NCBI GenBank assembly: GCA_002841455.1
Contig: PGZT01000002.1
Coordinates: forward strand, 1-49,871
Length of the DNA: 49,871 bases
From: Firmicutes bacterium HGW-Firmicutes-21
Lineage (GTDB): Bacteria > Bacillota > Clostridia > Oscillospirales > CAG-382
Direction of reading: 5' to 3'
Position 1 is the stretch's first letter, and every line of letters begins with the position of its first letter. Of the stretch, positions 1-49,871 are shown in pieces. The notes beneath the pieces are model-generated. The model saw nothing but the letters and a program-made list of their open reading frames with translations, did no database searches and was not told the DNA's origin. Made by a program: the position numbers and the translations under genes.

Positions 1-76
<76 letters not shown>

Positions 77-125
77 AAACAACAAACAAATCTCTTTAAT
101 CCATATTTATAAGTAATAGGGAAAA

Positions 126-202
126 TGGCGATTCGGATGGGACTCGAACCCACGACCTCTAGCGTGACAGGCTAGCGTTCTAACCAACTGAACTACCGAA
201 CC
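126..202 (-). tRNA. tRNA-Asp (GTC)
   Basis: On the minus strand this is a 77-nt cloverleaf. The acceptor GGTTCGG pairs with CCGAATC (one G-T pair), the anticodon stem is GCTAG/CTAGA-like, and the loop CTGTCAC gives anticodon GTC. CCA is encoded. It is the first gene of a two-tRNA unit with tRNA-Phe and is served by the promoter at 288-316. Confidence 0.97.
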
Positions 203-287
203 ACATAAACAAACGGCATTCTCTGATGCCCATATCCTGCTCAATAACGACGAATTATCCGCAATTGCCGTTTAATGACGCTTGATT

Positions 288-316
288 ATATTATCATATC
301 TCTCAGCTTTTTGCAA
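288..316 (-). promoter_or_regulatory. promoter of the tRNA-Asp/tRNA-Phe unit
   Basis: On the minus strand there is a TTGCAA -35 (311-316) and a TAATAT -10 (288-293) with a 17-bp spacer, about 85 bp upstream of mature tRNA-Asp. The leader between them carries AAACGGCA near 272 and its complement TGCCGTTT near 213, so the precursor may form a stem before the tRNA. Confidence 0.6.
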
Positions 317-350
317 TACCTTTTTTAAAAATATTGCAGAAAAATTTGGC

Positions 351-410
351 GGTGCGGATTACGAAAAAGATGCTGCATATTTTCATTTATTACAGCACCT
401 CTTCCGCACC
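351..410 (-). terminator. nested hairpin terminator after the lipoprotein operon
   Basis: Read leftward, an outer stem GGTGCGGA/TCCGCACC encloses an inner stem made of GGTGCTG and CAGCATC. The inner stem is followed by TTTTTCG, and a second T-run follows the outer stem. It sits 22 bp after the stop of the 572-residue lipoprotein gene and fits intrinsic termination of that operon. Confidence 0.65.
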
Positions 411-432
411 TTTATCTCATGTAACTTTTAGC

Positions 433-2151
433 TCAACTGACCTCAACCCAATGTAAAATACCGCCGTTAGAGTTGCCTAATATCAAATAATCAACGCTGA
501 TTCGCTCCATAGACATGGGTGCAACGGTTATTTCGCAGACCAAGGACCGTTCGTCCACAACATCCATGTAAGGTCTTCCGTCGGCAACCTTAAACCAGAA
601 ATAACCGTTTTTTTGAAAAAGAAGGCTCTTATCAACTCCATAAAAAACCTTGTCAAGGCTCTCGAAATAATAAGGGTTTGCCTTCATTCGTGCGTCCATA
701 ATTTCACCCTTGTCGTTTCTGACCATGGTGAACAATGCGCCCGACATCGCTCCTTTTTTATAAATCCTGAAGGTTCTTGCGGTGTCCCCGACATTAACAA
801 GATTGAAATTATCCGTATATTGAACCATCCAGTTGCCCGTGTTTGCCGGCTGCCCGACTCCGTCGGCATGAACATTATCTATTATAATCGGGTTTCCGTC
901 GGTATCAATATACTCAAAAACCATCATATCTGTTCCTATTGCATCGGGCGCGTTGTTCGGATTCAAGCTGGTTTGCCATGTGTTGCCGGAAACACTCTTT
1001 GTTATAGGGCTATATGGAGCATACGGTGTGTTTTTTGCTGTATGATTCGGGTCATACTCCTTCACATATTTAACCGGGAGCTTACCTTTTTGGGTAAGGT
1101 CGTTTACAATAAAGGTTATATTACTCTCAATAAGTCCTTGTTTATAATCGGTGCCTTTATATTGAGCCGCATAATTGGTACCGTTTCGGTTGACAATATA
1201 GCCCTGCTCGGCAGGGTTTGCAATGACCTGTGAGGCATTGTCGTAGCAATAAAAAGAACCCTGAACCGTACCGCCTTGCACGCTGAACTTAACGGCGCCG
1301 TTTGCGCATCTGCCGTTTTCAACACGCAGGTTTGCTGTTTTTCCTATGTTCGTATTATTATATGCGTCCGCCGTCGTTCCGCCTAAAATGTAGATGTATT
1401 CACCCGCCGGTACGGTAACCGTTACCGGTTCAAAAACTCTCGGGGTGTAATCAATGTAATCACAACCGAAGTATATGGGGTTTACCGAACCGTTTGACAA
1501 AAAATAATCATCCGGCAAAATAAACTTATAATTAAAATAGTCGCTCCAGCTCTTCTGTCCGAGCCACTCACCCTTCTCCTGATACCCTATATTATATACG
1601 GTAACAACCGCATCGGTGTCACCCGTGTTGTAAAGCTGATAACCAAGATAAAAGAATTCGCCCGTATGGTTGGAATGCTCGAATGTAAAAATATATTCAC
1701 CCTGCATATTATAATTACGGATAATAGCTTGTCCGACATCCTCCACAGCGAGCATCTCGGGGTTGTTGGAATAAATATATGCACCGCCCTCACGCTTATT
1801 GTATTCGATTGTCGCAAAATTGTGATAGGCTCTTTTTGGGTTTACCGTTCCCGTTATCGCCGTTAGGTCGAATATATTCTTAAAGGGCTGATAAAAAGCA
1901 TCGTCGCTGTATACCTGTACCTTTGGGGTTATTGTAAAATCAAACTTGCCGTCCTCTGAGTATTTTATATCCATGGTGTAACCGTCCTTTTCGTCTGTGT
2001 AATCGGTGTTTGCGTTGCTCTCATTGCTCTCGTAGCTCTCGTTACTTATGCTTTCGTTATTATCGGTCTTAACGCAGCCTGCGATAACAAATGTAAATAC
2101 AACTACGATAAAGCAAATAAAAATGCGTTGAAGCCTCCGTTTATTCGCCAT
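433..2151 (-). CDS. large secreted lipoprotein of unknown function
   Basis: This is a 572-residue protein. I start it at the ATG at 2151 (MANKRR) because GGAAGGAAA lies just upstream and the resulting 26 residues form a clean lipoprotein signal: a basic n-region, a hydrophobic stretch and the lipobox I-A-G-C with Cys26. A longer in-frame start at 2202 would add a non-signal-like extension. After the Cys comes a linker rich in Asn-Glu-Ser repeats, then about 520 residues with alternating hydrophobic and aromatic segments typical of beta-rich extracellular proteins. I recognise no catalytic motif or named domain. It is the last gene of a leftward operon and overlaps the stop of the preceding gene by 11 bp, which suggests translational coupling and a shared job at the cell surface. 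Binding or scaffold roles are possible but unproven. Confidence 0.8.
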   Translation of the reverse strand: MANKRRLQRIFICFIVVVFTFVIAGCVKTDNNESISNESYESNESNANTDYTDEKDGYTMDIKYSEDGKFDFTITPKVQVYSDDAFYQPFKNIFDLTAITGTVNPKRAYHNFATIEYNKREGGAYIYSNNPEMLAVEDVGQAIIRNYNMQGEYIFTFEHSNHTGEFFYLGYQLYNTGDTDAVVTVYNIGYQEKGEWLGQKSWSDYFNYKFILPDDYFLSNGSVNPIYFGCDYIDYTPRVFEPVTVTVPAGEYIYILGGTTADAYNNTNIGKTANLRVENGRCANGAVKFSVQGGTVQGSFYCYDNASQVIANPAEQGYIVNRNGTNYAAQYKGTDYKQGLIESNITFIVNDLTQKGKLPVKYVKEYDPNHTAKNTPYAPYSPITKSVSGNTWQTSLNPNNAPDAIGTDMMVFEYIDTDGNPIIIDNVHADGVGQPANTGNWMVQYTDNFNLVNVGDTARTFRIYKKGAMSGALFTMVRNDKGEIMDARMKANPYYFESLDKVFYGVDKSLLFQKNGYFWFKVADGRPYMDVVDERSLVCEITVAPMSMERISVDYLILGNSNGGILHWVEVS

Positions 2152-2758
2152 AGAGGTTTCCTTCCCAGTATAACAAATACCATTTGCCGTCAATTTCCGC
2201 ACAATAATTGCTCTCGCTTCTGGTTACCTTAACGGCGCTTTTTGTTGATTCGACCGTATAATGAACCTCCGCAATGCGTGTTACAGACGAAAAATCCAGA
2301 CCTGCTGATTCATAAGCAGCCTTTGTTGTTTTTGCAAAAGCGGAATCAAGCTCTATTTCATCAATCGAGTCGATTATAAGCTTATCCAAAAAGTGATTGT
2401 AACGGTATTCATTAATTGTATCCCATGTCATTCCCAACAAATTGGCAAGATCGTTATCTGTGTATTCGGGATGTGTCCCCCTCATGCCTATCTTTATAAA
2501 CTCGCTGAATACGGATACAAGCATCGAATTATCACTTTTAAATTGAGCGGCGACAACAGTCTCTATAATATCCTCGGGAGAAGATCCACCCTGTTCCAAC
2601 GGCGTATTATCCTCCGAGCTATCAATCGTGTTATCGGTGCTCTCGATACTTATTGCCGATTCCTGTTCGCTCGGATGAACACTCTCCTCGTTGTTGCTCC
2701 TCGTGCATGCCGTCGCTGTGAACAATAAGCAAGCAGCCAATAAAATAATCTTTTTCAA
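2141..2758 (-). CDS. small exported protein, NTF2-like appearance
   Basis: This 205-residue protein starts with a short hydrophobic signal ending A-T-A-C (Cys18), a slightly atypical lipobox, so lipoprotein anchoring is likely but not certain. A Ser/Glu/Asp-rich linker runs to about residue 60. The remaining domain of about 140 residues has helical segments followed by beta strands and ends with a Gly-Lys-Trp-Tyr strand (DGKWYLLYW). That order and ending are common in NTF2-like, SnoaL-like or DUF4878-like secreted domains. It lies between a membrane-anchored protein of similar design (22 bp upstream) and the 572-residue lipoprotein, whose start it overlaps. The NTF2-like reading rests on overall pattern only; no active-site residues can be argued. 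Confidence 0.75.
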   Translation of the reverse strand: MKKIILLAACLLFTATACTRSNNEESVHPSEQESAISIESTDNTIDSSEDNTPLEQGGSSPEDIIETVVAAQFKSDNSMLVSVFSEFIKIGMRGTHPEYTDNDLANLLGMTWDTINEYRYNHFLDKLIIDSIDEIELDSAFAKTTKAAYESAGLDFSSVTRIAEVHYTVESTKSAVKVTRSESNYCAEIDGKWYLLYWEGNLYGE

Positions 2759-2779
2759 AATTCCCTCTCCTTATATAAT

Positions 2780-3280
2780 TTATATATCGGTATAATACCA
2801 GCTAATACCCGATTTAACCGCATATACTGTGCTTTTCTGCTTCTGCTTTCCATCTACAAACACCTTTATCACAACCTGTGTAACAGCCGAAATATTTGTT
2901 TTTCCGGTCATATATTCATATGCATCCAAAACATTTGCATACTCGTCGCTGTTCTTCTCTATCTCGGTGATACTGTCAATAGAAAAGGTTATTTTACTGT
3001 CCGCATATATATTATCTATGCCTTTATATGCTGTTTTAAGATTTTCCTTGAGCTTTTTATTGCTTAAATCCTTATTTCCGTAGAGCACAATCTTTTGATA
3101 TTCAGAGGAATATTTAAGCATACCGCTTACATCCTGTGTCATGGACGCCTTTAAATAACCCATAACCGCTTTTTCGGGCGAAAACGCACCTGTGAAGAAT
3201 GTCAAATAGCAAAAAATAATAGCCAGAGCTAATCCCAAGCCTAAAAATATAGGTATTGCAATACGCATAAACCTTTTCAA
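2780..3280 (-). CDS. membrane-anchored small protein, NTF2-like appearance
   Basis: I place the start at the TTG at 3280 because GGAGG sits seven bases upstream; ATG at 3268 is an alternative, and the longer frame from 3343 has no ribosome site. The product is 166 residues. It has one N-terminal membrane segment (roughly residues 5-27) and an extracytoplasmic domain of about 130 residues that begins with helices (SPEKAVMGYLKASM) and ends in beta strands with a terminal SWYYTDI. This resembles the DUF4878/NTF2-like group. It is the first gene of a three-gene leftward operon of exported proteins. Function unknown. Confidence 0.75.
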   Translation of the reverse strand: MKRFMRIAIPIFLGLGLALAIIFCYLTFFTGAFSPEKAVMGYLKASMTQDVSGMLKYSSEYQKIVLYGNKDLSNKKLKENLKTAYKGIDNIYADSKITFSIDSITEIEKNSDEYANVLDAYEYMTGKTNISAVTQVVIKVFVDGKQKQKSTVYAVKSGISWYYTDI

Positions 3281-3433
3281 ATCGGTGCCCTCCGATGTAA
3301 TTTTTAATGCTATTATTATATAAAATTCTCCCGAAAAAGTCAACTTATATTTATTTTAGTATACAAAGTGGTGCAATAATACACTGTTTTAATTGTAAAA
3401 TATAAGCAAAATGTATAAATTTTTATTTTAACA

Positions 3434-3462
3434 TTGACATATGGAAAAAATTGTCGTATAAT
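3434..3462 (+). promoter_or_regulatory. consensus promoter of the 68-residue lipoprotein gene
   Basis: TTGACA (3434-3439) and TATAAT (3457-3462) are separated by 17 bp, a perfect housekeeping sigma-A promoter. The next lipoprotein gene has the same arrangement, with a shared GGAAAA inside the spacer. Confidence 0.85.
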
Positions 3463-3495
3463 ACACCGAATTCTAATAAAGGAGGAATAAAACAG

Positions 3496-3702
3496 ATGAA
3501 AAAGATTTTTGCGTTAGTTGTAATACTTTCTTTAGTGCTTGCATTTGCGGCATGTGAAAAGGATGATACAACCAGTGAAGTCAGCACCGCAAGCACTGCA
3601 AGCACTGCAAGCGTTGAAGAGAGCGTTGAAGTGAGTGTAGACGAGAGCGTTGAAGAGAGCGTAGACGAGAGCGTAGACGAGAGCGAAGCAGAGGCAGAAT
3701 AA
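3496..3702 (+). CDS. 68-residue Ser/Glu/Val-repeat lipoprotein
   Basis: The start at 3496 is fixed by AAAGGAGG ten bases upstream. The signal ends F-A-A-C with Cys20, a lipobox. After a short EKDDTTSEVST segment the mature protein is almost entirely low-complexity: Ser-Thr-Ala triplets, then repeated V-E/D-E-S tetrapeptides ending in an acidic tail. No folded domain is visible. The signal and first mature residues are nearly the same as those of the neighbouring 200-residue lipoprotein, so this looks like a duplicate reduced to anchor plus linker. A perfect promoter precedes it and a strong hairpin terminator follows, so it is probably expressed highly as a single gene. Possible roles include an acidic surface coat or wall spacer; this is inference. 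Confidence 0.8.
   Translation: MKKIFALVVILSLVLAFAACEKDDTTSEVSTASTASTASVEESVEVSVDESVEESVDESVDESEAEAE
3583..3693 (+). repeat. in-frame short tandem repeats in the small lipoprotein gene
   Basis: A 9-bp unit close to agcactgca is repeated from 3583 and is followed by degenerate 12-bp units of the form gagagcgtagac up to 3693. All repeats are multiples of three, so gain or loss of units changes linker length without breaking the frame. Confidence 0.75.
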
Positions 3703-3734
3703 GTAGAATTACATTGTAATATACAAGTTTTTCG

Positions 3735-3766
3735 GCACCCCCCAGTACTTATTGGGGGGGTGTTTC
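3735..3766 (+). terminator. intrinsic terminator after the 68-residue lipoprotein gene
   Basis: A GC-rich stem CACCCCCC/GGGGGGTG closes a loop of about ten bases and is followed by TTTCC. It lies 33 bp after the stop and separates this transcript from the next promoter. Confidence 0.75.
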
Positions 3767-3819
3767 CTGCAAGCTATGTGTTCTGTTCTAAAGCAAACCT
3801 TTTTGAAAACATTTTAGTG

Positions 3820-3848
3820 TTGACAAAACATGGAAAATGATTTATAAT
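3820..3848 (+). promoter_or_regulatory. consensus promoter of the 200-residue lipoprotein gene
   Basis: TTGACA (3820-3825) and TATAAT (3843-3848) with a 17-bp spacer. It matches the promoter at 3434-3462 in strength and in the spacer GGAAAA, which suggests the whole promoter-gene unit was duplicated. Confidence 0.85.
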
Positions 3849-3877
3849 AAGAAAAATTAATTTAAAGGAGCAAACTA

Positions 3878-4480
3878 ATGTTAAAAAAGATTTTTGTACT
3901 ATTACTTGCATTGTCATTTACTCTCGCTTTTGCGGCATGTGATAAGGATGACACAACCAGCGAAGTAAGCACCGAGAGCCAAGCCGTTAGCGAAGCAGAA
4001 AGCGAAGACGAAAGCGATATTGAGAGCGAAGTCAGCGAGGAGGTACTTTCCGGCGTTGTCGATGGTACATATTACGGAGTAGGTTACAGCTTTGATATCC
4101 CGGAGGGATATGAGTTGTTGATGGAAATGGAAGGCAAAATCATATTTATGGGCGAAGATTTTTCTATGTTTATGACCATGATTGCCGATACGGAAAAGAG
4201 TGCCAGCGGGTATACCGAGGAGGATTTCTTTACAGATTTTGGTGATGATAATACAGACGCTGATAATATGTACATCACTTCATTTGAAGTGGTTGAAATC
4301 GCCGGTATGGATGCAATACATATGGAATATATAGAAGAATATGACGAAGAGGATGAAGAAAATAACATATCCCAGACCAGCTATCTTGTTTTCAAATCCG
4401 GTAAAGTTGTCGTAGTTGGCTTCTATATGACTGAGGATGAAATAATCACAGCTTTAATGGATTCCTTATCCATAGGCTAA
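3878..4480 (+). CDS. 200-residue lipoprotein with acidic linker and small C-terminal domain
   Basis: AAAGGAG precedes the ATG at 3878. Residues 1-21 form a lipoprotein signal ending F-A-A-C (Cys21). Residues 22-58 are a Ser/Glu/Asp linker. From about residue 60 there is a domain of some 140 residues with alternating strands (YSFDIPEGYELL, KIIFMGEDFSMFMTM, SYLVFKSGKVVVVGFYM) and a final helix. The pattern resembles the secreted PsbP/DUF1795-like beta-sheet domains found in many Clostridia lipoproteins, but I cannot confirm that family. It has its own promoter and terminator. Its N-terminus is a close copy of that of the 68-residue lipoprotein upstream. Confidence 0.8.
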   Translation: MLKKIFVLLLALSFTLAFAACDKDDTTSEVSTESQAVSEAESEDESDIESEVSEEVLSGVVDGTYYGVGYSFDIPEGYELLMEMEGKIIFMGEDFSMFMTMIADTEKSASGYTEEDFFTDFGDDNTDADNMYITSFEVVEIAGMDAIHMEYIEEYDEEDEENNISQTSYLVFKSGKVVVVGFYMTEDEIITALMDSLSIG

Positions 4481-4497
4481 ACAAATTTTAAAACCAA

Positions 4498-4545
4498 GAG
4501 GCTGCTGCAGTTCGATTTCTCGAATTTGCAACAGCCCCTTTTTTA
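4498..4545 (+). terminator. intrinsic terminator after the 200-residue lipoprotein gene
   Basis: The stem GGCTGCTGCA pairs with TGCAACAGCC with small internal bulges and is followed by a run of six T. It stands between convergent genes and may also help stop the leftward GDPD transcript, although the T-run on that strand is weaker. Confidence 0.75.
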
Positions 4546-4555
4546 TATCAACAAA

Positions 4556-7500
4556 TTATGCGAATATATTAAAGCTGCCAAGGAAGTGGCGTTTTATCTT
4601 TAAATAATCCTTAGTGGTGGGGATTGAGGTATTCTCAAGGCAGCATGCCTTTAATTGAAGCGGGGTAAGGGTGAGAGTTCCCAAAAAGCCCCTCTTTGTA
4701 AATAGGTAGTCCGCCGAGTTGATTATTCCGTCTCCGTTAGCATCGCCAAAAACAACAACGGTTATTTCGTCGAGAATATCTTCACCCTGCATATACATAA
4801 CCTTACAACCGGTTCCGATATAAGCACTTGGAGAGGTTATTTTAGTACCGTTTTTGTCGAGAACAATAATGTTTTCCGACAATTCAAAATTTCCGAGCAG
4901 GGTTGAAAGGTTCGTTTTATCGGTAACGCCCGTCAGATAATCACCTATAACATAATCAGACGAGGATGTAAGCTCAAGCCCGCCCTCAAAACCGAGAATA
5001 ACGGTTATGGGCTGAGTATATACCACATAGGTGCTGCCTGCCGCTGTCGAGGTTGTGTAACCGAGCATAAAGCTTGCTCTTCCCGATGATGCGGTTGCGG
5101 TTACAGTACCGTTGTTGACCGTAATAAGGTTTTCGCCCTCAAGAACCTTGATAAAGGTCTTGGAGTCGGAGGTGATATTGGTTTCCGTGTCTCCGTAAGT
5201 AATCGAGGATAGATTGTAGCTGCCTGTTGAGCCGTTACCGGCAAGCAGTATTGTGTTTTTATCGGTATAAATGTTCTTAACCATATTCTTTGCGTACTGA
5301 GCATCGTCGGTGGTAAGACCATCCAGTCCTAACAGGTAGTGAGAATTGAAAACCGAGGGCCATGCATTTGAATAGGTCCAGGGCCAAATTGTAATGCCTC
5401 TGTCTCCTGCGACTTTTGCGAAGAATCTGTTCTGGTTGCCCGCGTTAACATTAAGAGTTGAGCTTACGGGTTGTATGAATGAAAGCTGCTTTGTCATCGC
5501 AACAAGCGCTTCCGTTATACTTGAAGTCTGGTCGATTGCGTTAAGTAAATATCCGGTGGACATGGTGGGAAGGAGCTGCTTTGTTTTTATAAGCTGATTC
5601 CCGTCAAAGCAAATGACCGTTACACGGCTCTCCATATCATATTGCTTTATTAAATTAACCATTGGTTGAACGATATTAGGATCGTTTGTTTTTATCTCAA
5701 CAAATATCTTTGCGTTTGTCGGCTTTACCGCAATAAACATTTCCTCAAGAGTGGGTATTTTCTCGTTCGGATATTGATTCTTGAACATATCGTTGGGGCC
5801 CCAAAGATTAAATTGCTTGAGCTGATCAAGAGTCATAGCTGTTACATCGCCGGTGCCGGTGGTGGTCCTGTCGATTGTACCGTCATGCATTATAACAACT
5901 TTTCCGTCCTTTGTGAGCTTGATATCGGTCTCAACAACATCCGCACCGTTCTCGATAGCTTTAAGATAGCCCGAAATGGAGTTCTCCGGAGCCTGAGAGG
6001 GATTACCTCTGTGACCGATAATAATAGGTGTTCTTGTCATTGAATTAGCCACGAACATAGTCGTTAGCGCTGTTTCCACCACAGTAAAATTATTTGTTAT
6101 AATTCCGTTTGCGCCGCTGGTTATAAGTTTTGCGATTGAGGCATTACCTGTAAGCTTATCATCCATAACCCATACGGTAACTGCGTTGAGCTGAAGTTCT
6201 TGAACATAGCTCTTAACCGCAAACTTTGCAGGCAGAATCGCAATGAGTGATAACGACTTATTAACATCGCCGCGTATCTCAAGAAGCTGTTCGTCGGAAA
6301 GAGTAGCTCCGTTAATTCCCGAAAAATCCACGGCTCCGCGGACAACGGAATAGTTTTGTCTCGCGTACTTAACTATATCCGGGTTTGTGCTTATAAATAG
6401 TGCATCCTTAATCAAAGCCGCCTTTAGAGCCAAAATAATGGTGTTTACCGTGGCGGTATCGTTAACATAAAACGCAGGAATAAATATATCCTCGCTCAGG
6501 TCGTTAATAAGGGTGCTCAGGCTGCATACCGCATCTCCGTTCTTGTTTGTAAGATTGCTTCCGTTCGCATAAAAGATAACGGTAGCGGGAGCTTTGGAGG
6601 CTTTACTAATAAAATTATTATATTGTGAGGCGGATTCAATCACACCTATGTTTGTAACATGGTTTAAGGTGTTGGATTCAGGCTGTCTTACATTATACAG
6701 CTCGACGGGAGCTTCGGGTGGAGGCACCGGAGCGGACTCCTGTATGGTAACCTTAATGGAATCCACGACAAAGTTGGAGGAGTTTGCCTGTAAACCGATT
6801 CCGCCTTTATTGCTCGGATTAATTGAAGGCAGGTTGTCAAGGTGTATAACCGTGTCACCGTTTACCTGATACTGCAATACACTGTTTTTTGCAAGGATAG
6901 AAAATGTATAATTTTTGGAAGCGTTAACGGCTTCTGTATAGCTCGCTGATTTATAGTAATTCCAGCTGCCGTTAAACGATACGCATTCGATACCGCCGGT
7001 AGTTGCGGTAGCTCCCGCCATCATATTATTGCGAACGCACATATGATAATAAGGAGTTCCGGTGGTAGCGGAATTCTGAGCGCGGAATATCATTGAGAAC
7101 CATCTTGACGAATCGGTCGGATTGGTCTGTGTTCCAACCGTATCGATTCTGTAGTTTCCGAAATCGGAGAGCCAGGACGGCAGGTAAATACGAGGGTTAC
7201 CCGCACTTAAACCGCTTATTGTGAGCTTTCCTCCGCTAACCGTATAAACTCCAGCGGTGGTAACTATTTTATTCCAGTCATCAATAGCGGAAGCACTGCT
7301 GAAATCGTTGTAGTAAAGCACATACTCACTTTCGGTAGAGAGCTTTGCGACAACATAGATGTTTTTTGTAATGGCATTGTTCGAGGTCTTTTTAGCGGTA
7401 AGTACCGTAACTCCCTTGCTCGATGGGTTAAAGGAGGTTATTACATTAGCTCCGTTATACCATGTGATGTCCGAAGGGGATAAAACCGTTGCATCGTCAA

Positions 7501-7675
7501 GCTGAACACTGTAATTTGAAAGTGTTACGGCAGTGCCTACGGTTGCCAAAATTGCCGGTTCCACATTGCTTATCGGGGTAACGGCGGCTTCGACAACAGA
7601 AGCGGGGAATACTCCGCCGAGCGTTACGAGCATACATATTACCATCAGCAATGCAATTCTTTTTGTTTTTTGCAT
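4556..7675 (-). CDS. secreted glycerophosphodiester phosphodiesterase with dockerin-like tail
   Basis: This is a 1039-residue secreted protein. Residues 1-31 are a signal peptide. About 118-312 is a concanavalin/LamG-like beta-sandwich that starts YYNDFSS. About 325-545 looks like a decayed GDPD-type barrel with no catalytic residues. Residues 551-797 are a complete GDPD domain: HRGN at 555-558, PEN at 563-565, the metal pair E582 and D584, HDG at 597-599 and E660. Family knowledge says such enzymes hydrolyse glycerophosphodiesters, or teichoic or lipoteichoic polymers in secreted forms. Two beta modules follow, then a 65-residue dockerin-like module (975-1039) with an intact first calcium loop and a degenerate second one. 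AAAGGA precedes the ATG. murQ lies 30 bp upstream, so the two may be co-transcribed, linking wall turnover with amino-sugar recovery. Substrate is not deducible. Confidence 0.9.
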   Translation of the reverse strand: MQKTKRIALLMVICMLVTLGGVFPASVVEAAVTPISNVEPAILATVGTAVTLSNYSVQLDDATVLSPSDITWYNGANVITSFNPSSKGVTVLTAKKTSNNAITKNIYVVAKLSTESEYVLYYNDFSSASAIDDWNKIVTTAGVYTVSGGKLTISGLSAGNPRIYLPSWLSDFGNYRIDTVGTQTNPTDSSRWFSMIFRAQNSATTGTPYYHMCVRNNMMAGATATTGGIECVSFNGSWNYYKSASYTEAVNASKNYTFSILAKNSVLQYQVNGDTVIHLDNLPSINPSNKGGIGLQANSSNFVVDSIKVTIQESAPVPPPEAPVELYNVRQPESNTLNHVTNIGVIESASQYNNFISKASKAPATVIFYANGSNLTNKNGDAVCSLSTLINDLSEDIFIPAFYVNDTATVNTIILALKAALIKDALFISTNPDIVKYARQNYSVVRGAVDFSGINGATLSDEQLLEIRGDVNKSLSLIAILPAKFAVKSYVQELQLNAVTVWVMDDKLTGNASIAKLITSGANGIITNNFTVVETALTTMFVANSMTRTPIIIGHRGNPSQAPENSISGYLKAIENGADVVETDIKLTKDGKVVIMHDGTIDRTTTGTGDVTAMTLDQLKQFNLWGPNDMFKNQYPNEKIPTLEEMFIAVKPTNAKIFVEIKTNDPNIVQPMVNLIKQYDMESRVTVICFDGNQLIKTKQLLPTMSTGYLLNAIDQTSSITEALVAMTKQLSFIQPVSSTLNVNAGNQNRFFAKVAGDRGITIWPWTYSNAWPSVFNSHYLLGLDGLTTDDAQYAKNMVKNIYTDKNTILLAGNGSTGSYNLSSITYGDTETNITSDSKTFIKVLEGENLITVNNGTVTATASSGRASFMLGYTTSTAAGSTYVVYTQPITVILGFEGGLELTSSSDYVIGDYLTGVTDKTNLSTLLGNFELSENIIVLDKNGTKITSPSAYIGTGCKVMYMQGEDILDEITVVVFGDANGDGIINSADYLFTKRGFLGTLTLTPLQLKACCLENTSIPTTKDYLKIKRHFLGSFNIFA

Positions 7676-7705
7676 TTTTCTTAGTCCTTTCTGTTTTTAT
7701 GTTAT

Positions 7706-8533
7706 TTATTTACCTTCTATATAATCAATTGCGTCGGCAATAACGTTATCGGCTCTTTCAAGCTCGGCGGAGGCTGTTTCGTAGTCAACACCCGTTTTAG
7801 CCATTATAATTCTTATTGCTCTGTCAACCAGCTTTATGTTTGACGGAACCATATATGCCATATAATTGCCGCGTACCCTGCCAAATCTTATCATAGCACC
7901 GGTGGACAGCATATTTAGTATCATTTTCTGAGCCGTTCCCGCCTTCATTCTTGTAGAACCGTTTATAACCTCTGGTCCTACCTCGGCTATAATGGCGGTT
8001 TCGCACATAGGGACAAGGTCGGAATTCTTGTTGCAGGAGACACAAACGGTACGAGCGCCTAATTCCTTAGCGTAATTTATCGCACCCTTGACACAGTTTG
8101 CCGAGCCGCTCGCCGAAATTGCGATTAAAACATCCTTGGAGCAAAACGCCTTCTCCTTTATCTGATCGACTATGCTGTCAAAATCATCCTCGGCATCCTC
8201 AACAGAATCAAAAGCCGCCTTTCTTCCTCCGGCAATAATACCCTGAACAATATCGGACGATACTCCGAAGGTGGGGGGGCATTCGGAAGCATCCAAAACT
8301 CCCAGCCTGCCGGAGGTTCCCGCTCCGACATAAAAAATCCTGCCTCCGTTTTTTAGAGCCTCCGCCAAAACATCCACAGCGACAGCAACCTCTGGCAGTG
8401 CGGTCTCTACCGCATGGGCGACGGTCTTGTCCTCATCGTTGATGCATTTAACTATCTCAAGTGCACTCATTTTATCGATGTTTGCGGTGTTTGTGTTTGT
8501 TGATTCTGTTCTAAGCTTGTTAAATTCCGACAT
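7706..8533 (-). CDS. murQ: N-acetylmuramic acid 6-phosphate etherase
   Basis: This 275-residue protein has the SIS-fold signatures of MurQ, which cleaves the lactyl ether of MurNAc-6-phosphate to GlcNAc-6-phosphate and D-lactate in wall recycling. Clear motifs are GAGTSGRLGVLDASECPPTF at residues 70-89 with the expected catalytic Glu84, a second Glu near 115 (VEDAEDD), an ISASGSA phosphosugar-binding segment, and STRMKAGTAQK towards the C-terminus. It is slightly shorter than typical (about 300), mainly at the C-terminal end. AAAGGAAGG precedes the ATG. It is followed 30 bp later by the secreted GDPD gene on the same strand. No MurNAc transporter or kinase is in the window. Confidence 0.96.
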   Translation of the reverse strand: MSEFNKLRTESTNTNTANIDKMSALEIVKCINDEDKTVAHAVETALPEVAVAVDVLAEALKNGGRIFYVGAGTSGRLGVLDASECPPTFGVSSDIVQGIIAGGRKAAFDSVEDAEDDFDSIVDQIKEKAFCSKDVLIAISASGSANCVKGAINYAKELGARTVCVSCNKNSDLVPMCETAIIAEVGPEVINGSTRMKAGTAQKMILNMLSTGAMIRFGRVRGNYMAYMVPSNIKLVDRAIRIIMAKTGVDYETASAELERADNVIADAIDYIEGK

Positions 8534-8710
8534 TTTTTCGCCTTCCTTTTATTGAATATAATATATTTATAATGCTAAAAATAGTTTAGATAACATTTGT
8601 AAAGTATAAGCGTTTTTCTTGTTAAGGCAATGTTAAGTTTAACACATATATAAAAATTAGTCAATGTATTTTAGATGTAAAAAACGCATTTTTTAACGGA
8701 TTTCGACTTC

Positions 8711-8739
8711 TTGACAAGCGATACGCTTTATGCTAAAAT
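8711..8739 (+). promoter_or_regulatory. promoter of the glycosyltransferase gene
   Basis: TTGACA (8711-8716) and TAAAAT (8734-8739) with a 17-bp spacer, 33 bp before the ATG. The intergenic region shared with divergent murQ is otherwise AT-rich without other clear sites. Confidence 0.75.
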
Positions 8740-8771
8740 AAACAGGAAAATAAAGTAAACGGAGAATCTGT

Positions 8772-9725
8772 ATGGATAGTAAAAAAAGCGACCTTATCAG
8801 TGTCGTGGTTCCCTGTTACAACGAACAAGAGGCCCTGCCCTTTTTTTACGATGAAATGGTGAGGGTTGCCTCGTCTATGGTCGGGGTTGAAATAGAGATG
8901 CTGTTTGTGGACGACGGCTCAAGGGATAAAACCCTGGATACCCTTCGTGAGCTTTCCGCAAGGGACAAGCGTGTGCGCTATATATCCTTCTCCCGAAATT
9001 TCGGCAAGGAAGCGGCTATGTATGCCGGTCTTGAAAATTCGGCGGGTGACTTTGTGGCGATAATGGACGCGGATTTGCAAGACCCTCCCTCGCTGCTGCC
9101 GGAGATGTACAGAGCCGTAAAGGAGGAGGGGTACGACAGCGTTGCGACAAGGAGAAGCACCAGGAAGGGCGAGCCTCCGATTAGAACCTTCTTCGCAAAG
9201 GTATTTTATAAAATAATAAACAAAATCTCCAAGGTTGAGCTTGTCCCCGGTGCGAGGGATTACCGTCTTATGAGCCGCCGTATGGTTGAATCGGTGCTCT
9301 CTCTGTCAGAGTACAACCGTTTCTCCAAGGGCATCTTTGCCTGGGTGGGATTTAAAACAAAATGGCTGTCATACGAGAATATCGAGAGGGTTGCCGGTAA
9401 GACGACATGGTCGTTCTTTAAGCTCTTTAAGTATTCGCTTGAGTGCATCATAGCTTTTTCCACCGCACCGCTTGCAATTTCGTCGTTGTTCGGTTTTTTC
9501 TTCTGCATTCTTGCGGTTATCGGTATTATTTTCGTTATAGCACGGCAGATTATTTGGGGCGGCTCCGCCTACGGCTGGGCTTCCACTGTTTGCATTATTC
9601 TGTTTGTGGGCGGCGTTCAGCTCTTTACAATCGGGATTCTCGGTCAGTATCTGTCGAGGACATACCTTGAGACAAAAAAACGCCCGATTTATTTGGTGGC
9701 GGAGACCGAAAAGGACAAAAAATAG
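8772..9725 (+). CDS. GtrB/DPM1-like polyprenyl-phosphate glycosyltransferase
   Basis: This 317-residue protein is a family 2 (GT-A) glycosyltransferase. SVVVPCYNEQEALP lies at residues 10-23, the nucleotide-binding VDDGSRD near 46-52, SRNFGKEAAMYAGL near 64-77, and the metal-binding DADLQDP at 99-105. The C-terminal part carries two membrane segments (about 225-258 and 265-292), the layout of GtrB-like enzymes that load a sugar onto undecaprenyl phosphate at the inner membrane face. No flippase (GtrA) or partner transferase is adjacent, so the final acceptor is unknown. It is expressed from its own promoter and ends at a hairpin. Confidence 0.9.
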   Translation: MDSKKSDLISVVVPCYNEQEALPFFYDEMVRVASSMVGVEIEMLFVDDGSRDKTLDTLRELSARDKRVRYISFSRNFGKEAAMYAGLENSAGDFVAIMDADLQDPPSLLPEMYRAVKEEGYDSVATRRSTRKGEPPIRTFFAKVFYKIINKISKVELVPGARDYRLMSRRMVESVLSLSEYNRFSKGIFAWVGFKTKWLSYENIERVAGKTTWSFFKLFKYSLECIIAFSTAPLAISSLFGFFFCILAVIGIIFVIARQIIWGGSAYGWASTVCIILFVGGVQLFTIGILGQYLSRTYLETKKRPIYLVAETEKDKK

Positions 9726-9740
9726 CATATTGATTTTATG

Positions 9741-9770
9741 GGCAGTTCATTAGGAGCTGCTCGTTTTGTT
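9741..9770 (+). terminator. intrinsic terminator after the glycosyltransferase gene
   Basis: A stem GCAGTTC/GAGCTGC with a five-base loop, followed by TCGTTTTGTT, lies 17 bp after the stop codon. It is modest in strength. Confidence 0.55.
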
Positions 9771-9808
9771 AATAAACTGTTAAAAGGCAAAATAATCCTG
9801 AAAACCGG

Positions 9809-9836
9809 TTGCATTTTATGTATGAAATGTTATAGT
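9809..9836 (+). promoter_or_regulatory. possible promoter of the sugar-conversion cluster
   Basis: TTGCAT (9809-9814) and TATAGT (9831-9836) with a 16-bp spacer lie 34 bp before the first isomerase start. Both boxes are one or two bases from consensus. Confidence 0.45.
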
Positions 9837-9869
9837 AAAAGCAGTTTTGTTTGAAGGGGATCATGTGTA

Positions 9870-10655
9870 ATGAATCTTGGTATTATTTGTCCTCGGCATA
9901 ATGCGGAGGGAATAAAGAAAATCAGAGAGCTTGGACTCGGTTATACGGAGCTTGATGTAAACAATGACGATATTTCTTATCTTAATATTCCTGAGATAAA
10001 AGAGGCTCTATTAAAATACAAAGTGTCGCTCGGTGCGGTCGGTCGCTGGGGCAGGAACAGAATAAAAAGCGACGGCGGCTTTGACACCAAGGAGCAAAAG
10101 GACGAGTTCGACCTTATCGACATGTGCGTCGCTTTAGACTGTCCCGTTTATATTACGGGGGTGAACTATGTAACCTCGCTCAGTTATTACGAGAATATAA
10201 CAGCCGCAATTGATTATATCGGTTCTCTCAACGAATATGCGGCGGGCAGAGTAAAAATATCGGTATATAACTGCCATTGGAACAATTATATCGACAAGCC
10301 CAAGGAATGGGATATAGTCCACGGGCATATAAAGGATTTGGGAATAAAATTCGACCCGTCGCATACGGTAAATGGCGGAAGAGATTATCTAGATGAGGCT
10401 GCAAATTACGGGAACAGATTCTATCATATTCATTTAAAGGGTACGATTAACATTAACGGTAGACGCATCGACGATCCGCCTGCGGGGCTTGACCAGATAA
10501 ACTGGGGAGCGTTGCTATCCATATTGTGGTTCCACAAATATGAGGGTATGCTCTCCATAGAGCCGCATTCCGAGACCTGGCAGGGTGAGCTTGGCGAGCT
10601 GGGAGTTAAATATACAATAGATTACTTCAAAAAGCTGTTGTTTATAAAGGACTGA
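9870..10655 (+). CDS. xylose isomerase-like TIM-barrel sugar isomerase/epimerase
   Basis: This 261-residue protein belongs to the AP-endonuclease-2/xylose-isomerase-like barrel superfamily, enzymes that isomerise or epimerise keto-sugars or inosose derivatives using a divalent metal. Visible metal-site elements are the FDPSH motif (D162, H165), HIH (H186, H188) and the final SIEPH with E231. The first metal Glu expected on the middle strand is not obvious: that strand reads VYNCHWNN, so either Asn134 replaces it or the site has shifted. GGGG lies nine bases before the ATG. It opens a four-gene rightward cluster with a second barrel of the same superfamily and a Gfo/Idh/MocA dehydrogenase, a pattern seen in oxidative modification of unusual sugars or inositols. 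Exact substrate unknown. Confidence 0.85.
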   Translation: MNLGIICPRHNAEGIKKIRELGLGYTELDVNNDDISYLNIPEIKEALLKYKVSLGAVGRWGRNRIKSDGGFDTKEQKDEFDLIDMCVALDCPVYITGVNYVTSLSYYENITAAIDYIGSLNEYAAGRVKISVYNCHWNNYIDKPKEWDIVHGHIKDLGIKFDPSHTVNGGRDYLDEAANYGNRFYHIHLKGTININGRRIDDPPAGLDQINWGALLSILWFHKYEGMLSIEPHSETWQGELGELGVKYTIDYFKKLLFIKD

Positions 10656-10659
10656 TTTA

Positions 10660-10998
10660 ATGTTTAAATTTCTGAGAAGAGATAAGCCGCCAAAAAATAC
10701 GGACAGCGTTGAGTTCAAACGCTGGATGGCAAAAAAGATTGACGGTAAGCTCACAAGGTATATCCTTGAGCGTGGTACGGACGGTGTGGAGGCTGTAATC
10801 GGCAAGGGAGGCTTCCTTAGCGTTTTAGAGGACGAACTGTCGGTAATCTGCGGTGAAAAGACGCTCTTCAAAGCGAAGGTGGATACTCTTATAGCGTGGG
10901 AGTTTCTGTCGCTCGAGGGAGTTACGCTTACAGGTTTTGACCTTATTCAGGGGAAAGAACGGACCGTTTTGGCTTATTACAAGTATCATAGGGATTAA
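10660..10998 (+). CDS. conserved-looking 112-residue protein of unknown function
   Basis: The gene begins 4 bp after the first isomerase and its ribosome site (AAAGGA) overlaps the end of that gene, so the two are translationally linked. The product has no signal or membrane segment. The basic N-terminus (about 35 residues) is helical in pattern and is followed by alternating beta strands (GVEAVIGKGGFLSV, ELSVICGEKTLFKA, GVTLTGFDLI, RTVLAYYKYH), a small beta-barrel or PH-like look. I recognise no named family and no catalytic motif. Its place inside a sugar isomerase/oxidoreductase cluster suggests an accessory or regulatory role there, but a chance neighbour is possible. Confidence 0.8.
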   Translation: MFKFLRRDKPPKNTDSVEFKRWMAKKIDGKLTRYILERGTDGVEAVIGKGGFLSVLEDELSVICGEKTLFKAKVDTLIAWEFLSLEGVTLTGFDLIQGKERTVLAYYKYHRD

Positions 10999-11026
10999 TT
11001 TTATTAAATAAAAAGGAGTTTTTGAT

Positions 11027-12115
11027 ATGGCAGACAAGGTAAGAATAGGAATAATCGGCTGCGGTGGTATTGCTCACGGAAAGCATCTTCCCGCACTGAA
11101 GGCACTCAAGAATGTAGATATGGTCGCTTTTTGTGATATTATCGAATCAAAAGCAAAGGAAACCGCAAAGCAATACGGAACAGAAAAGGCTGCTGTTTAT
11201 ACCGATTATAAAAAGCTGCTTGAGGACAAGAGCATTGATGTTGTGCATGTATTGACTCCGAACCGCTCACACAGCTTTATTTCGGTGGATGCTATGGAAG
11301 CCGGAAAGCATGTTATGTGCGAAAAGCCGATGGCGATTAATGCGATCGAAGCAAAGAAGATGGTGGATGCGTCGGTGCGAACAGGCAAAAAGCTGACAAT
11401 CGGCTACCAAAACCGTCAGACACCCGAATCGCTGTATGTAAAAAGCGAGGTTGAAGCAGGCACTCTCGGTGAGATTTATTATGCAAAGGCAACCGCTATA
11501 AGAAGAAGAGCTGTTCCGACCTGGGGTGTTTTCCTCAACGAGTATGAGCAGGGCGGCGGACCGCTCATTGATATAGGAACACATGCGCTTGACCTTACAA
11601 TGTGGTGCATGAATAACTATAAGCCTAAGTATTGCGTAGGAACAACCTATAAAAAGTTAGGCGATAAATTCCCTACGGGCAACGCTTGGGGAGACTGGAA
11701 GAAAGAGGACTTCACCGTTGAGGACTCTGCGTTCGGCTTTATTGTTATGGAAAACGGCGCAACCATTTATTTGGAGTCAAGCTGGGCAATAAATTTGCTT
11801 GATCCGAGAGAAGCGGTAACGACCTTATGCGGCACCGAGGGAGGTATAGATATGAATAACGGCGTTAGAATCAACGGTATCAGGGGAGGCAGACCGTATG
11901 TAACCACACCCAGCTTCGGTTCGGGCGGAGCGGCTTTCTTTGTCGGCGGCAGAGACGAAAAGCCCGAGGATAGGGAAGCGAAGCTCTGGATTGATGCGGT
12001 TGTAAACGACAAGCCGCCGTTTGTGTTGCCCGAGCAGGCGTTTGCGGTAAGCCAGATTCTGGACGGTATATATGAATCGGCAAAAACAGGCGCACCCATA
12101 TATTTCAATAAGTAA
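11027..12115 (+). CDS. Gfo/Idh/MocA family NAD(P)-dependent sugar dehydrogenase
   Basis: This 362-residue protein has an N-terminal Rossmann fold with GIIGCGGIA at residues 8-16, the family hallmark EKP at 99-101, and the conserved catalytic-domain motif GGGPLIDIGTHALDL (177-191) with D182 and H186. The family oxidises sugars, inositols or trihydroxy-cyclohexane derivatives, or makes 3-keto sugars. AAAGGAG precedes the ATG. Neighbours are a barrel isomerase and the 112-residue protein upstream and a second barrel 19 bp downstream. An oxidise-epimerise-reduce or keto-sugar sequence is plausible. No transporter is adjacent, so the substrate cannot be named. Confidence 0.93.
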   Translation: MADKVRIGIIGCGGIAHGKHLPALKALKNVDMVAFCDIIESKAKETAKQYGTEKAAVYTDYKKLLEDKSIDVVHVLTPNRSHSFISVDAMEAGKHVMCEKPMAINAIEAKKMVDASVRTGKKLTIGYQNRQTPESLYVKSEVEAGTLGEIYYAKATAIRRRAVPTWGVFLNEYEQGGGPLIDIGTHALDLTMWCMNNYKPKYCVGTTYKKLGDKFPTGNAWGDWKKEDFTVEDSAFGFIVMENGATIYLESSWAINLLDPREAVTTLCGTEGGIDMNNGVRINGIRGGRPYVTTPSFGSGGAAFFVGGRDEKPEDREAKLWIDAVVNDKPPFVLPEQAFAVSQILDGIYESAKTGAPIYFNK

Positions 12116-12134
12116 ACAAGGAGAAATATTAATT

Positions 12135-13103
12135 ATGAAACTTGGTGTTTTAACGGTTCTCTTCGGTGACAAGCCGCTTGACAAGACGCTGGAATATTTA
12201 AAATCAATCGGAATAGAAGCGCTCGAGATAGGAGCCAGCGGTTACCCCGGAAAGGCACATTGCAACCCGGAGCTGCTGCTCTCCGATAAAAAAGCACTTG
12301 ATACATTCAAGGGTACTATTGCCGAATACGGTATACCTATAAACGCATTCGCCTGTCACGGAAACCCCGTACATCCCAATAAAAAGACAGCCGAAACCTT
12401 CAGAGCCGATTTCCGCAATGCAGTGTTGCTTGCCGAGAAATTAGGGATAAATAAAATAGTCGGTTTTTCCGGCTGTCCGGGCGACAGCGACGGCGCAAAA
12501 TACCCGAACTGGGTAACCTGCCCATGGCCCGAGGATTTTACGACAATATATAATTATCAGTGGAACGAGGTGCTGATTCCCTATTGGAAGGAGGAGAGCG
12601 AATTCTGCCGTTCGCACGGAGTTACCAAGCTCGCCTTTGAGATGCACCCGGGATTCTGTGTTTATAACCCCGACAGCTTGCTGAAGCTCCGTGATGCGGT
12701 CGGTGATGTTATAGGCGCAAACTTCGATCCGTCCCACCTTATATGGCAGGGAATCGACCCTGTAGCCGCCATCCGTAAGCTGAGCGGAGCTATCTACCAT
12801 TTCCACGCAAAGGATACCAAGGTGGATAAATACAATACGGCAGTCAGCGGAGTGCTTGATATGAAGCATTACAGCGACGAGCTAAACCGTTCCTGGGTGT
12901 TCCGAAGTGTCGGCTACGGTAACGATATGCAGTATTGGCGTGATATGATCAGTAATCTCAGACTAATCGGTTATGACGACATTCTTTCGATTGAGCACGA
13001 GGACAGCCTTATGACAAACACCGAGGGGCTTGAAAAGGCGGTTGATTTCCTTAATAAAGCGATGATTAAGGAGAACAAACCGACAGGGATGTTCTGGGCA
13101 TAG
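12135..13103 (+). CDS. xylose isomerase-like sugar epimerase/isomerase, full metal site
   Basis: I start at ATG 12135 because AAGGAG sits ten bases upstream; a longer in-frame start at 12072 overlaps the previous gene and lacks a site. The 322-residue product shows all metal-site elements of the barrel superfamily: FEMHPG with E169 and H171, NFDPSH with D198 and H201, HFHAKD with H222/H224, and SIEHED with E287. This is the pattern of D-tagatose 3-epimerase-like and inosose-type enzymes and their 3-keto-sugar relatives. It closes the sugar-conversion cluster and follows the dehydrogenase by 19 bp. The contrast with the first barrel, whose first metal Glu is unclear, suggests the two do different steps. 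Confidence 0.88.
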   Translation: MKLGVLTVLFGDKPLDKTLEYLKSIGIEALEIGASGYPGKAHCNPELLLSDKKALDTFKGTIAEYGIPINAFACHGNPVHPNKKTAETFRADFRNAVLLAEKLGINKIVGFSGCPGDSDGAKYPNWVTCPWPEDFTTIYNYQWNEVLIPYWKEESEFCRSHGVTKLAFEMHPGFCVYNPDSLLKLRDAVGDVIGANFDPSHLIWQGIDPVAAIRKLSGAIYHFHAKDTKVDKYNTAVSGVLDMKHYSDELNRSWVFRSVGYGNDMQYWRDMISNLRLIGYDDILSIEHEDSLMTNTEGLEKAVDFLNKAMIKENKPTGMFWA

Positions 13104-13132
13104 ATTTTTCGTAAAAGGAAGTAATTAGTGAG

Positions 13133-13591
13133 ATGGTTGAATACTTGAAAATAATTAGAGAAAAGTTAGGTCATATGCCTGTTGTTGTTAGTGCAGCAAG
13201 TGTAATAGTCGAAAACGCCGAAGGTGAAATTTTATTACAACTTAGAAATGACAATAAATGTTGGGCATATCCCGGCGGCGGTATAAATGTGGACGAAACG
13301 GCAGAGGATGCAGCAGTGAGAGAATTGTATGAGGAAACAGGGTTAAAGGCTAATATAATCCAACTTCTCAATGTTTTTTCCGGCAAGGATATGCACCATA
13401 TTTATCCGAATGGCGATGAAGTGTCAAATGTTGACATTGTTTATATCTGTAAAGATTATACGGGGGAATTAAAGCCGGATTATTTAGAGAGTAATGAATT
13501 AAGGTTTTTTTCTGCTGATAATTTACCGGATAATATTTCACCGCTGGCAGTAAGAGGATTAAAGGCATACATCAGTCAAAGATTAAATTAA
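13133..13591 (+). CDS. Nudix hydrolase
   Basis: This 152-residue protein carries a textbook Nudix box at residues 49-71: G49-x5-E55-x7-R63-E64-L65-x-E67-E68-x-G70-L71. The family hydrolyses nucleoside diphosphates linked to another moiety (for example ADP-ribose, NADH, nucleotide sugars or damaged dNTPs), and the box alone does not define the substrate. The codons are visibly more AT-rich than those of the sugar genes just upstream, suggesting separate acquisition. It is followed on the same strand by a P-loop kinase and a RES-domain protein up to the terminator at 15089. Confidence 0.93.
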   Translation: MVEYLKIIREKLGHMPVVVSAASVIVENAEGEILLQLRNDNKCWAYPGGGINVDETAEDAAVRELYEETGLKANIIQLLNVFSGKDMHHIYPNGDEVSNVDIVYICKDYTGELKPDYLESNELRFFSADNLPDNISPLAVRGLKAYISQRLN

Positions 13592-13618
13592 TTAAAGATT
13601 TAAAAGGCGGTGGTGTTT

Positions 13619-14164
13619 TTGGGTATTCTGATTGGCATTTCAGGCTGCTCAGCGAGCGGAAAGTCCACCTTTGCCAAGGTGCTTGCCGAAAGACTTACAG
13701 ATAAAAAGGTAATGGTTATAAACTCCGATGCTTTTTTTCGCAACCCTCTGCCGAGGATGATTTCACCCGCAAACGGTAACTGCTATGACGACTTCAACTC
13801 GCCCGAGACACTCGATATTTATAAGATGATGACGGAGGTTGGAGCAAATCTTGCCGAAAATGATATAATTATTGTCGAGGGTGTGTTGATTCTCTGCTTT
13901 GAGGAGTTCAGGCAACGAGCGGCTCTAACCGTTTTCGTTGACGCTAACATAGAGACAAGGTTATCCCGCCGACTTGTTCGTAACACAAGGGTTTACGGTA
14001 TGAATTTTGATGATGTGCTGGAATATTATTTGAATGCGGCACGATTCTCCGAGCAAAAGCATACAGGTCCGTCAAAAATGTATGCAGACATAGTTATAAA
14101 CGGCGAACGGGATTTTATAAAACCAATAGAAGTTTTATTGGCTTATATAAGTTTATCAATGTAA
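13619..14164 (+). CDS. uridine kinase-like P-loop kinase
   Basis: The ribosome site AAAAGGCGG ends at 13610, so TTG at 13619 has the best spacing; GTG at 13610 or 13613 would add two or three residues. The product of about 181 residues has the Walker A GCSASGKST, the acceptor-site segment INSDAFFRNP with its Asp, a DFNSPETLD segment like the PRK/Udk family, the Walker B-like IIIVEG, and the lid arginines RLSRRLVRN. Relatives phosphorylate uridine/cytidine, nicotinamide riboside, pantothenate or sugars. The length is a little short for Udk (about 205). Given a Nudix gene before it and a RES gene after it, a role in pyridine-nucleotide salvage is possible but unproven. Confidence 0.82.
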   Translation: MGILIGISGCSASGKSTFAKVLAERLTDKKVMVINSDAFFRNPLPRMISPANGNCYDDFNSPETLDIYKMMTEVGANLAENDIIIVEGVLILCFEEFRQRAALTVFVDANIETRLSRRLVRNTRVYGMNFDDVLEYYLNAARFSEQKHTGPSKMYADIVINGERDFIKPIEVLLAYISLSM

Positions 14165-14216
14165 TAAACAATTATATTTAATAATTTTATAAATGTATTA
14201 AATTGGAGAAAACAAT

Positions 14217-15011
14217 ATGGAAAGTAATCACGAAGAATGTTATTATGAATGGAATGATTTTTGTGATAATATCATTTATAAAAACAGATACTTTCAAAGG
14301 CATCCAATATTAGATAAGATACTTAAATTCGCAGAAGATCATACAGGCTTAATTAGTGATACTGTTTTTTATAGAGCAAGAAAATATGATGAATCATATT
14401 GTAATAAGGGAAAAACCATGTACGAATACGCTCTTGAATATTTAAGTGAAAATGATAATGAAAAAAATAAACCTCTAAATAATACCAAAAAATCCGAATG
14501 TAAAAAAAAATTTAGAGGTTTCCCTAAAGGAGAAAACCTCGCACCGCCCAAAAACATTTTAACTATCGGAGGACGAGCAAATGCAGAGTTTATATCATAC
14601 TTATATTTAGCGGATAGTATAAAGACTGCGATTTCAGAAATAAAAGAATCAATAAAAACTAAAGTAAGTGTAGCTGAAATAATATGCAATGGAACAAAAA
14701 AGATTGCCGATTTTACATATAATGTTATTCCATTAGGTAATGATGATTGTAAAAGAGATGTTTTTTGGTATTATATAATGACAGGCTTTTCATCGGTGGA
14801 TAATCATGACACTCGTGACTATATACCTATACAATGCATTTCGGAATTTCTTAAAATTAATGGTTATGACGGAATAAAATATAATAGTGCATATAACGAT
14901 ATTGGCAGAAATTATGTTTTCTTCAATCAAAAGGATTTTGTTGATATTTCCTCAGAAATTTACGAAATCGATTCAATTGATGTAAGATATAAGAAGATAA
15001 TTGATTTATAA
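14217..15011 (+). CDS. RES-domain protein (predicted NAD+-degrading ADP-ribosyltransferase fold)
   Basis: This 264-residue protein carries the three conserved positions that name the RES family: Arg53 in FYRAR, Glu141 in AISEI, and Ser224 in KYNSA. The flanking segments GRANAEFISYLYLADS (119-134) and NGYDGIKYNSAYNDIGRNYV (215-234) fit the family closely. Known RES toxins break down NAD+ and are paired with Xre/DUF2384 antitoxins; here no such gene lies next to it. The N-terminal 45 residues (YEWNDFCDNIIYKNRYFQ) resemble the helical extensions seen in longer RES proteins. Ribosome site GGAG is nine bases before the ATG. The gene is strikingly AT-rich compared with its neighbours, a sign of transfer, and ends at a strong terminator. 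Confidence 0.85.
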   Translation: MESNHEECYYEWNDFCDNIIYKNRYFQRHPILDKILKFAEDHTGLISDTVFYRARKYDESYCNKGKTMYEYALEYLSENDNEKNKPLNNTKKSECKKKFRGFPKGENLAPPKNILTIGGRANAEFISYLYLADSIKTAISEIKESIKTKVSVAEIICNGTKKIADFTYNVIPLGNDDCKRDVFWYYIMTGFSSVDNHDTRDYIPIQCISEFLKINGYDGIKYNSAYNDIGRNYVFFNQKDFVDISSEIYEIDSIDVRYKKIIDL

Positions 15012-15088
15012 CATGAGGATATAGTCTCCTTCCTAAGGTATATATACAATTTCGTACTTTGGATATAAATCATTTATTAGTAAAACAT

Positions 15089-15129
15089 GGATAGGGTAGC
15101 TAAAACAGCTTGCCCTGTCCTTTTTTTTT
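15089..15129 (+). terminator. strong intrinsic terminator after the RES gene
   Basis: The stem GGATAGGG pairs with CCCTGTCC and is extended by an AGCT/AGCT inner stem, with nine T directly after. It marks the end of the Nudix/kinase/RES unit. Confidence 0.85.
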
Positions 15130-15183
15130 GTGCGATTTATATATAAAACAATATATATCGTGATACAATATATACACATATAC

Positions 15184-15197
15184 AAAATGTACATTTT
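15184..15197. promoter_or_regulatory. candidate PadR operator
   Basis: A perfect 14-bp palindrome, AAAATGTACATTTT, ends 13 bp before the -35 of the padR promoter. PadR regulators often bind ATGT/ACAT dyads and repress their own operon. Two copies of acaatatata lie just upstream and may extend the site. The assignment is inferred from position and dyad form. Confidence 0.5.
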
Positions 15198-15210
15198 ATA
15201 AATATATACC

Positions 15211-15239
15211 TTGACAGGCGAGGTATGTTGTGATATATT
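15211..15239 (+). promoter_or_regulatory. promoter of the PadR/DUF4097 operon
   Basis: TTGACA (15211-15216) and TATATT (15234-15239) with a 17-bp spacer, 34 bp before the padR start. Confidence 0.75.
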
Positions 15240-15273
15240 ATACTCAAATCAAATCACTGGGAGGTGTAGGCTG

Positions 15274-15618
15274 ATGTCGATTGCATCCGATCTGATCAGA
15301 GGACATACCGAAACCATCATTTTGGCGAATCTTCTGGAGGGGGACAGCTACGGTTACAAAATAAACAAAGCTATACTGCAAAAGACCGGCAATAACTTTG
15401 AACTGAAGGAAGCGACGCTTTATACGGCGTTCCGCAGGCTTGAGGAAGCGGGAAGCATTTACTCCTACTGGGGGGATGAGAATACAGGTGCAAGACGCCG
15501 ATATTATTCCATCACGACCGCGGGCAAAGCGGAATATCAGAAGCTCAGAGACGAATGGGGAACAGCAAAAGATTTAATTGACAAATTAACCGAAATTGGG
15601 GGACAGGGTAATGAATGA
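15274..15618 (+). CDS. PadR family transcriptional regulator
   Basis: The start at 15274 follows GGGAGGTG; an in-frame ATG at 15211 would lie inside the promoter. The product is 114 residues with a winged helix: recognition region LKEATLYTAFRRLEEAGSI, wing GARRRYYSITTAG, and a short C-terminal helix. The ATLYTAFRRLE motif is the PadR signature. It overlaps the next gene by 8 bp. PadR genes followed by a permease-prefix membrane protein and a DUF4097 protein form a recurrent envelope-stress operon in Firmicutes, and PadR usually represses it. The ligand is unknown; antimicrobial peptides or membrane damage are plausible. Confidence 0.93.
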   Translation: MSIASDLIRGHTETIILANLLEGDSYGYKINKAILQKTGNNFELKEATLYTAFRRLEEAGSIYSYWGDENTGARRRYYSITTAGKAEYQKLRDEWGTAKDLIDKLTEIGGQGNE

Positions 15619-16255
15619 AAAACTAAGAGCGTATATCGAAAGTCTTTTTAAGGATGCGCCGAAAAACAAAAAAACCGTCGAGTTAAAAGAGGAAATGATA
15701 CAGAACCTTATCGACAAGTATAACGACCTCTTAGCAGAGGGGAAGAGCGAGGATGCGGCTGTAAATATAGCCATTGCAAGCGTCGGAGATATCAGCGACC
15801 TAATTGAAGAGCTGAATAAAAGCAAAACTGATATGAGGTCTGAGGAATTGAAGGAAAAACAACGCAGACAATCGGCGGCTATGATCGCCATAAGTATAGC
15901 GCTGTATATTATGTCGGTTATACCGCTGTTTATTTTACAGGATGTAAACGGTTTAATATTTATGTTTGTTATTGTTGCCGCAGCAACAGGACTGATAATC
16001 TATTCCGCAATGACAAAACCAAAATACCGCAAGCTCGACGACACCCTTGTGGAGGAGTTCAAGGAATGGAAGGCAGCCACCAGCGTGAGCAACAGCACAA
16101 TGAAAGCAATTTCATCTGCAATCTGGATGATTACCGTCGCTGTTTATTTTGCAATCAGCTTTCTTACCAGTGCATGGTATATTACATGGATTATTTTCCT
16201 CATTACAGCGGCGATTATATCAATAATCAAAGCAATGTTTGACCTGAAAAAGTAG
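15611..16255 (+). CDS. permease-prefix/DUF1700-like membrane protein
   Basis: The ATG at 15611 overlaps the padR stop (8 bp), indicating coupling. The 214-residue product has a charged helical N-terminal half (about 1-90) with the pattern TVELKEEMIQNLIDKYNDLL-x-EGKSEDAAV-x-A-SVGD, which is the permease-prefix/DUF1700 helical domain. Four hydrophobic segments follow (about 95-114, 118-136, 170-188, 190-207). No catalytic motif. By family context it is a membrane partner of the PadR/DUF4097 module, probably involved in sensing or relaying envelope state. Confidence 0.85.
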   Translation: MNEKLRAYIESLFKDAPKNKKTVELKEEMIQNLIDKYNDLLAEGKSEDAAVNIAIASVGDISDLIEELNKSKTDMRSEELKEKQRRQSAAMIAISIALYIMSVIPLFILQDVNGLIFMFVIVAAATGLIIYSAMTKPKYRKLDDTLVEEFKEWKAATSVSNSTMKAISSAIWMITVAVYFAISFLTSAWYITWIIFLITAAIISIIKAMFDLKK

Positions 16256-16259
16256 GTAT

Positions 16260-17201
16260 ATGATTATGAAAAAAGCAGCAATAGTAAGGATAATAATAGC
16301 ATCGATTGCTTTAGTTATTTTAATATCGATTTTAATAGTAGGATTGACGGGAGAGGGTTTTCGTATGTTTAGGTTTAAGTTTGGTGGGTTCTCAAACTAT
16401 TCTTATGCCGACTCGGATTTATATAATGTCGGAGACGCAAGTATCTCCACCGAGGGTATAAACGAATTGGATATAAACTGGATTGAGGGAAGCGTAAAGG
16501 TTATAACACATTCCGGAAGCGAAATTTCTATTTTCGAGTCAAACGCAGGCAAATTTAACGAGGATGAGAAGCTGCGTTATTTAGTGAAAGACGGAGTTCT
16601 ATACATTAAATATTGTGCTCCAAGGCAACTGTTTACATTCGGCAGATTAATTTCCTATGTCAAGAATCTAACCGTCTATATACCCGAGGGCGAGACTGTG
16701 TTATTAAGAACGCTTACAGTAGATACTGTCTCGGCGGATGTAATTATAAATGATATTTATGCCGACGAAATAAAACTCAATTGTGTTTCCGGTGATATAA
16801 AGGGAGATTTGTCAGGTACAATCGAAAAGCTCACCGCAAAAACAGTGAGCGGGAACATTAATATAAAAGCAGCCTCTGATACGGTTAACTTCACGAGCAT
16901 AAGCGGCGATATTATATATAATGGCGGAGCCTCTGACATTGATTGCAATAATGTATCAGGCAATGTAAAAGTAGAAACGGACATTTGTCCTTCGAGAGCT
17001 AACCTAAAGACAGTAAGCGGCAATATTGTGATGTCGATACCGGAGAACAAGGGCTTTACCGCTTCGTACAGCGTTGTAAGCGGTGATTTCAATACCTCGT
17101 TCGCTACGGTAAACAGCAAAAAACAGGCGGTTTACGGTGACGGAAGTGCGGAATTTAATCTAAAAGCCGTGAGCGGAAATATAACAATCAAAAGAAAATA
17201 A
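16260..17201 (+). CDS. DUF4097 beta-strand-repeat membrane protein
   Basis: AGG lies four bases before ATG 16260 and ten before ATG 16266, so either start (313 or 311 residues) is possible. One N-terminal membrane segment (about residues 8-29) is followed by an extracytoplasmic domain of repeating strands with recurring VSGDI, VSGNI and ISGDI turns, the mark of the DUF4097 right-handed beta-helix. Members include LiaX-like proteins that respond to antimicrobial peptides. It is the last gene of the PadR operon, 4 bp after the permease-prefix gene, and is followed by a strong hairpin. Confidence 0.9.
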   Translation: MIMKKAAIVRIIIASIALVILISILIVGLTGEGFRMFRFKFGGFSNYSYADSDLYNVGDASISTEGINELDINWIEGSVKVITHSGSEISIFESNAGKFNEDEKLRYLVKDGVLYIKYCAPRQLFTFGRLISYVKNLTVYIPEGETVLLRTLTVDTVSADVIINDIYADEIKLNCVSGDIKGDLSGTIEKLTAKTVSGNINIKAASDTVNFTSISGDIIYNGGASDIDCNNVSGNVKVETDICPSRANLKTVSGNIVMSIPENKGFTASYSVVSGDFNTSFATVNSKKQAVYGDGSAEFNLKAVSGNITIKRK

Positions 17202-17214
17202 AGCATAAAAAGGC

Positions 17215-17250
17215 AAGAAACCGCGGTAAAAACTGCGGTTTCTTGATTTG
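17215..17250. terminator. bidirectional terminator between the DUF4097 and DtxR-family genes
   Basis: A 10-bp perfect stem AAGAAACCGC/GCGGTTTCTT with a ten-base loop. T-rich sequence follows on both strands (GATTTG then TTTT rightward, GCCTTTTTA leftward), so it can serve both convergent genes. Confidence 0.8.
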
Positions 17251-17262
17251 TCGGTTTTCTAA

Positions 17263-17634
17263 TTATTTACTTGTTCTTTCCGTATATTCTTTTATTACAT
17301 TAAAGGTTTCCTCACTCAACACATGCTCTATTCTGCAAGCGTCCTCTGCGGCAACTTCCTTGCTGACTCCCATCGAAACAAGAAAGCGTGTAAGCATAGT
17401 ATGCCTCTCATACATACTTTCCGCAATTTTCTCGCCTCTGTCGGTAAGGGTAATACAACCCGATGAATCCACCTCGATATAATCATTGCTCTTTAATATA
17501 CTTACCGCGCGGCTTATGCTCGGCTTTGAGTAACCGGTCTCATTCACTATATCAATGGAACGAACCTGCGGATTCTTCTGCCTCAGCATAAGTATGGTTT
17601 CGAGATAATTCTCGCCCGATTCATGCAGCTGCAT
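17263..17634 (-). CDS. DtxR-family metalloregulator, iron-type metal site
   Basis: This 123-residue protein has an N-terminal winged helix (SIDIVNETGYSKPSISRAVS, helix-turn-helix at about 26-45) and the short DtxR/MntR dimerisation domain, without an SH3 extension. Residues expected to bind metal are E12, H78, and C100-x-x-E103-H104. A Cys at the first position of that motif is what DtxR/IdeR have; manganese-type MntR has Glu there. This favours iron sensing. Ribosome site GGGAGG precedes the ATG. It is divergent from the FeoB-associated gene, whose start region holds a 9-bp-arm dyad likely bound by this protein. Confidence 0.88.
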   Translation of the reverse strand: MQLHESGENYLETILMLRQKNPQVRSIDIVNETGYSKPSISRAVSILKSNDYIEVDSSGCITLTDRGEKIAESMYERHTMLTRFLVSMGVSKEVAAEDACRIEHVLSEETFNVIKEYTERTSK

Positions 17635-17746
17635 ATCATTTACCTCCCATCAGCCTTGTTTATGTATCATATTGTATTTATTATATCTTGTTATAACACA
17701 AAAAATAAATATTTTCAAGTAAATGATTACAAAATAAGTATAACGG

Positions 17747-17775
17747 TTGACAAAAGCGTATAATTATGATATTAT
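17747..17775 (+). promoter_or_regulatory. promoter of the FeoB-associated/EFR1 transcript
   Basis: TTGACA (17747-17752) and TATTAT (17770-17775), 17-bp spacer. The predicted start of transcription falls at or within the dyad at 17781-17800, so a bound regulator would block initiation. Confidence 0.75.
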
Positions 17776-17780
17776 ATAAA

Positions 17781-17800
17781 CAGTTAGCGGACGCTAACTG
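17781..17800. promoter_or_regulatory. candidate DtxR-type (iron) operator
   Basis: Perfect inverted repeat with 9-bp arms CAGTTAGCG and CGCTAACTG around GA, placed 5 bp after the -10. The half-site TTAGC/GCTAA resembles the TTAG-centred DtxR/IdeR boxes. The gene for a DtxR-type regulator with an iron-type Cys lies divergently next to it. Confidence 0.7.
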
Positions 17801-17825
17801 CATAAACAGGGAGTGTAAAAAAGGT

Positions 17826-18023
17826 ATGATAAACTTCATAACAGAAAATATAGCAACACTTATACTCGGCTCGGTTCTGGCGGCGCTTGCTGTGCTTGCG
17901 ATATTAAAAATAGTAAAGGATAAAAAAAGGGGTTCCTCCTGCGGTTCCTGCGAGGGTTGCACGGGCTGCTCGACAGAGGAACAAAAAGCTAAAAGGAAAA
18001 GTGATATAAAAAGGCGGGGATAG
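17826..18023 (+). CDS. FeoB-associated Cys-rich membrane protein (orphan)
   Basis: This 65-residue protein begins at ATG 17826 (AAAGGT just upstream). One membrane helix spans about residues 8-28. A basic stretch KDKKRG and the cluster CGSCEGCTGC then give four cysteines in 10 residues, followed by a charged tail. This is the design of the FeoB_associated family, normally the last small gene of feoA-feoB operons and thought to help iron passage. Here neither feoA nor feoB is present; the next gene is a flavodoxin-ferredoxin gene beginning within 4 bp. The promoter carries an iron-type operator. Confidence 0.85.
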   Translation: MINFITENIATLILGSVLAALAVLAILKIVKDKKRGSSCGSCEGCTGCSTEEQKAKRKSDIKRRG

Positions 18024-18026
18024 AGC

Positions 18027-18817
18027 TTGGAAAGAGCCGTAATATTATGCTTTTCACCTACCGGAAACACCCGAAAGGTGTGCGAGCATATAAAAATATA
18101 CTCCATAAGAGCTACGAGACCGTTTTGCTTGATATAACCCTGCCCGAGGCAAGGGATAAACAGCTCGCGGAGGTACACCATGGGGATATTTTGTTTATCG
18201 CCGCTCCCGTTTATTCGCAGGGTGCGGTCAAACTGTTTGAGGATTTTATTAAAAATGCAGACTTGGTGTTTGAAACAGCTGTCGCCGTTTTTACCTTCGG
18301 CGGTATTTCCTGCGGCTCTGCGGTGAGGGACATCGAAAGGGTGTTGTCCGAAAGGGGAGTAAAATTGATTGCCGCCGCCGAGATACCGTCAAGGCATAAT
18401 TTCGCTTATGCGGGCATCAAGGGACTTGTTGAAACAGAGATATGCGATTTTAGACCAGAGCTAACCGATTTCATAGAGAAAGTACACCAAAAAACACAAA
18501 AAGCGACGGCAATAAGACCCCGTCGCAAAATGTCCATACATAAATTATTCTCTCAGGAACTATTAACAAACTTAACCGCTTATGCACCCAAAACCGACAA
18601 AAAGCTATGTACAGGCTGCGGCAGCTGCTTCTCGTTATGTCCGTCCGGAGCAATATCGTCAGACAATAAAATCTGCATCAGATGCTCCGCCTGTGTTATC
18701 GCTTGTAAAACGGGTGCGCGTGAGTTAATTTTCAAAAGTATTTTACCAAGGCTTTATCTAAAGCGGGGTATATATAAAATCTCATTAATTCGGCAGAAAA
18801 CGACTTTCTTTATTTAA
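18027..18817 (+). pseudogene. EFR1-family flavodoxin/ferredoxin gene with a frameshift
   Basis: The N-terminal flavodoxin segment is encoded from TTG 18027 and contains VILCFSPTGNTRKV, the FMN-phosphate loop. That frame soon meets a stop, while the rest of the protein (DILFIAAPVYSQG, AVFTFGG, then two 4Fe-4S sets CTGCGSCFSLCP and CIRCSACVIAC) continues in the -1 frame up to 18817. One extra A in the five-A run at 18092-18096 would join the frames into a normal protein of about 263 residues (VCEHIKNILHKSYE). It may be a true mutation, an assembly error, or expression by slippage. EFR1 proteins pass electrons between flavin and iron-sulfur centres. It follows the FeoB-associated gene closely, and its 3' end overlaps the convergent PP-loop gene by 8 bp. 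Confidence 0.8.
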
Positions 18818-20222
18818 AGAAGTCCGTCATAATACGGTTCTCTTTTTTTGGGAATTCGCTAAAGCCGCAGTGCTTTTTCATCTCGTCTATAGCTTGTTCT
18901 CGGGTGAGGCTCCCCTGAAGCACCGCAAGCGACAGCTCAAGAGCGGAGAAAGGGATGATGCCGCTCTTCATTTCTCTGAATCGGGTAAGCTGCGAGTATT
19001 CCTTACAGCGTTCAATACCGCAGCTTGTGTGCAGTCCTTTATCCTCCTGTGCGGAGTCCACCCATCCAAGCTCGCTTGTGAGAAGCCTTTTAATGCTTCT
19101 CCAATCATAGCTGCCGGTTTCGCTCAGCTCATCAAAATCAATATGCACCAATGCGGGTATATCCCCGCCTTTTTTGCTTTTTTGCACCGCATATTGAAGC
19201 GGAATGAGCATTTCGCCCGCCTCCGCCAATGAAGCGACGAGGTTATCCATAACCTCGTTTTTATAGCCGAGTTTCTTTAAAATACTGTTTTTACGGAAAG
19301 CAAGGTTCTTTACGGTTATATACATCTCCAGCTGACCTTCCCTAAAGGTCTTTCGCAGCATAAACACCCTGCCGATGTTTACAGCTAACCTAAGAGCTTT
19401 TTTCACCGTCGGACGATATAAGATTTTCGGGACTAAACGGTTTAAAATAAGAGCCTTGCTTTGAGCGGGTTCGTTACCGAGTACAAGGTAAGGTACAGGG
19501 TTCTCTAACAGCAAAGGGAAGAACAGCACATAAGCAACCGACGGGCAAATGCAGGTGTTTTCCTGCAGCTCATAGCATTTTGAATATATTTTTTTAAGAG
19601 CGGTAGGTGACGCTTCCCGAACAACAAAGGTAACCTCGGGCAGTAGCTCTTTTGCGTTCGCAATGCTTTTCAGAGCGTTATCTGACATATACGGATGCTT
19701 CCATGTAAGAGCCATAACACGCAGACCGAGTACACGGCTTAAATAATAAAGAAGATATGACGAATCCTTGCCGCCGGTATAAAACAATGCAACATCAAAC
19801 CTTGCCGTCGGGGTTGGGGGGATAATATTTTTTACCGGCAAAACGCTGCCCAGATTTTTTATCGAAGGAAATGTTGTGCATATAGGGCAGAGTCCCTCGG
19901 AGTTAAGCTCAAGACCGGGTATAACGAAATTATTGGCAGGGCAACGCACGCAGAAGGAAGCATCATCAAAGGAACTTGGAATAATGCTTTTATCCGTTAC
20001 ATCAATTATAATTTTCTGTTTTATCAACCGTTTTATCGCAAATGTGATTTTATGTTCAGTATAGTCCTCGAGCGTACGAGTACCGTCCAATGATTTTATA
20101 AATGCAGCCGTGCGGCTGCTTATTTTAATTTTTGATTTAAAGGTATCAGGTTGTTTACGCAGTCCGTAATAAATCAGATATTTATCCCTCACAGCCCATC
20201 TTGACTGTAAAACAGGTATCAA
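18810..20222 (-). CDS. PP-loop ATPase with N-terminal winged-helix-like domain and Cys clusters
   Basis: This 470-residue protein uses TTG 20222 with GGGGAGG nine bases upstream. Residues 30-80 look like a small PqqD-like or winged-helix domain. C91-x2-C94 and C112-x2-C115 frame NNFVIPGLELNSEGL, closely like the zinc knuckle of WbpG/PseA-type sugar amidotransferases. The PP-loop YTGGKDSSYLLYYL begins at 148; this ATP-binding motif adenylates a carbonyl or carboxyl for attack by ammonia or sulfur. Other cysteines (C216, C224, C226, C401, C406, C452) may carry sulfur or a cluster. It does not match TtcA, TilS, ThiI or MnmA in layout. Substrate unknown. It is convergent with the EFR1 gene and overlaps its end. 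Confidence 0.82.
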   Translation of the reverse strand: MIPVLQSRWAVRDKYLIYYGLRKQPDTFKSKIKISSRTAAFIKSLDGTRTLEDYTEHKITFAIKRLIKQKIIIDVTDKSIIPSSFDDASFCVRCPANNFVIPGLELNSEGLCPICTTFPSIKNLGSVLPVKNIIPPTPTARFDVALFYTGGKDSSYLLYYLSRVLGLRVMALTWKHPYMSDNALKSIANAKELLPEVTFVVREASPTALKKIYSKCYELQENTCICPSVAYVLFFPLLLENPVPYLVLGNEPAQSKALILNRLVPKILYRPTVKKALRLAVNIGRVFMLRKTFREGQLEMYITVKNLAFRKNSILKKLGYKNEVMDNLVASLAEAGEMLIPLQYAVQKSKKGGDIPALVHIDFDELSETGSYDWRSIKRLLTSELGWVDSAQEDKGLHTSCGIERCKEYSQLTRFREMKSGIIPFSALELSLAVLQGSLTREQAIDEMKKHCGFSEFPKKENRIMTDFFK

Positions 20223-20306
20223 AACGCCACGCCTCCCCTCAGTGCTTTAGCATATAATATCATAAAAAAATATATTTTGCAAAAAAATCCGAAAAAATGA
20301 TATTTA

Positions 20307-21539
20307 TTATCTGCTTAGAGCTGTCCTGATATCGCTGCCCGACGGCTGCTGGTAAACAGTCAACCCAAACTCCGATATAACAGAATAGAGATGATCGAAT
20401 ATATCCGCTTGTATTCTCTCGTATTCGGTCCATTTTGTTGTATTGGTAAACGCATATATCTCAAGCGGTATTCCGGAGCTCTCTGTTTTTAACTGCCGTA
20501 CCATTAAAATCATATCGGAGTGTATAGCCGAATGGTTTTTTAGATATTCGGAGATATAAGCACGAAAGGTTCCGAGGTTGGTAAGACGCCTGCCGTTTAC
20601 CGGTACCGACATATCTATATGCAGCTCGTTGTTATAAGAGGTAACATCCGTGAGCTTTGACTCCATATAATCCTTAAGAAGATGCATTTTCTTGAATCTT
20701 TCAATCATCTCGTCATCGCAGAGCCTCACTCCAGCGGCATCGATAAAAATAGCACGCTTAATACGCCTGCCGCCGGAGTTTTCCATCCCTCTCCAGTTTA
20801 CAAACGCATCAGAAACCAAGGCATATGCGGGAACTGTGGTGAGTGTATTATCAAAGTTCTGCACCTTGACGGTGGTGAGTGACAAATCCACAACCGTTCC
20901 GTCCGCCGAGTATTTTGGCATTTCAATCCAGTCACCGATGCGTATCATATCGTTTGTGGTCAATTGAATGCCTGCCACAAAGCCTAAAATAGCATCCTTG
21001 AAAACAAGAGTGATAACCGCTGTCATTGCTCCGACTCCGCCTAAAAGAACGAGCGGACTCTCGCCGATTAAAAGCGCTATCAGAATAATCGCACCTATAA
21101 TCAACAGCACAACCTTAGCTACCTGCAGCATTCCCTTAATCGGTCGCACCTTCGATATTTCATAACCCCTGTAAATCTCGTCAGCCGAATTTATTATCGA
21201 ACCGATTATCAGTATAAATATTAAAACGGAGGAAATATCCGCCGATTTTTCTAAAACGGCATTATGGTTGGGCAGGCTTCCCTCAAATATATTTATCACA
21301 ATGGGTATAGCTATCCAGGATATACGATGGAAGAGCTTGTTTTTTAATAGAATGTCATCCCATTTGTGCTTTGTTTTTTTCGCAACCTTCGTCATTATCC
21401 TCACCGTTATAAGCTTGATAAGGAGCTTTACGGTTAAGCACAGTACGGCGATTGACAAAAAAGTCAGGGTGTATGCTATTATATTGGTATATTTATTGGC
21501 TCCGAGGCTCTCGATAAATGAAAAAATTAAATCAAACAA
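20307..21539 (-). CDS. MscS-family mechanosensitive channel (YbdG-like)
   Basis: This 410-residue protein starts at TTG 21539, seven bases after GGAGG. Five hydrophobic segments precede residue 160 and are followed by the pore helix region (about 160-197: LLGGVGAMTAVITLVFKDAI), then the MscS beta domain (IRIGDWIEMPKYSADGTVVDLSL). A long C-terminal cytoplasmic domain follows, with an insertion and WTEYERIQADIFDHLY near the end, typical of YbdG. It releases solutes during hypo-osmotic shock. It stands alone with opposite-strand neighbours. Confidence 0.93.
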   Translation of the reverse strand: MFDLIFSFIESLGANKYTNIIAYTLTFLSIAVLCLTVKLLIKLITVRIMTKVAKKTKHKWDDILLKNKLFHRISWIAIPIVINIFEGSLPNHNAVLEKSADISSVLIFILIIGSIINSADEIYRGYEISKVRPIKGMLQVAKVVLLIIGAIILIALLIGESPLVLLGGVGAMTAVITLVFKDAILGFVAGIQLTTNDMIRIGDWIEMPKYSADGTVVDLSLTTVKVQNFDNTLTTVPAYALVSDAFVNWRGMENSGGRRIKRAIFIDAAGVRLCDDEMIERFKKMHLLKDYMESKLTDVTSYNNELHIDMSVPVNGRRLTNLGTFRAYISEYLKNHSAIHSDMILMVRQLKTESSGIPLEIYAFTNTTKWTEYERIQADIFDHLYSVISEFGLTVYQQPSGSDIRTALSR

Positions 21540-21654
21540 GACATATCCTCCATTTTATTATATTTATTGTATATTGTAACCCGTTAACGGAAATAATTCA
21601 AGCGTTTTCATTGATTTTTATCGATGAGTTCACTTATTTCGTTGATAATTATAC

Positions 21655-21683
21655 TTGCATATTTATTTATGATAATGTATAAT
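21655..21683 (+). promoter_or_regulatory. promoter of the first solute-binding lipoprotein gene
   Basis: TTGCAT (21655-21660) and TATAAT (21678-21683) with a 17-bp spacer, 34 bp before the ATG. Confidence 0.75.
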
Positions 21684-21717
21684 AGCATAAATGAAACATA
21701 TTATGGAGGTATTTATA

Positions 21718-23211
21718 ATGCTGAACAAGAAGGTTTTTTTGTTTATTATTGCCATTCTTATTCTTATGACTCCCTTACTTACAGCTTGTGGGGAAGCGGT
21801 AGAGAATACCAGTAAGGATGCCATCTCAATGGATGAGGATGACTCCTTCCCGCTAAGCAAAAAAGTATTCGATACCACAATCAAGGTTTTTTGCGTAGCT
21901 TCGACCAGACATTTATACGGCGAACAGCAATTTGTTCCAAACGATGAGAGTAAAACCGCCGTCGTAAATGATGCGGTAGCAAGACGGAATGATTATATCG
22001 AACAGGAGTACGGAATAAAAATTGAAATCGCAACCGCAGGTTACCCAAGCCCGGGTGAGGAAGTGGCAAATTCCATAACCAGCGGATTGGACGAGTACCA
22101 AATAGTTGCGGATGCAGTGTATCGTATGCTTCCCAATGCGACAAAGAATTATTATTGGTCGTTGGAGAAGGACCTTAAGCTTGACAGAGACTGGTGGGAC
22201 CAGAATGCGATAGAGAACCTTTCTATCACAGACAAGACCTACTTCGTGGCGGGCGACGCATTAATCACCGATGATGATCACACATACCTTATACTCTACA
22301 ATAAGAAGATGTATGAAGAGAACACAGGTTTTTCCGATAAGTACGGAAACATTTATGATTTCGTAAGAGACGGAAAATGGACATATGACGCCATGTATGA
22401 AATGGCAAAGGCTGTTTCCCGTCCTGACGATCAAGGTCAATGGACAACAACAGAGGGAACTTACGGCTTACTCGGCGAATCATACGGAACCGGAATTCTT
22501 GTTGCCGGCTCGGGTATAACATCCGCAGAGAAGACCAGCGACGGCGGAATTCAGCTTATGGTAGATTCCGAAAAGAGCACTAGAGCATTTGACAAGGTGT
22601 TTAATATGCTGACTGATACTTCGGCAACTATTCGTGTGGAGCAGCTCGGAGAAGGCGGTTGGGGTAAAATATCAAATATGTTTATTGACGGTAAAGGGTT
22701 GTTTTATTGCACCTCTGCTTCTACAATAACCTCTATAAAGACTAACACCGCAGAAAATAAGGCTGATTTCGGAGTTCTTCCTATTCCGAAGTTTGACGAG
22801 GATCAGGATAAATATTACAATGGTATAAATATTTATCAGTCCTCTGTTATGGGTGTTCCGACAACAAATGTACAAAAATATGATGCTACTATTTATCTTT
22901 TGGAGGCTCTTGGTTATTACAGCAAGAATACTCCCGGCGGCAGCAGTGTAACCGACGCATATTATGAGATAACCCTAAAGCTGCAGGGTATGGACACCTC
23001 CGACGATGAAGAGATGCTTGATATTGTATTCAGGAATCGTCTGTACGATATCGGCGCCATTTATGACTGGGGCGGCAGCCTTCTCGGCATTTATGCCAAT
23101 GTAATGCGTTCCGGAAGCAACACACTCGCCTCATCCTTCGATGCGATAAAAGAAGGAGCTAGAATCGCCATGGAGGAAACAATAGAGGAATATAGTAAAA
23201 TTACCACTTAA
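21718..23211 (+). CDS. extracellular solute-binding lipoprotein (orphan ABC type)
   Basis: ATG 21718 follows GGAGG with eight-base spacing. The 497-residue product has a lipoprotein signal ending L-T-A-C, a short Ser/Asp linker and two alpha/beta lobes in the style of family 1 carbohydrate-binding proteins. Landmarks are VNDAVARRNDYIEQEYGIKI, DWWDQNAIENLSI, YFVAGDALITDDDHTYLILY and a C-terminal DIVFRNRLYDIGAIYDWGG. It is a paralog of the lipoprotein at 28876, with matching blocks in the same order. No permease or ATPase gene lies in the window, so it either shares a distant importer or works as a sensor. A hairpin terminator follows, so it is monocistronic. Confidence 0.85.
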   Translation: MLNKKVFLFIIAILILMTPLLTACGEAVENTSKDAISMDEDDSFPLSKKVFDTTIKVFCVASTRHLYGEQQFVPNDESKTAVVNDAVARRNDYIEQEYGIKIEIATAGYPSPGEEVANSITSGLDEYQIVADAVYRMLPNATKNYYWSLEKDLKLDRDWWDQNAIENLSITDKTYFVAGDALITDDDHTYLILYNKKMYEENTGFSDKYGNIYDFVRDGKWTYDAMYEMAKAVSRPDDQGQWTTTEGTYGLLGESYGTGILVAGSGITSAEKTSDGGIQLMVDSEKSTRAFDKVFNMLTDTSATIRVEQLGEGGWGKISNMFIDGKGLFYCTSASTITSIKTNTAENKADFGVLPIPKFDEDQDKYYNGINIYQSSVMGVPTTNVQKYDATIYLLEALGYYSKNTPGGSSVTDAYYEITLKLQGMDTSDDEEMLDIVFRNRLYDIGAIYDWGGSLLGIYANVMRSGSNTLASSFDAIKEGARIAMEETIEEYSKITT

Positions 23212-23233
23212 GCAAGAGTTATATCAATAATAA

Positions 23234-23268
23234 GCAGCGTGTTGCGTCCTTTGCAACACGCTGTTTTA
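23234..23268 (+). terminator. intrinsic terminator after the first solute-binding gene
   Basis: An 11-bp perfect stem CAGCGTGTTGC/GCAACACGCTG with a seven-base loop, followed by TTTTATG. Confidence 0.85.
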
Positions 23269-23280
23269 TGTAAAAAACTA

Positions 23281-24300
23281 CTAAAGAGCATTAATCGCGG
23301 TAAATATAAACGCAAATTCTGTTTCGAACCGCCTCTCGAGCAATAATCCGGCGGATTTTATATATCCACAAATCTCATCCGGATTATCAGGGTAAACACA
23401 AATTTTACGGACGCTATAATCAATATATTTATTTTGGCTTTTCGAGACGGAGAGCACAAATCTTCCGTTCGGCTTAAGAAGTGACGCAACCTTTTTAATA
23501 GCAGCCGTTTTGTCCTCAATATGCATAAAGGTGAGCGAGGAATAGATGACATCAAAATGCTTATCAAAGCTATGCTTCATAAAATCATCGCAAATAAGTG
23601 TTGTGTTAGTAAAAACCGCAAGGTTTTGGGTTGCTCTGTCGATTGTTTTCGGGGATAAATCGATTCCGGTAAGATGCTTGCATTTATTACCCACTTTAAT
23701 CGCAAGCCGTCCTGTACCGATGCCGATTTCAAGCACATCCTTCTCGCTTGTCAGCTGTAATTCGTCAATAAACTCCCAACCGTCCCATTTATCCATATAA
23801 TCCCGTGCAGGCTGAGGGTCGTAAACGGGATCGTTATTTTCATCTATAAGACTGTCATAGTGATTCCGGACCTCGTCAGTATTTATTTTTGAACCGTACT
23901 TAATTATCTCTATAATTTCTTCTACGGTTTCGCCCTTGTCATAATCGCCCACTAGTTGTCCGTCGTAATGATAAACAACACCATTTTCCTTATTTTGCAT
24001 AAGGCAGTGAACAAGCTCGTCCTCGCCGTATCGTCTAACAAACTCGGCAAAAGCACGAATACGCACTTTATCCAACATGTTCCTACGTTGCGTATTCACC
24101 CCGGAGCAAGGGAAATCCGAGCACTCCCAGCACCCGTTTATACCTTTATCACGACAGCAATTATAATTCAAGCACCAATCTTTGTTATTGCATCCGTCAC
24201 TGCGGCAGCCCACGCAGGTTTTGTCCTTTTTGTCGGTTTTATACAATTGACACATACAACAAGCAAGTCCGCAGTATGCAAGATTATTTTTATATCTCAT
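23281..24300 (-). CDS. DUF3795-class I methyltransferase fusion
   Basis: This 339-residue protein has two parts. Residues 1-110 are a Cys-rich DUF3795-type zinc domain with 13 cysteines in the first 65 residues (CGLACCMCQLY, CVGCRSDGC, CWECSDFPC). From about 145 a class I SAM-dependent methyltransferase follows, with motif I VLEIGIGTGRLAI (189-201), acidic GIDLSP, and the downstream DVIYSSLTFMHIED and FVLSVSKS strands. The substrate is not predictable. AAAGGG precedes the ATG. It begins 34 bp after the DUF4855 protein gene on the same strand, so the two may be co-transcribed despite unlike functions. Confidence 0.87.
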   Translation of the reverse strand: MRYKNNLAYCGLACCMCQLYKTDKKDKTCVGCRSDGCNNKDWCLNYNCCRDKGINGCWECSDFPCSGVNTQRRNMLDKVRIRAFAEFVRRYGEDELVHCLMQNKENGVVYHYDGQLVGDYDKGETVEEIIEIIKYGSKINTDEVRNHYDSLIDENNDPVYDPQPARDYMDKWDGWEFIDELQLTSEKDVLEIGIGTGRLAIKVGNKCKHLTGIDLSPKTIDRATQNLAVFTNTTLICDDFMKHSFDKHFDVIYSSLTFMHIEDKTAAIKKVASLLKPNGRFVLSVSKSQNKYIDYSVRKICVYPDNPDEICGYIKSAGLLLERRFETEFAFIFTAINAL

Positions 24301-24334
24301 ATATGTATCCCTTTATTTCCTTTATAAATCTGGA

Positions 24335-26413
24335 TTAATCGTATAAATTATATGTTCCTAAAAAATGCCTCTTAATTTTTAAGTAATCTTTTGCGGTGGG
24401 AAGTGCAGTTCCCTCCATACAGCAAGCTCTCAATTGTACTTCCGATAATGTGTATGTGTTTAGGAAGGTTCTCTTTGTGAGCAGGTAATCTTTTGCAGAA
24501 ACCATACCGTCTCCATCGATATCGCCGTAAACAATAACCTTTAACGAATGCTTTACCGTACTGCCGTCATAAAGTTTTACACTCATGCCGGTACCGATTA
24601 TAACGTCATCCTTAACCTCTGCCAAACCGTTAAAAATCTTTATATGTGCATTCCCATAAATATCTGATAAAAACCGCATAACGGAAGTATTATCTGCCAC
24701 ATTGCCGATATATCCGCTTACATCATCAATTATATATTTTCGTGACGCAATTTTATCGGGTATCGAAAAATATGTCTTCTTGATAAATCGGTATGTCAGA
24801 TCATACGCTTCTCTTGTGCGGGGATTATATGAATAGGCACACTGGTAAAAAACTCCGGGACCTCCGCCTTGATAATACATAGTAAGACCTTTTTTTGTTA
24901 TACCGTTAATATAAGCGGTGTGTAAATATGTATTATATCGGTTAAAACCTTCCTCGTTGCCGTTAAGGTTGCCGTCCGTCTCCACTTCCATACCGAGTCC
25001 GTATTTTTTTGCCTGTGTAAGAGAATCATTAACAACACCCGGTAGCTTCTCGCCAACTACCTCGCTGCCCTGCCCAATAAAGGCATACCCGCTCTGCAAG
25101 GTCGCCGCATCAAAACCAAGTTCTCTCCATGTCTCAAACCCCGGTGCGCAATAATAGGGTATCCATATTGAAGATAATCCCTTTGTATGCACATAATCGT
25201 TATATGCTTTTATGAGGTTATCCTCGTGTTCCGAAATATGGTACGGAACAAGCTCGTGATGCCAATACATACCATTTAATTGAATGTTTTTGAAACCTGC
25301 GGCATTAAAGGATGAAATGATGCTATCCACAAACCATTTTACTATTTTCACCCTGTTCTCAAGGTTTGAGGGAGTAATCGTTTTGCCGTCAATATCACCG
25401 AACACCACATTATCTGACAATTCAATATAAGGAACAGAGATATATATCGGATATTTATAATCCGAACCAAGCGTAAATTGCTCCTTGTAATCGCCCACAA
25501 GTTTGTTTAGAGCGGTTATATTTACATTGTCAGCTGTACCGATTATGCTGTCCAAATATATCTGCCAGCCTGTTTTTTTGCTAAAAGAAAAAATATTTGC
25601 ACTGCTGCTTCCCGGATTAAGCGGCAGGAATAGCATTCCGTCGAATAAAGTATCAACAGGTTGCCCATTCGTATTTATGTAAGCAAAATAAGGAAGAAGA
25701 CTATTATATGAGTTCATTCCAATATTAGAAAATTGTCCTCTGTTATATCTGCCGCTGTACATAAGCAGTATATTTTCCAATCCGTCTATATCCGAACAAA
25801 AAGCATTTGGATATTCTGTCGGTTTATCGACGGTAGCGTTTATTCCTACACTCGAATCGGTAGTCCCGAACACCTCTATTTCATCAACGAACCCCCATAC
25901 ATCATTTGAAAAAATCAAGCGCACATAACGGGCTTTGTAGTATTTATCAAACGAAACAGCGTGTTTTATTTTCGTGTTGTCATTTAGTGTTATTGATTTT
26001 TCGTCACACCTGCTGCCTACGGTCCCGAATTTTTTACCATCCACAGAAACAGCGACATGAACATATCTCGCACAAAACACTCCCTCGCTCTTTGCTTGCA
26101 ATTGCTCAAGGCTTACGCTTTTAACAGCACATACAATACCCAAATCAATTGTTACGGTTAAGGCAGTTCCTCTGTAAAGAACGAGCCATCGGTCATCTTC
26201 AATATTGTTTTCCTTAGCTTTTATGCCATCTGTGAGCTTTTTATCCTCGTCCTTATGAACTAGATTCGGGAAACCGTTTTCAATAGGACTGTCGTATTCA
26301 ATTGAATAGTTCTTTTTATAAGCTAAATTTATATCACTATAAGCGGATACAAGAGCTGTCGACAGCTGTAAAATAAATATAAGCAGTATAACTAAGCAGA
26401 TTATCTTTTTCAT
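24335..26413 (-). CDS. secreted DUF4855 protein with F5/8-type carbohydrate-binding domain and dockerin-like tail
   Basis: This is a 692-residue secreted protein with a signal peptide of about 24 residues. Residues 27-187 resemble an F5/8 type C (discoidin) carbohydrate-binding module (KKLTDGI, VTIDLGIVCAVKSV, ARYVRLIFSN). Residues 210-560 match DUF4855, a TIM-barrel-like domain of probable glycan-active proteins (NILLMYSGRYNRGQF, WHHELVPYH, ATLQSGYAF, GLGMEVETDGN). It ends with an IGTG beta module and a 65-residue dockerin-like unit (628-692), 60% identical by my count to that of the GDPD protein, with the same degenerate second loop. AAAGGA precedes the ATG. The role inferred is polysaccharide binding or cleavage at the surface or in a complex. 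Confidence 0.87.
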   Translation of the reverse strand: MKKIICLVILLIFILQLSTALVSAYSDINLAYKKNYSIEYDSPIENGFPNLVHKDEDKKLTDGIKAKENNIEDDRWLVLYRGTALTVTIDLGIVCAVKSVSLEQLQAKSEGVFCARYVHVAVSVDGKKFGTVGSRCDEKSITLNDNTKIKHAVSFDKYYKARYVRLIFSNDVWGFVDEIEVFGTTDSSVGINATVDKPTEYPNAFCSDIDGLENILLMYSGRYNRGQFSNIGMNSYNSLLPYFAYINTNGQPVDTLFDGMLFLPLNPGSSSANIFSFSKKTGWQIYLDSIIGTADNVNITALNKLVGDYKEQFTLGSDYKYPIYISVPYIELSDNVVFGDIDGKTITPSNLENRVKIVKWFVDSIISSFNAAGFKNIQLNGMYWHHELVPYHISEHEDNLIKAYNDYVHTKGLSSIWIPYYCAPGFETWRELGFDAATLQSGYAFIGQGSEVVGEKLPGVVNDSLTQAKKYGLGMEVETDGNLNGNEEGFNRYNTYLHTAYINGITKKGLTMYYQGGGPGVFYQCAYSYNPRTREAYDLTYRFIKKTYFSIPDKIASRKYIIDDVSGYIGNVADNTSVMRFLSDIYGNAHIKIFNGLAEVKDDVIIGTGMSVKLYDGSTVKHSLKVIVYGDIDGDGMVSAKDYLLTKRTFLNTYTLSEVQLRACCMEGTALPTAKDYLKIKRHFLGTYNLYD

Positions 26414-26459
26414 TTTAATACAATCCTTTGTCTATAAGTTTAGTATTGATACTTAAAAT

Positions 26460-26488
26460 ATTATATCATTTATTTATTAATAATACAA
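26460..26488 (-). promoter_or_regulatory. promoter of the DUF4855 protein gene
   Basis: Leftward TTGTAT (26488-26483) and TATAAT (26465-26460) with a 17-bp spacer, 47 bp before the ATG. Confidence 0.65.
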
Positions 26489-26533
26489 TGTTATCAGTAA
26501 TATTTCAACCGTTCTTTCCGGGCTATATTTTAT

Positions 26534-26571
26534 ATCAAAAACAACCCTGCTTTTTATAAAGCAGAGCTGCT
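26534..26571 (-). terminator. intrinsic terminator of the 54-codon gene
   Basis: Read leftward, the arms GCAGCTCTGCTTT and AAAGCAGGGTTGT form a 13-bp stem (three G-T pairs) with a four-base loop, followed by TTTTTGAT. It lies just after the stop of the small ORF at 26583 and has no other upstream leftward gene to serve. Confidence 0.7.
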
Positions 26572-26582
26572 CTTAGCCGATA

Positions 26583-26747
26583 TTACTTATCCCTTTTCTT
26601 TTCTCCGTCCTCGCCGCCCGGTCCGTCACGGCGCTCACGATTATCGGGATAGTTACTCAGTCCGGTGGTGAACCACTGGTTGTTTCCCTCGTCTTTTTCC
26701 GCTTTTTTGGGCTTGTTATTCGGATGGTTTTTGTTCTTGTCTTCCAA
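26583..26747 (-). CDS. 54-residue hydrophilic protein (TTG start, unknown)
   Basis: An uninterrupted frame runs leftward from TTG 26747 to TAA 26583. It is noticeably more GC-rich than the AT-rich DNA around it. AAGGA lies 14 bases before the TTG, longer than ideal, and a TATAAT box is at 26777-26782 without a convincing -35. The product is very hydrophilic: Asn/Lys/Pro-rich at the N-terminus (KNKNHPNNKPKKAEKDE), then GNNQWFTTGLSNYPDNRE and a Gly/Asp/Arg tail. No membrane or signal segment is present. A 13-bp hairpin with a T-run directly follows. I recognise no family. It may be a small basic/acidic nucleic-acid or protein-binding peptide; that is a guess. Flanking 26414-26582 and 26748-26966 hold only promoters and terminators. 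Confidence 0.5.
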   Translation of the reverse strand: MEDKNKNHPNNKPKKAEKDEGNNQWFTTGLSNYPDNRERRDGPGGEDGEKKRDK

Positions 26748-26897
26748 ATTATAATCACCGTTCCTTTTTCTTAGTTATTATAACCGTAAAAAGCAAATAC
26801 ATTCGCCTTGGTTCTTAACAGCTCATATATAAAAACAGTTGATATTAAACAACAAATATTTTACAATGTGGTGTATATATAAATTATATAAAATAAC

Positions 26898-26935
26898 AAA
26901 AAAGCCAGTAAACCAATTCGGTTTCTGACTTTTTT
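26898..26935 (-). terminator. terminator after the membrane-anchored repeat protein
   Basis: Read leftward, the arms AAAAAGTCAG-AAACC and GGTTT-CTGGCTTTTT form a stem with one bulge and one mismatch, ending in a run of six T. It lies 32 bp after the stop at 26967. Confidence 0.7.
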
Positions 26936-26966
26936 CGTATGAGCTGTTTTATAAAAGCGTATTTTT

Positions 26967-28700
26967 TTATTTCTTCTTTTTGATTACAAAATAATATATT
27001 CCAGACCCTGATAAAAGCACAATGATTACTATTACAATAATCAATAGAGCATTGCTTCCATTATCCTTTTCGTTGTCTTCGGTTAAATCGTCAGAGTTCT
27101 CTGTCGTAACAATATTGCTTGTTTGATCGCTTATATCAATATCGGATTCAATATCTTCGGTACTTGAAGCATCTTCGGTACTTGAAGTATCTTCTGTACT
27201 TGAAGCATCTTCAGTGCTTGAAGCATGATCAGCGGCGGAAACATCTGCTGATGTTGTTATTATAATTATAGAGGAAGGATCATCCGTTATATCAATACTC
27301 GAGGAATCCGGATTTTTTATAATTTCGATTGTTTTTATCGGCTCGAATTTATCTGCAATATCAAATATTCGAATTTTGCTTTTATCAAAACGGGTTTCAT
27401 GAGCGAAAATTCTAAAGCTGCCGTTGTTGAGCTGCTCAAACTGTGATATACCGGAATATGTACCTATTAAATCCTCAGACTCGATTTTATATAAATGTTT
27501 TAAATTAGCACTTGAATCGACTCTGTAAATATAAGCGGTATTATTTTTAATATCAATTTTTGCTTTAGAGATATAATCTATGAAATAATCAGAGAACTCG
27601 GGCAGGAACTGTATCAACACATCCCCGTTTTCAAGCGGTGCCAATACTCGCAATATATTAGTTAAGCCCATAATTTCGCCCGGCAAGATGATAACATTTT
27701 TACATTCACCGTCTGGTCGGAATGCCGCTATAAGGCATCCGTCACTGTTATAACCGCTAAAATCAAATTTTATTTTACCGAAAGCACCGGCACCGGTGCA
27801 TCTGTAATACCTTGCCATTATTATAATAGATCCGTCTGATGATATTACCATATCATCAAAAGAAATATCGCCGTTTACGAAGAATGTTTTTGAAAAAACC
27901 ACATCTCCGTTTTTATCAAGTTTGCTAATATATCCGTCGGATAAATTATCTGTTAAGTTAATACCGCAGATAAAAGTATCGCCATTATCGGTTATTTTTA
28001 TATGACTCAAAACATCATAATCCGAATGATAAGCAGCGATAACAAAATCGTCCTTAAACAATGCATCACCGTTTTTATCCAATTTCATTATGTAAGGAAT
28101 CGAGTTATTGTTTTTAATACTAGATCCGATTCCTAATATTTCACCCTTATCATTTTCATATACATGCCCAATATGATGAATTTTATATTTGCTGCAATCC
28201 TTTGCCCAAATAACATTACCGTCGCTGTCGTATTTAATAATAATAGCCGCCCTGCTGCCAATAACACCGGTCATATTATACTTATCAAAATCCCCGCCGG
28301 AGTTACTGTTTGAATAACCTGTCGCAACAAATCCGCCGTCCTTTGTCGGAAACGCATTATTAAAACGGTCGGTGCCATTGCCGCCGAAGGTTTTTAAAAA
28401 GGCAATACCGCCGTTTGAATTGTATTTGAATACAAGCGCTGTATTGTCTTTATCTCCCGTTGTTCGCTGCTCCATATAACTCAGTCTGCTGTTTCTGTCG
28501 CCGGTTGAACCGACTCCGACTATCGAACCGTCCTTTAAAACAATTGTTTTAAGTATTTCCCCATTAATGGCATCGCTCTCAAAACTCATAACGGTCCGTA
28601 TTGATTGTATACCGGTATCTTTTCCGCTGCCGGAAGCAAACAATGGTAATATAAGGCACAAGCAAATAGTAATGATTATGGCGAACAGTTTCTTTTTCAT
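26967..28700 (-). CDS. membrane-anchored extracellular repeat protein, beta-propeller-like
   Basis: This is a 577-residue protein. A signal peptide (about 1-23) precedes some 420 residues of repeats of 45-50 residues with the pattern hydrophobic strand - G - K/T-x-G-G-F - A-T-G-Y and blocks such as FKYNSNGGIAFLKTFGG, IIKYDSDGNVIWAKD, MKLDKNGDALF and SKLDKNGDVVFSKTF. This is the look of SBBP/PQQ-like propeller blades that bind ligands or surfaces. A linker of repeated ASSTED units (about 485-520) leads to a C-terminal membrane helix and a KKKK tail, so the protein is anchored at both the C-terminal membrane segment and the exported side. GGGAGGG precedes the ATG. No enzyme motif seen; an adhesion or sensing role is inferred. 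Confidence 0.8.
   Translation of the reverse strand: MKKKLFAIIITICLCLILPLFASGSGKDTGIQSIRTVMSFESDAINGEILKTIVLKDGSIVGVGSTGDRNSRLSYMEQRTTGDKDNTALVFKYNSNGGIAFLKTFGGNGTDRFNNAFPTKDGGFVATGYSNSNSGGDFDKYNMTGVIGSRAAIIIKYDSDGNVIWAKDCSKYKIHHIGHVYENDKGEILGIGSSIKNNNSIPYIMKLDKNGDALFKDDFVIAAYHSDYDVLSHIKITDNGDTFICGINLTDNLSDGYISKLDKNGDVVFSKTFFVNGDISFDDMVISSDGSIIIMARYYRCTGAGAFGKIKFDFSGYNSDGCLIAAFRPDGECKNVIILPGEIMGLTNILRVLAPLENGDVLIQFLPEFSDYFIDYISKAKIDIKNNTAYIYRVDSSANLKHLYKIESEDLIGTYSGISQFEQLNNGSFRIFAHETRFDKSKIRIFDIADKFEPIKTIEIIKNPDSSSIDITDDPSSIIIITTSADVSAADHASSTEDASSTEDTSSTEDASSTEDIESDIDISDQTSNIVTTENSDDLTEDNEKDNGSNALLIIVIVIIVLLSGSGIYYFVIKKKK
27153..27224 (-). repeat. four 18-bp tandem repeats in the Ser/Thr/Asp linker
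   Basis: Four consecutive 18-bp units close to atcttcggtacttgaagc (27153-27170, 27171-27188, 27189-27206, 27207-27224) encode the hexapeptide ASSTED or TSSTED. Only a few bases differ between units, implying recent expansion and possible length variation between strains. Confidence 0.85.
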
Positions 28701-28745
28701 AAACCCTCCCTAACAATTAAATAAAACATTTTTAGCACTAATGGC

Positions 28746-28775
28746 ATTATAACATAAAATGTAATCCAAATACAA
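28746..28775 (-). promoter_or_regulatory. promoter of the repeat-protein gene
   Basis: Leftward TTGTAT (28775-28770) and TATAAT (28751-28746) with an 18-bp spacer, 45 bp before the ATG at 28700. Confidence 0.6.
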
Positions 28776-28816
28776 GCGTTTTATGGAAAATAAAAAACTT
28801 AAATTTAACATTATAG

Positions 28817-28845
28817 TTGATTTTCACATATAAAGCATGTATAAT
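28817..28845 (+). promoter_or_regulatory. promoter of the second solute-binding lipoprotein gene
   Basis: TTGATT (28817-28822) and TATAAT (28840-28845) with a 17-bp spacer, 30 bp before the ATG. It sits about 40 bp from the divergent promoter at 28746-28775. Confidence 0.75.
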
Positions 28846-28875
28846 GTGTATTAAGTATTTGAAAGGGGTTTATAC

Positions 28876-30351
28876 ATGCGAAAATATATTAAAATCTTAT
28901 CTCTTCTTATGGCTCTGTTAATTATTTCATCCTTTACCTTAGTAGGCTGCGAGGAAAAACCGTCCGAGTCAATCAGCAAGGACGCGAGTTCGGTCACGGG
29001 AGCATTGGTCCCTCATTTAGGCAACGCGGATTATTCCGGGAAAACACTCAGGGTGCTATGCACACTAAAGGGTGATGTGTACGGAGATGTTCAGATAGCT
29101 CCGACAGAAACCAACGCCGAACCGGTTAATGACGCATTCTTCGCCAGAAACAATAAGCTTGAGGAGGAATACGGATTTACCATAAAAGCGGTTTATACCG
29201 AGGATTGGCAGTCTTTTATCGATAAAGTTAGGAATGATCTATTAGCCGATTCAGCCGATTATGATGTTATTTCATCGGGATTATATCTGTTGGCACCTCT
29301 TGTTGTTAACGGAGAACTGATAGATTTACACTCTATTGAGAATTCGCACCTCAGTTTAAACGAGAATTGGTGGGATACAGCATCTAACAAAGATATGTCA
29401 ATCGGTAATAAGCTTTTTTTTACAACGGGAGACATATTTATTCTTGATGACGAAAACACGGTTGTTACTTATTTTAACAAGGATTTGATAAACGATTATA
29501 ATCTAGAAAGTCCTTATGACCTCGTTTACAACGGCACATGGACCATCGACAGAATGTATGAAATGATGAAGACGGTAGCACAGGAGGACGGCGACGGTGT
29601 AATGAATGTTACCGGAAACGATGTTTGGGGGCTTGTAGGCGGAGCGTTCGAGGCGTATAAATACATACTCGGCAGCAATTGTCCTCAGGTATATAAGGAT
29701 GACAACGATCTGCCCGTTTTGGGAATGACCGACGAAAGGTCGGTGAACGCTTTCATAAAGGTTTATGAGATGTTTAACGACAGGAGCTGTGTAGCATATA
29801 TCGAGCAGTATTACAGATGGGACGATCCCGACGCAAATACTGTTGTTGACAACTTCTATTCGGGCAATGCTCTGTTCTACGCCTCGTTTATGTTTGCCGT
29901 CAACAGCTCAAAAATGAGAGAAACAAGGGTAAATTACGGAATAGTACCCCAACCGAAATATGACGAGAATCAGGAGAACTACACTTCGACAATCAACCCT
30001 TACCGATTCTATTGTGTTTCAATAACAAACGCACCTCATGACCTTGATTTTATTACCTTTGCGCTTGAAGCTATGGCATATACAAGTAAAATCATGGTAA
30101 CGCCCGAGTATTATCAGAGAACCTTGCAGCTAAAGCGCTTTGATGACTCGGAGTCCCCGGAAATGCTCGATATTATTTTTTCAAACCGCATTGTTGACCT
30201 TTCGGTAGTGTTCAACTGGGGCGGCTGTATACAATGGTATAATAATATGCTGTTTTCGAGCAATATGGGAATAGTATCATATGTCGATAGCCGTAGGGAA
30301 GCGTTTAACGCAGAAATGAATAATACTATCGAAGCAATTATGAATAACTGA
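28876..30351 (+). CDS. extracellular solute-binding lipoprotein, paralog of the one at 21718
   Basis: GAAAGGGG precedes the ATG. The 491-residue product has a lipoprotein signal ending L-V-G-C, a Ser-rich linker, and the two-lobed binding fold seen at 21718. Shared blocks include VNDAFFARNNKLEEEYGF, NWWDTASNKDMSIGNK, FFTTGDIFILDDENTVVTYF, NYGIVPQPKYDENQENY and DIIFSNRIVDLSVVFNWGG. No transport permease or ATPase is near. It begins with KTLRVLC, the usual first strand of such proteins. It is monocistronic, with its own promoter and a terminator after the stop. Ligand likely an oligosaccharide, by family only. Confidence 0.85.
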   Translation: MRKYIKILSLLMALLIISSFTLVGCEEKPSESISKDASSVTGALVPHLGNADYSGKTLRVLCTLKGDVYGDVQIAPTETNAEPVNDAFFARNNKLEEEYGFTIKAVYTEDWQSFIDKVRNDLLADSADYDVISSGLYLLAPLVVNGELIDLHSIENSHLSLNENWWDTASNKDMSIGNKLFFTTGDIFILDDENTVVTYFNKDLINDYNLESPYDLVYNGTWTIDRMYEMMKTVAQEDGDGVMNVTGNDVWGLVGGAFEAYKYILGSNCPQVYKDDNDLPVLGMTDERSVNAFIKVYEMFNDRSCVAYIEQYYRWDDPDANTVVDNFYSGNALFYASFMFAVNSSKMRETRVNYGIVPQPKYDENQENYTSTINPYRFYCVSITNAPHDLDFITFALEAMAYTSKIMVTPEYYQRTLQLKRFDDSESPEMLDIIFSNRIVDLSVVFNWGGCIQWYNNMLFSSNMGIVSYVDSRREAFNAEMNNTIEAIMNN

Positions 30352-30371
30352 TATTAAAGACCTATAAAAGC

Positions 30372-30413
30372 AAAAGGTTAAATCACTGTGTTATGCAGGA
30401 TTTAACCTTTTTT
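30372..30413 (+). terminator. intrinsic terminator between convergent genes
   Basis: A 13-bp perfect stem AAAAGGTTAAATC/GATTTAACCTTTT with a 14-base loop, followed by TTATTTATT. It serves the solute-binding gene and may also stop the leftward hydrolase transcript ending at 30416. Confidence 0.75.
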
Positions 30414-30415
30414 AT

Positions 30416-31447
30416 TTATTGAATCTGTGAATTTATCTCATCAATCGCAAGAGCAATATCCATAAATATAGAAGCATTGGATGTTTGCGGATACAAATCG
30501 GTGAAGATACATAACACATATGGTTCGGGAGCATATACTATAGCTGAATTATGGTAAGCCAATCTTGATGATTTGGGATTTGCTCCGTATTTATGCGCCA
30601 CAGGGTATTTCTCACCCAGAGCCTTGCCGATTTGTTTATTATAATCACATGCTGTCATATAATCAACCAATATTTTACCGTTTTCATTTGTTAGAGCGTA
30701 CTCATAAATATCCTTAAAAAATATTTCTGCATCTATGACTGTCATTCTGCTGAAATTATCACTCTTTGTTATTTTACAGGATGCTCCCAGCTCTTTTGAC
30801 ATATTGTTGAAGCCGTCTACGCCGAACCTTTGAACCAGCTCATAATAGGATTTGTTATCGCTGTAAACAATTGTATAATAAATCAATTCTCTTACGGTGA
30901 ATTTACTGCCAACCTTATAGCCGTGTACCGAGGTACGAGTGGTTATTACCTCCTCCAAGTCGGTGTTAAGCGACAAAACATACTTTACAAAAGGCGCTTT
31001 TATAACACTTGCGGAGGTGTAGACCTCATCGGCTCTGTATGTAATGGTTAACCCGGTTTCAAGATTCTCATAATAAATAGATACATTTTTCTTTTTAGTA
31101 AGAATAATTTCCTCTAAACGCTTAAGCGATTCCTCCGATATTTTGCGTATATCTCCGGTGTATCCAAAAATATAAACGGGCGGATCCTCCGGCTCGCTCT
31201 CGGTTTCGGAAATATCCGTAACCGAATCTGTTTCGCTCTCCTCTGAAGCCGAATCTACTCCGCTTATAGAATCAGATTCGTTTAAATGCTCCGAAAACAT
31301 ACTATCAAATGAAGCGGTTGCAAGCACTTCGGAGGATACAGGCTCGTCAATCAATGCCAAAACAAGCATAATGGTCAGTAGGGTTATCAGAATTACCGAA
31401 ATCGTTATCTGTACAACAAAATGTATAGCTTTACCATTTATACGCAC
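30416..31447 (-). CDS. membrane-anchored class A beta-lactamase-like serine hydrolase
   Basis: I favour GTG 31447 as start (AGAGG eight bases upstream); longer in-frame starts at 31480 and 31522 lack a site. The 343-residue product has an N-terminal membrane segment (about 10-33), an acidic Ser/Glu linker to about residue 90, and a serine beta-lactamase-fold domain with S147-V-I-K150 (SxxK), SDN at 196-198, and HKYG at 285-288 in place of the usual KTG/KSG. The general acid-base Glu of true class A enzymes is not evident. It is therefore more likely a penicillin-binding or esterase-like hydrolase than a resistance enzyme. Divergent from the vWA gene. Confidence 0.85.
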   Translation of the reverse strand: MRINGKAIHFVVQITISVILITLLTIMLVLALIDEPVSSEVLATASFDSMFSEHLNESDSISGVDSASEESETDSVTDISETESEPEDPPVYIFGYTGDIRKISEESLKRLEEIILTKKKNVSIYYENLETGLTITYRADEVYTSASVIKAPFVKYVLSLNTDLEEVITTRTSVHGYKVGSKFTVRELIYYTIVYSDNKSYYELVQRFGVDGFNNMSKELGASCKITKSDNFSRMTVIDAEIFFKDIYEYALTNENGKILVDYMTACDYNKQIGKALGEKYPVAHKYGANPKSSRLAYHNSAIVYAPEPYVLCIFTDLYPQTSNASIFMDIALAIDEINSQIQ

Positions 31448-31541
31448 TTTCCATACCTCTTTACATCCGGTTTTTACCATTATATAATGCAATAGTGATG
31501 AAAAAACACGAAAAAGTTTCATTTCTGAAAAATATTTTTAA

Positions 31542-31570
31542 TTGATATATTTTTTTATATATGGTAAGAT
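31542..31570 (+). promoter_or_regulatory. promoter of the YfbK-like gene and its leader
   Basis: TTGATA (31542-31547) and TAAGAT (31565-31570) with a 17-bp spacer. Transcription would give a leader of about 150 bases before the main ATG. Confidence 0.55.
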
Positions 31571-31633
31571 TACACATCCTCATTGGAAAAGAGAATAATA
31601 ATCCCTTTTATAGATTAATTTTTTAAGGAGTTG

Positions 31634-31729
31634 ATGCAGAAAATTTTCAGAGCTATTCGCATCCGTTTTCGCGTATTAAATCGTCGGTCTTATTTTCACC
31701 GACATAACAAGAAAGGACGAACGCAATGA
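31634..31729 (+). CDS. possible 31-residue basic leader peptide
   Basis: An ATG at 31634 lies three bases after AAGGAG and opens a 31-codon frame whose TGA overlaps the ATG of the YfbK-like gene (ATGA at 31726). The peptide is strongly basic, with eight Arg, three Lys and two His, including RIRFRVLNRR and HRHNKK. The short Shine-Dalgarno spacing is a weak point, and the main gene has its own site (AAAGGA) inside this frame. A GTCGGT/ACCGAC hairpin lies within it. It may couple or tune translation of the lipoprotein gene. Confidence 0.35.
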   Translation: MQKIFRAIRIRFRVLNRRSYFHRHNKKGRTQ

Positions 31730-33249
31730 AATCAAACAAAAGCATTTTGAAAAGCGACACCCAACAATTTAATAGGTATAAATTTAAGCAAACGGCAACA
31801 AGCCTGATATTAATAGGCATATTGTGTTTCTCGGCTCTATTGACCGGTTGCGATGTGCTCTCAAGTGATTCTTATATGACTGCCAATTATAAAATAAATA
31901 CAGAAGGCATAAAAAACACGGAAGACGGCACACTGATAGAGAACCCCATAATAAAGGTAGAGGATGAGAGTATATCCACCTTTTCGATTGATGTCGATAC
32001 CGCCTCCTATGTTAATTTCCGCAGATACATCGCAAATATGTCCTTGAAAAAATTTCAGGAAGAAAAATATTCGATAAGAACGGAAGAAGCAATAAATTAC
32101 TTCAATTATAACTACAAAAAGCCCGCAGGTGATGAAATAATAGCGGTTAACACAATGATAGGTGATTGCCCTTGGAACACCGAGGCTAAGCTTGCCGTTA
32201 TAACACTTGCAGGCAAGGAGCTTGTTGCCGCAGAGCAGGCAGGCTCAAACATTGTATTTTTAGTTGATGTATCGGGTTCTATGAACAGCCCCGAAAGATT
32301 GCCTTTGCTTAAGGAATCATTGACAATGGCTATAGAGAAATTAAACGAAAAGGACATCGTTTCAATCGTTACATATGCCTCGGGTGTAAACACTATCATC
32401 TCCGGGGTTAGTGCGACCGAAAAAGAGAAAATTATTAAAGCACTCGACGCTCTTAAGCCGGGTGGCAGCACGGCGGGTGCAAGCGGCTTAAATCTCGCTT
32501 ACAGTGTTGCCGAGGATCATTTTATAAAGGACGGAAACAACCGTATTGTGCTTGCGACCGACGGAGATTTTAATGTAGGTCCGAGCAGCGTTGAGGAAAT
32601 AAAGAGTATTGTTACACAAAAAAGGCAGAGCGGTATTTTCCTGACCGTACTCGGCTTCGGAGTAAGCTATCAAAGCGGCGACAGCCGTTTGGAGGCGCTT
32701 GCGGATAACGGAAACGGCGGTTATTTTGTTATCGACAGCATTCTCGAGGGTGAAAAGGTGCTGTGCGAGCAGTTTACAAGCACGCTTTATACCATAGCGA
32801 AGGATGTAAAGGTTCAGGTTGAATTTAATGTAAATACCGTCGAGAGCTACCGACTCATCGGATACGAGAACCGTTTATTGTCAAATGAGGATTTTGAGGA
32901 CGATTCCGTTGATGCGGGTGATATGGGTGCGGGGCATACCGTTACGGCAATGTACGAGCTGATTCTAAAGGGTGATATAACCGACGAGCTGTTCGCCGTA
33001 AAGGTAAGGTATAAGGAGCCTAACTCTGACGAATCTTTTTTATACGAGCATACCGCTCAGGTAAACACATCTCTGCCGAACGACTTCTATTTCGCCGCAG
33101 CCGTTGCGGAAGCGTGCCTTGTTATCAACGATTCAAAATATAAAGGCAGCGCAACCCTTAAAAAGGCATATGAAGCCGCCTCCGAATACAGCAACGGGGA
33201 TATTTACAGACAGAATTTTGTAGAGATACTCAAAAATTTGGTAGAATAG
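31726..33249 (+). CDS. YfbK-like von Willebrand factor A lipoprotein
   Basis: This 507-residue protein has a long n-region, a hydrophobic stretch and the lipobox L-L-T-G-C (Cys42). A YfbK N-terminal segment (STFSIDVDTASYVNFRRYI, about 83-101) is followed by a vWA domain from about 172 with an intact metal-dependent adhesion site DVSGS (181-185), a GGST turn, and ATDGDFN. The C-terminal DUF3520-type region follows to the end. Such proteins bind partners through Mg2+ at the cell surface; exact partners are unknown. The class A-like hydrolase gene lies divergently upstream. A bidirectional hairpin terminator follows. Confidence 0.92.
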   Translation: MKSNKSILKSDTQQFNRYKFKQTATSLILIGILCFSALLTGCDVLSSDSYMTANYKINTEGIKNTEDGTLIENPIIKVEDESISTFSIDVDTASYVNFRRYIANMSLKKFQEEKYSIRTEEAINYFNYNYKKPAGDEIIAVNTMIGDCPWNTEAKLAVITLAGKELVAAEQAGSNIVFLVDVSGSMNSPERLPLLKESLTMAIEKLNEKDIVSIVTYASGVNTIISGVSATEKEKIIKALDALKPGGSTAGASGLNLAYSVAEDHFIKDGNNRIVLATDGDFNVGPSSVEEIKSIVTQKRQSGIFLTVLGFGVSYQSGDSRLEALADNGNGGYFVIDSILEGEKVLCEQFTSTLYTIAKDVKVQVEFNVNTVESYRLIGYENRLLSNEDFEDDSVDAGDMGAGHTVTAMYELILKGDITDELFAVKVRYKEPNSDESFLYEHTAQVNTSLPNDFYFAAAVAEACLVINDSKYKGSATLKKAYEAASEYSNGDIYRQNFVEILKNLVE

Positions 33250-33261
33250 AATAAAGAAAAA

Positions 33262-33300
33262 AAGGCGGAAGAGCTTCTTTTAAAAAGGCTCTTCCGCTTA
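33262..33300. terminator. terminator between convergent vWA and galT genes
   Basis: A 10-bp perfect stem GCGGAAGAGC/GCTCTTCCGC flanked by AAAAAA on the left and TTAAATT on the right. The left A-run becomes a T-run for leftward transcription, so it may serve both genes, better for the leftward one. Confidence 0.75.
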
Positions 33301-33316
33301 AATTATATGGTATTTA

Positions 33317-34819
33317 TTATGCCTTGTTTACAAATTCAATAAAACGAAGGAACGCCTGCCTGCCGTCGTTGTTACATTTATATACGCCTGCATCCTCAAG
33401 CACTCCTAAGAACACAAGCCCTATTTCCTGTTGCAAAATTTGCTCAATGTTAGCATCCGTTATTTTATCGTACTTAACAAGGAAGCGTTCAACCCAATCG
33501 GCGTGCTTGCCAACCCGCTCATCGCTTCGTATATCCTTGTCGTTAAGGATATACTCGGCAAGAATATCGCACTCCTCAAGAAGCCTTGCGGGCAGAACAG
33601 CAAGCCCCATAACCTCAATAAGCCCGATATTCTCCTTTTTGATATGGTGCTTGTCTGCATGCGGATGATATACACCCAAGGGATTCTCGTCGTTGGTAAT
33701 ATTATTTCGTAAAACAAGGTCGATTTCATATAAATCACCCTTGCGGCGTGCAATTGGGGTAATAGTGTTATGTAAACCTTGCTCGCTCTCCGCAAAGATA
33801 AACGCATCGCTGTCAGAATAGCTCCGCCAGAGCTTTAGGATTCTGTCAGACAGGTCAACAAGCCTGTCACTGTTCGGTGAGGATAAGCGAATTACCGACA
33901 TCGGCCACTTCACTATTCCCACCTCAACATCCTCATAGCCTTTAAATGAAAGCGGAATCTCTATATTAGCCTTTTCCATCGCAAAGGCATATCTGCCGCC
34001 CTGAAAATGGTCATGGGAAAGGATAGAGCCGCCCACAATGGGGAGGTCTGCGTTTGAGCCTATAAAATAATGGGGGAACAAGGTAACGAAATCGGTCAGC
34101 TTAACAAAGGTGGAGCGGTCTATATTCATCGGAATATGCTCTTTGTTTATCGCAATGCAATGCTCGTTATAATATACATAGGGTGAGTATTGCAACCCCC
34201 AGCGTTTACCGTCAATTGTTATCGGTATAATTCGCAGGTTCTGCCTTGCGGGATGGTTTATCCGCCCTGCATAGCCCTCGTTTTCAAAGCATAAAAGACA
34301 TTTTGGGTAACCGCTTTGCGGTGCTTTTTTTTCCGCTTCAATCTGTCGGGGGTCCTTCTCGGGCTTGGACAGATTTATTGTTATATCAAGTTCGCCGTAT
34401 TCGGTGGGAGTAACCCATTTTTTATCCTTTGAAACTCTGGTCGTCCTTATATAATTGGTGTCTTTGCACAGCTTATAAAAATAATCGGTAGCACTCTGCG
34501 GAGCGCTTTTCCACAGACTGTAGAATTGTGCCGCAACCTCGGACGGTCTCGGAGTAAGTATGCCCATAACCGCAGTATCAAAAAGGTCACGGGTAACAGT
34601 GCCGTTATCCGAAATCAGCTTGGTATCCACTGCATAACCGCACATAATACTCAGTATCTCATCAAGAGTAAATTCGGGTGCTTGGGCAGGCTTTATATAT
34701 TCATCAAGCTTAAAGAGCGTAAGCAGGCTGTTGATTATGTAAACCTCGTCCTCACGCTCAAAAAGGTCATTTTTTATGCCGTATTCCGTCAAGCCCGCAA
34801 TTGCGTCAAAGATAATCAT
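33317..34819 (-). CDS. galT: galactose-1-phosphate uridylyltransferase, class II
   Basis: This 500-residue protein matches the longer class II GalT of Firmicutes, which exchanges UMP between UDP-glucose and galactose-1-phosphate in the Leloir pathway. Motifs are CLLCFENEGYAGR (174-186), GGSILSHDHFQGG (263-275), in which the region SHDHFQ carries the conserved His residues, and HPHADKHHIKKENIGLIEVM near 400. Length fits class II (about 490-500). AAAGGA precedes the ATG. It lies 16 bp after the GDSL hydrolase gene on the same strand, so they form an operon. No galK or galE is in the window. Confidence 0.96.
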   Translation of the reverse strand: MIIFDAIAGLTEYGIKNDLFEREDEVYIINSLLTLFKLDEYIKPAQAPEFTLDEILSIMCGYAVDTKLISDNGTVTRDLFDTAVMGILTPRPSEVAAQFYSLWKSAPQSATDYFYKLCKDTNYIRTTRVSKDKKWVTPTEYGELDITINLSKPEKDPRQIEAEKKAPQSGYPKCLLCFENEGYAGRINHPARQNLRIIPITIDGKRWGLQYSPYVYYNEHCIAINKEHIPMNIDRSTFVKLTDFVTLFPHYFIGSNADLPIVGGSILSHDHFQGGRYAFAMEKANIEIPLSFKGYEDVEVGIVKWPMSVIRLSSPNSDRLVDLSDRILKLWRSYSDSDAFIFAESEQGLHNTITPIARRKGDLYEIDLVLRNNITNDENPLGVYHPHADKHHIKKENIGLIEVMGLAVLPARLLEECDILAEYILNDKDIRSDERVGKHADWVERFLVKYDKITDANIEQILQQEIGLVFLGVLEDAGVYKCNNDGRQAFLRFIEFVNKA

Positions 34820-34834
34820 ATTGTTATAATCCTT

Positions 34835-35443
34835 TTATAATACTGTTTTAAATGCCTCGACATAATGCTTGGCTATCAGTTTTGCGCCTTCCTCGGTTGG
34901 ATGCACTCCGTCATCCGCCCAAAAGGTAGGCTCCCTGCCGACAGAAGCGGCGGCAAAGATTCCGTCGAGCGGAACAAAAACATCGGCAAACTCACGGGCG
35001 AGCGCACGGGTAATATCTATTTTAGGGTTTAAATCAATTCTGAAATATGCCTTGTCGGGGGTATATAGCAGGAACTGCTCCAGAATTATGATTTTAGCAT
35101 TGGTTTTTGTTTTAACCTGTGTAAGAATATCTCGGTAGCAATTCTCAAAATATTCATTCGGCATCCATGCATCTGTTTCCGCAAAATGCCAGGTATCGTT
35201 AACTCCCAAAAGAATAGAAACAACATCCGGTCGAAGGTCGATGCAGTCGCTCTGCCAGCGTGCCTTGAGGCTCTCCGCCTTATCGCCGCTTATACCCCGG
35301 TTTATAAACTCAAACTGCCTGTCCGGAAAGGCTCTGCTTATCTCCTCTGCGGCATATTTTGCGTATCCCTGTCCGAGATTATTAAAATCCTCTCTGATGC
35401 GTTTGCTGTCGGTTATGCTGTCACCTTGAAATAATATTCTCAT
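34835..35443 (-). CDS. SGNH/GDSL-family hydrolase
   Basis: This 202-residue intracellular protein shows the GDSL block I GDSITDS (7-13), an SGDKAESL block with the oxyanion Gly, LGVNDTW for block III, and DGVHPTEEG for block V with the Asp-x-x-His pair. Catalytic Ser9 and the C-terminal Asp/His are therefore present. Family members are acetyl-xylan or carbohydrate esterases, lysophospholipases and related. No signal peptide, so it acts on imported esters. It heads a two-gene operon with galT, consistent with deacetylating imported sugars. AGAGG precedes the ATG. Confidence 0.93.
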   Translation of the reverse strand: MRILFQGDSITDSKRIREDFNNLGQGYAKYAAEEISRAFPDRQFEFINRGISGDKAESLKARWQSDCIDLRPDVVSILLGVNDTWHFAETDAWMPNEYFENCYRDILTQVKTKTNAKIIILEQFLLYTPDKAYFRIDLNPKIDITRALAREFADVFVPLDGIFAAASVGREPTFWADDGVHPTEEGAKLIAKHYVEAFKTVL

Positions 35444-35474
35444 ATAAAACCTCTTTATTATAAATAATACCGAA

Positions 35475-35504
35475 AGTATAACATATGCTCTTGTAATTAG
35501 TCAA
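35475..35504 (-). promoter_or_regulatory. promoter of the GDSL hydrolase-galT operon
   Basis: Leftward TTGACT (35504-35499) and TATACT (35480-35475) with an 18-bp spacer, about 32 bp before the ATG. Confidence 0.65.
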
Positions 35505-35528
35505 TATAAAACACACTTAACAAAAAAA

Positions 35529-35557
35529 TTGACTTTATCAGGTTAAAAAGCTATAAT
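35529..35557 (+). promoter_or_regulatory. promoter of the GHL10 gene
   Basis: TTGACT (35529-35534) and TATAAT (35552-35557) with a 17-bp spacer, 35 bp before the ATG. It lies back to back with the GDSL-galT promoter. Confidence 0.75.
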
Positions 35558-35592
35558 ACATATAATAAATACTTTTTATAAGGAGAAAAAGC

Positions 35593-38154
35593 ATGAAATT
35601 AAAGCGTTTTATAAGCTTCATGACCGCAATAATTATTCTCGCTATGCTTATGTCGTCATCGGTACCTTCTTTGGTAAACGCAGAGGTTATTAAGACTACT
35701 GTATTGAACGGCATAAACGCAGAGCGGAAGCTTAATTATTTAATCGCATACACAGACGAGTACGGTTCAAAAACCACGGGAACCGACGATAAGGGTATCG
35801 AGGCTGTAGTGAACAGCAAAGGAATCGTAACCGCAATAGGCGGAAACAACAACGATATTCCGAAAGGCGGCTTTGTTCTTTCGGGCTCCAGCACGAAGAA
35901 GACCTTGATCGAGAAAAATATAAAGGTCGGATATGCGATATATCTTGATAAGGAAGCCCTTTCAGTAACAATAATAGCGGATGACTATAATCCCTTTTAT
36001 TCCTCCACCATAGAGTATTCGGCTATAAACTCGATCCGTTCTGAAAATACCTTGATTATATATAACGGTAAGGACGGCAAAAAGTCCTCCTTGACAAACG
36101 AATGGGGTTTTGAGGTCGTAGTGGACAAGGACGGCTATATAATCTCGGTTGGCGGAAATAATAACACAATTCCCGAGGACGGGCTGGTTCTGAGCGCGGT
36201 CGGCACAAAGAAAGCGGTTTTTATGGAAATGGCTAAAATCGGCTTGTCGGTTGACATTGATACCGCCGATAAAATTATTACCCTTTCATACAGCAAGGAC
36301 AACGCAATACAAGCATCCCGACTTATACTCGAGGGTTGGAAGGATGCCTTTGCGGCGGCAAAGGCGGCTTATAAAAACATTAATCATAGTGCTATAGAGA
36401 ATTCGCTCACCAAACTTGAGAGCGAGCTTGGCAATATAGAAACGGGCATTGCGGATGATGATATGCTCGTTTATACGGTTGCACAAAACAGATTTGACGC
36501 AATCAGCAACACAATAAAGAGTCTGCTTATTGAATATCCTGCGGTGGAGGGCAGAGCGTTATGGATAAGACCTACGCAGAAGAATGATGCGGAGGTCAAA
36601 AAGGTTATTGAGGAGATTTATAATTTAGGCTTTAATATTGTGTGTATCGAGGGACTTTATAACAATACCATGATTATGCCGCAGCCGGAGTTCAGCCATT
36701 TCTCTCATAGCCCTTACTTTGGCGGCTATGATGTTTTAAAAGCTTATATAGAAGAATGTCATAAATACGGGATGGAGCTACATTTATGGATGCCCGTTTA
36801 CCGAGTCGGACATGATGCAAGCACCTATCCCAGCCTCGGGCTCGGAAATGTAAAACGGGAGTGGCGCAATATTACAAACACCGGAGTGGATTATGCCGCT
36901 AATGCATACGGCAACGGGCATTTCCTAAATCCCGCATTACCCGAGGTCAGCGAGTATCTTCTCTCCGTTTATAAATATATTTTGGAGAATTATTCGATAG
37001 ACGGCTTCCAGCTTGATTATATCCGTTATCCCGACAGAGTTGACGGAGTGGATTTTGGCTATGACGATTACACATTGGGACTGTTTGAGGAGGAATACGG
37101 CTATAACCCTAAGGACATAACCACAACACATTCACTCTGGAATACATGGTGTCAGTTCAGAGCTAAGTTTGTTACCGATTTTGTTCTTGATGTTAAGGCG
37201 CTTGTGGAGGATATCCGCCCGGATGTATATTTATCCGCCGATGTGGCTCCCTCCTTTAATGAGTCTCTGACCAGAATGATGCAGGACACTGTAAAATGGA
37301 TTAGCGAGGCTTATATAAGCATTGTCTACCCTATGGCGTACGGAACGGTAGACAGGGTGAGTACCTGGTCGAATACAACGGTACAGCTCGCTGGTGATAA
37401 TGTATTCACTTATATCGGAGTCGGAAATTACGGAGCCGATACCTTCTTTGAGCAAATGGTTGCCATACGGAATAACGGTGCGGACGGAGTCGCATTCTTT
37501 GCTTATGCGGAGTTTACCTCCGGTGAGTATGATATTATACCGGAGACTATGTTCTCAAAAAGAGCTGCTTCTCCTACCTATAACGGAAAAAAAGCACTCA
37601 TAGCACAGTTGAAATATACCAAAGAACGGATTATAAGCATTATAGAACCGTCGGGAATAAGCGGCTCTGCCGAGCTTTCCGCTCTCTGCGCCGATATTGA
37701 TGCGTTGATAGCAAGGCTTGACGACTCTAATATAACAGAATGTAAAAGTGATATTATTAAGTTGGTAGACGATTTTAAAGCGGTATTAAGCGGCAAGGTA
37801 ACGGACGAGAAAGCCGTATCGGCAGTATCCGGCGACCTGAGAATTATCTCTAAAATAACCGCTCTCTCAAAGGACGATGAAAAAGCGGCATATTATATTG
37901 ATAATCCTCTGCCCGATATGTACGATTTGTCGGACGACGAGGATAATAACACAGCGGATAATTCCGAAACGGATGACGACGGAATTGCTCTGACCACCTT
38001 TGAAAAAATCATCAGGGGAATTTCTATGGGCATTGTTTCGTTTTCTATATTAGGTCTTCCTCTTTATTTCTATCTTGACTACAGAAAAAAGAAGATAATT
38101 GCAGCGAGCAAGGACAAAGACAAGCAGGATGAAAATGACGATATAGGCGAATAA
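35593..38154 (+). CDS. secreted, membrane-anchored GHL10 glycoside hydrolase-like protein
   Basis: This is an 853-residue protein. A signal peptide ends near residue 30. Residues 68-122 and 172-224 are two copies of a module of about 55 residues (G-x-E-x-VV-x-x-x-G-x-I-x-x-x-GGNNN-x-IP-x-x-G), a repeat often found before GHL10 or NAGPA-type domains. From about 319 (GRALWIRPTQ) to 640 there is the GHL10 (DUF187) barrel, with DGFQLDYIRYP, ISIVYPMAYG and GADGVAFFAYAEF strands. A helical region, an acidic linker, one membrane helix (about 808-830) and a charged cytoplasmic tail follow. GHL10 proteins are predicted glycoside hydrolases acting on the wall or surface glycans. GGAG precedes the ATG. 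Confidence 0.9.
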   Translation: MKLKRFISFMTAIIILAMLMSSSVPSLVNAEVIKTTVLNGINAERKLNYLIAYTDEYGSKTTGTDDKGIEAVVNSKGIVTAIGGNNNDIPKGGFVLSGSSTKKTLIEKNIKVGYAIYLDKEALSVTIIADDYNPFYSSTIEYSAINSIRSENTLIIYNGKDGKKSSLTNEWGFEVVVDKDGYIISVGGNNNTIPEDGLVLSAVGTKKAVFMEMAKIGLSVDIDTADKIITLSYSKDNAIQASRLILEGWKDAFAAAKAAYKNINHSAIENSLTKLESELGNIETGIADDDMLVYTVAQNRFDAISNTIKSLLIEYPAVEGRALWIRPTQKNDAEVKKVIEEIYNLGFNIVCIEGLYNNTMIMPQPEFSHFSHSPYFGGYDVLKAYIEECHKYGMELHLWMPVYRVGHDASTYPSLGLGNVKREWRNITNTGVDYAANAYGNGHFLNPALPEVSEYLLSVYKYILENYSIDGFQLDYIRYPDRVDGVDFGYDDYTLGLFEEEYGYNPKDITTTHSLWNTWCQFRAKFVTDFVLDVKALVEDIRPDVYLSADVAPSFNESLTRMMQDTVKWISEAYISIVYPMAYGTVDRVSTWSNTTVQLAGDNVFTYIGVGNYGADTFFEQMVAIRNNGADGVAFFAYAEFTSGEYDIIPETMFSKRAASPTYNGKKALIAQLKYTKERIISIIEPSGISGSAELSALCADIDALIARLDDSNITECKSDIIKLVDDFKAVLSGKVTDEKAVSAVSGDLRIISKITALSKDDEKAAYYIDNPLPDMYDLSDDEDNNTADNSETDDDGIALTTFEKIIRGISMGIVSFSILGLPLYFYLDYRKKKIIAASKDKDKQDENDDIGE

Positions 38155-38176
38155 AAGCACATGAGCATATAAGTAA

Positions 38177-38216
38177 AAGCAGGACGGAATTTTTCCCCGT
38201 CCTGCTTATTTTTTTA
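38177..38216 (+). terminator. intrinsic terminator after the GHL10 gene
   Basis: An 11-bp perfect stem AAGCAGGACGG/CCGTCCTGCTT followed by ATTTTTTT. Confidence 0.9.
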
Positions 38217-38224
38217 GAAGCTAT

Positions 38225-38512
38225 TTATGCTTTAAGTGCCGATTCCGTAAGACGGTCAAGGCGTTTATTTCTGAAATAAAGCAATATATCCAACCCGACC
38301 ATAAGAAAATTGATTATGTAGAATATTACCACCACAGGTATCTCATCCGCAAATAGCTTTGAGGTTATACCTGCCGCATATCCCAAAAAAATCAACATCA
38401 AAAAAGGCAGGCTCTTGCCCTTTGTCGTTCTGCATTTCCACGATTTAAATATTGACAGAGGCCATGATACGCCGAACGCAATTATCATCGCCGCTTCAAA
38501 AAATGCTCCCAT
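38225..38512 (-). CDS. SemiSWEET/PQ-loop-like small membrane protein
   Basis: This 95-residue protein has three hydrophobic segments (about 4-22, 37-53, 58-80), the layout of a bacterial SemiSWEET half-transporter. The segment VSWPLSIFKSWKCRTTKGKS (15-34) matches the first helix and loop of that family (proline in the first helix, then a K-x-R-x-T-K-G-K-S turn). SemiSWEETs dimerise to carry sugars along a gradient. GGGGA precedes the ATG. It lies 33 bp after the hydroxyacid dehydrogenase gene on the same strand. The substrate is not predictable, and some relatives lack demonstrated transport. Confidence 0.75.
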   Translation of the reverse strand: MGAFFEAAMIIAFGVSWPLSIFKSWKCRTTKGKSLPFLMLIFLGYAAGITSKLFADEIPVVVIFYIINFLMVGLDILLYFRNKRLDRLTESALKA

Positions 38513-38545
38513 ACTAAAAAATCCCCTTTTATTTATATATTTTTA

Positions 38546-39502
38546 TTAAACCAAGCTGTTAATGCCTTTTCCCGTTTTTATATAGCTCTCGAAGTTAGAT
38601 TCAAGTATTGCTATCAATCGCTTCCTTGCAGCTATCGAGGTCCAAGCCGCATGAGGAGTTATAATACAGTTCCTCGCTGTTAACAACGGATTATCCGACT
38701 GCGGCGGCTCGTTTGCAAGCACATCCAGCGCAGCACCCGAAAGGGTTCCGTCATTAAGCGCCGCCGCAACATCACTCTCGTTAAGTATCGCACCTCTTGC
38801 CGTGTTAATAAGAAATGCGCCCTGCTTCATTTTACCGATAAAGCTCCTGTCAACCATACCTCTTGTAGTGTCGTTCAGCGGACAATGGAGCGAAATAATG
38901 TCACTCACTCCAAGCAGCTTGTCAAGCGGCATAAAGCTTATACCGTTTTCCTTTCCGCTGCTGCGGCGGGCTGTTGTGGCGTATACCTTCATTCCGAGAG
39001 CCTGCGCCATAACCGCAACCCGCTCTCCGATTGCGCCGCAACCGATTAAGCCGAGCTGCATACCGCTAAGCTCCAAAAAACGAGTTTTTTCGTAATGAAA
39101 CCCCGGAATTCCCGTCCACATACCGCTTTTAACAATATCTGTCATCCCGTTCATGTCGGTAACAAGGTTTAGAAGCAGGGTAAGCGTAAATTGCGATACC
39201 GATTCCGAGGAATAGCCCGGTACATTACAGACCTCGATTCCTCGCTCCTTACAAGCGGCAAGGTCAATCATATCATAGCCTGTTCCCAGTGCGCTCACAT
39301 AACGGATCCTGGGACAGAGCTCAAGGAACTCACGGGAGATATCCGCACGGTTGGAAAAAACCGCCTCGGCATCGATACACCGCTCCGCCGCAAGGGAGTT
39401 TGGCGTTTTATCGTAAATAACAGCCTCGCCGTATTTGTTAAGGAACTCCCAGCTCAAATCGCCCGGATTAACCGCAAAGCCGTCCAGTACAACTATCTTC
39501 AT
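38546..39502 (-). CDS. D-2-hydroxyacid dehydrogenase
   Basis: This 318-residue NAD-dependent dehydrogenase has GLIGCGAIGERVA as the dinucleotide-binding loop, the NTARGAILNE segment with the catalytic Arg, DVLANEPP with the catalytic Glu, and ITPHAAW with the catalytic His. The closest style is glycerate or hydroxypyruvate dehydrogenases (SALGTGYDMIDLAA, VSQFTLTLLLNL). It would reduce a 2-keto acid such as hydroxypyruvate or glyoxylate in the cytoplasm. The SemiSWEET-like gene follows 33 bp downstream on the same strand. Confidence 0.93.
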   Translation of the reverse strand: MKIVVLDGFAVNPGDLSWEFLNKYGEAVIYDKTPNSLAAERCIDAEAVFSNRADISREFLELCPRIRYVSALGTGYDMIDLAACKERGIEVCNVPGYSSESVSQFTLTLLLNLVTDMNGMTDIVKSGMWTGIPGFHYEKTRFLELSGMQLGLIGCGAIGERVAVMAQALGMKVYATTARRSSGKENGISFMPLDKLLGVSDIISLHCPLNDTTRGMVDRSFIGKMKQGAFLINTARGAILNESDVAAALNDGTLSGAALDVLANEPPQSDNPLLTARNCIITPHAAWTSIAARKRLIAILESNFESYIKTGKGINSLV

Positions 39503-39595
39503 TTCCCAAAAAAACCTTTCTGTATATCACTCAAAAGATAATATCATTAAAGCGGCTCTATGTCAATGAATATATAAGAAATTTTCCTTTTGGGG

Positions 39596-39624
39596 TTGAC
39601 AAAACGGCGGGTTTAGTATATTAT
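39596..39624 (+). promoter_or_regulatory. promoter of tRNA-Val
   Basis: TTGACA (39596-39601) and TATTAT (39619-39624) with a 17-bp spacer, 35 bp before the mature tRNA. Confidence 0.75.
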
Positions 39625-39659
39625 ATCAATGCTTGATATGTTCGTTATCAAATAAATAT

Positions 39660-39736
39660 GTGGGTGTAGCTCAGTCGGTTAGAGCACTTGCTTGACATGC
39701 AAGGGGTCGTTGGTTCAAGTCCATTCATCCACACCA
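39660..39736 (+). tRNA. tRNA-Val (GAC)
   Basis: A full 77-nt cloverleaf: acceptor GTGGGTG with CATCCAC (one G-T pair), D arm AGCTC, anticodon stem CTTGC/GCAAG with loop TTGACAT giving anticodon GAC, T arm with GGTTCAAGTCC, and encoded CCA. It has its own promoter and terminator, so it is a single-gene unit. Confidence 0.97.
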
Positions 39737-39740
39737 CGAA

Positions 39741-39788
39741 AAATGCGCTGTTTTCAAGGGTTTTGTGCCTTTGGGAACAGCATTTTTT
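39741..39788 (+). terminator. intrinsic terminator of tRNA-Val
   Basis: AATGC...CTGTTTTCAAGG pairs with CCTTTGGGAACAGCATT (two G-T pairs, one bulge) and is followed by a run of six T. Confidence 0.8.
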
Positions 39789-39946
39789 ATATAAAACAGA
39801 AATGCTTATATCGTTGAATATATGTTATAATAATATAATAGCAAAGCTTAAATAGCTACCGTTCCTAATCTACCGAGAAAAATTATTCTGAAAAAACTCA
39901 ACGCTTTTAGCGGCGGAATCGTATTATAAGTGAAAGGGGGAAACAA

Positions 39947-40459
39947 ATGAAAAATTCTTCATTGCGTACGAATGAAGAGCTGTCACAAATCTACGAGCGT
40001 CATGTGAATACCGTATACCGGGTTTGTTTCCTGCTGATGAGGAACAGGCACGATGCCGAGGATATGGTTCAAAACACCTTTATCAGGCTGATTAAAGACG
40101 AAACGCAATTCGAGAGCAGCGAGCATGAGAAGGCGTGGCTGATAAGGACGGCTGTCAACCTATGCCGTGACCATTTCCGAAGCTGGTGGAAAAAGTCGGT
40201 GAACATAGGCGATGTTCACGAGGATGCGTTCGAGCAGTCCTTTGAGACGGACGAAACTCTGGAAAAAGTGATGGCACTTCCCCAGAAATACAAAACAGCA
40301 ATCTATATGTATTATTACGAAGGCTATTCGACGGTGGAAATGGCGAAGCTGCTGAACAAAAACGAATCTACGGTAAGGAGCCATTTATACACCGGCAGAA
40401 AGCTTTTAAGGCTTGAGCTTGAAGCTGAAAAAATGAAATCGGAGGCTGATATTAAATGA
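39947..40459 (+). CDS. ECF RNA polymerase sigma factor
   Basis: This 170-residue protein has sigma region 2 at about 10-80 (YERHVNTVYRVCFLLM, HDAEDMVQNTFIRLI) and region 4 at about 105-155 (LPQKYKTAIYMYYYEGYSTV and LNKNESTVRSHLYTGRKLLR, helix-turn-helix). The length and lack of region 3 fit the ECF class. GAAAGGGGG precedes the ATG. Its stop overlaps the next gene's ATG by 4 bp (ATGA-type), coupling it to a membrane anti-sigma-like protein. Regulon unknown; the upstream AAC-17-CGTA arrangement may be an autoregulatory promoter. Confidence 0.95.
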   Translation: MKNSSLRTNEELSQIYERHVNTVYRVCFLLMRNRHDAEDMVQNTFIRLIKDETQFESSEHEKAWLIRTAVNLCRDHFRSWWKKSVNIGDVHEDAFEQSFETDETLEKVMALPQKYKTAIYMYYYEGYSTVEMAKLLNKNESTVRSHLYTGRKLLRLELEAEKMKSEADIK

Positions 40460-41640
40460 AAAAAGAAGATATTGTAAAATCCCTCGATAATATAACACCG
40501 GATGAAAATACGGTTGGCAGGATGAGGGAGAAAATTCTAACCCATTCGGGGGAAAAGAGAAGAGAGAGCTTTTTTAAGCACTTTAACTTAAAAAGAACCG
40601 TTACAGCAGCTTTATTAGTGCTGGTGATAACCGCAGGCACGCTCTCCTTCAACGCATGGCAGGAACCGGTTACAGGCAGCTGGGTTACCTTAGAAGCAGG
40701 CGTAAGAGACAGTATAGAGGGAAAACATGAACGCTTGACAAACGGCGACCTTGCACCCGGTTATGCGGAAATGTTTCCGGAGGGAAGAATGCCGGACATT
40801 TACCCGTATTACCAGTTTAAAATAGAAAATAAGTATTATATGCTTATGTTCGATTCGCAAATAACCGAATTTAATCTTCCCGAGACCATTGTCGAATCGG
40901 ACATCGGCGGCAAGCTTGCCACCATTTCGGACGGCAACAAGACCTGTGTTGTATATTCCTATCTCCCCGCAGGGAGCGAGGCGGTTGTCGTAGTTAAGAT
41001 TGACGACAAATACGAGCTGTATACATTTAACGGATTTGACAGCTATATTAACAATCAGGACGAAGATGCGAAGGAATACCTTAAGCTCTACGGCATAAAG
41101 AGCGACTCCGATATAGCAAAGATACAGTTTATGAGCTATAACCAGAGCGCCCTACCCGCAAACGGCGAATATATTTCCGCCCGTGATATAAGAGCGGAGT
41201 TGACAGACAAGGCTTCGATACAGGATTTCTATAAGCATTATTCTGCGATGAAGAATTCGAGCGATAAATATTTCGGTATATTGTATAGCTATAAAAGCTC
41301 GTTTGGCACAAGCAACGGTGGAGCAAATCAAACCTCTCCCTCATACGGGAAGACAGACGGCGGCGACATGCCTACAACAGTTGCTCCTGATCAAACGCCC
41401 ATAACGGACGATGCGTTTTATGACAGAAATATGACCGATGGCGGCGTCGAGACCCCCGGAAGCATTATGCCTTCAGAACCCGCTGATTCGGGAAGAGCTT
41501 TGATGGATTCGATAACCATACGGATATACAACCGGAGCGGCATATATTTTGATGTTGAATATTACACCAACATCAACTTTATCTCAAGATATGAGGTAAG
41601 TGACGCTTTTACAGAGTTCTTGAAGGGATATATAGGATAA
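40456..41640 (+). CDS. membrane anti-sigma factor-like protein
   Basis: This 394-residue protein has a cytoplasmic N-terminus (1-45) with ITPDENTVGRMREKILTH, the short helix pattern of DUF4179-like anti-sigma proteins. One membrane helix spans about 48-65, and an extracytoplasmic domain of some 320 residues follows. The outer domain begins QEPVTGSWVTLEAGV and includes a beta-rich part (about 100-200) and a Gly/Thr/Pro-rich linker (about 285-345) before a final folded piece. It is coupled to the ECF sigma gene by a 4-bp overlap. The inferred role is to hold the sigma factor at the membrane until an outside signal arrives. There is no classical zinc HxxxCxxC motif. Confidence 0.85.
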   Translation: MKKEDIVKSLDNITPDENTVGRMREKILTHSGEKRRESFFKHFNLKRTVTAALLVLVITAGTLSFNAWQEPVTGSWVTLEAGVRDSIEGKHERLTNGDLAPGYAEMFPEGRMPDIYPYYQFKIENKYYMLMFDSQITEFNLPETIVESDIGGKLATISDGNKTCVVYSYLPAGSEAVVVVKIDDKYELYTFNGFDSYINNQDEDAKEYLKLYGIKSDSDIAKIQFMSYNQSALPANGEYISARDIRAELTDKASIQDFYKHYSAMKNSSDKYFGILYSYKSSFGTSNGGANQTSPSYGKTDGGDMPTTVAPDQTPITDDAFYDRNMTDGGVETPGSIMPSEPADSGRALMDSITIRIYNRSGIYFDVEYYTNINFISRYEVSDAFTEFLKGYIG

Positions 41641-41686
41641 AAAACAGGACCGGTATTAAAGTGTTTTAGTTATATAAGCCATATGA

Positions 41687-41725
41687 CAGAGTCCGCCGTT
41701 TCAAGGTGGACTCTGCTTCTGTTTG
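41687..41725 (+). terminator. intrinsic terminator after the sigma/anti-sigma operon
   Basis: An 11-bp stem CAGAGTCCGCC/GGTGGACTCTG (one G-T pair), seven-base loop, followed by CTTCTGTTT. Confidence 0.75.
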
Positions 41726-41738
41726 AGAAACAATAAGT

Positions 41739-42734
41739 CTAAACAATATAAATAATAGGGATGCCTTCAAGCTTTTCGGCAAGGCTCGCTCTCAAAAAAT
41801 GTTCGGCTTCCGAACGGATTCCCTCTCTGTAGCAATATTTGCCCCGCCCTCTGCCTGTCATTAACGTCTTGTTATAAAGTTCGGTCGCATTTGGAAACGC
41901 CTCGTTATTTATCGCTCTGTGCACAAAGCTGTATGTCATAAATATTATCTCTATGAATAACCTACCCTTTACTTTGGGAGATAGCTCATCTGATAAGCGG
42001 TTTATCAGTTTTCTGTAATACTCCTTCCAACTATCGGTCAATACAACGGGTGCAATTAACAGCCCTACTCTGTAGCCCGACTCGCAGATACGGTTGAGAG
42101 CCGATATTCTGTTTTCTAACGGCGAGGTCCCAAGCTCAACCTTTTTTATAATTTCTTCGGGGTTGACGCTCATTCTTATAATCGTTCGTCCCCTGTGGTT
42201 TAGGTCGAGCAAGGAATCAACCATATCAAACTTCGTGGGGAAAGTAATAAAACCCTTTTCGTTTCCGCCGAAGGCTTCTATTGTCCATTCCAGATTTTTT
42301 GTTATTTTGTTTTCCAGCACCAAATCACTGTTGCTGCCGATTTCAAAGGTCAGATCCTTTTCCGATTGATTAGCGGTTTTTATCAGCTTATCCATCATCT
42401 GCTCACGGTTGACAAATAGCCGCATATACGAGCATTTATTATAATTGCAAACAAGATAGCAGTAAAGGCACATAGCACTGCAGCCGCTTGATGTATATGG
42501 CACAAGAAAATCCGACACCTTATAGTTTGGCACATATTTATGCGTTTTCCGTATGCCGATTATAAGGTGCTGCTTCATTCTGCCGAACTCCTTGTTTTCG
42601 TTCCTTCGAAGCACCTCGATATTGTTATGGCTGTCAATGGGTATCCATGGTTTATCGGCATACCTCTCCTTAAGATAAGCACCTAAATCATAATACAATG
42701 CATCGGGTTCGTAATATATTTTATCGGGAAACAT
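41739..42734 (-). CDS. spore photoproduct lyase-like radical SAM protein
   Basis: I start at ATG 42734 (GGAG eight bases upstream); a TTG two codons earlier has no proper spacing. The 331-residue product matches SPL over its length: MFPDKIYYEP at the N-terminus, the radical SAM cluster C85-SAM-C89-LY-C92 with the flanking Tyr91/Tyr93, RLFVNREQMM, and GRTIIRMSVNPEEIIKKVEL. SPL repairs the UV thymine lesion of spores using S-adenosylmethionine. In B. subtilis a further Cys about 43 residues after the last cluster Cys donates hydrogen; here that region reads FEIGSNSDLV with no Cys. C96 and C101 are close but displaced. It may be an SPL variant or a relative with another substrate. Confidence 0.88.
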   Translation of the reverse strand: MFPDKIYYEPDALYYDLGAYLKERYADKPWIPIDSHNNIEVLRRNENKEFGRMKQHLIIGIRKTHKYVPNYKVSDFLVPYTSSGCSAMCLYCYLVCNYNKCSYMRLFVNREQMMDKLIKTANQSEKDLTFEIGSNSDLVLENKITKNLEWTIEAFGGNEKGFITFPTKFDMVDSLLDLNHRGRTIIRMSVNPEEIIKKVELGTSPLENRISALNRICESGYRVGLLIAPVVLTDSWKEYYRKLINRLSDELSPKVKGRLFIEIIFMTYSFVHRAINNEAFPNATELYNKTLMTGRGRGKYCYREGIRSEAEHFLRASLAEKLEGIPIIYIV

Positions 42735-42794
42735 ATGCAATACTCCAATACTAAACTAAGTCATGAATAATAGTATCCTCAAATGCTCCCGCGT

Positions 42795-42821
42795 GTATAC
42801 TAACCGATATTTTTTGTATAC
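42795..42821. promoter_or_regulatory. twin GTATAC palindromes, possible operator
   Basis: Two 6-bp palindromes GTATAC (42795-42800 and 42816-42821) have centres 21 bp apart, two helical turns, so a dimeric or tetrameric regulator could bind both on one face. They lie between the divergent splB-like and fucI-like genes, upstream of the fucI -35. Confidence 0.35.
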
Positions 42822-42844
42822 AACCGCTTAACGGCTCGTTTATC

Positions 42845-42873
42845 TTGACAATTTCCGCAAGAAGTTGTAAAGT
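42845..42873 (+). promoter_or_regulatory. promoter of the fucI-araB pair
   Basis: TTGACA (42845-42850) and TAAAGT (42868-42873) with a 17-bp spacer, about 40 bp before the ATG. Confidence 0.65.
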
Positions 42874-42912
42874 GTTAAAAACGAAATTTACAGAACGGAA
42901 TGGTAAAAAAAT

Positions 42913-44673
42913 ATGAATAACTACCCTAAAATAGGCATACGACCAGCAATTGACGCAAGAGCGGGTGTGAGGGAATCACTTGAGGCTCAGACGCTGAATA
43001 TGGCAAAATCAGTCGCCGCATTACTGTCGGGTAATTTGAAATATCCGGACGGAACACCGGTGGAATGTATTATTTCGGACGGCACAATAGGCAGGGTTGC
43101 CGAGGCTGCCGCCTGCGAGGATAGGTTCCTGCGGGAGAATGTGGGGCTATCCATTACCGTTTCACCCTGCTGGTGCTACGGAACGGAGACAATCGACATG
43201 AACCCAACCCGCCCCAAAGCTATATACGGCTTCAACGGCACGGAGCGGCCGGGAGCGGTATATCTTGCCGCCGCCTTAGCGGGGCATAATCAAAAAGGGC
43301 TGCCTGCTTTTTCCATATACGGACAGGATGTAAGGGATTCCTCCGATACGGAAATTCCAAGGGATGTTGCCGATAAGCTACTCACCTTTGCCAAAGCGGG
43401 GCTTGCGGTTGCCCAAATGAAGGGCAGGAGCTATCTCTCCATAGGCGGTGTCTCTATGGGTATAGCAGGCTCGGTTGTGGACGACAGCTTCTTCTGTGAT
43501 TACCTTGGTATGCGTAACGAGAGTGTGGATATGTGCGAGCTGTCACGCCGTATAGAAAAGGGTATCTACGACAAAGAGGAATATAAAAGAGCGATAACTT
43601 GGGTAAGAGCGAACTGCATAGAGGGAGAGGACAGAAACCCTGCGGATAAACAGTACAGCAGGGAAGAAAAGGATGCGCATTGGGAATACTGCGTAAAAAT
43701 GGCGTTGATAACAAAGGATTTAATGCAGGGTAACGATAAATTGAAGGATGATTTTGCGGAGGAGAGCTTAGGGCATAACGCTATTCTGGCAGGCTTTCAG
43801 GGGCAGCGGCAGTGGACAGATTATTTGCCCAACGGCGATTTCATGGAGGCGATACTCTGTTCTTCCTTTGATTGGAACGGCAGGAGAGCACCGATTCTGT
43901 TGGCAACGGAGAACGACAGCCTAAACGGAGCTTCTATGCTGTTTGGTTACCTTTTAACCAACACGGCACAGATTTTCTGCGATGTGCGTACCTATTGGAG
44001 TGTTGATTCGGTAAAAAGAGTAACAGGCAAGGCTCTGAGCGGCAGGGGACAAAACGGCTTTATACACCTTATAAATTCAGGTGCCGCCGCTCTTGACGGC
44101 TGCGGTGAGCAAAAGGAAAACGGCGAGAGTGTAATAAAGCCTTTTTGGCAAATTACCGACGATGAGGCGGACAGGTGTCTGAAGGCGACAAGGTGGTGTC
44201 CCGCAAATCTCGGATATTTCAGGGGCGGAGGGTTCTCCTCTGCGTTCAGAACAAAGGGCGAAATGCCGATGACAATGGTCAGGATAAATCTTGTCAAGGG
44301 GGTAGGTCCCGTGCTGCAGATTGCCGAGGGTTACAGCGTGGATTTACCCGATGATATACACGACATTATCGACAAACGCACCGACCCGACATGGCCGACG
44401 ACATATTTTGCACCTAATCTGACAAGCAAGGGAGCCTTTACCGATGTTTACAGCGTTATGGCAAGCTGGGGAGCAAACCATTGCTCGCTGAGCTACGGAC
44501 ACATAGGCGGAGAGCTTATAGCGCTTGCCTCAATGCTTAGAATACCCGTTTGTATGCATAATGTTCCCGACAAAAAAATATTCCGTCCGTCCGCATGGGC
44601 TGCGTTCGGAACGGAGGACAGAGAGTCTGCAGACTTTAGAGCCTGTAAGGCGTACGGAGCGTTGTATGAGTAA
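42913..44673 (+). CDS. fucI: L-fucose isomerase-like (L-fucose/D-arabinose isomerase)
   Basis: This 586-residue protein is full length for Fuc[13 protein letters not shown] with E333 and IFCDVRT with D357 correspond to the two metal-binding acids of the E. coli enzyme, and [18 protein letters not shown] carries the third metal ligand His. [17 protein letters not shown] and [11 protein letters not shown] are also typical. It converts L-fucose to L-fuculose, and by known side activity D-arabinose to D-ribulose. It overlaps the ribulokinase-like gene by 8 bp. No fuculokinase, fuculose-1-phosphate aldolase or transporter is in the window, so the true substrate is open. Confidence 0.94.
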
Positions 44674-46324
44674 ATATTCGGTAGGAATTGATTACGGAAC
44701 ACTCTCCGCCAGGGGAATACTGATAGATATTCACTCGGGTGAGGAAATTGCGTCTTGTGTTTTTGGGTATCCGCACGGGGTTATGGAGCAATCCTTGCCC
44801 TGCGGAGCGAAGCTGCCACCCGATTGGGCTCTGCAGCACCCGGACGATTATCTGAACGCATTATATTTTATAACAACCGGTTTGATAAAAAGTTCTGGGG
44901 TAAAAAGCGGTGATATTATAGGAATCGGAATTGACTTTACCTCCTGTACTATCCTGCCCGTAACCGCCGACGGGACACCGCTCTGCAAGCTGCCCGAATT
45001 CTCGGAGAACCGCCACGCATATGTTAAGCTGTGGAAGCACCATTCTGCACAATATTGTGCCGATAAATTGAACGAAACGGCGGAGCTGCGTTCGGAGGAA
45101 TGGCTTAAGCTGTACGGCGGGAAGATTTCAAGCGAATGGCTTGTGCCGAAGGCAATGCAGATAGCCGCAGAAGCACCCGAGGTTTATACCGCCGCCGACA
45201 GAATTATCGAAGCGGGCGACTGGCTCGTGTGGATGATGTGCGGCAGGGAGGCAAGGAGTGCTTGCAACGCAGGATATAAGGCATTATGGCAGCAAGCAAC
45301 AGGATATCCTACAAAGGAATTCTTTTCTGCTCTGGATAAACGCCTTGAAAACATAGTGGAGGAGAAATTGTCCAATGATATAAAACCCTTAGGCTCCCGT
45401 GCCGGTTATATAACCGAGGAAATGGCACAAAAAACAGGGTTAAGCACAGAAACCGCCGTTGCGGTAGGAATTATAGACGCTCACGCCTCCGTTCCCGCCT
45501 GCGGGATTGACGGAGAGGGAAAACTGCTGATGATAATGGGTACATCCACCTGTCATATTATTTTATCCGAAAAGGAAATTGCGGTGCCGGGAATATGCGG
45601 AGTGGTTAAGGACGGTGTATTACCCGGCTTTTATGCTTACGAGGCAGGGCAATCCTGTGTCGGAGACCATTTCTCGTGGTTTGTCGACAACTGTCTGCCG
45701 GCGGCATATTATGATGAGGCGAAAAAACAAGGGATAAATCCGTTTGGGTACCTGAGTAAAAAAGCGGAGCGGTTAAGGGTAGGGGAGAGCGGACTGCTTG
45801 CGCTTGACTGGTGGAACGGCGTTCGTTCGGTGCTTATGGATTTTGATTTAAGCGGTATGCTTGTCGGAATGACCTTGCAAACCAAGCCGGAGGAAATATA
45901 CCGTGCCTTAGTAGAAGCTACCGCATACGGAACAAGGATGATTATCGAGGCGTTCGAGGGGGCGGGGTTATGTGTAGAGGCTCTTTTTGCCGCAGGCGGT
46001 ATCGCCGCAAAGGACCCTTTTACAATGCAGATTTATTCCGATGTATGCGGTAAAGTCATAAGGGTATCGGGTAAGAGCCAATCGGGTGCTTTAGGCAGTG
46101 CGATTTATGCGGTCGCAGCCGCCGGACAGGATAAGAGCGGTTACAAAAGCATCGGCGAGGCTGTTATTGCGTTGGGAAGAGCGGAAAATATAATATATAC
46201 ACCAAACAAAGAGAATGTTCGGGTATATAATGAACTATTCGCCGAATATAAAAAACTGCATGTTTATTTCGGTCGCGGTGAAAATAATGTAATGAAAAAG
46301 CTGAAGGAAATAAAAAATCGATAA
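44666..46324 (+). CDS. araB: ribulokinase-like FGGY carbohydrate kinase
   Basis: The ATG at 44666 overlaps the end of fucI (ATGAGTAA), so the two genes are translationally coupled; a longer in-frame start deep inside fucI is unlikely. The 552-residue product is an FGGY kinase of the AraB type. [16 protein letters not shown] at 7-22 is the ribulokinase phosphate loop, [13 protein letters not shown] and [14 protein letters not shown] follow as in Ara[13 protein letters not shown] is present, MGTSTCH is the C-terminal ATP loop, and [14 protein letters not shown] lies near 490. AraB phosphorylates L- and D-ribulose and other ketopentoses at O5. Pairing with FucI suggests D-arabinose to D-ribulose-5-phosphate, by inference. 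Confidence 0.93.
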
Positions 46325-46327
46325 AAA

Positions 46328-46362
46328 AAGCTGTCCGAGGTAATATGTTCGGACAGCCTTTA
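46328..46362 (-). terminator. terminator between the araB-like and ferritin-like genes
   Basis: The stem GCTGTCCGA/TCGGACAGC lies between the convergent genes. Read leftward it is followed by a run of seven T, strong for the ferritin-like gene; rightward the tail CTTTATATG is weaker but may also act. Confidence 0.8.
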
Positions 46363-46381
46363 TATGTATGCTTTATATAAT

Positions 46382-46831
46382 TTAATCTAACTGATTGTAT
46401 AATGTGCTAAACTGTGTCGCATGCTCCAGTTCGTCAACCATAGCGTGGTAGAAAACATCCTTTATTAATTGTTCCTTGACCGATAACTGAACATCACGGT
46501 AGACCTCGGCGGCTTCAAGCTCATCCTTTAATGCCATCAGAACTCCCTCTTTATAACTCGGATACTGCACCTTTTCTATACAATACTGCGGTTTTGTGCG
46601 AAACAGGCAGTAGTACAGCCGCTCAAAATAACCCAGATGCTCCAGTTCGTCCTTTCTTGCATGGTCGATGAAACCGTAATGCAGGTCGTCAGGTGCTTCC
46701 TTAAGAAGTCTTGTATAGAACTCGGCGGCCGTAGCTTCGTCAACAATTGCCCGTAAAACAGTTTCCTTCAATTGCTGTCGGGTAAGGTTGCCAAGTAACG
46801 GTAATTGAATGCTCTTCGGCTCTTGATACAT
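46382..46831 (-). CDS. ferritin-like di-iron protein (rubrerythrin/spore-coat type)
   Basis: This 149-residue four-helix protein shows a duplicated carboxylate/His pattern: E32 and E37 in helix 1, E62-x-x-H65 in helix 2 (DELEHLGYF), E104/E108 in helix 3, and E134-x-x-H137 in helix 4 (DELEHATQF). That is the ferritin-like di-iron site arrangement of rubrerythrin, Mn-catalase-like and several spore coat proteins. There is no rubredoxin Cys domain. AGGAGG precedes the ATG and a likely promoter TTAACA-18-TATAAT lies at 46862-46891. The role inferred is peroxide handling or iron sequestration. Confidence 0.88.
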   Translation of the reverse strand: MYQEPKSIQLPLLGNLTRQQLKETVLRAIVDEATAAEFYTRLLKEAPDDLHYGFIDHARKDELEHLGYFERLYYCLFRTKPQYCIEKVQYPSYKEGVLMALKDELEAAEVYRDVQLSVKEQLIKDVFYHAMVDELEHATQFSTLYNQLD

Positions 46832-46861
46832 ATATAATACCTCCTATGGCTGTTATATGGT

Positions 46862-46891
46862 ATTATATGTTCCGAGCGGATGCAATGTTAA
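46862..46891 (-). promoter_or_regulatory. promoter of the ferritin-like gene
   Basis: Leftward TTAACA (46891-46886) and TATAAT (46867-46862) with an 18-bp spacer, 31 bp before the ATG. Confidence 0.5.
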
Positions 46892-46899
46892 AGGTACGG

Positions 46900-48486
46900 T
46901 TACCGTTCGAGCAAATACTCGTCAAAGGTTATCTGCTTATCATAAAAATGACCTGCCGTTACATCTATAATTCTGTTCGCTATTGTCTGCACAAACTGAT
47001 GGTCGTGCGAGGTAAAAAGTATAGTTTCTGTATATTTTATAAGCCCTTCGTTAAGCGCTGCGATTGATTCGAGGTCGAGATGATTTGTCGGTTCGTCAAG
47101 GATAAGCACATTTGCCCCCGACAGCATGGTTTTGCACAGCATACACCTCACCCGTTCGCCACCCGACAGAACCCGTACCTTCTTTGTCGCCTCATCGCCG
47201 GAGAACAGCATTTTACCCAACCATCCTCTTACATCCGATTCGTAAACAAGGTTGGAATGATTCCTAATCCAATCGATTATAGAGTCGTCCTTGCCGTCAA
47301 AATAAACGGAGTTGTCACTCGGGAGAAACGCCTGGGAAGTGGTAACTCCCCATTTTATCGTACCCGAATCGGGTTCAAGCTCACCTGCGAGAATCTTGAA
47401 CAATGTGGTTTTCGCCACCGCATCCGCACCGACAAAGGCTACCCTTTCACGGGGACGGATAGTAAAGCTTATGTTATCAAGCACCTTGCGGTCGCCTATT
47501 GTTTTTGTTATTCCGCTCACAGATAAAACATCGTTACCCACCTCGCGGTTAGGCTTGAAGGCTATATAAGGGAACTTTCTCGACGAGACGGGCAAATCCT
47601 CAAAATTCATATTATCCAACAGCTTTTTCCTGCTTGTTGCCTGCTTGGATTTTGATGCGTTCGCACTGAAACGGGCGATAAATTCTTGCAATTCCTTCAT
47701 CTTTTGCTCTGTTTTCTTGTTTTGGTCACGCAGCTGCCGTTGCATCAGCTGAGTATAATCATACCAGAAATCGTAATTGCCGGCAACCATGGTTATTTTG
47801 CCGAAATCAACATCAACGATATGGGTGCATATCTGATTTAGGAAATGCCTGTCATGAGAGACGATTATTATAATACTGTTCTCCTGTTTTATCAGAAAAT
47901 CCTCAAGCCAGCCTATGGTGTTAACATCAAGATGGTTGGTCGGCTCGTCCATCAGCAGAATATCGGGGTTACCGAAGAGAGCCTGCGCGAGCAGAACCTT
48001 GACCTTTTGATCACCCGTCAGCTCCTTCATATATAAATCGTGGTATTCGTTGGTAATGCCAAGCCCGTTGAGGAGTATTTTTGCGTCGCTCTCTGCGTTC
48101 CAGCCGTCCATTTTAAGGAACCGGTCCTCAAGCTCGCAGAGCCTCATACCCTCCTGATCGCTCATCTCCTCTTTATTATACAGGATTTCCTTTTCGTCAA
48201 TAATTGAGCATAGTTCATGGTTGCCCATAATTACCGTTTTGATAACATCATACTCATCGAATTCAAAGTGGTTCTGCTTTAATACAGAGATTCTCTCGGA
48301 CGGTGTCTTTACGACATTTCCTTTGGTAGGCTCGATTTCGCCCGACAGAATCTTTAAAAAAGTAGATTTACCCGCTCCGTTTGCTCCGATAACACCGTAG
48401 CAGTTGCCTTTGGTAAAATTAACATTTGCGTTGTTAAATAAGGTAATACCCCCGTATTGAAGTGCTATGTCTACTGTCCCTATCAT
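46900..48486 (-). CDS. ABC-F family ATPase (YkpA/YbiT-like)
   Basis: I start at ATG 48486 (MIGTVDIALQYGG), the usual family beginning; ATG 48498 directly abuts AAGGA and is less likely. The 528-residue product has two ABC domains and no membrane segment, as in ABC-F ribosome-associated ATPases. Domain 1: Walker A GANGAGKS near 34-41, signature LTGDQ (degenerate), Walker B ILLMDEPTNHLD. The linker has the coiled KKTEQKMKELQEFIARFSAN region. Domain 2: Walker A is altered to GADAVAKTT, signature LSGGE, Walker B VLILDEPTNHLD. Family members rescue stalled ribosomes or protect against antibiotics. A 40-codon upstream ORF ends two bases before this start, suggesting translational control. Confidence 0.93.
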   Translation of the reverse strand: MIGTVDIALQYGGITLFNNANVNFTKGNCYGVIGANGAGKSTFLKILSGEIEPTKGNVVKTPSERISVLKQNHFEFDEYDVIKTVIMGNHELCSIIDEKEILYNKEEMSDQEGMRLCELEDRFLKMDGWNAESDAKILLNGLGITNEYHDLYMKELTGDQKVKVLLAQALFGNPDILLMDEPTNHLDVNTIGWLEDFLIKQENSIIIIVSHDRHFLNQICTHIVDVDFGKITMVAGNYDFWYDYTQLMQRQLRDQNKKTEQKMKELQEFIARFSANASKSKQATSRKKLLDNMNFEDLPVSSRKFPYIAFKPNREVGNDVLSVSGITKTIGDRKVLDNISFTIRPRERVAFVGADAVAKTTLFKILAGELEPDSGTIKWGVTTSQAFLPSDNSVYFDGKDDSIIDWIRNHSNLVYESDVRGWLGKMLFSGDEATKKVRVLSGGERVRCMLCKTMLSGANVLILDEPTNHLDLESIAALNEGLIKYTETILFTSHDHQFVQTIANRIIDVTAGHFYDKQITFDEYLLER

Positions 48487-48488
48487 TT

Positions 48489-48611
48489 TTATGACCATTC
48501 CTTCCCCGGCGTATGCCGAAAGTGGGAATTGTGCCGCTTTGTATATAATACAAATGGCTGCACTTCTTGCAGCCAAGGCACAAAACCGTATTTGAAAGAT
48601 TTATCTTTCAA
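48489..48611 (-). CDS. 40-residue upstream ORF/leader peptide of the ABC-F gene
   Basis: A TTG at 48611 follows AAGGAG with eight-base spacing, the best ribosome site in the area, and the frame runs 40 codons to TAA 48491-48489, two bases before the ABC-F ATG. The peptide (start KDKSFKYGFVPWLQEVQ, end KEWS) has no signal. The DNA holds nested dyads: perfect 10-bp arms at 48591-48612 covering the start codon, 7-bp arms at 48556-48574, and a long-range pair TTGTGCC/GGCACAA at 48529-48535 with 48577-48583. This is what ribosome-controlled attenuation leaders of ABC-F genes look like, although here the ORF is longer than classic leader peptides. It could also be a real small protein. Confidence 0.55.
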   Translation of the reverse strand: MKDKSFKYGFVPWLQEVQPFVLYTKRHNSHFRHTPGKEWS

Positions 48612-48645
48612 ATTTATACTCTCCTTGAGTCAATATCTTTTTCTT

Positions 48646-49871
48646 TTAATTTGCCTTTACAGATTTGCCTTTTATTTTGGAGTTATTGAGCTTCTGTACA
48701 ACTAAGGGCTTGTTCTCCCTCGGAACCTGTATTATGGTAAATGTATTTTGAATATCAATGTTTCCGAAGATACTGCCCGGAAGACCTGTCTCGCCTGCGA
48801 CGGCGCCCAAAATATGGTTGGGCGATATTTTGTCCCTCCGTCCGATGGATATTTTTACACCCACCATATTTTCGTCATTATATTCAGTTTTTCTGTGCGA
48901 CACCTTTGGTGTGCGCCTAACTATTTCTGTGCTTTTCCGGTGTCTTCTCGGCGCTTCCTCGGAGCTGTAATCGTTAAGGAGCGGGTCGTCAAAATCGGTT
49001 GCGATTTCGGTATTTACCGTGTTCTTCTTTATCGACATCGCAAACATAGCCGCTGCGACATCGATTGCGGAATAAGTGTCTCCCATTAACCTCTCGACAG
49101 CGGACGAAAATGCAGAATAATCGTTTTCGCCCATAAAAGTTAAAATGCTTTTGCTCAGCTCATTAACCTTCAGCTCAGCAATTTCATCTGCGGTCGGTAA
49201 GGGTTTTTGCAAAATAACGCATTTTGTATAGCTCATAATGTTTTTAAGCTGCGATAACTGCTTGTTACCCTGTACAAAGGAGAAGGCTTGTCCCGCCTTG
49301 CCGGCTCTGCCTGTTCTGCCGATACGATGGACATAATATTCGTCCTCCTGCGGCAGGTCGTAGTTAAACACGATTTTTATATCATTTACATCAATTCCCC
49401 TCGCCGCAACATCGGTTGCAACGAGTATGCCGAACTTTTCGTCCTTAAACTGGCTCATAACCTGTGTACGGGATGCCTGACGCATGTCACCGTGCAGTCC
49501 CTGCGCAGGGAAACCGTGTTTTCTAAGCTCTTTTATCAAATCATCCACCATTTTTTTGGTGTTGCAAAATATTATTGCGGATTTGGGGTTGTAAAACTCG
49601 AGCAGGCTGTACAGGGCCGCATTTTTTCTACCCTTGGGAACATTAAAATAATACTGCTCAACGGTCGAAACGGTCATCTGCGCATTTTTAATCTCAACGG
49701 TTATCGGGTCGGTTTGGAACTTCTTCGTTATCTCAAGCACTTCGGAAGGCATTGTAGCGGAGAATAAAATCGTTTGACGCTCTTTTGGTATCTCGTTTAA
49801 AATGGTCTCTATATCGTCCACAAAGCCCATGTTAAGCATCTCGTCCGCTTCATCAAGGACAACCATTTTAA
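48646..49871 (-). CDS. DEAD-box RNA helicase, C-terminal part (runs off the window)
   Basis: The frame enters from the right edge, so the N-terminus (Q motif, Walker A) is missing; the ATG near 49866 is internal. Visible parts are motif II DEAD in VVLDEADEML, motif III SAT, the helicase C domain with IIFCNTKKMVDDL, LHGDMRQASRTQVMSQF, VATDVAARGIDV and motif VI HRIGRTGRAG, and an acidic/basic linker. A C-terminal DbpA-type RNA-binding domain follows (VGVKISIGRRDKISPNHILG, GSIFGNIDIQNTFTIIQVP). That combination matches DeaD/CsdA-type helicases that act on ribosomal RNA and structured mRNA in the cold. It is 34 bp upstream of the ABC-F leader on the same strand. Confidence 0.95.
   Translation of the reverse strand, partial: KMVVLDEADEMLNMGFVDDIETILNEIPKERQTILFSATMPSEVLEITKKFQTDPITVEIKNAQMTVSTVEQYYFNVPKGRKNAALYSLLEFYNPKSAIIFCNTKKMVDDLIKELRKHGFPAQGLHGDMRQASRTQVMSQFKDEKFGILVATDVAARGIDVNDIKIVFNYDLPQEDEYYVHRIGRTGRAGKAGQAFSFVQGNKQLSQLKNIMSYTKCVILQKPLPTADEIAELKVNELSKSILTFMGENDYSAFSSAVERLMGDTYSAIDVAAAMFAMSIKKNTVNTEIATDFDDPLLNDYSSEEAPRRHRKSTEIVRRTPKVSHRKTEYNDENMVGVKISIGRRDKISPNHILGAVAGETGLPGSIFGNIDIQNTFTIIQVPRENKPLVVQKLNNSKIKGKSVKAN

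Follow-up and report, generated by a model that had tools for sequence, protein, structure and literature searches.

A beta-rich companion module and dockerins with an altered second calcium loop in a genome of the Clostridia

Introduction

Dockerins are recognised by their calcium loops, and each F-hand loop of a dockerin binds a calcium that holds the following helix. In the contig PGZT01000002.1 of Firmicutes bacterium HGW-Firmicutes-21 (Clostridia, Oscillospirales, family CAG-382), two proteins end in a dockerin-like tail whose second loop is altered in the same way. The stretch considered here, which we call the window, comprises 49,871 nucleotides (positions 1 to 49,871 of the forward strand of that contig). 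The locus raises the question of what would hold the second half of such a dockerin, and whether the change of the loop is accompanied by any other feature of the proteins that carry it. A first-pass annotation, made from the sequence, had read the tail as conserved, and perhaps as a single-calcium, disulphide-stabilised docking or anchoring module.

Results

Two proteins of the window end in the same two-part unit

The DUF4855 protein (692 amino acids; 24335..26413, minus strand; PF16147, E 3.8e-85) opens with a segment that resembles a signal peptide by eye, followed by an F5/8 type C-like domain (residues 73-170; 25904..26197, minus strand), which at 26.7 bits lies below the Pfam cut-off of 28.2, and by the DUF4855 domain matched by its Pfam profile (residues 214-542; 24788..25774, minus strand). 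Its tail is the in-frame C-terminus of this open reading frame. The GDPD protein (1039 amino acids; 4556..7675, minus strand; PF03009, E 4.4e-38) bears the first copy of the tail. Over their final 65 residues the two proteins align without gaps and with 39 identical positions, which reproduces the earlier hand count and lies above chance, since identities averaged 4.5 and never exceeded 13 when one tail was shuffled 2000 times.

The rest of the two proteins had been described as unrelated, and this did not hold. With BLASTP the match grows to 136 residues, of which 42% are identical (E 4e-31), between residues 556-691 of the DUF4855 protein and 904-1038 of the GDPD protein; the boundaries first drawn were too short, the unit having about 75 residues more and being about twice as long. 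We call the additional part the GTG module after its most conserved letters, of which the T and the G are invariant in 27 of 27 aligned rows. A profile holding no row from the window detects it in the DUF4855 protein (24527..24757, minus strand; i-E 3.5e-9), where it has about 75 amino acids and is beta-rich in the AlphaFold2 (AF2) model, and in the GDPD protein (4748..4960, minus strand; i-E 7.8e-16); no third open reading frame of the window matches it below E 0.8. Directly behind the module lies the dockerin with the altered second loop, identified in the DUF4855 protein by profile, AF2 model and structure matches (63 amino acids; 24338..24526, minus strand) and in the GDPD protein by sequence comparison (4559..4747, minus strand). 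The unit is a beta-rich GTG module of about 75 residues directly before a dockerin, with the boundaries given here. Elsewhere in the window, the translation of the reading frame at 26967-28700 (minus strand) contains a short (A/T)SSTED repeat ahead of a C-terminal hydrophobic stretch.

That two genes of a single contig carry the tail invites the reading that it is a recent copy made by gene conversion and devoid of functional meaning, for which near-identical DNA had been named as the sign. The two dockerin stretches are identical at 111 of 189 nucleotides, however, with saturated synonymous sites (pS 0.93) against a pN of 0.26. We rejected recent gene conversion on these values and give it next to no weight; the divergence of the DNA and the saturation of pS indicate that the tail is a conserved protein and not a recent copy.

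The tail is predicted to fold as a dockerin

The AF2 model of the DUF4855 tail, built with 11 rows, has a pLDDT of 87.3 and a pTM of 0.81, and its ten-residue blocks from residue 81 onward score 92-97. Its helices (96-106, 114-120 and 130-141) form the two loop-helix repeats and three helices of the dockerin fold, and dockerins are its best Foldseek and VIA matches. The C-terminal part superposes on 8x39_A (VIA Z 7.5, 68 residues, 1.9 Å) and on 2ccl_B (Z 7.3, 62 residues, 1.5 Å), and the tail has a profile match to 1ohz (E 4.8e-9). The dockerin-like nature proposed for the tail was borne out by this fold and these solved structures. Against the CttA XDoc structures (4wkz, 4iu3 and 4iu2) the whole model reaches VIA Z 6.0-6.2 across 109 residues, with a superposition no closer than 5.2-5.3 Å. 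In the model, a pTM of 0.81 across two domains suggests a defined arrangement of GTG module and dockerin.

Among 27 GTG modules no Pfam or NCBIfam family was common to the set; each family that was matched had a match from a single module (E 0.005-0.1). The best match of the GTG profile to PDB sequences (E 0.043) was to unrelated molecules, and the best Foldseek E for the module alone was 0.18. We make no claim as to whether its fold is known or novel. At 1e-6 the GTG profile matches 23 of the 291 genomes of the class, own genome counted.

The second loop is altered and conserved

In the dockerin alignment, loop 1 of the DUF4855 tail (24488..24523, minus strand) is complete, with D-D-D-S-D at positions 1, 3, 5, 9 and 12, and loop 2 (24386..24421, minus strand) is altered, with C-E-T-T-D at the same positions. 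The GDPD tail likewise combines a complete loop 1 with a C-E-T-T-D loop 2. As canonical type I dockerins are defined by D/N-type ligands at positions 1, 3 and 5 and D/E at position 12 in both loops, the two window tails fall outside that class. In searches of the whole proteins they score 19.5 and 17.1 bits with PF00404, below its gathering cut-off of 22.9, and in a six-frame search 24.0 and 21.4 bits, above and below it; with hmmscan, five of ten altered dockerins of the genome lie below the cut-off.

We compared 122 unique, near-full dockerins of the family, retained from 152 matches after dropping duplicates and rows with more than 12 gaps. Position 1 of loop 1 is D in all 122, whereas 60 of them have a residue other than D or N at position 1 of loop 2. 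In these 60 altered loops, position 12 is D in 57, position 2 is V, L or I in 56, position 4 is G, D or N in 54, position 8 is P, I, V or L in 59 and position 9 is T or S in 42; the commonest residues are Cys or Ala at position 1 and S or T at position 3. Judged by these frequencies, the altered loop is an alternative loop with residue preferences of its own that replaces the second calcium loop. In both window tails the position-3 Glu of loop 2 could still have a part in calcium binding.

The helices do not follow the loop. Helix 1 and helix 3 resemble each other equally in altered and canonical dockerins (0.60 and 0.61), and in the altered set helix 3 is conserved no less than helix 1 (mean entropy 1.15 vs 1.37). 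Given this equal likeness, nothing in these sequences suggests that the altered half has lost cohesin binding. The helix asymmetry that would point to a single binding mode is not seen, their identity being equal in both classes.

The cysteines had been taken as signs of a stabilising disulphide. The Cys-Cys pair is indeed present in both window tails, which favours that form of the proposal, but it is rare elsewhere, occurring in 3 of the 60 dockerins with an altered loop 2 (3 of 66 in a larger set). Position 1 of loop 2 is a single Cys in 27 of 60, with no conserved partner Cys within the dockerin and no significant association with the Cys frequently found behind the GTG triplet (11/26 vs 17/71, p 0.13). 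A disulphide-stabilised, single-calcium module is very unlikely on these counts. The single-calcium part of the proposal, detached from the disulphide, remains reasonable, since loop 1 is intact.

Dockerins, cohesins and anchors of the genome and of a second species

The genome (1.55 Mb, 92 contigs) contains 21 Dockerin_1 places at E <= 10. Read singly, seven are canonical in both loops, 11 are without the first loop-2 ligand and three are other or mixed (two on contig 4, one on contig 6). The 11 altered dockerins are the two window tails and those on contigs 12, 21, 74 (two), 85 (two), 86, 88 and 91; all 11 have a GTG module upstream and all 11 retain the second helix region (DYLKIKRHFLG or similar). 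The seven canonical dockerins have a GTG module at contigs 39, 69 and 90 and none at contigs 33, 38, 40 and 81. The two DUF4855 proteins of the genome differ in this respect, the one in the window ending in an altered dockerin and the one on contig 39 in a canonical dockerin behind a GTG module. Counterparts in another species of this genus (G001), namely GDPD (L055), GHL10 (L057) and cohesin (L054) proteins, retain the altered loop; the earlier view that the loop is altered yet conserved is thus sustained by the 11 dockerins of the genome and by these counterparts.

The domain scan of the altered-tail carriers, contig 12 lying outside it, found GDPD, DUF4855, DUF4127, NAGPA (two), LRR_5 and GHL10 proteins, proteins with an F5/8-like domain only, and a two-cohesin protein. 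Ten dockerin proteins were scanned, and they have DUF4855, GDSL lipase, DUF4127, NAGPA, LRR, GHL10, F5/8 or cohesin domains; no cellulase family exceeded its cut-off in these ten, the scan covering contigs other than 4, 6, 12, 33, 38, 40, 69 and 81. The list of carriers, with GDPD, phosphodiester glycosidase, DUF4855, DUF4127, GHL10 and LRR proteins, suggests that docking would not be directed mainly at plant cell walls.

Cohesin places at E <= 10 are found twice on contig 74 and once on contig 10, above the cut-off, and once on contig 4, below it, which amounts to three or four cohesins. Since the genome encodes cohesins, the docking or anchoring role proposed for the tail is plausible. The cohesin protein of contig 10 has a strongly hydrophobic C-terminus (mean hydropathy 2.71 over 19 residues), and cohesin proteins of 257-408 amino acids with such a C-terminal stretch occur in four genomes (L002, which is the contig 10 protein, L094, L098 and L099); they are possible cell-surface cohesin receptors. 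On contig 74 (L021, 4856-7123, minus strand), a scaffoldin-like protein with two cohesins ends, like the enzymes, in a GTG module and an altered dockerin. Scaffoldins with the same tail as the enzymes might form chains or compete for the same cohesins.

GHL10 proteins end in two ways. The one in the window (35593-38154, plus strand) has, by eye, a hydrophobic, membrane-anchor-like C-terminus; its homologue in the second species (L057; 35% identity, 634 columns) ends in a GTG module and dockerin instead, a tail also found on the contig 74 GHL10 protein. From these three ends, membrane anchor and dockerin tail look interchangeable on GHL10 proteins, which lends an anchoring role of the tail indirect support. 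Outside these genomes, a protein that appears transglutaminase-like by eye (L060, 3746-4192) carries a GTG module and an altered dockerin; its contig was assigned to the bin Candidatus Margulisbacteria GWF2_35_9. Its best segment has 61% identity, and either transfer or mis-binning may explain it.

The GTG module precedes altered dockerins in the family

At E <= 1e-8 the A2 profile, made from the 11 altered dockerins, matches 44 of the family's 63 genomes and 7 of its 13 genera. At 1e-14 it matches 16 of 295 genomes of the order, 15 of which belong to the family. In another genus of the family (G043), position 1 of loop 2 is D in all 15 dockerins read, of 30 matches.

The family sample, which is non-exhaustive (as in G043, with 15 of 30 matches) and was gathered with a profile of altered dockerins, comprises 128 dockerins with at least 60 residues upstream, 3 of 131 being shorter and left out. 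The GTG module precedes 65 of the 65 dockerins without the first loop-2 ligand and 36 of the 63 others (score > 0), or 33 of these 63 with the stricter GTG score of >= 9, the GTG profiles containing family rows. Under a looser ligand rule, with one ambiguous row left out, loop 2 is altered in 68 of 100 dockerins with the module vs 2 of 27 without it, and both of the latter retain D at position 1. A loop 1 that departs from this rule occurs in 1 of 128. Clustering at 60% identity leaves 28 altered clusters with the module, 14 canonical clusters with it, 13 canonical clusters without it and no altered cluster without it; at 50% identity only four clusters remain, which is uninformative.

The association in other families

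Outside the family, we considered 12 genomes of eight other families, chosen because the GTG profile matches them. Their dockerins were found with the independent Pfam model PF00404, at 113 places of which 80 were taken, G541 contributing 20 of its 51 and the other eleven genomes together 60 of their 62; two of the 80 were left out as unparsed (L214 and L236, with a GTG-like stretch by eye), and then four of the remaining 78 as ambiguous. Under the looser rule, loop 2 is altered in 23 of 49 dockerins with a GTG module vs 1 of 25 without it, the sole exception being L216. Loop 1 breaks the rule in 3 of 78, one of which (L261) resembles a shifted start. When the loop states were shuffled within families (20,000 shuffles), p was 5e-5 for all families, a floor value since no shuffle reached the observed one, and 1e-4 outside the own family.

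By family, the dockerins behind a GTG module are altered under the looser rule in 13/14 (f77), 4/5 (f52), 3/8 (f80), 1/3 (f88), 1/4 (f34), 1/13 (f92), 0/1 (f40) and 0/1 (f70) of the cases. In G541, 12 of 13 such dockerins are canonical. Eleven of the 23 rule-altered loops retain D or N at position 1. Under the strict rule, by which position 1 is lost and which we applied by eye, the counts are 12 of 49 vs 1 of 25, with p 0.049 in Fisher's test and p 0.014 when shuffling within families; all 12 cases belong to two families (f77 with nine and f52 with three). In two other families, represented by G407 (L206-L223) and G465 (L226-L237), 12/12 and 4/5 of the parsed GTG-linked dockerins break the loop-2 rule, with loops mostly unlike those of the window family in sequence and length.

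By these counts, the link between GTG module and altered loop 2 is strong in the own family and repeated in two others, and it is uncorrected for descent, the dockerin tree built without loop 2 being poorly supported and yielding 1 and 2 supported independent pairs, with which the test is without power. Many canonical dockerins likewise stand behind a GTG module, so that the module may permit the loss of the second site but does not force it.

Discussion

We propose, with a probability of about 0.5, that the tail is a cohesin-binding unit in which the GTG module, similar in role to an X-module, steadies the second half of the dockerin and makes its second calcium dispensable. The dockerin would bind one calcium through loop 1. 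The GTG module would pack on it and steady its second half, in the manner of the X-modules of XDoc dyads, and once this half was steadied the second calcium could have become dispensable. The unit would hook secreted enzymes and the scaffoldin-like protein onto cohesins, and the cohesin of contig 10, with its membrane-anchor-like end, would keep the carriers at the cell surface. Considering the association of the module with the altered loop together with the X-module precedents, a GTG module doing a like job is the simplest reading. We also suggest, more tentatively, a broader rule by which the GTG module is a dockerin companion in several families of the class and replaces the second calcium structurally, so that the dockerins behind it repeatedly lose the site; such a rule, possible although we would not rely on it, predicts single-calcium dockerins.

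The same observations can be explained by plain relaxation. With a single binding mode being enough, one half of the symmetric dockerin could be dispensed with; its calcium loop would then be free to change, and the GTG module would be no more than a companion of the lineage. R. flavefaciens indeed has dockerins with a single binding mode and atypical second loops, according to the available portions of PMC5429695 and PMC5934362, and the link with the module is uncorrectable for descent and weak outside the family under the strict rule. A loop free to change is nevertheless hard to reconcile with one that has its own preferences and keeps position 12 in 57 of 60 cases, with a helix 3 conserved no less than helix 1, or with an altered set that lies entirely behind the GTG module in the family. 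We consider relaxation unlikely, although it deserves to be kept in mind.

It is less probable still that the altered loop acts as a label of specificity, setting apart a class whose cohesin partner, such as the one with the hydrophobic C-terminus, is not that of the canonical dockerins in the same genome. Both classes do occur in one genome, even on its two DUF4855 proteins, and in C. thermocellum, as described in the accessible part of PMC5301203, atypical positions 11-12 in some dockerins accompany recruitment to the cell surface. Against a label of this kind, the recognition helices are equally alike internally in both classes, and the two-cohesin protein bears the same altered class as the enzymes. 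Returning to a GTG module that steadies the dockerin, the proposal, if true, would offer a clean natural case of a domain substituting for a metal site, along with a docking pair that could be tried in designer complexes. In addition, as five of ten altered dockerins fall below the Pfam cut-off and the module matches no Pfam or NCBIfam family, annotation likely misses some of these units in uncultured Clostridia.

Comparison with known systems

In the open PMC literature, as far as its accessible text extends (including PMC4266597 and PMC5590126, and with most subscription papers outside this scope), neither the GTG module nor its link to loop 2 is described. What appears new is the companion and the way it goes with loss of the second site, dockerins with an unrecognised or atypical second repeat being already published (PMC2930009, in the part available). 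In that source, the group 2 dockerins of R. flavefaciens are those in which a second calcium repeat was unidentified. Group 2 members resemble truncated group 4 modules. In contrast, the window tails are of full length with the second helix region present, and thus do not belong to group 2. The dockerin of R. flavefaciens ScaA (group 5) has an atypical loop 2 with a 12-residue insert, keeps Asp as its first ligand and binds two calcium ions, according to the accessible sections of PMC5934362, whereas the window tails are without the insert and have the first loop-2 ligand replaced. Since ScaA binds two calcium ions despite its atypical loop, the loss of calcium in the window tails is not to be read from the sequence alone.

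The type I dockerin (PF00404; C. thermocellum XynY, 1ohz/2ccl) shares with the tail the two loop-helix repeats, a complete loop 1, KR in both helices and the fold, while the window tails differ in the ligand positions 1, 3 and 5 of loop 2 and in being preceded by the GTG module. The XDoc dyads (C. thermocellum ScaA/CipB; R. flavefaciens CttA, 4iu3/4wkz) likewise have a beta-rich module directly before the dockerin. From what is available of each source, both calcium loops of CipB are stabilised by its X-module (PMC5141474), the second-loop insert of CttA helps to buttress the X-module (PMC5934362), and in a type II complex lacking the X-module the second site lies in a mobile region (PMC8063739). 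The GTG module differs from the X-module of CipB in length, with about 75 residues vs 98, and the window model superposes on the CttA XDoc only at the 5.2-5.3 Å given above. As far as these sources go, the dockerins of CipB and CttA bind two calcium ions, whereas the window tail is predicted to bind one.
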